Source: Nitrospira sp. bin75
Lineage (GTDB): Bacteria > Nitrospirota > Nitrospiria > Nitrospirales > UBA8639
Reading direction: 5' to 3'
Assembly: GCA_002238765.1 (NCBI GenBank)
Contig: MPMZ01000030.1
Location: 1 to 35,086 of the forward strand
DNA: 35,086 bases
Positions 1 to 35,086 of the stretch are shown in pieces. Numbering within the stretch: the first letter of the stretch is position 1; every line of letters starts with the position of its first letter. The notes under the pieces were generated by a model, which saw nothing but the letters and a program-made list of their open reading frames with translations, searched no databases and had not been told where the DNA came from. Position numbers and translations under genes: made by a program.

Positions 1-1869
1 CACCACGTTGCCGGCCGACTTGGACATCTTCTTGCCCTGCCCGTCCACCACGAACCCGTGGGTCAGGACGGCCCGATAGGGCGCCTGATTGTCCGTGGTC
101 ACGGATGACAGGAGCGCGCTGTGGAACCACCCCCGGTGCTGATCCGACCCTTCCAGATACAGGCTCGCCGGCCACCAGTCTTCGCCCTGCTGTTTCACGA
201 CCGCGGCATGACTCACCCCCGACTCGAACCAGACGTCCAGGATGTCCTGTTCTTTGCTGAATTCGGTGGCCCCGCATGCCGCACAGGTCGTGCCCTCGGG
301 CAGCAATTCCTGCGCCGGTCGTTCGAACCACACGTCCGCGCCATGCTCGCTCACCAGGCCGGCAATCCGCTCGATGACCTGCGCGTTGGTCAACGGGGTC
401 TGGCATTGCGCGCACGTGAAGCCGGGAATCGGCGTTCCCCAAATCCGTTGACGGGACAAACACCAGTCCGGCCGATTCTGGATCATGCCGTAGATGCGCT
501 CGCGGCCCCGCTCCGGGATCCATTGCACGCGGTCGATTTCTTCGAGCGCCCGTTCGCGCAACCGGCCTTCGTTCATGGACACGAACCATTGCTGCGTGGC
601 GCGGAAGATCACCGGCTTCTTACAGCGCCAGCAATGGGGATACGAATGGACCAATTTGCCGTGGCCGACCAGCACGCCGAGTTGCTGGAGCCTTTCCACA
701 ATTGCCGGGTCGGCTTTGAACACGTGCTGCCCGGCAAATTCTCGAACCTCATCGGTAAAACGTCCGTAATCATCCACCGGCACCTTGACCTGCAGGGGTT
801 CCGTGAGCACCTGTCCGGCGTTGTATTTCATCGCCAGCAGATAGTCGTCCATCCCATGACCCGGGGCGATGTGCACGCAGCCGGTTCCCTGTTCCAGCGT
901 CACGAAGTCGCCAAGCAGAACCGGCGACAGCCCGTTGCTGATGGGTCGTTGGCAACAAAGGCCTTCGAATCCGGCCTGGCCTTTCTTGCGATCGAGAATC
1001 GCAGGGGCTTTCAACTCACATGCTTTGGACACCTCTTCGACCAGTTTTTCCGCCATGACCAGGACTTCGTCGCCGGCGCGGACGAACGCATAGTCGATTT
1101 CAGGATGCATCGCGATAGCCTGATTCGCCGGAAGGGTCCAGGGCGTCGTGGTCCAAATGACGATAGAAACCTTCTCGACTCCTTCGAGGCCGCCAAGGCC
1201 CAGCCGTTCCTTGGAGGCCGCATCAAACGGAAATTTCACATAGATGGAGGGAGAGGGATGATCCATGTATTCCACCTCGGCCTCGGCCAAGGCGGTCTGA
1301 TCCTGGGTGCACCACAGCACGGGTTTCAGCCCTTTGTACACCCCGCCCCGCTCCACGAATTTGCCGAACTCTCGAATGATGGTCGCCTCATAGGCCTTGT
1401 CCATGGTGAGGTAGGGCCGTTCCCAATCACCCAGGACTCCCAACCGTTGAAATTCGTCCCGTTGGATGTTCCAGAATTTGTCCGCATACTCGCGACATTG
1501 CCGGCGCAGTTCCGTGGCGCTCATGTCTTTTTTCTTGTCGCCGAGTTGCTTCGTGACCTGGTGTTCGATGGGCAACCCGTGGCAATCCCAGCCCGGCACG
1601 TAGGGCGATCGCATGCCTTCCATGGTGCGGGACTTCACGATGATGTCCTTGAGTATTTTGTTGAGCGCGTGGCCGATGTGAATGTGGCCGTTGGCGTACG
1701 GCGGACCGTCATGCAGGACATACAGCGGCTTGTCCGCCCGTGACGCCTGAATGCGTTGATAGAGCCCCTGCTTTGCCCAGCGGGCGACGAACTCCAGCTC
1801 GCGGTTCGGCAGGTTCCCCTTCATGGGGAACGCCGTCTTGGGCAAGTTGAGCGTTGATTTATAGTCCAT
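1..1869 (-). CDS. ileS: Isoleucyl-tRNA synthetase, N-terminal two thirds (runs off left edge)
   Basis: Class I aminoacyl-tRNA synthetase that charges tRNA-Ile with isoleucine in the cytoplasm. The minus-strand frame is open from the ATG at 1869 to the window edge, giving 623 codons of a protein usually about 930 residues. The class I HIGH motif is at residues 64-67 (bases 1669-1680) within a DGPPYANGHIHIGHALNK context. The KMSKS loop, read as KMSKSAGN, is at residues 614-618 (bases 16-30), just before the truncation. Between them lie the editing (CP1) and catalytic regions. The start has an AGTAGGA ribosome site a few bases upstream. The C-terminal anticodon-binding and zinc domains lie outside the window. 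nadA is the next gene upstream on the same strand, but about 290 bases of repeat-bearing DNA separate them, so a shared operon is doubtful. Confidence 0.96.
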   Translation of the reverse strand, partial: MDYKSTLNLPKTAFPMKGNLPNRELEFVARWAKQGLYQRIQASRADKPLYVLHDGPPYANGHIHIGHALNKILKDIIVKSRTMEGMRSPYVPGWDCHGLPIEHQVTKQLGDKKKDMSATELRRQCREYADKFWNIQRDEFQRLGVLGDWERPYLTMDKAYEATIIREFGKFVERGGVYKGLKPVLWCTQDQTALAEAEVEYMDHPSPSIYVKFPFDAASKERLGLGGLEGVEKVSIVIWTTTPWTLPANQAIAMHPEIDYAFVRAGDEVLVMAEKLVEEVSKACELKAPAILDRKKGQAGFEGLCCQRPISNGLSPVLLGDFVTLEQGTGCVHIAPGHGMDDYLLAMKYNAGQVLTEPLQVKVPVDDYGRFTDEVREFAGQHVFKADPAIVERLQQLGVLVGHGKLVHSYPHCWRCKKPVIFRATQQWFVSMNEGRLRERALEEIDRVQWIPERGRERIYGMIQNRPDWCLSRQRIWGTPIPGFTCAQCQTPLTNAQVIERIAGLVSEHGADVWFERPAQELLPEGTTCAACGATEFSKEQDILDVWFESGVSHAAVVKQQGEDWWPASLYLEGSDQHRGWFHSALLSSVTTDNQAPYRAVLTHGFVVDGQGKKMSKSAGNVV

Positions 1870-1935
1870 CGTTTCCTACTGTCATTCCTGACGCTTGTCC
1901 TCGCAGGCTTTAACGGGGGTCCAGTCGGGGACAGG

Positions 1936-2082
1936 CTTTTCCCTTCCCCTCCTTTGTAAGGAGGGGTGAGGGGAGGTAGAACCTAGGCAGGGGTGGGCAG
2001 GCCGCGTGTGGTGGTCGGTGCCGGTGCCCCTTGGGCATGCGACTCTACCCTACCTATCCTCCCCTTACAAAGGGGAGGAACC
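1936..2082. repeat. Two GC-rich short palindromes between ileS and nadA
   Basis: The roughly 290 bases between ileS and nadA contain no gene that I can support. They hold two inverted copies of a pyrimidine/purine palindrome: CCCCTCCTTTGTAAGGAGGGG near 1946-1967 and CCTCCCCTTACAAAGGGGAGG near 2058-2079. Each can fold into a stem of about 7 bp. The two copies are also complementary to each other. They look like dispersed intergenic palindromes rather than terminators, since no T-run follows. Confidence 0.55.
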
Positions 2083-2161
2083 GAGAAGAAGACCCGCACA
2101 GGGCTGACAACCCTATCTTTCATTCTGTCAGAGAATTAATGAATATTTACAATCCCGCCCG

Positions 2162-3265
2162 TTAGCTGACCGCCATCATTCGATCGAGCGCGACCCGGGC
2201 CAGGACCTTTTCGTCGACCGGCACGGAAATCTGATTCACCACACAGCCTTGCGCGAGATTCTCCATGCTCCAACACAGGTGAGCGGCATCGATCCGGAAC
2301 ATGGTCGCGCACCGGCACACGGTGGGAGACAGAAAGAACACCTGCTTGTCGGTTTCTTCGTGTTTCAGCCGGTTGACCAGATTCAACTCCGTCCCCACGA
2401 CCCACAAGGTCCCCGGCTCCGCCTGTTTGACCGTACGAATAATAGTCTCTGTGGACCCCACCGCATCGGCCTGATTGACCACGTCTTCATGACATTCCGG
2501 ATGCACGATGACCCGAATGCCCGGGTAGGTCTTGCGAAAGTACTCCACGTGCGCGGGTTGAAACATCTGATGGACGCTGCAATGGCCCTTCCACAGAATG
2601 AGGCGGGCTTTTCGGATGGCCTCTTTCGTGTTCCCCCCGTAGGGCAGGTACGGGTCCCAGACGATCATCTGTTCCCGCGGCATCCCCATGGTATTGGCCA
2701 CGTTGCGCCCCAGATGCTCATCCGGGAAGAACAGGATCTTTTCTCTCCGGGCCCAACACCAATCCATGACGGCCTTGGCATTGGAAGACGTACAGGTAAT
2801 GCCTCCATGCTCCCCGCAAAAGGCTTTCAGGACCGCGGCGGAGTTCACGTACACCGCGGGCATGACGTCTTCTTCCACGGACAGGACGCGCCCCAGTTCT
2901 TCCCAACACTGGTCCACCTGCTCGATGGCCGCCATATCCGCCATGGAACACCCCGCGGCCAAATCCGGCAAAATGACGGTCTGGTTCGACCGGCTCAGAA
3001 TATCCGCGGTTTCCGCCATGAAGTGGACCCCGCAAAAGACCACGTAGGGGTGCTGCGAGCGTTCGGCCGCCAACTTGGACAGCAACAGGGAATCCCCCCT
3101 CAGATCGGCGTGCACAATGACATCGTCCCGCTGGTAGTTATGCCCCAGGATCAGCACCTGCTCACCAAGTGCCTTCTTGGCGGCCCTGGTCCGCTCAAAG
3201 AGTTCCTCGGCCGGGACCGACTCGTAATCGGTGATGGGGAACGCCTTGGTTTCAAGGGAATTCAC
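2162..3265 (-). CDS. nadA: Quinolinate synthase
   Basis: 4Fe-4S enzyme that condenses iminoaspartate with dihydroxyacetone phosphate to quinolinate, the second step of de novo NAD synthesis. The 367-residue length matches the longer Bacillus-type NadA. Visible motifs are ILGHNYQRDDV (about residues 38-49), the GCSMAD loop with Cys106, KGHCSVH with Cys229, and VCRCATM with Cys317 and Cys319. Cys106, Cys229 and Cys319 have spacings matching the three cluster ligands of long NadA proteins. The start is GTG at 3265 behind a GGAAGAGGTG ribosome site. A promoter-like sequence lies about 90 bases upstream. nadB and nadC are not in the window. Confidence 0.95.
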   Translation of the reverse strand: MNSLETKAFPITDYESVPAEELFERTRAAKKALGEQVLILGHNYQRDDVIVHADLRGDSLLLSKLAAERSQHPYVVFCGVHFMAETADILSRSNQTVILPDLAAGCSMADMAAIEQVDQCWEELGRVLSVEEDVMPAVYVNSAAVLKAFCGEHGGITCTSSNAKAVMDWCWARREKILFFPDEHLGRNVANTMGMPREQMIVWDPYLPYGGNTKEAIRKARLILWKGHCSVHQMFQPAHVEYFRKTYPGIRVIVHPECHEDVVNQADAVGSTETIIRTVKQAEPGTLWVVGTELNLVNRLKHEETDKQVFFLSPTVCRCATMFRIDAAHLCWSMENLAQGCVVNQISVPVDEKVLARVALDRMMAVS

Positions 3266-3356
3266 ATCCGCACCTCTTCCGCCGATGATTCAATTCTTGG
3301 CAAGGGTTTACTCCCTTCGCTTGTGAGTACGAGCATGTACCAAGTCTAAATTTTTG

Positions 3357-3384
3357 ATTGTAGCAGATCTTAAACATCCTGCAA
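3357..3384 (-). promoter_or_regulatory. Sigma70-type promoter for nadA
   Basis: On the minus strand a TTGCAG -35 box (3379-3384) is followed after 16 bases by a TACAAT -10 box (3357-3362). Predicted transcription would begin near 3350, leaving a leader of roughly 85 bases before the GTG of nadA. Called from consensus match and position only. Confidence 0.5.
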
Positions 3385-3447
3385 GCGTGCCGGAAGGACG
3401 GTTTCCACCTAATCTCCAGCGACAATTGTCAAACAATTAGGCCCCGT

Positions 3448-3473
3448 GTCGGGTTACGCTCCGCTACCCCGAC
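3448..3473. repeat. Palindromic repeat GTCGGGTTACGC...GACC type
   Basis: A near-perfect palindrome reads GTCGGGTTACGC-TC-CGCTACCCCGAC, with arms of 11-12 bases and one mismatch. It lies between nadA and the downstream end of the PIN gene. Sequences of this form recur between genes in many bacterial genomes. A separate 10-base palindrome, GACAATTGTC, is at 3421-3430. The remaining bases of 3266-3506 show nothing else beyond the nadA promoter. Confidence 0.5.
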
Positions 3474-3506
3474 TACCCTCAGGAGGAATATCGGTTTTTT
3501 CAACCC

Positions 3507-3923
3507 TCATGCGTCGCCCACACGTTCTAAGGCTTTCCGGGCAGTCACGACCGGAATGCCTTCCACCTCTCCGAGCGCGAGCACGTGTTTCTTTTCACCG
3601 GAGACAATCAAGTCGGCCCTCCCGGTAATTGCCGCGGCCAAAATCTGGTTGTCTTTGGGATCGGGAGACAGATCTACAGCCAGCGGGGCCTCAAGAATAA
3701 GGGCGCGCGTGTCGATGTTTTCGACAATGGCTGCTACTTCAGCGGCGTCAAGAAACTTTTGCAGACGGGGGCGGGCGAGAACCTCGGCGATCTCGGCTAT
3801 TTGCGCAGTGGACGTGACAAGCTCAATCTCACCACGCAACCATGCCCGATACAGCCTGTCCGGCGGGGTGCCCTTGGTGATAAGCGCGCCAATGAAGATG
3901 TTGGTATCAAGAACGACCCGCAC
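3507..3923 (-). CDS. PIN-domain toxin (COG1569-like)
   Basis: Probable Mg-dependent ribonuclease toxin of a type II toxin-antitoxin pair. The 138-residue protein opens with VVLDTNIFIGAL, the first acidic strand of PIN domains (Asp6). It has a central IAEVLARPRL helix and a C-terminal DPKDNQILAAA motif carrying the second acidic cluster, followed by ADLIVSGEKKHVL. This pattern fits the putative PIN toxin family COG1569. The GTG start at 3923 lies inside the end of the upstream ribbon-helix-helix gene, with 17 bases of overlap, so the two are probably translationally coupled. RNA target specificity cannot be read from the sequence. Confidence 0.85.
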   Translation of the reverse strand: MRVVLDTNIFIGALITKGTPPDRLYRAWLRGEIELVTSTAQIAEIAEVLARPRLQKFLDAAEVAAIVENIDTRALILEAPLAVDLSPDPKDNQILAAAITGRADLIVSGEKKHVLALGEVEGIPVVTARKALERVGDA

Positions 3924-4143
3924 GCGCGGCGTCCACTTCCTCAGCGATCAAGTCGAAGATTTTCTGCTGGTCATGTCGGGCATGACGGTTCTTGATCTCG
4001 TGAACGGTAAGGTCCAACACGTGGCGGCGCACGGCTTCATCGACGAACCGGGAGAGATCGCCCTTCTTGCCGCCGGTGCGCGCAAGAAAGGTACGAATCG
4101 CCTGATCCGTCTTTTCAGGAATCGAGAGGTTCCATCTAGTCAT
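3907..4143 (-). CDS. Ribbon-helix-helix antitoxin of the PIN pair
   Basis: Probable DNA-binding antitoxin that neutralises the adjacent PIN protein. From the ATG at 4143 the protein is 78 residues. It starts MTRWNLSIPEKTDQAIRTFL, the strand-helix pattern of ribbon-helix-helix repressors, followed by a KKGDLSRFVDEAVRRHVL helix pair and a charged C-terminal tail that would wrap the toxin. The frame extends 13 codons upstream to 4182, but that longer form would run through the palindrome at 4166-4179. The 4143 start has an AGGGA ribosome site about 8 bases away, so I prefer it. The overlap with the toxin gene supports a two-gene operon. Confidence 0.8.
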   Translation of the reverse strand: MTRWNLSIPEKTDQAIRTFLARTGGKKGDLSRFVDEAVRRHVLDLTVHEIKNRHARHDQQKIFDLIAEEVDAARAGRS

Positions 4144-4165
4144 GGGAAATCCCTGCGCATAGACA

Positions 4166-4179
4166 CATAAACGTTTATG
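4166..4179. promoter_or_regulatory. Perfect 14-base palindrome, candidate antitoxin operator
   Basis: CATAAACGTTTATG is a perfect palindrome 23 bases upstream of the antitoxin ATG. Ribbon-helix-helix antitoxins usually repress their own operon by binding such palindromes, so this is the natural operator candidate. The binding itself is inferred. Confidence 0.55.
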
Positions 4180-4247
4180 CACACATCATTACCGCATATT
4201 GGCTCGTGCCGTCAATTCCTTGTATTTGCACGAGAACGCATCGCATT

Positions 4248-4420
4248 GCTATGGGTGCTATGTTATTGCTATGTTTTTGCTATATTGTTGCTATATTGTT
4301 GCTATATTGTTGCTATATTGTTGCTATATTGTTGCTATGCGTGCTATGACTTTGCTATGATTTGATGCTCAATTGCTATCTTTTGCTATGACTTGCTATG
4401 GTTAGCGATGATTTTGCTAT
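4248..4420. repeat. Helically phased GCTAT array (15 exact copies)
   Basis: GCTAT begins at 4248, 4257, 4268, 4279, 4290, 4301, 4312, 4323, 4334, 4343, 4354, 4375, 4385, 4395 and 4416. Degenerate members sit at 4367 (GCTC) and 4405 (GCGAT). Sixteen steps cover 168 bases, a mean of 10.5 bases, which is one turn of B-DNA. The central part (4279-4338) is a regular 11-base tandem repeat, TTGCTATATTG. The outer copies keep only TTGCTAT and the phase. The array fills the divergent region between the toxin-antitoxin operon and the winged-helix gene at 4484 and is much more AT-rich than its surroundings. All copies face the same way. It encodes no credible protein. Confidence 0.9.
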
Positions 4421-4483
4421 GTCATGTAGAACCACCCCCTCAGCAGGGGTAGAGACCACGTCGACTGATTGGGAGGAGAAGCG

Positions 4484-4930
4484 ATGTCTGACGAGACGCA
4501 GAACGATGCCGGTATGGATGCGTATCGCAAGGTCTTGAAAGACCTGGAAAGAAGAAAAAGCGTCATCGACGCGGCCATTGCCGGGATGCTGGCGTTAATG
4601 GGAGAAAGTGAAACGGCGTTGCAGGCTTGTCTGCCGGCTGCCCTTTCCACTAGGCAAGAGCCCGGTCATGTCGAGTCCGATTCATTTGCCCATCTGACGT
4701 TAACCGAAGCCGCCCAACGCTATCTGGCGATGGCGAACCAGCCCCAATCCACTGCCGAAATTGCGGCAGCCCTTCAACAAAGAGGGTACCCCACCGAATC
4801 CCGTAATTTCAGAAATACCGTCAGGTCGGTCCTGGACCGGCACGCCAAAACCGTGGGGGACATCGTGAAAGTTCAAAAGAACTGGGGGTTGGCCGAGTGG
4901 TACCGGGACGGAGGCGAGGCAGGAGATTGA
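4484..4930 (+). CDS. Small winged-helix protein (HARE-HTH-like)
   Basis: A 148-residue protein with two visible parts. Residues 8-45 form a charged helical segment (MDAYRKVLKDLERRKSVIDA) that could be a coiled coil. Residues 70-140 form a likely winged helix: LTLTEAAQRYLAMANQPQST, then AEIAAALQQRGYPTES, a long helix, then IVKVQKNWGLAEWY. The pattern 'helix, low-complexity turn, eI..aL...G, V...L, F/V.kv...W.L' resembles HARE-HTH domains. These occur in DNA-linked proteins such as the RNA polymerase delta subunit and restriction-associated factors. The ATG at 4484 follows a strong GGGAGGAG site (4471-4478); the frame also opens at a TTG at 4469, which would include that site. The phased array lies just upstream, making this protein a candidate binder of it. 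Function is otherwise unknown. Confidence 0.75.
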   Translation: MSDETQNDAGMDAYRKVLKDLERRKSVIDAAIAGMLALMGESETALQACLPAALSTRQEPGHVESDSFAHLTLTEAAQRYLAMANQPQSTAEIAAALQQRGYPTESRNFRNTVRSVLDRHAKTVGDIVKVQKNWGLAEWYRDGGEAGD

Positions 4931-4959
4931 TTGACAAGCAAAAGGGCAAGGCGTACGAT
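4931..4959 (+). promoter_or_regulatory. Sigma70-type promoter for the thiC riboswitch transcript
   Basis: TTGACA (4931-4936), a 17-base spacer and TACGAT (4954-4959) form a strong consensus-like promoter. It begins one base after the stop codon of the winged-helix gene. Transcription would start near 4966, about ten bases before the TPP riboswitch. Confidence 0.75.
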
Positions 4960-4976
4960 AATTTGTTTAGAAAATA

Positions 4977-7068
<2,092 letters not shown>

Positions 7069-7091
7069 CCAACGGAAGCATGGGCCTTGCT

Positions 7092-7143
7092 CCCTCACCC
7101 TGACTCTGTCCCTCACCCTGACCCTCTCCCAGAGGGAGAGGGC
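7092..7143. repeat. CCCTCACCC/CTCTCCC intergenic repeat between thiC and thi4
   Basis: The short gap between thiC and thi4 holds two tandem copies of CCCTCACCCTGAC, then CTCTCCC-AGA-GGGAGAG, a small perfect hairpin. The same motif family recurs at 14379-14475, 26004-26040 and 30238-30278, always between genes. Here it lies inside a probable operon, where it could act as an mRNA hairpin. Confidence 0.7.
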
Positions 7144-7164
7144 ATTATAGAGGGCAACATAGGA

Positions 7165-7974
7165 ATGTCTGCCATGGATAACCTCCAGCCGGCGCCGCTT
7201 CGTGAACGGGACGTAACCCGCCACATCGCGCGCGAATTCTATAAAGAGTTCGATCAACTCATTGAAAGTGACGTGATTATCGTGGGAGGCGGGCCTTCCG
7301 GTCTGGTCTGCGCCCATGACCTGGCGACACAAGGATTTCGCACCCTGTTGATCGAACAGAGTCTCGCACTCGGCGGAGGGTTCTGGTCCGGCGGGTACCT
7401 CATGAATAAAGCCACCCTGTGCGAACCCGCCCACTCCATCCTCGAGAACATGGGCGTCCCCTGTAAACCCGTGAAGGACTGCGCGGGCATGCGGATCGTG
7501 GACCCTCCACACGCGACCGCCCGCCTCATTGCCTCGGCGTATGAAGCCGGGGCGAAGGTGCTGAACCTGACCAGGGTGGTGGACTTGATCCTTCACGGCG
7601 AAGGCGTGCTCGAAGGCGTCGTGGTCAATAACACGACCGCGGAGATGGCAGGCCACGACATGATCCACGTCGATCCGATCGCCCTCGAGTCGCGCGTCGT
7701 GGTCGATGCCACCGGACATGACGCGGTCGTGGTCGGATTACTCAACCAGCGCGGGCTCTATGCCACGGTCCCGGGGAACGGCGCCATGTGGGTTGCACGT
7801 TCAGAGGCCATGGTTGTAGATAATACGCGTGAGGTCTTCCCGAACTGTTTCGTGACGGGATTGGCCGTGGCTGCAGTGGATGGCTCTCCCCGTATGGGCC
7901 CGGCGTTCGGGTCGATGCTGTTATCCGGGAGACGCGCCGCCGACCTCGTTCGTCACAAGTTGAAGGGTGAGTAG
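7165..7974 (+). CDS. thi4: Sulfide-dependent thiazole synthase (Thi4 family)
   Basis: NAD-dependent enzyme that builds the ADP-thiazole precursor of thiamine. The dinucleotide-binding fold is clear (VIIVGGGPSGLVCAHDLA, residues 37-54). It is followed by GGGFWSGGYLMNK, GMRIVDPPHATARLI and the C-terminal RMGPAFGSMLLSGRRAADL. Yeast Thi4 uses a suicide cysteine in CCMDP; here the aligned position is His168, in MIHVDP. As in archaeal Thi4 proteins with this histidine, the sulfur should come from free sulfide and the enzyme should be truly catalytic. From the ATG at 7165 the protein has 269 residues; an ATG at 7174 with AGGA ahead is an alternative start. It follows thiC by 96 bases, with only the repeat between. 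Confidence 0.92.
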   Translation: MSAMDNLQPAPLRERDVTRHIAREFYKEFDQLIESDVIIVGGGPSGLVCAHDLATQGFRTLLIEQSLALGGGFWSGGYLMNKATLCEPAHSILENMGVPCKPVKDCAGMRIVDPPHATARLIASAYEAGAKVLNLTRVVDLILHGEGVLEGVVVNNTTAEMAGHDMIHVDPIALESRVVVDATGHDAVVVGLLNQRGLYATVPGNGAMWVARSEAMVVDNTREVFPNCFVTGLAVAAVDGSPRMGPAFGSMLLSGRRAADLVRHKLKGE

Positions 7975-8073
7975 GGGTAGTATGGGTGAGGGGGCCTGTT
8001 CCCCCCACCGCAGCAGCCGGCGACTGTCGGCTTGGCTGCTTGTGACTCCCCCTCAAGGGGAGAGTGATAGACA

Positions 8074-8589
8074 ATGAACCAGCAGGATTTTATTCAACAG
8101 GGTGAAGGGCGGGAAGAGGACAAGCTGACCGCCTGGAATTTATTCCAGCAGGCCTACGATTGCCAGATGAACGGCAAGCTGGATGACGCCGTCAAACTCT
8201 ACCAGAATTCCATTGACCACTTTCCGACGGCCGAAGCGTATACCTTCCTCGGATGGACCTACAGCTTTATGGGTCAATTGGACGAAGCCATTCAAGAATG
8301 TCATCGGGCCATCAGGACGGACCCGGATTTCGGGAATCCATATAATGACATCGGGGCCTATCTCATCGAACTGAACCGGTTGGATGAAGCGATCCCGTGG
8401 CTCGAACGCGCCACCATAGCCAAACGGTACGAAAGTCCGGCCTTCCCGCACATGAACCTGGGACGCGTCTATGAACGAAAAGGCGACTGGACGCGCGCCA
8501 TCGAATCGTACAAAACCGCCGTGACGCTCAATGCCAATTATGCGCCGGCGAAGCGCGCGATGATGCGGCTCGTGAGTCTAATGAATTAG
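8074..8589 (+). CDS. TPR-repeat protein
   Basis: A 171-residue protein made of tandem tetratricopeptide repeats, probably a protein-interaction scaffold in the cytoplasm (no signal peptide seen). Repeats can be traced at about residues 25-55 (AYDCQMNGKLDDAVKLYQNS), 57-88 (AYTFLGWTYSFMGQLDEAI), 91-122 (PYNDIGAYLIELNRLDEAI) and 128-165 (MNLGRVYERKGDWTRAIESY). The ATG at 8074 follows an AGGGGAGAG site. It lies about 100 bases after thi4 and just upstream of a receiver-like gene and a YgfZ gene on the same strand. It may share their transcript, but partners cannot be named. Confidence 0.85.
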   Translation: MNQQDFIQQGEGREEDKLTAWNLFQQAYDCQMNGKLDDAVKLYQNSIDHFPTAEAYTFLGWTYSFMGQLDEAIQECHRAIRTDPDFGNPYNDIGAYLIELNRLDEAIPWLERATIAKRYESPAFPHMNLGRVYERKGDWTRAIESYKTAVTLNANYAPAKRAMMRLVSLMN

Positions 8590-8627
8590 GACACCCCTGG
8601 GGGTTGATCACAAGAAAGGTGGGACTC

Positions 8628-9008
8628 GTGGAACACGAAAAAGTCGTTCTCGTTGGTGTGACCGATATTTTTTTCTATACGAAGATTCGGGATGCCTTTA
8701 AGCCCGCCGGCTATGGGCTCAAGCGGGTCAAGTCTCCGGATGAGATCCTCGAAAAGGCCAAGGCCCATGCCCCGACGGCTATTGTGCTGAATATGAACGA
8801 CCCCGGGCTCGATGCCGCCACCATGCTGAAAACCGCAAAAAGCGAGACGGTATCGAACCATATCCCGGTCCTGGCGTTTGCCAATCACGAAGAAGTCGAC
8901 ACGTGGCGTCAGGCCAAGGAACTCGGTATCGACAAAATCGTCTCACGCAATGAATTTTCCGCCAGGACCCTGGCCCTCCTCCAGGAAGTGACACAACCCC
9001 CGGCATGA
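8628..9008 (+). CDS. Degenerate response-regulator receiver protein
   Basis: A single-domain protein of 126 residues with the length and strand-helix rhythm of a CheY-like receiver: VVLVGVTDIFF, TAIVLNMNDPG, IPVLAFAN and GIDKIVSRNEF. Phosphotransfer residues are missing. The acceptor aspartate position is Asn55, the conserved Thr/Ser is replaced by Ala, and the expected Lys-Pro pair reads Ser-Arg. It therefore probably acts as a phosphorylation-independent interaction module. I chose the GTG at 8628 behind AAAGGTGGGA; an upstream TTG at 8604 is possible. It overlaps the next gene, ygfZ-like, by 4 bases (ATGA), which implies coupled translation. Confidence 0.75.
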   Translation: MEHEKVVLVGVTDIFFYTKIRDAFKPAGYGLKRVKSPDEILEKAKAHAPTAIVLNMNDPGLDAATMLKTAKSETVSNHIPVLAFANHEEVDTWRQAKELGIDKIVSRNEFSARTLALLQEVTQPPA

Positions 9009-10099
9009 AACAGTCTTCCCTTCATACCACCCATCAGCAACTGGGAGCCCACTTCGGTCCCGCCGGGGAATGGGAGATGCCGATCCATTATGGCGACCCC
9101 ATTGCCGAACATCACGCCGTCAGAACGGGAGTGGGAATCGCCGATGTCTCTCACCGCGGCCTACTGCACGTCACGGGAGAGGACCGCGTCACCTGGCTGC
9201 AAAGTATTATCAGTAACGACCTTCTGCCGCTCCAATCCGGCGACTGGTTGTATTCGAGTTTCATGTCGCACAAAGGCAAGATTTTGAGCTACTTCCGGGT
9301 CTATCGGCTTGAGGAATCTCTGGTCGTGGAGGACGTGGGCGAATCAGGCGCCGTCACCTACGACACCTTTCGCAAGTTTCTGCTCTACGGCACCAAAGCC
9401 AAGATGAAGAACGGCGAAGACACCTGGGGCATTATTCTGGTCAGCGGCCCCAAGGCCCCACTCCTTATCCGGCACGCGTTGGATGTCGACATCAGCGGTT
9501 TGAAACAGGGGGGCTTCCTGACCCACGACCTGAATGGGCAGCCGGCCCTGATCGCCACCACCCAGGAAACCGGTGAACGGGACGTTGAACTGCTGATGCC
9601 GAATGAGGCCATGGACCAGGCTTGGAGCCGGTTGTGGGAGGCCGGGGAAGCCGTTGGCCTCCGAGCGTTCGGTACGGCAGCACGGGAATCCCTGCGAATC
9701 GAAGCGGGCATCCCAAAACTGGGACCGGATTTGAATGAACGCATCGTCCCGCCCGAAGCCAACCTCGAAGGAAAGGCCTTCAGCCTGAGTAAAGGGTGCT
9801 ATCCCGGCCAGGAAGTCGTCGCGCGCATGGACACGTACGGGACAGTCAAACGGCGGCTGGTGGGCCTGGTGATCGATTCCCCGGAGGCACCGATTCCTTC
9901 ACCCGATGCCAAAGTCTTCAGCGAAGATCGAGAGGTTGGGTGGGTCAGCAGCGCGATTCACTCGCCGACCCTGAACAAGACCCTGGCCTTGGCGTTTCCG
10001 TTGCGGGACTTTACCGCCCCGGGCACCGCCCTCGACGTGGACGTCAACGGACAACGCCTTCCCTGCGTCGTACAGACCCTTCCGTTTTATCACGCGTAG
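9005..10099 (+). CDS. ygfZ: YgfZ/GcvT-like folate-binding protein
   Basis: A 364-residue member of the GcvT/YgfZ family. YgfZ proteins bind tetrahydrofolate and help assemble or repair certain Fe-S enzymes. The family signature KGCYPGQE is at residues 263-270, with Cys265 the key redox residue, followed by VVARMDTYGTVKRRLVGL. The N-terminal half carries the aminomethyltransferase-like GIADVSHRGLLHVTGEDRVTWLQ pattern seen in these proteins. The length and signature point to YgfZ rather than true GcvT, and no gcvH or gcvP is nearby. The ATG at 9005 overlaps the stop of the receiver-like gene. ThiC and IspH in this window are Fe-S enzymes that could be clients, which is inference. Confidence 0.9.
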   Translation: MKQSSLHTTHQQLGAHFGPAGEWEMPIHYGDPIAEHHAVRTGVGIADVSHRGLLHVTGEDRVTWLQSIISNDLLPLQSGDWLYSSFMSHKGKILSYFRVYRLEESLVVEDVGESGAVTYDTFRKFLLYGTKAKMKNGEDTWGIILVSGPKAPLLIRHALDVDISGLKQGGFLTHDLNGQPALIATTQETGERDVELLMPNEAMDQAWSRLWEAGEAVGLRAFGTAARESLRIEAGIPKLGPDLNERIVPPEANLEGKAFSLSKGCYPGQEVVARMDTYGTVKRRLVGLVIDSPEAPIPSPDAKVFSEDREVGWVSSAIHSPTLNKTLALAFPLRDFTAPGTALDVDVNGQRLPCVVQTLPFYHA

Positions 10100-10132
10100 G
10101 GGCAGACCTGCGTGTCTGCCCATGTTCGTCGT
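10097..10132. repeat. Hairpin repeat GGGGCAGAC...GTCTGCCC with CATGTTCGTCGT tail
   Basis: Directly at the ygfZ stop, GGGCAGAC-CTGC-GTCTGCCC-like arms form a hairpin followed by CATGTTCGTCGT. The 17-base stretch CTGCCCATGTTCGTCGT (10116-10132) recurs exactly at 10803-10819, and a degenerate relative of the stem is at 13590-13616. It is a small dispersed palindromic repeat. Confidence 0.65.
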
Positions 10133-10201
10133 ATCAGTTTCGCCAGTCTCTATTCTCAATAGATCCCCCACTAAAAACTAGGGACAAGCTTGAGGAAGAG
10201 T

Positions 10202-10236
10202 CACGGCAGCCAAACCTTCAGGCACCGGCTGCCGTG
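10202..10236. repeat. Perfect 10-bp hairpin downstream of ygfZ
   Basis: CACGGCAGCC (10202-10211) and GGCTGCCGTG (10227-10236) form a perfect stem around a 15-base loop. No T-run follows, so it is only a weak terminator candidate. Apart from this, the neighbouring repeats and weak promoter elements, the 343 bases between ygfZ and the next gene appear empty. Confidence 0.5.
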
Positions 10237-10316
10237 GTGGGGGTTGCCGCTTCCAACCAAGCGAAGTACTAAAAGTAGCAAACCTCATACACGGGCTTGC
10301 AACCTGCACGGCAAGA

Positions 10317-10350
10317 CATGAAAATGGGGTACTTTGAGAGTATTTTCATG
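10317..10350. promoter_or_regulatory. Inverted repeat upstream of second toxin-antitoxin remnant
   Basis: CATGAAAAT (10317-10325) and ATTTTCATG (10342-10350) are perfect inverted arms. Inside them a second pair, TACT/AGTA, extends the symmetry. The element lies about 90 bases ahead of the antitoxin ATG, with a possible TATAAG -10 box between. It could be an operator or an old repeat. Confidence 0.35.
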
Positions 10351-10442
10351 CCATGAGAACAGGAAGTGGCAGAGGTCAAGGTCGAGGGGCACTCGAAGAA
10401 GATGAGACTTTCACTATAAGTTAAAGCTTGGAGGGACATACA

Positions 10443-10667
10443 ATGACGGAACAAATAACCGTGTCGGTCGATTCTGATGTGGCTAACCGCTACCGTTCGG
10501 CTTCGAACCAAGAGCATCGCAAACTGGATTTGCTTATCAATTTGCGCTTGCGTGATGTCACAGAGTCCGAGAAATCGCTTCGGGACACCATGCTGGAGAT
10601 CAGCCGGAACGCGCAACAGCGCGGCCTGACCCCGGAAATCTTGCGGTCTCTCCTTGATGAAGAATGA
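10443..10667 (+). CDS. Small antitoxin-like protein paired with PIN gene
   Basis: A 74-residue protein (MTEQITVSVDSDVANRYRSA...) with a short N-terminal strand followed by helices, similar in layout to small antitoxins that precede PIN toxins. The ATG at 10443 follows a strong TTGGAGGG site at 10428-10435. Its end overlaps the following PIN reading frame by 4 bases, the usual antitoxin-toxin coupling. Because that toxin is truncated, this is probably an orphaned antitoxin. I do not recognise a named family with certainty. Confidence 0.65.
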   Translation: MTEQITVSVDSDVANRYRSASNQEHRKLDLLINLRLRDVTESEKSLRDTMLEISRNAQQRGLTPEILRSLLDEE

Positions 10668-10849
10668 CCCACTTCGTCTTCGATACGAACGTTCTTGTCA
10701 GTGCGTTACTCTTTAACGATTCCGGGCCGGGGCGGGCGTTCTTTCGGGCTTTACATTATGGAACGATTTTGATTTTCCAGCCATTGGTAAAAGAGGCAGG
10801 GGCTGCCCATGTTCGTCGTGTTGGTTTCAGCATTCCCGGCTTGATCTAA
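10664..10849 (+). pseudogene. Truncated PIN-domain toxin
   Basis: Only about 42 residues of a COG1569-type PIN protein remain: THFVFDTNVLVSALLFNDSG, then the conserved RAFFRALHYGTILI and QPLVKE. Normal members run to 130-140 residues and carry a C-terminal DxxD cluster, absent here. After QPLVKE the frame enters the dispersed hairpin repeat (GGCAGGGGCTGCC then CATGTTCGTCGT) and stops at 10849. The nuclease active site is therefore incomplete and the toxin should be dead. The rest of the gene is not found downstream, so the repeat marks an insertion or deletion junction. Confidence 0.75.
10797..10848. repeat. Second copy of hairpin repeat, at the break in the PIN gene
   Basis: GGCAG-GGG-CTGCC followed by CATGTTCGTCGT matches the copy after ygfZ over 17 identical bases (10803-10819 versus 10116-10132). 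It begins exactly where the PIN homology ends. Confidence 0.6.
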
Positions 10850-10918
10850 CTCCACGGGTAAGTTATCGTTCTCAACGAGAGGATCCTATTCTTCTGCGTC
10901 GTAGATTGGTGGGTGAAG

Positions 10919-11626
10919 ATGAAAGCCAAGATTGATTGTATAGATGTGACGTATGACGTGAAATTTGCCACCCCGGCATTTGATCTCCCGAGCAACAATA
11001 CAAGCGTGCTCAAGGCTTTCTACGAGACGATTCATCCTCGGTTTAGGATCAACACGCGTGACATGCACGTAGCAGAAGGCAACTTGCTTGCGGATGCGCG
11101 CGTTCACGTTACCTTGTTCAACGGTAATGGCGTTATCAATATCTCCGTGGACAAAATGGCTCTTTTTTTCAATGACTTGGAAACGAAAAAAGATTTAAAA
11201 ATCTGTAAAGACTGTATCTCGCTGTGCGAGGAGGCGCTACAAAAGTCGTTACCGAACGTGCCAGTCCGCACGGTTGTCATTGAACCCAGGTTATTTCTGG
11301 AACTGAACGACGAACAAGAAGATGCCGGCAACTATCTGTCACGACTGCAAGCGTCCAACATCCATCTCGACCTGAGTCAATTCGGCAGCGCCGTTGAGCA
11401 TACTGAAGTGAATCTGGAAGTCGAGAATTTCGAGGAGGGATGGCGTGCTTTCTTGCACGCATTCCGTGACCGGACAAAGCCGTCGTCCCTGATTCTTTCT
11501 TGTCAGGCTATCTACCGCGCGGACGGAACGGTGCGCGGCATCGAAAACCGTGCGAAGCACTTGGAACGATTGTTAAAGGCGTTTCTCGACAGCATCGGCA
11601 TGGAAACAGAATGTTTGACAGAATGA
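10919..11626 (+). CDS. Uncharacterised protein upstream of the RES/Xre module
   Basis: A 235-residue soluble protein with no signal peptide or membrane segment. I do not recognise the family. The N-terminal half looks rich in beta strands (KIDCIDVTYDVKFATPAF, ARVHVTLFNGNGVINISVDKMALFF). A helical middle carries ICKDCISLCEEAL, and the C-terminal part holds EEGWRAFLHAFRD and a final helix. The start may be the ATG at 10919 or the GTG at 10913, both behind GGTGGG. It ends 15 bases before the antitoxin gene on the same strand, so it is probably the first gene of a three-gene operon. Possible roles, all inference, are a third toxin-antitoxin component or an unrelated passenger. Confidence 0.7.
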   Translation: MKAKIDCIDVTYDVKFATPAFDLPSNNTSVLKAFYETIHPRFRINTRDMHVAEGNLLADARVHVTLFNGNGVINISVDKMALFFNDLETKKDLKICKDCISLCEEALQKSLPNVPVRTVVIEPRLFLELNDEQEDAGNYLSRLQASNIHLDLSQFGSAVEHTEVNLEVENFEEGWRAFLHAFRDRTKPSSLILSCQAIYRADGTVRGIENRAKHLERLLKAFLDSIGMETECLTE

Positions 11627-11641
11627 AACGGGAAAAAACTC

Positions 11642-12256
11642 TTGCTTGAAACTCTCAAACCGAGACAAAGCCAGCTTGAAGATCAGAGACTACGACCGTC
11701 GGTTGATACCAAGCATGGGTCGTTCATGGAACGTAGTGGGCTTGCATCTGAAAAAAAAGGTTCGTCCCGCATAGATCAATCTGACTTCTATTTCAAACAA
11801 CGGGAATTTCCTTCTGAAGTGGGGCAATCCGGTAACGGCGGGGCACAAAAGGCTACCGCTCGTACTGAAGCAGGGTCGGCAGAAGCAACAACCTACCGCG
11901 GCAGAATCACCGGTCCGGTCCAGTTCGTCAACAAACTTCTCGCCACGTGGCATTTACCACCGGAATCAGCCTGTGTCCTGCTTGGATTCGAGCCATCTCG
12001 GTTGACTTACGTGAATGATGTACTTCAAGGGTATGAAACCCTTACCGGACGGGATGCAAAAGATCGAATCGCCCATCTCTTTCAAATTCGAAGGTTGTTG
12101 TCCGCGCTCTTTCGAGACGAGGCTGTGGAAAACGAGTGGCTGAGAGAACCTCACGACACCTTGAATGGCAAGGTGCCGATGGATCTACTACGGGAAGGTT
12201 CAATGGAGAATCTACTCCTGGTGAGAGAGTACGTTGAGCTAGTGACGGGAAGGTAA
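11642..12256 (+). CDS. MbcA/ParS/Xre-type antitoxin (DUF2384)
   Basis: Probable antitoxin for the RES toxin encoded immediately downstream. The C-terminal region (about residues 140-204: AKDRIAHLFQIRRLLSALF...LREPHDTLNGKVPMDLLREG...REYVELVTGR) is the MbcA/ParS/Xre toxin-binding domain. Residues 92-138 look like the helical DNA-binding part (FVNKLLATWHLPPESACVLLGF). The first 85 residues are low-complexity and polar, an unusual extension, since typical members are near 150 residues. The TTG start at 11642 is weakly supported and an internal ATG at 11726 is possible. The stop is 2 bases before the RES start. Confidence 0.85.
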   Translation: MLETLKPRQSQLEDQRLRPSVDTKHGSFMERSGLASEKKGSSRIDQSDFYFKQREFPSEVGQSGNGGAQKATARTEAGSAEATTYRGRITGPVQFVNKLLATWHLPPESACVLLGFEPSRLTYVNDVLQGYETLTGRDAKDRIAHLFQIRRLLSALFRDEAVENEWLREPHDTLNGKVPMDLLREGSMENLLLVREYVELVTGR

Positions 12257-12258
12257 GC

Positions 12259-12906
12259 TTGCTTGTATCGATCGCTACTAAATCGCTGCAGACAAACGTG
12301 TTCAGATTAGCGACTCCGCTACAAGACGCAGACTTTCTTCGTACACAAGGATTTGATGACGAGAACGTCGATGAGATGTTCGATTTGTTGGCATCTCGCG
12401 GCATTTCTGACAATCCTGAAGAACTGTGCGACGAACCGTTCAGACCTAAGCCGCAACTTCAGAACGCTGAACATCGCACTCGTTTCTCGGATGGCTCTTT
12501 TCCCATCTTTTACAGTTCCCTGGAGCCCGAGACGGCTGAAGCTGAACGTAAATATTGGTTTCAGAAATTTGCGGGCCAACCCACTAACCCTCGTACCGCC
12601 TACTATTCCCGCTTCTCATGCCGCTTTGACGGATCGACAAAGGATTTGAGGCCGCTACATAAAGACTGGCCTAGCCTCACTCATGACAGCGACTACGGCT
12701 TCTGCAACAGGTTGGGGAACGAGGCTGTGGCATCTGGTCTCGATGGGCTACTCACGCCATCCGCGCGAAGACTTAATGGAACAAACCTTCCGGTGTTCAA
12801 ACGACACGCCGTCAGCAATCCCGTGGTCCACGCCCTTGTGGCAATGACGCTGGACCCTTCGAGCGGAGAGGTTGCCCTCCACGAAAAAGGCGTAGAAGAC
12901 TCCTGA
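12259..12906 (+). CDS. RES-domain toxin
   Basis: Probable NAD+-degrading toxin of the RES/Xre type II family, whose best-studied members cleave NAD+ in an ADP-ribosyltransferase-like fold. Recognisable family elements are VFRLATP with Arg16, GSFPIFYSSLEPETAEAERKYW with Tyr85 and Glu94, and the closing GLDGLLTPSARRLNGTNLPVF with Ser168. The length, 215 residues, is normal. The start is TTG at 12259 behind GGAAGG, or a GTG at 12298 that would begin close to the domain. The 2-base gap to the antitoxin gene gives the canonical antitoxin-then-toxin order. The reading frame is intact, so the module may be active. Confidence 0.85.
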   Translation: MLVSIATKSLQTNVFRLATPLQDADFLRTQGFDDENVDEMFDLLASRGISDNPEELCDEPFRPKPQLQNAEHRTRFSDGSFPIFYSSLEPETAEAERKYWFQKFAGQPTNPRTAYYSRFSCRFDGSTKDLRPLHKDWPSLTHDSDYGFCNRLGNEAVASGLDGLLTPSARRLNGTNLPVFKRHAVSNPVVHALVAMTLDPSSGEVALHEKGVEDS

Positions 12907-12956
12907 AGCAAAATAGCGGAGTCTACGCTCTCAAAAGAATAATCGTTGAAAAGCCC

Positions 12957-13427
12957 TTATTCCGGATGGCGGGCTGACGAAAGCTTTTCGGCGACGGCCA
13001 TGATGCTGGCGCGCTGCTCGTCATTCAATCCCAACAAAATATGCGCTTCATCCCCATGCTGGAGCCGCAAACTCAAAAAGGAAATTTCTTCGCGTTTTTC
13101 CTCATCTTTATAAATGCCGTCAATGGCCTGGAATTTGTTCAGATCGGCAGCGGAAAAAATATCATAACGAAAATATTGATCGCCGATGACCATGTCATAG
13201 ACCACGTTCCCCTCCGTCACGGCGATGGCATTGAAGTGGCCTTGGTCTTCATACCCTTCCGGCAAATATTGGTTAATGTGCAAGAGGGGGACGGTCCGGT
13301 TTCCCAGGACCGACGTCATTTTGTTCTCCAAGGCTTCATAATCGATCTGCAAAGCGCGTTCGTCCGGTCCGGTCGCCGCCAGGGCCGCCGCTTTCACTTG
13401 TTCAAAGACTTCTTTCGCTGTTGCCAC
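12957..13427 (-). CDS. Conserved-looking hypothetical protein
   Basis: A 156-residue soluble, acidic protein; I do not recognise its family. The N terminus is helical (AKEVFEQVKAAALAA). The centre alternates strands (TVPLLHINQYLPEGYEDQGHFNAIAVTEGNVVYDMVIGDQYFRYDIF), and the C terminus is a helical region ending in NDEQRASIMAVAEKLSSARH. No cysteines, signal peptide or membrane segment are seen. The start is GTG at 13427 behind a clear AAGGAGAG site. It converges with the RES gene and stands alone on its strand. Its codon use resembles the core genes rather than the accessory island. Confidence 0.75.
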   Translation of the reverse strand: MATAKEVFEQVKAAALAATGPDERALQIDYEALENKMTSVLGNRTVPLLHINQYLPEGYEDQGHFNAIAVTEGNVVYDMVIGDQYFRYDIFSAADLNKFQAIDGIYKDEEKREEISFLSLRLQHGDEAHILLGLNDEQRASIMAVAEKLSSARHPE

Positions 13428-13639
13428 AAGTCACTCTCCTTTCTCAAACCGTTCAAAATGGCTTTTTCACCCGAATCAAACCGGCTACGATAGCCAGACC
13501 GTCAACAAGAATGCAAGTAGGGCACAACAAACGTTGCTCCGCGCATCGGCACACCGTTGCACGGCCGCGTGGCGGTTAGGCATACTGGAGCATAGGAGCA
13601 GATCAACGTGTCTGCCCAACTCACGAAGGAGTCAACCGC

Positions 13640-13855
13640 ATGATTGCTCAATCTTGTATGATCGAAGGCTGTACGAACCAAGGCTATGCCCCGTCCGGAA
13701 CGGGCACCGTGTGCAAAGACCATTTTGCCGACTTTGTGACCTGGCGGCGCAAAAAGGGCGGCAAAGGGATGTTCCGCAAATATACCGGCATGACGATGGT
13801 GGAACGGGATGTGATCGTCGAAGAATGGCAGGCTACTCTCGCCACCCCGCACTAA
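13640..13855 (+). CDS. Small Cys/His protein, possible zinc-binding
   Basis: A 71-residue basic protein with a compact cysteine/histidine set: CMIEGCTNQGY near residues 6-16 and VCKDHF near 24-29, followed by a basic WRRKKGGKGMFRKY stretch. Four potential ligands (Cys6, Cys11, Cys25, His28) could hold one zinc ion. The ATG at 13640 has a GAAGGAG site 8 bases upstream, which supports translation. The family and function are not known to me. It stands alone between a hypothetical gene and an NTF2-like gene that lie on the other strand. Confidence 0.65.
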   Translation: MIAQSCMIEGCTNQGYAPSGTGTVCKDHFADFVTWRRKKGGKGMFRKYTGMTMVERDVIVEEWQATLATPH

Positions 13856-13942
13856 ATCGTGGATCAGGACAAACACGCCGGTTCGCCCCTACAGGAAATC
13901 ATCCTGCCGATAGCCGGGGAACAACGATCGTTGTTCTCTTCT

Positions 13943-14335
13943 CTATTCCATTAACAGGGAGCCGTGATGATGGATGATCTTCCAGCTTTCATCCATGCGT
14001 TCAAACAGATTGGTCGCGACCACTCGGCTGTTTTGGGTGGAATCCGCGTGCCGGCTCGTAATATTTTCCGTACAAATCACCCAGGCCACGTCACCGGCGA
14101 CCTGGACCTGCAATTCCGTGAGGGAAAACCCCATGGAAAACACGTTATTGAAAATTACGACCCAGGAATCTCGAACCATCGGCCAGCCGATCTTCATACT
14201 CCAGCCCGGATGGATGCACGTCACGTATTCCTGGTGCGCCCACACCTTGTCCATTTCCCCGATGTCCAGACTCTCAAAGGCCCGATAAAACGACTCGTTG
14301 GCTAACGTCACTTCCTCGATTCGCTCTTTCAGCAT
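13943..14335 (-). CDS. SnoaL/NTF2-like protein
   Basis: A 130-residue protein with the nuclear transport factor 2/SnoaL-like fold pattern. It has N-terminal helices (ANESFYRAFESLDIGEMDKVW), then HQEYVTCIHPGWSMKIGW. A helix follows (RDSWVVIFNNV), and paired strands carry VAWVICTENIT and ATNLFERMDESWKIIHHHGSL. Members bind small molecules or act as small enzymes, and the substrate cannot be read here. The ATG at 14335 follows an AAGGTAG site. No partner gene is evident. Confidence 0.8.
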   Translation of the reverse strand: MLKERIEEVTLANESFYRAFESLDIGEMDKVWAHQEYVTCIHPGWSMKIGWPMVRDSWVVIFNNVFSMGFSLTELQVQVAGDVAWVICTENITSRHADSTQNSRVVATNLFERMDESWKIIHHHGSLLME

Positions 14336-14378
14336 TCGGCGCTACCTTTCTTCACCATTCGACACGTTCCGTTTTTCC

Positions 14379-14475
14379 CCTCACCCCAGCCCTCTCCCGC
14401 ACGGGGCGAGGGAGTGGATAGCATGTCTCCTCTCCCTTGATGGGAGAGGATGAAGGTGAGGGTGAGGGAAGGGTC
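14379..14475. repeat. Composite CCCTCACCC/CTCTCCC intergenic repeat
   Basis: The gap between the exporter and NTF2-like genes contains CCCTCACCCCAGCCCTCTCCC with its partial complement, then a perfect CTCTCCC-TTGAT-GGGAGAG hairpin and a run of GGTGAGGGTGAGGG. It appears to be two abutting copies of the family seen at 7092, 26004 and 30238. Confidence 0.7.
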
Positions 14476-14545
14476 ACCCCGTGCCGTCCCGACAGTCATC
14501 ATCCCATTCGAGCGACGTTTGAGCAAGCATCGGCCATGGAAGCGC

Positions 14546-15442
14546 TCAGGTCTGTGAGGAGCGGTTGACCAACCAGACGCCGCCCAACACGAATCCGATG
14601 CCAAGCACTTTGATCAGATCCAGGGATTCACCCAGAACGACGAAAGATAAGACGAGCGCGGACACGGGAATCAAATTGGTAAACACCCCGGCACGGGAAG
14701 GTCCGATACCGGATACCCCATAGAGCCAGGCTTGCTGGCCGAGTGCGGTGGCAAAGACGATGACGTACACCAACGCCGCCCAACCGGAGGGGGGAATACT
14801 CCCGATACCCGCCTCCAACACCAGGGGGTCCAGCCACAGCAACGGCACTTGAAGGACGATGGAGATGAAGAGCGTCGTCCAATTCACCGTCAACGGCGAC
14901 AGCCCCTCCATCATCCACCGGCTCCCGATGGTATACAGGGCCCAGCTGACCAAAGCCAGCACCACCAGCCCGCCGCCCAGCACAGGATTCGCGCCGCCAT
15001 CGGCCGTGACATTGCCACCCGACACCAACGCCACTCCCATGAACGACACCGCGCACCCGACCCAAACTTGACGAAACGGGATATCCCGCAACATCAATGA
15101 GGAAAGAAAGGCCGTAATGGCCGGGCTGGCCCCGATAATCACGCCGGCTGCTCCGGCCCCGATGTGCTGAAGCCCATACAAGATCAGCAGGTGATTGCCG
15201 AGCACGGCGAGCCCCAGGGCCGTGAGCACCCCGAGATCCCGTACGGTCAAACGCGTCTTGGACTGTTCCTGCCACCACCACAACGGCACAAGAATACCCA
15301 ACGCGCCAAGTCCGCGAAACACCGACACTTCCACGGCGGAGAAGGCGCCCAACGCCACTTTCTGTGCCACCACCGACCCGCCCCACACGACCGAGGCGGT
15401 GATTAATGCGGCATAAGCCGCTGATTGTGTGGGCTTATTCAA
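14546..15442 (-). CDS. DMT-family (EamA) membrane transporter
   Basis: A 298-residue inner-membrane protein with about ten hydrophobic segments arranged as two EamA repeats of five helices. Repeat one begins AALITASVVWGGSVVAQK and repeat two GGGLVVLALVSWALYTIGS. The characteristic GASPAITAFLSSLMLRD and TNLIPVSALVLSFVVLGE helices end each repeat. EamA proteins usually export metabolites, but the substrate cannot be inferred. The frame opens at a TTG at 15442 with a GAGGCGAG site nearby, 72 bases from the divergent phosphopantetheinyl transferase start. No better start is in frame. Confidence 0.9.
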   Translation of the reverse strand: MNKPTQSAAYAALITASVVWGGSVVAQKVALGAFSAVEVSVFRGLGALGILVPLWWWQEQSKTRLTVRDLGVLTALGLAVLGNHLLILYGLQHIGAGAAGVIIGASPAITAFLSSLMLRDIPFRQVWVGCAVSFMGVALVSGGNVTADGGANPVLGGGLVVLALVSWALYTIGSRWMMEGLSPLTVNWTTLFISIVLQVPLLWLDPLVLEAGIGSIPPSGWAALVYVIVFATALGQQAWLYGVSGIGPSRAGVFTNLIPVSALVLSFVVLGESLDLIKVLGIGFVLGGVWLVNRSSQT

Positions 15443-15514
15443 TACTCGCCTCGCGAAGGCGTTTCTCTGTACAATATTTCTCGGTCCGCTCCGGTCGCTC
15501 AGACACGGAGAAAC

Positions 15515-16321
15515 ATGTTCCTGTCGTCTTCCTACGAATCAGGCATGAGTCACGATCGTTCCCTGACCTCATCGTTCTCCCCATCTTCTTTCTTTGGGAA
15601 CTGTCTCGAGGGCGAGCCTCTTCTACCGGCGGGTCATATCCACGTGTGGCGCGTGATTGTAGACATATCCTTGGACCGTCTTCAAGTGTATCAAGAAACC
15701 CTGAGTCCGGACGAACAAGAACGCGAGCAACGTTTTAAAAGCCCCCAACACCGCCAACGCTTTGCGGCCGCGCGGGGCATCCTGCGACAGATCCTCGCTC
15801 GTTACCTGCGGATTGCTCCCCGGGACATCCGTTTTCAATCAGGTCCCTTTGGGAAACCGCTTTTGCAAGCCCCGGTGGATCAACCTCTTCACTTCAACGT
15901 GTCTCATTCCCAACAGTTGGCGGTGTATGCCGTGTCCCGCGATTTGGAAGTCGGCATCGATCTTGAGGGAGAACGGGATTCCCTAGACTATGCGGAACTG
16001 GCCGAACGCATTTGCAGCGCTGATGAACTCACGGCTTTCCGGAAGCTCCCTCCCGCAGACCAACGGGCGGCATTCTTCCGTTGTTGGACCCGCAAAGAGG
16101 CTTTTGTCAAAGCCATTGGAAAAGGATTTTCCTTTCCTCTAAAAAATGTGACGGTGTCGTTTACCGATGACGCACCGCCGCGAATCCTCAGCATTCAGGA
16201 ACAGTCCCCTCATACTTGGTCCCTTTTCGATCTCCCCCTGGGGCCAGATTTCCGGGGCGCATTGGCGGTCGCGGGGAAGCCCTCCTGTATCCAGGGTTGG
16301 GACTATCAACTTGAAGAGTGA
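15515..16321 (+). CDS. 4'-phosphopantetheinyl transferase, Sfp type
   Basis: Transfers the phosphopantetheine arm of CoA to carrier proteins. The Sfp/HetI-class motifs are in order: FGKPLL (about residues 112-117), HFNVSHS (126-132), VGIDLE with Mg ligands Asp149 and Glu151, and WTRKEAFVKAIGKG with Glu195. The length of 268 residues is within the Sfp range. The first 35 residues are extra and polar. The ATG at 15515 is preceded by GGAG, and a TACAAT -10 box lies at 15470-15475, supporting this start over an upstream in-frame one at 15425. No polyketide or peptide synthetase is in the window; a FabH-type gene 7 kb away is the only nearby carrier-protein enzyme. Confidence 0.92.
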   Translation: MFLSSSYESGMSHDRSLTSSFSPSSFFGNCLEGEPLLPAGHIHVWRVIVDISLDRLQVYQETLSPDEQEREQRFKSPQHRQRFAAARGILRQILARYLRIAPRDIRFQSGPFGKPLLQAPVDQPLHFNVSHSQQLAVYAVSRDLEVGIDLEGERDSLDYAELAERICSADELTAFRKLPPADQRAAFFRCWTRKEAFVKAIGKGFSFPLKNVTVSFTDDAPPRILSIQEQSPHTWSLFDLPLGPDFRGALAVAGKPSCIQGWDYQLEE

Positions 16322-16447
16322 CGGACCGCCGGAGAAGCTTCGTCCCGGGCGCGTGTCGTTTTCAGATCCGCGACAGGAGTGCAACCACGGCTACAGCCCG
16401 TGAGGACAACAGTCCAAATGGCTTAGGGCCATAGGCCTTCTGTCCCG

Positions 16448-16477
16448 TTGACTCGCTACTCACGGGGGGCCTAGAAT
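16448..16477 (+). promoter_or_regulatory. Sigma70-type promoter for the ferredoxin gene
   Basis: TTGACT (16448-16453), an 18-base spacer and TAGAAT (16472-16477) lie 59 bases upstream of the ferredoxin ATG. The match and position make this a good promoter candidate. Confidence 0.65.
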
Positions 16478-16536
16478 ATGTACTCTACATTGCTGAGGGA
16501 TCAAAGACTCTTGCTGGTTCGATAAAGGAGGAATTT

Positions 16537-16884
16537 ATGGCGTTATTGATAACCGAAGAATGTATTAATTGCGGAGCATGTTTACCGGAATGCCCGAATG
16601 AGGCCATCTTCGAAACCCGGAGTGCCGCGGAAGAAAAAGGGTATGCGGTGGGTGAAGGACAAGGCGAGGGGGATACGGTGTACGTGATTACCCACGAACG
16701 CTGCACTGAGTGCGTCGGGCATTTTGATGAACCGCAATGCGCCGCCGTCTGTCCGGTCGATGACTGTTGCATTTCCGACCCGGAAATCCCCGAAACCACC
16801 GATGTCTTGCTCGAAAAAGCGAGAACCTTGAACCCTGATAAAGAAATTGACCCTGAGAAAGTCTGGAGCGGCGTACGAAATTAA
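16537..16884 (+). CDS. 4Fe-4S ferredoxin (YfhL-like)
   Basis: A 115-residue cytoplasmic electron carrier. The first cluster motif is CINCGACLPECP with Cys9, Cys12, Cys15 and Cys19. The second set is RCTECVGHFDEPQCAAVCP, where a longer insert separates the second and third cysteines as in YfhL/Allochromatium-type 2[4Fe-4S] ferredoxins. A further PVDDCC follows. An acidic C-terminal tail completes the protein. The start has a strong AAAGGAGG site. It stands as a single transcription unit between its own promoter and a strong terminator. Its redox partner is not indicated. Confidence 0.93.
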   Translation: MALLITEECINCGACLPECPNEAIFETRSAAEEKGYAVGEGQGEGDTVYVITHERCTECVGHFDEPQCAAVCPVDDCCISDPEIPETTDVLLEKARTLNPDKEIDPEKVWSGVRN

Positions 16885-16890
16885 GTTGAC

Positions 16891-16928
16891 AACGCCCCGT
16901 CTCCATACGAAGACGGGGCGTTGAGTTT
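16891..16928 (+). terminator. Strong intrinsic terminator after ferredoxin
   Basis: AACGCCCCGTCT (16891-16902) pairs perfectly with AGACGGGGCGTT (16911-16922) around an 8-base loop, followed by a short T-run (GAGTTTT). The same hairpin lies 35 bases past the end of smc, so it may also separate the convergent transcripts. Confidence 0.85.
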
Positions 16929-16963
16929 TCCCCCTCGCGCAAAATCTTCCGGCCTCCTTGCCG

Positions 16964-19900
16964 TTACACTTTCTCGAAATCCGCAATTCGCACGGAAACA
17001 AATTTTGAAACGCCGGGCTCTTCCATAGTCACCCCGAACAGGGAATCGGCGACTTCCATCGTGCGTTTATTGTGCGTGATCACGAGAAACTGCGACAGCG
17101 GGGTGAGTTGAGGCAGGAATCGAGCAAACCGGACCACGTTCGGTTCATCCAATGGGGCATCGACCTCGTCCAAAATACAAAACGGCGACGGCTTCGTCAG
17201 AAAACTGGCAAACAGCAAGGCCAACACGGTCAAGGTTTTTTCCCCGCCGGATAACATCGTCAGATTTCTGAGACGTTTCCCGGGAGGCTGCGCAATAATA
17301 TCGACGCCGGGATCCAGCCCCAGCTTTTCCTCTTCGTCTTCCGTGTCCGGCTGCACCAAGACCAACTCCGCCTGTCCTCCGGCAAAAAAGGCCGAAAAGA
17401 CTTCTCCGAACTTTTCCTGAATAGCTTCAAAGGTCTGCTGAAACATTCGATTCGTCGTTCGATTGAGGCGTTCGATGATTTCTTGAAGCGAGCGTATCGA
17501 TTCCGACAAATCCTCTTCCTGTTCGTGGAGAAACCGATAGCGCTCTTCCAATTCCCGATGCTCGTCAATTGCGGCCAAATTCAACGCCCCCATGCGATCC
17601 ATCCTGGTCCGGATGATCTGCAACCGTTCCTTCCAGGTCTCCGGCCCTTCACCCTCAGCCCCTTGCGAAACGTCCGTCTGCGGCAAGCCTGCTCCACTTG
17701 TCTCCACGGGCTCCCCGTAGGTGCCGGTCAGGGCTTCCTCGATGGTTTGCATTCGCGTCCGGATTTCGGCGAGATGGACGTCCGAGTCCCGCCGCGTGTC
17801 CCTGGTCGAAGCGCACTGTTTTCGACTTTCATTGAGACCCTGTTCATATTCCCGAGTCCGTGCAAGGCCGCTCGTATGTCGCTCTTCGACCTCACGAAGC
17901 TCACCTTGCAGGCTCGTCTTCCTGGCATCCAATTCCTGAAACACCGCATCCGCTCGCCGGCGTTCCTGCTGGCTCTGTCCGGCTTGCACTTGAAGGGACT
18001 CGCTCTGCTCGGCAAGACTCTGCAGCCGTGCCCGCCGGCTCCGGTCTTCCTCCTGTAACCGGTCCAAATCCGCCCGGGCCCGTTCATGACGTTCCCGATA
18101 CGTGGTCAGGGTCAACCGCGTCTCCGTCAACCGGTCATAGAGCACCCGTATCGCTTCGTCCAGCCCCTGAAGTTGCGTGGTCAACTCCGCCAGCCGTTGT
18201 TCTTCTTCGCCGTGTTGCTTCCCGATCTCTTCGAGCCGCGTTTGAGCCAGGCGTTCATTCTCTCGAATCCGAGTGAGTTCCTCCTGACACGAATCGAGTT
18301 CCGTTTGATTCGCATTCAACCGTTGCTCCATCTCCTGTAGGCGGCTCGCAAGAACGGAGCGTTCCTGCTCCACCACGAGTTGCTTCATTTCGGACTCTTT
18401 CAGGGAAGCGTCAAGGGTGTGGAGTTGCTGCTTGTTCGTCTCGAACTGTTCCTGCACCGTCCGGCGTTGACCGTCAAAACCGGCAATGCGCTGGCTCATC
18501 GAGGACAGGCCCTGCTCCAACGAATGCACTTCACGCCGTCGTTGTAGCAGCCCGCTTGCCTCACCGGTGGAACCGCCGGTCACGATGCCCCGGGGATCGA
18601 TGACTTCTCCGGTTCGCGTCACCAGCAGCAAGAACCCAAGATCGGATTGAGAGACGTGTTGGATCGCCGACAGACCATGTTCGAGGGTATCCACCAGCAC
18701 CACTCGACTCAACAGACACTGCAACACACCCTGAAGATCTTCGGGGACGGAAATCAGGTCGACCGCCCTGCCCAACACGCCTGGCACTTTTTCCAAAGCA
18801 GGCCACGACGAAAAGGACGGCCCGGCTGAGGAAACAAGAGGCTGCGCAGTCACAAAGGTCCCACGACCCCACCCATGTTCCGTGACAAACTCCAGCGCTT
18901 GCAGAACGTCATCAACCCCGTGCACGACCCAGGCGCGAATATGCTCGCCTAAGGCCGCCTCGATCGCGACTTCATATTCTTGCGGAACCGTCAACCGTTC
19001 AGCGAACACTTCCTTGACACCCTGACACACCCGTCGTAAGGAGGGATCGTTTCCTTCCTGGTCTTGCCGATACCCCAACTCTTCCTGAAGCACGGCTTCC
19101 AAGGCCCGCAGCCGCGATTCGGCGGCCGCACGGTTGGTTTGTTCCTCAATTCGTTGTTCATCGACCTCTCGAAGCCGTCCTTCGAGTTCCAACGTCGCGA
19201 CCGACAGGGTTTCGTGCTTTTCACGATCGACGGCCAAGTGTTGGGTGACTTGCTGTAAGAGCACGTTTTGCCCGGCCAGGGTCGACTCGGCGCGTTCGCG
19301 TTCCTGCCGGCAATGGGTTTGATCGTCCTGAATGTCCTGGAGGCGACTCGCCAGTTCCCCTTGCTTGGCATCGAAATTGGACAATTGAGCTTCGGTTTGC
19401 GAACGCTCGACGGCAAGGTCGAACAGGCGTTGCCGGCTTTGCTCGGTCCGGGTTTGCAGCGACATCCGGCGCTCACCTTGTTGCTGCTCTTCCATCTCCA
19501 ATTCCTTCAACTGTCCGGTCACCTCCACCATGTCTCCTTCAGAGCGCTGAACCTGCTCCTTAATGCTCTCGATGCTCGTCGCGGCTTGCTCGATGACCGT
19601 GACGAGGCGAGTCTGTTCTTCCAACGCCTGCGTTCGTTGCTGGTCAAACAAGTCGGCGCGATTCCGCTCGACTTCCATGGTCGTGAGCGCCTGCCCGATG
19701 CCCTGTTCCAATTGTCGAAGCTCGTCCTGCATGTGTCCGACGAATTCCCCGTCACGGAGAAGCGCCGATTTGGCTTCCTCATACGACGCCATCAGGCGGG
19801 CTTCCTCGGCCAAGAGTTCAGCTTCGCGCGACTCCAACCGGGCGAGTTCGGATTCAACATGCGTCCGCTGATGATGCAGGTCTTCAAAATCGTGTTTCAG

Positions 19901-20614
19901 GAGCAGGATTTCGATGGCGCGCGCTTCTTCCTTGAGCTTCCGATAGTGCTCGGCCTGTTGCGCCTGGCGTTTTAAGGTCCGCAACTGTTTTTCTACTTCG
20001 GCAATAATGTCTCGGACGCGAGTCAGGTTCTGGTTCGTGGTTTTGAGTTTGTTCAGCGCTTCCGTCTTTTGTTTTTTGAAGCGACCGATTCCCGCGGCTT
20101 CCTCGATGAACGTCCGGCGATCCTGAGGAGACCCGGAGAGGATTTGATCGATATTGCCCTGTTCGATCACCGTATGTCCCTTGGTGCCGGCTCTCGCTTC
20201 CAAAAACAGGCCGCGTATATCTTTCAGCCGGCAAGGGATTTTATTGATGGAATATTCGCTTTCCCCGTCACGGTACAACCGGCGTGTGACCATCAATTCC
20301 TTGTTTCCAGGCAACGCCTCCATCACACCGGCCAGGGACTCGAGTTCCTGATTCGTCACGTCGCTGACGACCAGCGAAACTTCCGCCATACTCAATGGCT
20401 TACGGGATTCCGTCCCATTGAAAATGACGTCTTCCATGCGTTCGCTTCGCAACGCTTTGGTGCTTTGCTCACCCAAAACCCATAAAATGGCATCGACGAC
20501 GTTGCTTTTCCCTACTCCGTTAGGCCCCACCACCGCAGTAATGCCTTGGGGAAAGTCGAGTCGAGCTTCGGGAAAGGATTTGAATCCGGAAACGAGGAGG
20601 GATTTCAACTTCAT
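16964..20614 (-). CDS. smc: Chromosome segregation protein SMC
   Basis: A full-length 1216-residue SMC ATPase that organises and separates chromosomes, normally with ScpA and ScpB (not in this window). The head has a Walker A motif GPNGVGKS at residues 30-37, with Val replacing the usual Ser. The C-terminal head has the signature LSGGEKT at 1121-1127 and Walker B CILDEVDAPLD around 1146-1156, plus the D-loop and an FLVITHNK switch. Two long heptad-rich coiled coils (about 165-490 and 690-1010) flank a globular hinge rich in glycine (about 510-680). The ATG at 20614 is preceded by GAGAG and a recognisable promoter. It is transcribed apart from ispH, since a MITE-like element lies between them. 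Confidence 0.97.
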   Translation of the reverse strand: MKLKSLLVSGFKSFPEARLDFPQGITAVVGPNGVGKSNVVDAILWVLGEQSTKALRSERMEDVIFNGTESRKPLSMAEVSLVVSDVTNQELESLAGVMEALPGNKELMVTRRLYRDGESEYSINKIPCRLKDIRGLFLEARAGTKGHTVIEQGNIDQILSGSPQDRRTFIEEAAGIGRFKKQKTEALNKLKTTNQNLTRVRDIIAEVEKQLRTLKRQAQQAEHYRKLKEEARAIEILLLKHDFEDLHHQRTHVESELARLESREAELLAEEARLMASYEEAKSALLRDGEFVGHMQDELRQLEQGIGQALTTMEVERNRADLFDQQRTQALEEQTRLVTVIEQAATSIESIKEQVQRSEGDMVEVTGQLKELEMEEQQQGERRMSLQTRTEQSRQRLFDLAVERSQTEAQLSNFDAKQGELASRLQDIQDDQTHCRQERERAESTLAGQNVLLQQVTQHLAVDREKHETLSVATLELEGRLREVDEQRIEEQTNRAAAESRLRALEAVLQEELGYRQDQEGNDPSLRRVCQGVKEVFAERLTVPQEYEVAIEAALGEHIRAWVVHGVDDVLQALEFVTEHGWGRGTFVTAQPLVSSAGPSFSSWPALEKVPGVLGRAVDLISVPEDLQGVLQCLLSRVVLVDTLEHGLSAIQHVSQSDLGFLLLVTRTGEVIDPRGIVTGGSTGEASGLLQRRREVHSLEQGLSSMSQRIAGFDGQRRTVQEQFETNKQQLHTLDASLKESEMKQLVVEQERSVLASRLQEMEQRLNANQTELDSCQEELTRIRENERLAQTRLEEIGKQHGEEEQRLAELTTQLQGLDEAIRVLYDRLTETRLTLTTYRERHERARADLDRLQEEDRSRRARLQSLAEQSESLQVQAGQSQQERRRADAVFQELDARKTSLQGELREVEERHTSGLARTREYEQGLNESRKQCASTRDTRRDSDVHLAEIRTRMQTIEEALTGTYGEPVETSGAGLPQTDVSQGAEGEGPETWKERLQIIRTRMDRMGALNLAAIDEHRELEERYRFLHEQEEDLSESIRSLQEIIERLNRTTNRMFQQTFEAIQEKFGEVFSAFFAGGQAELVLVQPDTEDEEEKLGLDPGVDIIAQPPGKRLRNLTMLSGGEKTLTVLALLFASFLTKPSPFCILDEVDAPLDEPNVVRFARFLPQLTPLSQFLVITHNKRTMEVADSLFGVTMEEPGVSKFVSVRIADFEKV

Positions 20615-20663
20615 GAGAAACTCTCAGAGAGGTGGGTGATGGGGCAAACGGACTCGTGCCTCA

Positions 20664-20691
20664 ACTGTACCACAGAAGACAAAAAAATCAA
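20664..20691 (-). promoter_or_regulatory. Sigma70-type promoter for smc
   Basis: On the minus strand TTGATT (20686-20691), a 16-base spacer and TACAGT (20664-20669) lie 50-77 bases upstream of the smc ATG. Confidence 0.5.
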
Positions 20692-20791
20692 GGATTTTAC
20701 ACTAAATAATGTGGTGGTGATGAAATTTCTGTGTATATATTGTGTGTTTACGTGTATATGCTGTGGGCTACCTGTAGATACGGAAACCGGA

Positions 20792-20978
20792 CTAGCCCGC
20801 ATTCCTCACCAGGCTCCGTCGCGAGGGCATCGAGACGCCGTTGTGCTTGGGCGCACGGACTACGAGACGCTGAAGGGGCATAGTTGAACACTATGTCGAA
20901 GGGGCTTGCGGGAGTACGCCCCGGCACAGCGAGTGGACCGGCGCCTGCAGCAGGAGGTTGGTGAGAAATGCGGGCTAG
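20792..20978. mobile_element. MITE-like element with 20-base terminal inverted repeats
   Basis: The left end CTAGCCCGCATTCCTCACCA (20792-20811) matches the reverse complement of the right end (20959-20978) at 19 of 20 bases. The 187-base element carries no gene. Its interior is GC-rich and includes a small hairpin, CATAGT-TGAAC-ACTATG (20879-20895). This layout fits a non-autonomous element moved in trans by a transposase. I cannot assign the transposase family, and no clear target-site duplication is visible. Its right end overlaps the last bases of ispH. Confidence 0.7.
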
Positions 20979-21934
20979 ACGAGGGCTCTTTCGTTTCGCT
21001 TTTGTCCGGGCATCATCAATTCTTTGGGAAGCAGAAATTCGATGTCTTCCTCAACGACTGTGAGCTCTTCGACCTCCTCGGCCCCGACTCCTTTGAGGTA
21101 CGCGACCACTTCACTGACGAGAATCTCCGGTGCAGAGGCTCCGGCCGTGACCCCAATGGCTTCCACGCCCTTGAGCCATTCAAGCTTGACGTCCTGGTAG
21201 GAATCAATGAGATAGGCAGGGACCTCGAATCGTTCGGCCAATTCACGAAGCCTGTTGGAGTTTGAACTGTTGGGAGACCCGATAACCAAGATCAATTCGA
21301 CGAATTTGGCCAGCTCTTTGACGGCATTTTGCCGATTCTGCGTGGCATAACAAATATCTTCCTGATGCGGGCCTTTGATGCCGGGGAAACGCCGGTTGAG
21401 CGCTTCGACGATTTCACTGCATTCATCCACGCTCAACGTCGTTTGCGTCACGTAGGACAGGTGTTCTTGATTTTCGACCTCGAGCGTTTCCACGTCTTTG
21501 ACCGAAGACACCAGATGAAATTTATCCGGAACCTGTCCCAGGGTTCCGACCACCTCGGGATGGTCGGCATGACCGATGAGAATGAGCTCGTAATTATTGT
21601 TGTAATCGCGATTGACTTCATTGTGAACTTTAATCACCAGGGGGCAGGTCGCATCGATGACTTTCAGATTGCGCCGCCGCGCCTCTTCCCATACCTGTTG
21701 GGCCACTCCATGGGCGCTGAAAATCACCAGCGCGCCGTCCGGGACTTCATCCAGTTCCTCTACGAACACCGCTCCCCGTTTGCGAAGAGAGTTGACGACG
21801 TGCCGGCTGTGCACGATTTCATGTCGCACGTAAATCGGAGCGCCGTAGCGCTTCAGCGACATTTCCACGATCTCGATGGCCCGGTCGACGCCGGCGCAAA
21901 ACCCACGTGGATTAGCCAAATAAATCTTTTTCAC
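20975..21934 (-). CDS. ispH: 4-hydroxy-3-methylbut-2-enyl diphosphate reductase
   Basis: Last enzyme of the MEP isoprenoid pathway, a 4Fe-4S protein giving IPP and DMAPP. The 319-residue product has cluster ligands Cys13 (PRGFCAGV), Cys97 (DATCPL) and Cys195 ([10 protein letters not shown]). Active-site His42 and the [10 protein letters not shown] segment with His125 and Glu127 are also present. The GTG at 21934 follows AGGGGGTC. The stop codon TAG is made by the terminal CTAG of the adjacent MITE-like element, and the final residues ([12 protein letters not shown]) trail beyond the usual family end. The insertion has therefore probably reset the C terminus without touching the core. Electrons may come from a ferredoxin such as the one at 16537, which is inference. 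Confidence 0.96.
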
Positions 21935-22085
21935 GACGACCCCCTAAGGTCTGTGGAAACTGTGGAAAAACCGGCTGGTGGATGATGCTCGTGCCCCACA
22001 TGGCATACCCGTGAAAACCCATTTCACATTATGACAGAAATTGAAGATTCGTCAACTCAGGAATGGCCCTGCCCGTCAAAGCTCC

Positions 22086-23090
22086 TTACCAGCGAATCAA
22101 GGCGGTTCCCCACGTCAATCCTCCGCCAAACGCTCCAAGAAGAATGAGATCGCCTTCCCGAAATTTTCCCTGCCGGTACGCCCAATCCACGGCCATCGGC
22201 AAAGAGGCCGACGACGTGTTGCCGACCTGATCCACGATAGAGACCAATTGGTCCTGGCGCACGCCCAACCGTTTCGCAATGGTGTGCAGCATACGGCCAT
22301 TAGCCTGGTGCGTAATCACTTGCTTCACCTCGGACAAGTTCGTGTGGGTCTCATGCAGGATCGTCCTGACCGCTTCAGTCAACCGTTTGACGGCCACGCG
22401 ATAGACCGCCCCACCCTGCAATCGAATACTGTGTTGATGACCTCGAATCGTTTCCCGGCTCATGGGGTGCCTCGATCCGCCCGCAGGAATCGTGATCAGA
22501 TCATGGCAGGCTCCCTCCGAATAGAGTTGAATAGCCATGATCCCCGCAGCCGTATGACGACTCGACGATTCTTCCCGGGTCACCACCGCCGCCCCGGCGC
22601 CGTCGCCAAAGAGTAGGCCGCTCGCCGGCTGGGACACGTGGAGAAAGCGGGATTTGACCTCGGCCGCCACCACCAGACAGTTTCGAAACTGCCCTGACCG
22701 GATAAAGGCATCGGCCATGGATAAGCCGTAAAGAAATCCACTGCACGATGCCGCAAGATCAAAGGCCGCAACGCGGCGCGTGCCCAGCCGTTCCTGGAGC
22801 GCACAGGCCGTGGAGGGAAACGGGGTATCCGGAGAAGTGGTCGATACCAGGATGGCGTCCATCGCTTCACTCGACAGGCCCGAGGACTCCAGGGCTTGTC
22901 GAGCCGCGCGCTCGGCCAGGTGCGAACAGGTTTCGTCGGCTTCACTCCAATACCGGGCCCGTATTCCGGTGACCCGAAAGACGTCCTGATCGTGAAGGGC
23001 AAATGTCGTCGACACCTCCTCATTGGTCACTCGCCGTGCCGGAACGTACGAACCGGTCCCGCAGATTCGACTGGTATAGGAATGAGGCAT
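22086..23090 (-). CDS. fabH: 3-oxoacyl-ACP synthase III (FabH type)
   Basis: Condensing enzyme that joins an acyl-CoA starter to malonyl-ACP. The 334-residue protein has the complete KASIII triad: Cys116 in AASCSGFLYGL, His261 in THQANGRM, and Asn291 in VGNTSSAS. Glycine-rich GDGAGAAVV and the closing GAFGGGLTWG are also typical. The ATG at 23090 is preferred to an in-frame codon 24 residues upstream because the domain (YTSRICGTGSYVPARRVTNEE) starts right after it. No other fab genes or acpP are adjacent, so it may start general fatty acid synthesis or a special product. The window does not decide this. Confidence 0.93.
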   Translation of the reverse strand: MPHSYTSRICGTGSYVPARRVTNEEVSTTFALHDQDVFRVTGIRARYWSEADETCSHLAERAARQALESSGLSSEAMDAILVSTTSPDTPFPSTACALQERLGTRRVAAFDLAASCSGFLYGLSMADAFIRSGQFRNCLVVAAEVKSRFLHVSQPASGLLFGDGAGAAVVTREESSSRHTAAGIMAIQLYSEGACHDLITIPAGGSRHPMSRETIRGHQHSIRLQGGAVYRVAVKRLTEAVRTILHETHTNLSEVKQVITHQANGRMLHTIAKRLGVRQDQLVSIVDQVGNTSSASLPMAVDWAYRQGKFREGDLILLGAFGGGLTWGTALIRW

Positions 23091-23251
23091 TGCCTGTGTC
23101 CCGTTCGGGGAACCCCCGGTTTTCAGGTTTGCGCACGGGGAACGTGCGCCCGTCGTACTCAAGCCGTCAATCTTGTCTTGACGGTCGGAACTCTGCTATG
23201 TTGAATGGTTGCTTTCAGGTTAGATTGAACTTTCCAAGGATTTCACTGCAG

Positions 23252-24241
23252 ATGCCGCACGTGTTTCGCCATCCGGTCACGCTGTTCATCCTGTCCGTGA
23301 CGAGTTGCCTGACCCTGGGCTGTTCAATGTTCTCGGACAACAAGACGCCCGCCCCTTCCACGGATGCCGGGAGAACCGATGCCCAGATTTTTGTCGGGGA
23401 CACCATCGAAATGAACTATGACCCCAACGTCATCATGAAACGAGCGGAATCGTTTCATGAAAAAGAAGGATACGCGGAAGCGATCGTCGAATATCAACAT
23501 TTTTTGGATCTGCATCGCAATCACATCCTGGCCCCATACGCGCAATACCGGTTGGCCCTCAGTCATTTTAAAATGATTCAAACGATTGACCGGGATATGA
23601 CTCCCGTCAAAAAGGCTCAGGAAGAATTTTGGGAACTCATTCACGGCTTCCCTGCGAGCCAATACGAAGCGGAGGCACGGGTCAAAATCAAGGAATGCCA
23701 AGGCCTCCTCGCTAAAAACCATTTCTTCGTGGGAAAGTTCTATTATCACAGAGAACAGTATTTGGCCGCGGCAAAACGGTTCGAGAAAATTATCATCGGC
23801 TATCCCTCGACGGAAGAGGCGATCGAGTCCAAATTGGAATTGGCAAAAACCTATCAGCAGTTAGGGGCACTGGACTGGGCACGCGATTGGGCGGTGGAAT
23901 TGGTTCAACAACATCCCCGACATCAATTGCGGGGGGATGGGCTCAAGCTGCTGGCGGCGATTGAGGAAGAAAAGCCCAACGTGATGATGGCGTCCCGATC
24001 TCGTGGGTCCTTGCAACCTCGTGGCTCTGTAGCCCAAAACGGGTCGAGACCCGCTTTCTTCCCCAGAACGACCGCAAGCAATGGAGCCCCCAGGCGGGCA
24101 TCGCAGGCCGCTTCAACGGTGACCGATTGCCAATTGGGTTCCTGGTGCGGAAAAACAGGCACGGCCCTCTCCAATGCCTTCGCGCCAACTCCCCGTAATA
24201 CGCCTTCCGTGACGTGTCGTCCCGGCACCTGGTGCCAATAA
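23252..24241 (+). CDS. BamD-like TPR lipoprotein with Cys-rich tail
   Basis: A 329-residue probable outer-membrane lipoprotein of the BamD/YfiO type, which takes part in beta-barrel protein insertion. The signal ends in a lipobox, SCLTLGCSMF, with acylation expected at the Cys in LTLGC (about residue 24). TPR-like repeats follow: RAESFHEKEGYAEAIVEYQHFLD, PYAQYRLALSHFKMI, GKFYYHREQYLAAAKRFEKIIIGYP and SKLELAKTYQQLGALDWARDWA. After about residue 240 the sequence turns polar and repetitive. It ends with two copies of Cys-x-x-Gly-(Ser/Thr)-Trp-Cys (DCQLGSWCGK and TCRPGTWCQ). The ATG at 23252 follows CCAAGGA; an ATG at 23198 is in frame. Confidence 0.8.
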   Translation: MPHVFRHPVTLFILSVTSCLTLGCSMFSDNKTPAPSTDAGRTDAQIFVGDTIEMNYDPNVIMKRAESFHEKEGYAEAIVEYQHFLDLHRNHILAPYAQYRLALSHFKMIQTIDRDMTPVKKAQEEFWELIHGFPASQYEAEARVKIKECQGLLAKNHFFVGKFYYHREQYLAAAKRFEKIIIGYPSTEEAIESKLELAKTYQQLGALDWARDWAVELVQQHPRHQLRGDGLKLLAAIEEEKPNVMMASRSRGSLQPRGSVAQNGSRPAFFPRTTASNGAPRRASQAASTVTDCQLGSWCGKTGTALSNAFAPTPRNTPSVTCRPGTWCQ

Positions 24242-24242
24242 C

Positions 24243-24368
24243 TGATTTATTGCACTATCGGGCGCAGGGCGGCGTTGTGTCCTCGCTCAACCCTCGCCTA
24301 TCTCTGTGATAAGCCTCGGGTTTCGTTGCGGGACGCCTTGCCCTGCATCCCGCTATCACAATAAATCA
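24243..24368. repeat. 126-base inverted-repeat element
   Basis: TGATTTATTG at 24243-24252 is matched by its exact complement at 24359-24368. Beyond this the arms share a degenerate CGGG and GCAGGGC, so the whole stretch can fold back on itself. It carries no gene and lies between the convergent BamD-like and ccdA genes, starting one base after a stop codon. It may be a short mobile repeat or a structured 3' region. Confidence 0.6.
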
Positions 24369-24403
24369 AAGGTTCTTAAAGGGTTGCCCCCCTTCCGCGC
24401 GGA

Positions 24404-25153
24404 CTACTGTCCGATGTACCAGCCAATCCCGTTGCGTTCGAGAAAACTGGTCAGGCGTGCCAGGGAATCGACGTAAATCATCGCGCCGATCAGGACCAGA
24501 CAGGCGCCACTGGCCAGAGAAACACCGTGGAGGTACCGCCGGGCCTTTTGAAAATAGGAGAGAAATCGATCGACGCTGAAGGCGGTTAAGAGAAACGGCA
24601 GCCCCAACCCCAAGGAATAGGAGGCCAGGAGCAGAATCCCCGACTGCATTGATTCCGTGGTGCTGGCATAGGCCAGGATCGCACCCAGAATAGGCCCGAC
24701 GCAGGGTGTCCACGCGGCGGCGAATGCCGTTCCGATCAAAAACGACCCGACGTACCCCACGGGCCGGCTGCCGAACGAGAAGAGGCGGCGCTCGGTCATC
24801 ATCGCGTTCCATTTGATCAAACCCAACAGGTAGAGCCCGAAGACCACAATCAACACGGCGCCGATTTTTCGAATGAGATCCTGGTACTCATACAGCACTT
24901 GCCCCACGAAACTGGCTGAGGCGCCGAACGCAATGAACACGGTAGAAAATCCCGTCACGAACAAGAGTGAATTCAGGATAACGGCCTTGCGAAAACGCTG
25001 CCGTTCCGACGCATCCACCAACTGCTCCAGGGAGAGCCCCGTAATGTAGGAGACGTAGGAAGGAACCAACGGCAACACGCAAGGCGAGATGAAGGAGAGG
25101 AAGCCCGCACTGAAGGCCGCAAACAGGGAGACCTGACTGATGGCGTCGATCAT
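24404..25153 (-). CDS. ccdA: CcdA-type thiol-disulfide membrane transporter
   Basis: A 249-residue inner-membrane protein with six hydrophobic segments that carries electrons from cytoplasmic thioredoxin to the periplasm. The two redox cysteines stand in paired proline motifs: FISPCVLPL with Cys25 and WTPCVGPIL with Cys151. The length and layout match CcdA rather than full-length DsbD. It begins 4 bases after the stop of the TlpA-like gene and would be co-transcribed with it, so the TlpA protein is its obvious electron acceptor. The ccm locus less than 3 kb away suggests that both support cytochrome c maturation. Confidence 0.95.
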   Translation of the reverse strand: MIDAISQVSLFAAFSAGFLSFISPCVLPLVPSYVSYITGLSLEQLVDASERQRFRKAVILNSLLFVTGFSTVFIAFGASASFVGQVLYEYQDLIRKIGAVLIVVFGLYLLGLIKWNAMMTERRLFSFGSRPVGYVGSFLIGTAFAAAWTPCVGPILGAILAYASTTESMQSGILLLASYSLGLGLPFLLTAFSVDRFLSYFQKARRYLHGVSLASGACLVLIGAMIYVDSLARLTSFLERNGIGWYIGQ

Positions 25154-25157
25154 CGCG

Positions 25158-25733
25158 TTACGACTCCCGGAGAAGGCCGTGAATCAGTTCACGAGCCTCC
25201 GGACTGTTCCAGTCACGCGCCCCGAACACCCGATGGCTCAACGTGCCGTTTCGATCGATGAGAAAGCTCATGGGCAGCGTCCGGACACCGTAATTCCCGC
25301 TCACCCGGTAATCCGAATCATGCAAGATCGGAAAGGTCAATCCCTGGGATGCGACAAACGGTCGAGTCACGATACTCCCTTGCGGGTCGGAAGAGATCGC
25401 CAGGATGGCGAAGTCTTCGTCCTTGAGATCCTGATACACCTGTTCCATGCTCGGCATTTCGACGCGGCATGGGCCACACCACGTCGCCCAGAAATTCAGG
25501 AGCACCACCTTGCCCTGATAGTCCGGAAGCGCCTGCCGGTTCCCCTGCAAGTCAATGAGTCGAAACTCAGGAGCCGGGGACCCCATGGCCGGCGGGGCCC
25601 GGCGAACGGCAATGGCGTTCCCCGAGGATTCTTCCTGATCCGAATACCCTGAATCACAGGCTACCGCTGACAGAACAATCAACGCCCCCAGGCAGCGAAC
25701 CAGTTTCCAGGGAATCGCTTCCCTATCGTACAC
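25158..25733 (-). CDS. TlpA/ResA-like thioredoxin lipoprotein
   Basis: A periplasmic thiol-disulfide oxidoreductase. A hydrophobic segment ends in the lipobox LSAVAC, so it is probably a membrane-anchored lipoprotein. The thioredoxin fold follows: GSPAPEFRLIDLQG, VVLLNFWATWCGPCRVEMPSM with the CGPC active site, then GVRTLPMSFLIDRNG with the cis-proline. I use the GTG at 25733 (191 residues), because a TATAAT -10 box lies at 25767-25772, downstream of the longer in-frame ATG at 25817. That ATG would give 219 residues with a long pre-signal stretch. It lies first in an operon with ccdA and likely reduces apocytochrome or partner thiols. Confidence 0.9.
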   Translation of the reverse strand: MYDREAIPWKLVRCLGALIVLSAVACDSGYSDQEESSGNAIAVRRAPPAMGSPAPEFRLIDLQGNRQALPDYQGKVVLLNFWATWCGPCRVEMPSMEQVYQDLKDEDFAILAISSDPQGSIVTRPFVASQGLTFPILHDSDYRVSGNYGVRTLPMSFLIDRNGTLSHRVFGARDWNSPEARELIHGLLRES

Positions 25734-25766
25734 AGTGTTGATCCAAGCAGCCACCGTTCCTCGACT

Positions 25767-25772
25767 ATTATA
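25767..25772 (-). promoter_or_regulatory. -10 box for the tlpA-ccdA operon
   Basis: TATAAT, a perfect -10 sequence on the minus strand, lies 33 bases upstream of the GTG start. No good -35 box is at the normal distance, so an activator may be required. Confidence 0.45.
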
Positions 25773-25899
25773 CACTGCTTTTACTTCCACGGGCGCGTCT
25801 GCCCGACCGGATTTCATCTTATTCAGGAATTCCCGAGACCGTCAACCGGCTGCATGGCTCCCCTGCCTGTCGAGTCGGAATTGTAAAGGTTCAGAAGGG

Positions 25900-26126
25900 A
25901 GGGCGGACACCCTTCGACTTCGCTCAGGGCAGGCTCCGGTCCGCCCCTACGGAACCCCTGTCATCATCGTGTAGGGACACCCCCCCGTGGTTGTCCGTCA
26001 AACCGTTTCACCCTCTCCCCGTGCGGGAGAGGGTGAAACGTCAGGGGGGAGCGGAGGTCTGACGTCCCCCTGAGAAGGGGGATTGAGCCTGTCCTGAGCG
26101 TAGCCGAAGGGAGCGCAGTCGAAGGG
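25900..26126. repeat. Cluster of dispersed intergenic repeats
   Basis: The stretch of roughly 400 bases between tlpA and the MpaB-type gene has no credible gene and is made of repeat types. One is a GGGCGGAC...GTCCGCCCC inverted pair around 25900-25950. Two facing copies of the CTTCGACT/TCGCTCAGG repeat lie at about 25913-25937 and 26086-26126. A perfect 16-bp hairpin, CGTTTCACCCTCTCCC (26004-26019) with its complement (26025-26040), has a 5-base loop. The hairpin belongs to the CTCTCCC family. It may also end transcription, but has no T-run. Confidence 0.65.
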
Positions 26127-26178
26127 AATGACTGAACACATACAGGAATGACGATTCATCGCACACCCCGATCATCGC

Positions 26179-27351
26179 TCACCATGGCGAGGACCGCTCC
26201 GCGTTGACGTGGTCGGGCAGGTTGTAGGTGAGACCCGCCGGGTCGTACAACGACGCTTTGAAGATCGTCTCCATCGTGCTTTCATTTTTCTTGAACAAAC
26301 CCGGCAGCCATCGCTTGAGCCGGGTATCGAGCCGATACAGGAACAGGGTGCGGCGCGCTTTCAGCATCGTGTGCGGCGGGAACCGCAACTGATCGGCGAG
26401 TTCACTCCCGACCAGCGCGCGCGAAATGGGGTAGATGAGGTCCATGACGAGGGCTTTGCGTTCGGCGGGTTTCGAGATGCCCGCGACCAGGGGCGCGGAA
26501 TTGATCAAGGCGTTCGTCATGACCACCGACTCGTCGGTGGGGTCCGGCTCGCAGAGAAAGCCGATCCTGAACATATGCCGGCCCTCCGCTTCCGTCGTGT
26601 AGAGGATGGTCTCGGGAATCCCCATGAGATAGCCGGTGTATCGCCAAATCGCGCAATAGCCCGCCCGCTCGTCGGGGCTGTAGCGGCCGCCCAGCGCCGT
26701 CGAGTGCACCAGGGTCCGCGCGGAGAAGACCGCAATGGCGTAGCCTAGGTTGGCCGCGCTGATGGGGGTGCCCCAGGCGTCCACGTCCCACTCCCCGGAA
26801 CTCGCCAGCAGGCGCCTTATCTGAGCGTGAACGAACCGGATCCTGACCGACAGCTTCCACCCGTCGTTCTCGCGTCGCAAGCCCTCAGGGTAGAAGATCT
26901 CCACCTGGTGGCGATTGTTCTGCCGAAGCCGCCTGACGCCTTTGTCCATCACGCGGCCGGTCAGAAAGAACGACTTGCTAATTTGGGTTGCAAAGCCCTC
27001 GATCAGGGTGCCGGCCACGAAGGTGGCGAAGATCGAGACGGCGTTGTTCATGAAGGCGCGCACGCCGGGGCGAAAGGCCTCGTCGTCGAACCAGGGGGGA
27101 GCATCGTTGATGCTCTCGAAGAAGTCCCGCAGCACCTTCGGCGCGTGACACAACGTCTCGGGGCGTTGATCAATTCCGGCGGCGATGAACCGATGCAGAT
27201 CCTCTTGCGGCAAATCCGCCAACTCCTCCAGGACCGGATCGAGGTCGGGATCGCCGATCGTAGTGTGCCGGATGTAGTTGTCGGCGGTTTCCCGGTCGAC
27301 GTCGACGGCGCACGCGTAGCCGTCGACATATTCTGACGGGATGTTCAGCAT
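26179..27351 (-). CDS. MpaB/latex-clearing-protein family oxygenase (DUF2236)
   Basis: A 390-residue protein with the core of the MpaB/DUF2236 family, which includes heme-dependent oxygenases such as rubber oxygenase Lcp and fungal MpaB. The conserved helical blocks are visible: RIRFVHAQIRRLLASSGEWD with GTPISAANLGYAIAVFSARTL, and GYCAIWRYTGYLMGIPE with adjacent His and Arg residues. There is no signal peptide, so it is probably cytoplasmic or membrane-associated. The ATG at 27351 is chosen because a promoter overlapping an operator-like repeat ends near 27421; the in-frame GTG at 27417 would be almost leaderless. The substrate is unknown. Confidence 0.82.
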   Translation of the reverse strand: MLNIPSEYVDGYACAVDVDRETADNYIRHTTIGDPDLDPVLEELADLPQEDLHRFIAAGIDQRPETLCHAPKVLRDFFESINDAPPWFDDEAFRPGVRAFMNNAVSIFATFVAGTLIEGFATQISKSFFLTGRVMDKGVRRLRQNNRHQVEIFYPEGLRRENDGWKLSVRIRFVHAQIRRLLASSGEWDVDAWGTPISAANLGYAIAVFSARTLVHSTALGGRYSPDERAGYCAIWRYTGYLMGIPETILYTTEAEGRHMFRIGFLCEPDPTDESVVMTNALINSAPLVAGISKPAERKALVMDLIYPISRALVGSELADQLRFPPHTMLKARRTLFLYRLDTRLKRWLPGLFKKNESTMETIFKASLYDPAGLTYNLPDHVNAERSSPW

Positions 27352-27420
27352 ATCGGCCACCACTCTGAATGCGATTTGGCAGGCTCCTCGTCCATGGGCT
27401 ATTCCTTCAAGGATCACGCC

Positions 27421-27457
27421 ATTGTCAAGTATATGACAATACTGACTTTTTAATCAA
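27421..27457 (-). promoter_or_regulatory. Promoter with overlapping inverted-repeat operator upstream of the MpaB-type gene
   Basis: On the minus strand TTGATT (27452-27457), an 18-base spacer and TATACT (27428-27433) form a promoter. The -10 box sits inside a perfect inverted repeat, ATTGTCA-6-TGACAAT (27421-27440). A dimeric repressor bound there would block polymerase. No regulator gene is adjacent. Confidence 0.6.
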
Positions 27458-27483
27458 TATCTATTTTGATCGGCGGGAGCGGC

Positions 27484-27497
27484 GACCGGGCCCGGTC
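27484..27497. promoter_or_regulatory. Perfect 14-base palindrome in the mpaB-ccmA divergent region
   Basis: GACCGGGCCCGGTC is perfectly symmetric and lies between the two divergent promoters. A weaker ATGA-6-TCAT repeat is near 27511-27524. Either could be a regulator site for the ccm locus, which is inference. Confidence 0.35.
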
Positions 27498-27528
27498 ATT
27501 GCCTGGGCATGATGATATACGTCATATG

Positions 27529-27557
27529 TGGACACGTGCGTAACCGTCCAGTATAGT
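27529..27557 (+). promoter_or_regulatory. Sigma70-type promoter for the ccm operon
   Basis: TGGACA (27529-27534), a 17-base spacer and TATAGT (27552-27557) lie about 110 bases upstream of ccmA. It is the best promoter candidate in the divergent region for the plus strand. Confidence 0.55.
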
Positions 27558-27664
27558 GTTCTGTTCAGACGACCCGGGCATACGACGGTTGTCCGACAGT
27601 GTTAACCGGCCACGTCCTTTCCCTGATTTTCCCTTAACCGGCATCAACGGCGTATTCCCTATCC

Positions 27665-28333
27665 ATGATTGCTTGTCACGGTATCGGCAAATCCTACGGG
27701 CATTTCCAGGTGTTGCACGACGTGAACCTGACCGTCGCGGAAGGGGAATGTTTTGCCCTGTTCGGGCCCAACGGCGCGGGCAAGACCACGTTGCTGAAGA
27801 TCCTGGCCACGCTGGAACGACCCAGTGCGGGGCACTGTGAAATGCTCGGCATGCACGGACTCAAGGATAAAGACGCCATTCGGGCCAACCTCATGTTTTT
27901 GGCCCACGGCACGCATTTATACGAGGAATTGAACGCCAAGGAAAATGTGGCGTTTGCCCTGGCCCTGCGGGGACACCGCCCCACGGACCGCGACGTGAAG
28001 CTGGCATTGGACCGCGTGGCCATCGGCGCCTTTGCCGACATGAAAGTGCGGTACTACTCGGCCGGCATGAAGAAACGGTTGGCGCTGGCCAAAGCCATGT
28101 TGGCGAAACCCAAGATCCTCTTGTTGGACGAGCCTTTTACCGCGCTGGATGCGGCCGGGACCGAAATCCTGCGAGGATACGTTCGGGAACGACTGTCGGA
28201 ACACGGCACGGTGTTCCTTTCCACGCACGATCACGACAAGACGCGTCCCATTGCCAGCCGGGCCGGTATCCTGCGGCACGGGGCGTTACAGGAAGTTGCC
28301 ATCGAGGCGCTGAAATCAGATGACCTCTTTTAA
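27665..28333 (+). CDS. ccmA: Cytochrome c maturation ABC transporter ATPase
   Basis: ATP-binding subunit of the CcmABCD complex, which releases heme-loaded CcmE for use in System I cytochrome c maturation. The 222-residue protein has Walker A GPNGAGKTT at about residues 34-42 and Walker B ILLLDEPF near 155-162. Its signature motif, YYSAGMKKRLALAKAML, departs from LSGGQ as it commonly does in CcmA. A conserved STHDHDK switch follows. The ATG at 27665 has only a weak ribosome site. It overlaps ccmB by 14 bases, so the two are coupled. Confidence 0.95.
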   Translation: MIACHGIGKSYGHFQVLHDVNLTVAEGECFALFGPNGAGKTTLLKILATLERPSAGHCEMLGMHGLKDKDAIRANLMFLAHGTHLYEELNAKENVAFALALRGHRPTDRDVKLALDRVAIGAFADMKVRYYSAGMKKRLALAKAMLAKPKILLLDEPFTALDAAGTEILRGYVRERLSEHGTVFLSTHDHDKTRPIASRAGILRHGALQEVAIEALKSDDLF

Positions 28334-28997
28334 CGTCATCCGCTGGATCGTGTGGAAGGATTTCGTCACCGAGCTGCGAAGCCGTGAGACGATCTCTTCC
28401 ATGGTGTTTTTTGCGCTCATCGTCATCCTGATTTTCAGCTTCAGCTTTTCCATGGACCAGCAAGCCGCGCGGGAAGTCATCGCGGGAATCATGTGGGTCG
28501 CCTTTGCCTTTACCGGGATTATCGGATTGGGCAAGTCGTTTTCCACCGAACTGCAGAATGATTGCCTGGAGGCTTTGCAGATGGTGCCGGAAGCCAAGGG
28601 GGCGATCTACCTCGGCAAGGTCGCGGCGAATTTCGCGTTTATGTTCGTGGTGGAAATCCTTTTATTTCCGATGTTTGTGATCCTTTTCAATTTGGAAGTC
28701 GTTGAAGAGATTTCACTCCTTCTGTTAATATTTTTCTTGGCAACCGTGGGACTGTCCGCCATAGGGACGCTGTTTTCGGCCCTGACGGTACAAATTCGGG
28801 CACGTGAAGTGATGCTCCCGATTCTCCTCCTTCCCCTGGTGGTCCCCGTCATGATCGCTGCGGTCGAAGCCACAAAGGGAGCCCTCAACGGAGATCCGCT
28901 GGCCCTGTACGAACAATGGCTGAAACTCCTGGCGGTGTACGACGTGGTCTTTACGGTCGTGTCGTTTTGGATGTTTGAATTTGTGATGGATTCATAA
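28320..28997 (+). CDS. ccmB: Heme exporter membrane subunit CcmB
   Basis: Integral membrane partner of CcmA, 225 residues with about six hydrophobic helices. The N-terminal IRWIVWKDFVTELRSRETISSM segment is the usual CcmB cytoplasmic start, followed by MVFFALIVILIFSFSF. The central EKGxx-like segment reads NDCLEALQMVPEAKGAIYLGK, and AVDVVFTVVSFWMF-type helices end the protein. Together with CcmA and CcmC it forms the transporter-like complex acting on CcmE. Its start overlaps the end of ccmA and its stop lies 6 bases before ccmC. Confidence 0.93.
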   Translation: MTSFNVIRWIVWKDFVTELRSRETISSMVFFALIVILIFSFSFSMDQQAAREVIAGIMWVAFAFTGIIGLGKSFSTELQNDCLEALQMVPEAKGAIYLGKVAANFAFMFVVEILLFPMFVILFNLEVVEEISLLLLIFFLATVGLSAIGTLFSALTVQIRAREVMLPILLLPLVVPVMIAAVEATKGALNGDPLALYEQWLKLLAVYDVVFTVVSFWMFEFVMDS

Positions 28998-29003
28998 GGC
29001 ACG

Positions 29004-29732
29004 ATGACCATTCATCGGGTTATCCGAAAAGTTCAACGGTTTCAAGGCTGGTTCGGGGGCGGAGCCGCCCTGTGCCTCGGTGTCGGGCTCTACCTGGGAC
29101 TCATCGGGTCTCCCCCGGATTACTACCAGGGTGAAGTGGTGCGGATCATGTACATTCACGTGCCCCTCGCCCATACGGCCCTTCTTGCCTATATTGTGCT
29201 AACCATAGGGAGCCTCTGGTACCTGTGGAAACGGGACCCGATCGTGGACAACATGTGCCAGGCCGTGGCCGCCCTCAGCGCCGTCTTTACCGCACTCGCG
29301 CTCGGCACCGGAATGATTTGGGGCAAACCCACGTGGGACACCTGGTGGACGTGGGACGCCCGCCTGACCTCCTTTACGGTGCTCTTGTTGATCTTGATCG
29401 GCTATTTGATGCTGCGCACCTTTGTGGACGATCCCGAAAAGGAAGCTCGCTATGGCGCCATCCTGGCCATTGTCGGGTTCGTCGATCTGCCGATCATTCA
29501 TTTTTCAGTGGAATGGTGGCGAACCCTGCACCAACCGCAATCCATTTCCATGCGCGGGGTGAGCATTTCTTCGGGCCTCCTGGTGCCCCTGATGTTCATG
29601 AGCATCGGCATGTCCTTGTTGTTCTCGTATATGTTGATGGTCCGCACGCAGTTGCTCTATCTCGACCGCTTGCTTCACGCGAAACAAGGTCGCCTGTTGA
29701 GCCAGTTTCACCTGTCGAAATCCGATTCATGA
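29004..29732 (+). CDS. ccmC: Heme-handling membrane protein CcmC
   Basis: A 242-residue member of the heme-handling protein family with six membrane segments. It presents heme to CcmE on the periplasmic side. The tryptophan-rich WWD motif is WGKPTWDTWWTWDARLTS, near residues 109-126. The histidine in YIHVPLAHTALLAY (first axial His) and that in IHFSVEWWRTLHQP (second) flank it, as in CcmC. The C terminus is short and cytoplasmic. The ATG at 29004 follows ccmB directly, and the last bases overlap the next gene by 4 (ATGA). Confidence 0.96.
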   Translation: MTIHRVIRKVQRFQGWFGGGAALCLGVGLYLGLIGSPPDYYQGEVVRIMYIHVPLAHTALLAYIVLTIGSLWYLWKRDPIVDNMCQAVAALSAVFTALALGTGMIWGKPTWDTWWTWDARLTSFTVLLLILIGYLMLRTFVDDPEKEARYGAILAIVGFVDLPIIHFSVEWWRTLHQPQSISMRGVSISSGLLVPLMFMSIGMSLLFSYMLMVRTQLLYLDRLLHAKQGRLLSQFHLSKSDS

Positions 29733-30211
29733 CGAATTTGTACCTCCGATGGGGCGGCGTGCTCATTGTCGCGATCGTGTTCATCGTGCTCACCTATAAC
29801 TACTATCGGGATCACTTGGCCAGTCTTGTCCCCCAGCAGGTCAAGCAGGAGGCGCCCACGGGCGACGTCCGGGTCTTGGGCATGGTGCAAGGCGGCACAC
29901 TCGAAACTCGCGCAGCCGGAGAAGCCACGTTCACCCTGCTTGGGAAAAGCGCCACGCTTCCCGTTCACTATCAAGGCCCGCCACCCGATAACCTCCGGGA
30001 ATTGAAAATCCTGGTCCTAGTCGGGACGTGGAACGCGGCCACGCAGGTCTTCGAGGCCCGTGATATCGGGATCGTCCCGAACTATGGATTTATTGCCGGC
30101 GCCTATCTTCTGGGCCTCTTGCCGTTGGCGCTGTTTCTGTTTGCCATGGCCCGGCGAGTCCACTTCTTGTATGACGAAATCAAAGCCTCCAAACTGTACG
30201 AGGAAGAATGA
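29729..30211 (+). CDS. CcmE-like OB-domain protein with CcmD-like C terminus
   Basis: A 160-residue protein between ccmC and ccmE, where ccmD normally stands. Residues 8-24 form an N-terminal membrane anchor (GGVLIVAIVFIVLTYNYY). Residues 48-115 resemble the CcmE OB fold: VRVLGMVQGGTLE...ATFTLLGKSATLPVHYQGPPPDNLREL...VLVGTWN. The heme-binding HxxxY of CcmE is absent. The C-terminal 35 residues (FIAGAYLLGLLPLALFLFAMARRVHFLYDEIKASK) form a membrane helix with a basic tail, the pattern of CcmD. I read it as a CcmE-like domain fused to a CcmD-like anchor. Its ATG overlaps the ccmC stop by 4 bases. The fusion reading is inference. Confidence 0.75.
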   Translation: MTNLYLRWGGVLIVAIVFIVLTYNYYRDHLASLVPQQVKQEAPTGDVRVLGMVQGGTLETRAAGEATFTLLGKSATLPVHYQGPPPDNLRELKILVLVGTWNAATQVFEARDIGIVPNYGFIAGAYLLGLLPLALFLFAMARRVHFLYDEIKASKLYEEE

Positions 30212-30237
30212 CGAACACCCGGAAAGCATGAGGTCGA

Positions 30238-30278
30238 GTTTCCTCTCTCTTGATGGGAGAGGATTAAGGTGAGGGTGG
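30238..30278. repeat. CTCTCCC-type hairpin repeat inside the ccm locus
   Basis: TTTCCTCTCTC-TTGAT-GGGAGAGGA followed by AAGGTGAGGGTGG matches the repeat at 14430-14475 closely. It lies between the CcmE-like gene and ccmE, within the ccm operon. Confidence 0.65.
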
Positions 30279-30297
30279 AAAATATAAAGGGGAAATG

Positions 30298-30750
30298 ATG
30301 CCTGGAAAGAAAAAAGTCGGCATGATAATCAGCATCCTGTTGGTGGGCGGAGCCTTGGCCTACCTCGCCCTGGGGAACTTCGGGGAGAACGTGGTATACT
30401 TTTTTACCCCCTCGGAAGTGAAGGCTTTTTCCACGGACTACTATCAAAAGAAGGTGCGCGTGGGTGGCATGGTCGTCGAAGGGAGTATGGAAACGTATCC
30501 CGATCGACTGGGACTCACCTTCCAACTGACCGATGGGGAAGCCACGATTCCCGTCACCTTCGAAGGCATCCCCCCGGACCTGTTCAAGGAAGGCCAGGGC
30601 GCCGTGGTCGAAGGGTATTGGACCGGTGAACATCGATTCGAATCCAACCTGATCATGGCCAAACATTCCGAAGACTACATGCCCATAGAATTGAAACGCG
30701 CGGGCGTGGAACTGCCCCGCAAGGATTTCATGAAATCGTTGGTGGAATAA
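30298..30750 (+). CDS. ccmE: Heme chaperone CcmE
   Basis: Periplasmic heme chaperone that covalently holds heme and hands it to CcmF. From the ATG at 30298 it has 150 residues. It has an N-terminal anchor (MIISILLVGGALAYLAL), the OB-fold strands VRVGGMVVEGS and ATIPVTFEGIPPDLF, and then the heme motif AKHSEDY with His123 and Tyr127. This is the canonical HxxxY form, not the Cys variant. An ATG one codon earlier (30295) is too close to AAGGGG. The gene follows a repeat and a second CcmE-like gene. Confidence 0.95.
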   Translation: MPGKKKVGMIISILLVGGALAYLALGNFGENVVYFFTPSEVKAFSTDYYQKKVRVGGMVVEGSMETYPDRLGLTFQLTDGEATIPVTFEGIPPDLFKEGQGAVVEGYWTGEHRFESNLIMAKHSEDYMPIELKRAGVELPRKDFMKSLVE

Positions 30751-30797
30751 CGCTCAAACCAAGCATCCGTCAGCGAATCAATATAGGATGCGCTGTT

Positions 30798-31160
30798 ATG
30801 CTCGTTCGTTACTTCTGGAAAAATTCTGATTTATATGGGTTATGCCATGGTGATGCCCTATGGGTGGAAGCGACGGCAAGTGAGGCTGAATCTGATATTT
30901 TTTCTCGTTTGTCGGAAGAGGATATCTCCGAATCAAGGAAACTAGCAGAAAAAACAGGACATCTAGCGGCAAGGTTCAGCAGGCCTGATCTGACATTTTG
31001 CTTTGTCGTCTCAAAAGACCTTTCTTTTATCCGTCCTTTTCACGTGCATTACCCTTTCCATCAGCTATGGAATGCCTACTCTCCTTTTCGGAAAATGCCG
31101 GATATTAATGTGAAAACCCTTGATGAATTGTCTGAAATTCATATACCGCAAGAATATTAA
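30798..31160 (+). CDS. Unknown protein, first gene of a low-GC cassette
   Basis: A 120-residue soluble protein of unrecognised family, with no signal peptide. It opens LVRYFWKNSDLYGLCHGDALWVEA, a strand-rich part, then a charged helix (SEEDISESRKLAEKTGHLAARF) and a C-terminal VVSKDLSFIRPFHVHYPFHQLW, which carries several His and Trp residues. The ATG at 30798 follows AGGATG. Its stop overlaps the next ATG (TAATG). The base content is far more AT-rich than that of the ccm genes around it. Being first in a coupled three-gene cassette suggests a role alongside the DUF4160/DUF2442 pair. Confidence 0.65.
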   Translation: MLVRYFWKNSDLYGLCHGDALWVEATASEAESDIFSRLSEEDISESRKLAEKTGHLAARFSRPDLTFCFVVSKDLSFIRPFHVHYPFHQLWNAYSPFRKMPDINVKTLDELSEIHIPQEY

Positions 31161-31462
31161 TGCCAACCATCTATAAATACCTGGGAATAAGAATTTTTTT
31201 CTATAGTGATGACCACCAGCCCATTCATGTTCACGGTGTTCATCAAAATAGAGGCTCAAAGGCAGAAATCACTACGAAAGATGGTAAAATAGTCGAAATT
31301 CATATCAAATCAATGACAGGCTTAAAACCATTGGAAGACAACGAGCTAAAGAATTTCAAAAAATTTGTGGAAACCTATGCTGAAAAAATCGTTCAAAAAT
31401 GGGTTGATCATTTTGTCTACAATAAAAGACTGACTTGTGAAACGATAACCAGGAGACTCTGA
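31160..31462 (+). CDS. DUF4160 protein
   Basis: A 100-residue protein with the DUF4160 signature: MPTIYKYLGIRIFFYSDDHQPIHVH followed by a short EITTKDGKIVEIHIK strand and a helical C terminus. Members often sit beside DUF2442 genes and are suspected toxin-antitoxin components, but the biochemistry is unknown to me. The ATG overlaps the previous stop by one base, and the next gene overlaps its own stop in the same way (TGATG), indicating coupled translation. AT-rich base content marks it as acquired. Confidence 0.85.
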   Translation: MPTIYKYLGIRIFFYSDDHQPIHVHGVHQNRGSKAEITTKDGKIVEIHIKSMTGLKPLEDNELKNFKKFVETYAEKIVQKWVDHFVYNKRLTCETITRRL

Positions 31463-31737
31463 TGAGTGCAGAAGAGAAAATCATTGCCATCGAAAAAGTT
31501 GAATATGCCGGTGATTATACATTGGTGTTAACGTTTAATGATGGGAAAAAGCAGGTCGTTGACTTTTATCCGTTCTTGTCGAAATCACATCATCCTGATA
31601 CCCGGAAATATTTGGATCACAAAAAGTTTGCCAAGTTCAATCTCGATCATGGTTTTTTGGAATGGAATGACTGGGAACTCTGCTTTCCTATGGACAAACT
31701 TTATTACAATACCATCAGGCCCAAGTTTTCGGAATGA
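31462..31737 (+). CDS. DUF2442 protein
   Basis: A 91-residue protein whose EYAGDYTLVLTFNDGKKQVVDFYPFL core, followed by YLDHKKFAKFNLDHGFLEWNDWELCFPMDKLYY, matches DUF2442. Such proteins commonly pair with DUF4160, as here. The protein is small and acidic with no membrane segment, consistent with a regulatory or antitoxin role, though this is inference. It is last in the cassette, 74 bases before ccmF, and its low GC sets it apart from ccmF. Confidence 0.85.
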   Translation: MSAEEKIIAIEKVEYAGDYTLVLTFNDGKKQVVDFYPFLSKSHHPDTRKYLDHKKFAKFNLDHGFLEWNDWELCFPMDKLYYNTIRPKFSE

Positions 31738-31810
31738 GACGATTAAGAAAAGGCCATTCTAAGAAAATCGCACGATCAGACTCCAGCATGCGATTGTCGC
31801 TTCTCCTCCC

Positions 31811-33760
31811 ATGATCATTGAAATCGGACATTTTTCCACTGTTATCGCGTTGGTGCTCGCGGTGTTCGGTATCGTGTCGTCCGGTCTGGCGCTCCGCACG
31901 CGCGATGCGGACTGGGTCCGCGCCGGCCGCATGGCCCTGACCCTCATTTTTATTCTTCTAGCCGTGGGCATGGCGGCGTTGATCTATTCGTTTCTGGCTC
32001 GTGACTTTTCCGTGCACTACGTGGCCACCAATTCGAATTCGCAACTCCCCCTGTTTTACACCATCGCCGCGGTCTGGGGCGGTCATGAAGGCTCTTTGCT
32101 GTTGTGGGTGTTCATTCTGTCCACGTTCAGCACGATTGCCGTGTGGCTCCATTGGCGGACCCAGCCCGCCATCATGCCGTACCTCATCGGCATGGAATGC
32201 CTGGTCATCCTGGGGTTCCTGCTCCTGATTCTCTTTCTCTCGAGCCCCTTCGACCGGCTGATCCCCGCCCCGCCGGACGGCAAAGACTTGAACCCCTTGC
32301 TCCAGGACCCGGCCATGGTCATGCACCCGCCGATGTTGTACATGGGCTACGTGGGATTTTCGATCCCCTTTTCCTTTGCCATGGCGGCGTTGCTTTCCGG
32401 CCGGCTGGGCGAGGAATGGATCAAGGTCACCCAACGGTGGACGATTTTCGCGTGGATATGCCTGACCGCGGGTATTCTCCTGGGAGGATACTGGGCCTAT
32501 TATGAATTGGGCTGGGGCGGTTACTGGGGATGGGACCCGGTGGAGAATGCCTCGTTTATGCCGTGGCTGGTCGGGACCGCATTCCTGCATTCCGTGATGG
32601 TTCAGGAAAAGCGGAAGATGTTCAAGGTCTGGAACCTGTTCCTCATTATCGTCACGTTTTCGCTTTCGTTGATCGGCACGTTCCTGGTACGAAGCGGGGT
32701 CCTCACGTCGGTCCATACGTTTGCCACCGACCCGGAACGGGGGCTCTACATCCTGATTTTCGTGACCATGATCATCGGCATCGCCTTTGGCGCCCTGATG
32801 CTGAGAGCCAACAAATTGAAGAGTCAGATCGAAATGGATTCCATGGTTTCACGGGAATCGGTGTTTCTCTTCAATAACTTGTTCTTCCTGGTGGCGGCGG
32901 CCACCGTCTTTCTCGGCACCCTGTACCCGCTCATGATCGAAACCTGGCAAGGCGCGAAGGTTACCGTGGGCCCCCCGTATTACAATGCGGTATTTATGCC
33001 GATCGCTCTCGGGCTCCTGTTTTTGATGGGGGTCGGTCCCTACATTCCGTGGCGCAAGGCGTCCCGCGCCAGTTTAAAGAAAAACTTTCTGGTCCCCGTC
33101 GGCGTTGGGGTCATCTCCACCGTCGTGTTGTTCGCCCTGGGCATTCACAGTCTCTTTGCGTTGGCCGGCGCGTTCGTCGTGGGCTTTTCTGGCACCGCCA
33201 TCTTGATCGACGTCGGCAAAATTTCCTCGCTGTACGCCCGCAGGGAGTCCATCAACCTGCTGAAGGGTTTTCTATCGGCATTTACCGCCAACCAACGCCG
33301 CTACTCGGGCCTTGTGACCCACGTCGGCGTGCTGATCCTGGTGATCGGCATTATTGCATCGACCGTGTATCAAACCGAAAAAGTCGTGTCGCTTCGCGTC
33401 GGGGATGAGTTCGTCATCGATGATTATCGGGTGAAACTCGAACGGATTCATGACGTACGGGGGAAAAACTGGAGCGCGCAGGAAGGCGTGTTTGAAGTGT
33501 ATGAAGGCGACACGCTCCTCACTAAATTACGGCCGCAGAAGCGCGTGTACGATGCGTCGCAGACCCCGACGACCGAATCCGCCATTTACGCGAAAAACAT
33601 GGGGCATATTTTTCTCACCATGCCGGACGTGTCCGCCGATGGCGTGGCAGTCGCCCGAGGCGTGATCAATCCCCTGATCCTGTGGGTGTGGGGCGGCGGC
33701 GGCATCATGGGGCTCGGGGTCCTGCTCAACATTTTCCGGCCACGAAAACGGGAAGAATAG
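31811..33760 (+). CDS. ccmF: Cytochrome c heme lyase subunit CcmF
   Basis: A 649-residue membrane protein that joins heme from CcmE to the CXXCH cysteines of apocytochrome c. About fifteen hydrophobic segments are present. The WWD domain reads GWGGYWGWDPVENASFMPWL, near residues 235-255. Conserved histidines flank it, including MHPPMLYMGY and SVHTFATDP. A large periplasmic C-terminal domain (about 540-620: VVSLRVGDEFVIDDYRVKLERIHDV) is followed by a last helix. The length is usual for CcmF. It starts 74 bases after the low-GC cassette. ccmG follows after 24 bases. Confidence 0.96.
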   Translation: MIIEIGHFSTVIALVLAVFGIVSSGLALRTRDADWVRAGRMALTLIFILLAVGMAALIYSFLARDFSVHYVATNSNSQLPLFYTIAAVWGGHEGSLLLWVFILSTFSTIAVWLHWRTQPAIMPYLIGMECLVILGFLLLILFLSSPFDRLIPAPPDGKDLNPLLQDPAMVMHPPMLYMGYVGFSIPFSFAMAALLSGRLGEEWIKVTQRWTIFAWICLTAGILLGGYWAYYELGWGGYWGWDPVENASFMPWLVGTAFLHSVMVQEKRKMFKVWNLFLIIVTFSLSLIGTFLVRSGVLTSVHTFATDPERGLYILIFVTMIIGIAFGALMLRANKLKSQIEMDSMVSRESVFLFNNLFFLVAAATVFLGTLYPLMIETWQGAKVTVGPPYYNAVFMPIALGLLFLMGVGPYIPWRKASRASLKKNFLVPVGVGVISTVVLFALGIHSLFALAGAFVVGFSGTAILIDVGKISSLYARRESINLLKGFLSAFTANQRRYSGLVTHVGVLILVIGIIASTVYQTEKVVSLRVGDEFVIDDYRVKLERIHDVRGKNWSAQEGVFEVYEGDTLLTKLRPQKRVYDASQTPTTESAIYAKNMGHIFLTMPDVSADGVAVARGVINPLILWVWGGGGIMGLGVLLNIFRPRKREE

Positions 33761-33784
33761 GGGAAGCCGCGGTTTGATTTTCTC

Positions 33785-34360
33785 ATGACTCGTACCACGC
33801 AGATCACCATTCTCGTCGTGCTCTTCGCCCTGCTCGCGCTGTTTTACCAGGGGCTGTGGGGCGATCCCCGGCATATACCGCCGGTCCTGGTGGGCACCCA
33901 CGCCCCCGTGTTCGAAGGTCCTGACGTCGAATCCGGCGAGCCGATGTCCTCGGAACACTACAAAGGCAAGGTCATCGTCGTAAACTTCTGGGCATCCTGG
34001 TGTCAGGAATGCAAGGTCGAGCACGAAAATCTGCTGAGACTGTACGACGAATTCAAGGATCAGCCCGAATTCGTGATGGTGGGGATCAACTACCAGGACG
34101 AGATTCCCAAGGCTCGTGCGTATTTACAACGCTACGGGTCGAGTTTTCCGCACATGCAAGACGTCAAAGGCGCGTTAGCCATCGATTTCGGCGTCTACGG
34201 AGTGCCGGAAACGTTTGTTATCGACAAAGAAGGAGTCATTCGCCATAAATGGATCGGCCCGATCGTGGACAATGTCTATACCAATCTGACACAAAACGTT
34301 CTGACTCCATTATTGCAAAAGGCGGACACGCAGGTCCGTCCCTACGACTCCACGATCTGA
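33785..34360 (+). CDS. ccmG: Thioredoxin-like CcmG (DsbE)
   Basis: Membrane-anchored periplasmic reductant of apocytochrome c thiols, 191 residues. One N-terminal helix (ITILVVLFALLALFY, about residues 7-21) is followed by a thioredoxin fold: VVNFWASWCQECKVEHENLL with Cys73 and Cys76, DFGVYGVPETFVIDKEG with the cis-proline loop, and RHKWIGPI. The active-site dipeptide is Gln-Glu, unlike the Pro-Thr of many CcmG proteins. It overlaps nothing but is immediately followed by ccmH, whose ATG starts at the next base after its stop. Confidence 0.94.
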   Translation: MTRTTQITILVVLFALLALFYQGLWGDPRHIPPVLVGTHAPVFEGPDVESGEPMSSEHYKGKVIVVNFWASWCQECKVEHENLLRLYDEFKDQPEFVMVGINYQDEIPKARAYLQRYGSSFPHMQDVKGALAIDFGVYGVPETFVIDKEGVIRHKWIGPIVDNVYTNLTQNVLTPLLQKADTQVRPYDSTI

Positions 34361-34825
34361 ATGTTTCGACTTTTCCCCATTCTGATCGTTCTGTGTTTCG
34401 TCTCCCCCATCGCGGGCATGGCCAAGGTCGTGGATGAAACGGAAATCGATCAGAAGGTGCGTGAGATTGCCAAAACGCTTCGATGTACCGTGTGCCAGAC
34501 AGAAAACATTTGGGAATCGGGCGCGCCCCTGGCCCAGCAGATGCGGGCAGCCGTTCGAGAACGTGTGATGCAAGGCCAATCCACCGAGGAAATCCGGGCG
34601 TACTTTCACAGCCGCTACGGCGATTACATCATGATGGAACCACCAAAACAGGGAATCAATTGGCTAATCTGGTTGGCGCCGTTCCTGTTGCTGTTCGGCG
34701 GCGGAGCCCTGCTTTGGAGAGAAATCAAAGGATGGGTGATGAAGACCCCCGCGCCTCAGACGCCCCCCACACTCGATGAAACCTCCCGGCGCCGGATCGA
34801 GCGGGAATTACACGAAAATCAATAG
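34361..34825 (+). CDS. ccmH: Cytochrome c maturation protein CcmH (CycL)
   Basis: A 154-residue membrane protein that works with CcmG to reduce or present apocytochrome c. A signal peptide is visible (FRLFPILIVLCFVSPIAGMA). The conserved LRCTVCQTENI motif carries Cys42 and Cys45 and replaces the more usual LRCxxCQNQSI. RYGDYIMMEPP is followed by a membrane helix (INWLIWLAPFLLLFGGGALLW). The ATG starts right after the ccmG stop. It is the last ccm gene in the window, and no CcmI-type TPR gene follows on this strand. Confidence 0.94.
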   Translation: MFRLFPILIVLCFVSPIAGMAKVVDETEIDQKVREIAKTLRCTVCQTENIWESGAPLAQQMRAAVRERVMQGQSTEEIRAYFHSRYGDYIMMEPPKQGINWLIWLAPFLLLFGGGALLWREIKGWVMKTPAPQTPPTLDETSRRRIERELHENQ

Positions 34826-34923
34826 TAATAAGATTTCACTGCTCATCCGAACTACATCAACAAAAATATAAAGTTCAGAAGTTATTTCTTGCCAATCATT
34901 CGTTAAAATAAACTCTCGTGTTA

Positions 34924-35086
34924 CTACGGCAACGCGCTTATATCCCCGAATTGTTGTTCAATTTGATCAACTGTCAAATCTTCATCAAGTTTAATATCAA
35001 TGCTATGCATAAATTTCGTGCAAGAAGGGAACCATAAACGCTCAACTCGATGATACCGACCATCTAATTGTTTTCTATATACAGGA
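34924..35086 (-). CDS. C-terminal end of an unidentified gene (partial)
   Basis: A minus-strand frame is open from the right edge to a TAG at 34924-34926, giving about 53 residues: PVYRKQLDGRYHRVERLWFP, a short SCTKFMHSIDI segment, then KLDEDLTVDQIEQQFGDISALP. The sequence looks like a genuine protein end, but the family is not recognised and the start lies outside the window. It is AT-rich like the 30798-31737 cassette, so it may begin another accessory region after ccmH. The 98 bases between it and ccmH hold no feature I can support. Confidence 0.5.
   Translation of the reverse strand, partial: PVYRKQLDGRYHRVERLWFPSCTKFMHSIDIKLDEDLTVDQIEQQFGDISALP

Follow-up and report, generated by a model that had tools for sequence, protein, structure and literature searches.

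The GCTATG array at positions 4248 to 4420 of the window (i.e., the whole 35,086-nucleotide stretch of DNA that we analyzed) is, as judged by comparison with related genomes, one of many dispersed arrays and not a local operator. Among 14 related genomes of one Nitrospirales genus of nitrite-oxidizing sponge symbionts, such arrays recur between genes, their units are locked in phase at 10.45 bp, and they are present or absent jointly with the gene that starts at position 4484, each intact copy of which has an array. The product of this gene (the 4484 protein) is presumed to be the array-binding protein. The initial annotation had described a helically phased GCTAT array with a plausible winged-helix binder encoded just downstream; this observation was right and larger in extent than noted, with the phasing and the gene linkage shown by comparison. 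The window's genome (G000; 3.04 Mb in 115 contigs) probably belongs to "Ca. Nitrosymbion" (GTDB bin75), whose members live mostly in association with sponges (PMC11812461).

A recount of the window array confirmed 15 exact and two degenerate GCTAT copies running in one direction with a mean step of 10.5 bp (168 bp over 16 turns). The exact copies, all on the plus strand, start at 4248, 4257, 4268, 4279, 4290, 4301, 4312, 4323, 4334, 4343, 4354, 4375, 4385, 4395, and 4416. The steps reported earlier (8 and 9 against 11 and 13) were inexact; those between exact copies are 9, 11 (seven times), 9, 11, 21, 10, 10, and 21 bp, and both 21-bp gaps are filled by in-phase degenerate units. The features of the array and its gene are as follows.

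4248 to 4420, plus strand: GCTATG array of 15 exact GCTAT copies and two degenerate units, covering 16 helical turns.
4239 to 4253, plus strand: left cap CATCGCATTGCTATG, an imperfect inverted copy facing the first unit.
4268 to 4338, plus strand: core of near-identical 11-bp units (TTGCTATATTG).
4364 to 4368, plus strand: degenerate in-phase unit GATGC, read from the sequence.
4405 to 4409, plus strand: degenerate in-phase unit GCGAT.
4484 to 4930, plus strand: gene for a 148-amino-acid protein with a predicted N-terminal helix/coiled coil, a linker, and a C-terminal HARE-HTH-like winged helix.

GCGAT is the commonest form of degenerate unit across the genus. The element CAT(A/C)GCATT before the first unit occurs in most of the 4484 gene's own arrays and in a dispersed subfamily. 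An inverted unit caps the right end of most arrays at this gene but not that of the window array. An inverted repeat, CCCCCTCAGCAGGGG (4435 to 4450, plus strand), lies between the window array and the start codon, where a GCATAGC...GCTATG dyad closes the array in most relatives. The core, a near-perfect 11-mer tandem, is probably a recent slippage expansion; it drifts by no more than 2 bp from a 10.5-bp grid, and the offset is made up downstream.

The triple pattern GCTAT-N4-6-GCTAT-N4-6-GCTAT has 10 overlapping matches in the window array versus none in 100 dinucleotide-preserving shuffles, and it occurs 24 times in G000 (3.0 Mb), which contains no match to the reversed control pattern. The window array alone does not demonstrate helical phasing, as 76% of step shuffles were at least as coherent. 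We therefore dropped the argument from the single array and used pooled arrays instead.

We gathered 75 distinct arrays of at least five exact words each, holding 753 copies, and their best pooled period was 10.45 bp. Short steps are made up by long ones (adjacent-step correlation, r = -0.42): a 9-bp step is mostly followed by one of 11 or 12 bp, and a 12-bp step mostly by one of 9 or 10 bp. Observed and expected counts of step pairs were 0 versus 4.5 for 9-9, 40 versus 18 for 9-11, and 0 versus 13 for 12-11. None of 200 within-array shuffles was as coherent as the real arrays, removal of duplicated spacer pairs gave r = -0.425 (permutation standard deviation, 0.05), and the variance of position at two turns was 0.66 versus 1.06 for a random walk (i.e., growth about half as fast). 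The word is preceded by T at -1 in 92% of copies and followed by G at +5 in 79%, while the spacers are weakly conserved; the kept word is TGCTATG, and a unit is approximately TGCTATG plus 3 to 5 variable bases. A kept word, varying spacers, and phase compensation are together a signature of sequence-specific contacts on one face of B-DNA. At the level of sequence comparison, the arrays of the genus prove the phasing that the single array does not, and copies in relatives are not out of phase: the period is conserved with real compensation, as the earlier claim of helical phasing implied.

The initial annotation had also held that phasing argues against replication slippage; this part failed for the window array and stood for the pooled arrays of the genus. 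Plain slippage without function would account for the near-identical 11-mers of the window core and for the variation in copy number between species, and slippage is likely the source of new units. As a full account it was rejected on the negative step correlation and the reduced variance, and we regard it as extremely improbable: the steps compensate around 10.45 bp in the 75 arrays, also after removal of duplicate spacer pairs, the word is kept while the spacers vary, and the arrays are restricted to genomes with one gene. Intrinsic bending by phased A/T tracts, with no specific protein, is almost as improbable. The units are T rich and phased at the helical repeat, but a run of at least four A or T bases occurs in only 25% of them and a run of five in 9%, and it is TGCTATG that is conserved, not the T run. 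A phased A-tract curvature element, which would have an A/T tract of at least four bases in most turns, was rejected on the same 25% of units.

Triple counts (steps of 9 to 11 bp) ranged from 13 to 80 in the eight genomes that carry the 4484 gene and from 0 to 3 in the other six, while the reversed control triple was found in no genome of the genus examined. Arrays of at least five copies numbered 4, 3, 7, 16, 10, 11, 12, and 10 in the genomes with the gene and 1, 1, 0, 0, 0, and 0 in those without it. Outside the genus (396 genomes of the phylum), the triple occurred from zero times to chance level except in G188 and G154. In these two genomes, which belong to other families, GCTATAAAC repeats at several places with a 9-bp period, and we rejected these repeats as being of a different kind.

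The relatives also bear on the proposal that arrays should stand next to homologues of the 148-residue protein. All eight intact close homologues have a same-orientation array directly upstream, which ends about 40 to 65 bp before the start codon. The earlier expectation that homologues would not lack an array held for these eight close homologues. No GCTAT array was found upstream of distant homologues elsewhere in the phylum (G189, G051, and G184) or of a second homologue on G000:C115. The gene is absent from G002, G004, G006, G007, and G010, and G009 retains a 47-amino-acid remnant of it at the nadA-thiC locus, which is empty in G004 and G006. A tree made from the same stretch of thiC nucleotides in every genome places the losses on at least three branches. 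There are exceptions to the linkage: a single array persists in each of two genomes that lack the gene (G004 and G010), and G001, which carries it, has only three arrays. In the purE array of G004, the sixth-position G is found in one of seven units versus 590 of 737 elsewhere (p = 4e-4), as expected, at this one locus, for decay after the binder was gone. Since the 14 genomes are related, the co-occurrence represents fewer independent events than it appears to. The case for the 4484 protein as the putative binder is strengthened by the way in which gene and arrays are gained and lost in step.

Alternatively, another DNA-binding protein of the genus with the same distribution could be the binder, and the 4484 gene just one of its targets. 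The arrays flank many unrelated genes, and two genomes that lack the gene still have one array, as this would predict; however, the array by the 4484 gene is the one found in all eight genomes with an intact gene, and array number drops with the loss of that gene on several branches. We consider a different binder quite unlikely and retain the 4484 protein as the candidate.

Purifying selection acts on both domains of this protein (dN/dS, approximately 0.2 in the helix and the winged helix-turn-helix and 0.55 in the linker). Its best match in Pfam and NCBIfam scans was HARE-HTH (PF05066), below threshold in all eight members (best E value, 5e-5; window protein, 21.7 bits versus the Pfam curated cutoff of 25.9); the scans gave no MerR/BldC family and no transposase or nuclease family, including no tyrosine (Y1) transposase. 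Neither the AlphaFold model of the full-length protein (pLDDT, 47) nor the AF2 model of its C-terminal domain (pLDDT, 61) was good enough to assign a fold; the latter has three HTH-like helices and had weak winged-helix chain matches (Z < 5). Foldseek with the predicted model gave no match at E < 0.001 (VIA rows, Z < 5), a PDB sequence search returned nothing significant, and the viral contigs searched contained no relative. A second protein of the same type, 30% identical, is encoded in the window's genome at L010 (G000:C115:162093-162404, minus strand), without an array.

The most instructive likeness is to BldC of Streptomyces, a small winged-helix protein that binds cooperatively and head to tail on direct repeats of variable number (PMC5859096, PMC6428758). 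The arrays studied here likewise consist of direct repeats in one direction, about one helical turn apart and variable in number, and BldC also has many sites, including its own gene, and a proposed link to architectural proteins. However, BldC is a MerR-like protein of 68 amino acids without a coiled coil, whereas the 4484 protein combines an N-terminal helix with a HARE-HTH-like domain and, as far as its sequence tells, is not a member of the BldC family. The solved BldC sites have 2 to 4 repeats with a loose AT-rich consensus, whereas the arrays here have up to 16 units of exact TGCTATG, and many of them, unlike BldC sites, lie away from promoters.

In the TubR/tubC and ParR/parC systems, a small DNA-binding protein (a winged helix in TubR) occupies iterons, arranged as direct repeats, that precede its own gene, and TubR forms a filament on the iterons and represses its operon (PMC5016525). 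Those systems have one or a few sites per plasmid by a motor gene, whereas we found 3 to 16 chromosomal arrays per genome and no adjacent motor NTPase gene of the plasmid centromere type (the neighbors are nadA and thiC). RdfS and lambda Xis are winged-helix proteins that polymerize head to tail on DNA, with the N-terminal helix of RdfS adding oligomerization (PMC11963761). These proteins serve the excision of mobile elements, whereas no integrase or attachment site is present here, and no consensus word is apparent for RdfS, unlike for the TGCTATG arrays. The 4484 protein may, by analogy, behave as BldC, RdfS, and TubR do. Our search of the open-access literature, which was not exhaustive, found no described system that matches.

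Our favored reading, which we hold to be fairly probable, is that the 4484 protein binds cooperatively along one face of the DNA to coat the arrays, that it regulates its own gene, and that the filament it forms has an architectural or regulatory role at many loci. Since arrays are common only where the gene is kept and the gene has its own array at its start, they have the appearance of a system dedicated to coating by a protein. The window array would belong to a genus-wide set of binding platforms, directional and phased with the helix, and would be the member at the founding locus. The C-terminal winged helix would contact each unit, one per turn of B-DNA, and the N-terminal helix would touch neighboring molecules, giving a head-to-tail nucleoprotein filament comparable to that of BldC; the array at the 4484 gene would then provide autoregulation. 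We infer the binding, the filament, the autoregulation, and the cellular role alike from the patterns of arrays and gene. Long phased arrays also amount to a natural experiment in how proteins bind DNA cooperatively, in which the genomes report the spacing that a filament tolerates (i.e., 9 to 12 bp, balanced to 10.45 bp). Because the gene and the arrays are gained and lost jointly, a single protein and a single DNA fragment would suffice to test directly what an array does in the chromosome, although the hosts are uncultured.

All 75 arrays lie outside genes as called by our own simple codon-usage gene caller. Where both neighbors were called, 20 arrays lie between divergent genes, 28 between tandem genes, and 13 between convergent genes. 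They occupy many unrelated loci, and some orthologous sites recur between species with the orientation kept. The recurrent sites, with gene names assigned by reading the encoded proteins, are the following.

nuoF/purE, in eight genomes.
xthA/pyruvoyl arginine decarboxylase (PvlArgDC), convergent, in seven genomes.
Further recurrent sites: rhomboid/DHH, DUF1015, and a type I methylase-like gene.

The promoter core of purE (TTGTAA-N17-TACACT) is conserved, and the last unit of the array stands 43 to 44 bp before the conserved -35 box in seven gene-carrying genomes and 53 bp before it in G004; no array is present at this site in G001, G006, G009, G010, G002, and G007. At some promoters, such as that of purE, the array-bound protein may be a regulator. 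The xthA array takes up the few bases that separate two convergent stop codons, which makes a promoter role unlikely there, and the mixture of divergent, tandem, and convergent contexts by unrelated genes does not fit a simple promoter regulon. The intergenic arrays other than that of the 4484 gene may instead be local architectural elements that bend, stiffen, or insulate DNA. Such a role is favored over a simple regulon because the flanked genes have unrelated functions and some sites are convergent; this preference is the weakest step of the proposed mechanism.

About one-third of the arrays have flanks in common at nonorthologous loci, on the left and/or the right (e.g., AACGAAGGAGACAAAAGGCTTGT before the array and GTTCCGCAAAGCGGGCGGACAACGGGG after it), which indicates that some arrays spread as copied modules. 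Right flanks of approximately 80 bp (GTTCCGCAAAGCGGGCGGACAACGGGGAGGAACAGGACAC...) are common to L055, L081, L095, L097, L100, L109, L112, and others, and the arrays that have them have two kinds of left flank. The arrays could thus be selfish or mobile repeat modules similar to REPINs, with the 4484 gene aiding their spread or merely carrying the founding copy and the phasing reflecting binding for copying, not a host function. As in REPIN/RAYT systems (PMC8049555), the repeats are dispersed between genes, linked to one vertically inherited single-copy gene, and scarcer where that gene has been lost. RAYTs, however, are tyrosine transposases and REPINs are paired palindromes, whereas the arrays here are directional and phased and the 4484 protein matches no transposase or nuclease. 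Moreover, compensating steps keep the units in phase, and the purE, xthA, and rhomboid/DHH sites have unique flanks and keep their position and orientation from one species to the next while the spacers turn over, which suggests retention in place. We consider the selfish-module explanation unlikely and continue to favor coating of the arrays by the 4484 protein.

Twenty-one array sites were placed by their flanking genes on the complete G010 chromosome (G010:C1), and at 16 of them the array is oriented opposite to the replication fork that starts at dnaA (p = 0.027). In 24 of 32 locus groups, the sequence read in array orientation has a negative GC skew (p = 0.007). Both biases are suggestive only, because the positions are inferred and the origin is dnaA based. 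A broader possibility, which we put forward tentatively and hold to be rather doubtful, is a chromosome-architecture system in which the small winged-helix protein would polymerize on many oriented, phased intergenic arrays, mostly against replication, with arrays copied as modules and the set decaying upon loss of the gene (i.e., a single-gene nucleoid organizer gained and lost within one symbiont genus).

In the window, a toxin-antitoxin pair lies upstream of the array; nadA is a further neighbor, and the riboswitch-thiC unit lies downstream. The pair, which is VapBC-like (RHH_6 antitoxin-like and PIN_3 toxin-like; 3507 to 4182, minus strand), adjoins the array; it was rejected as a partner of the array, as other genes are found there in relatives, and we judge it to be an incidental neighbor. 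The array was also rejected as an RNA element, since Rfam finds only a TPP riboswitch (72 bits; 4970 to 5073, plus strand), which is located directly after the 4484 gene and before thiC.
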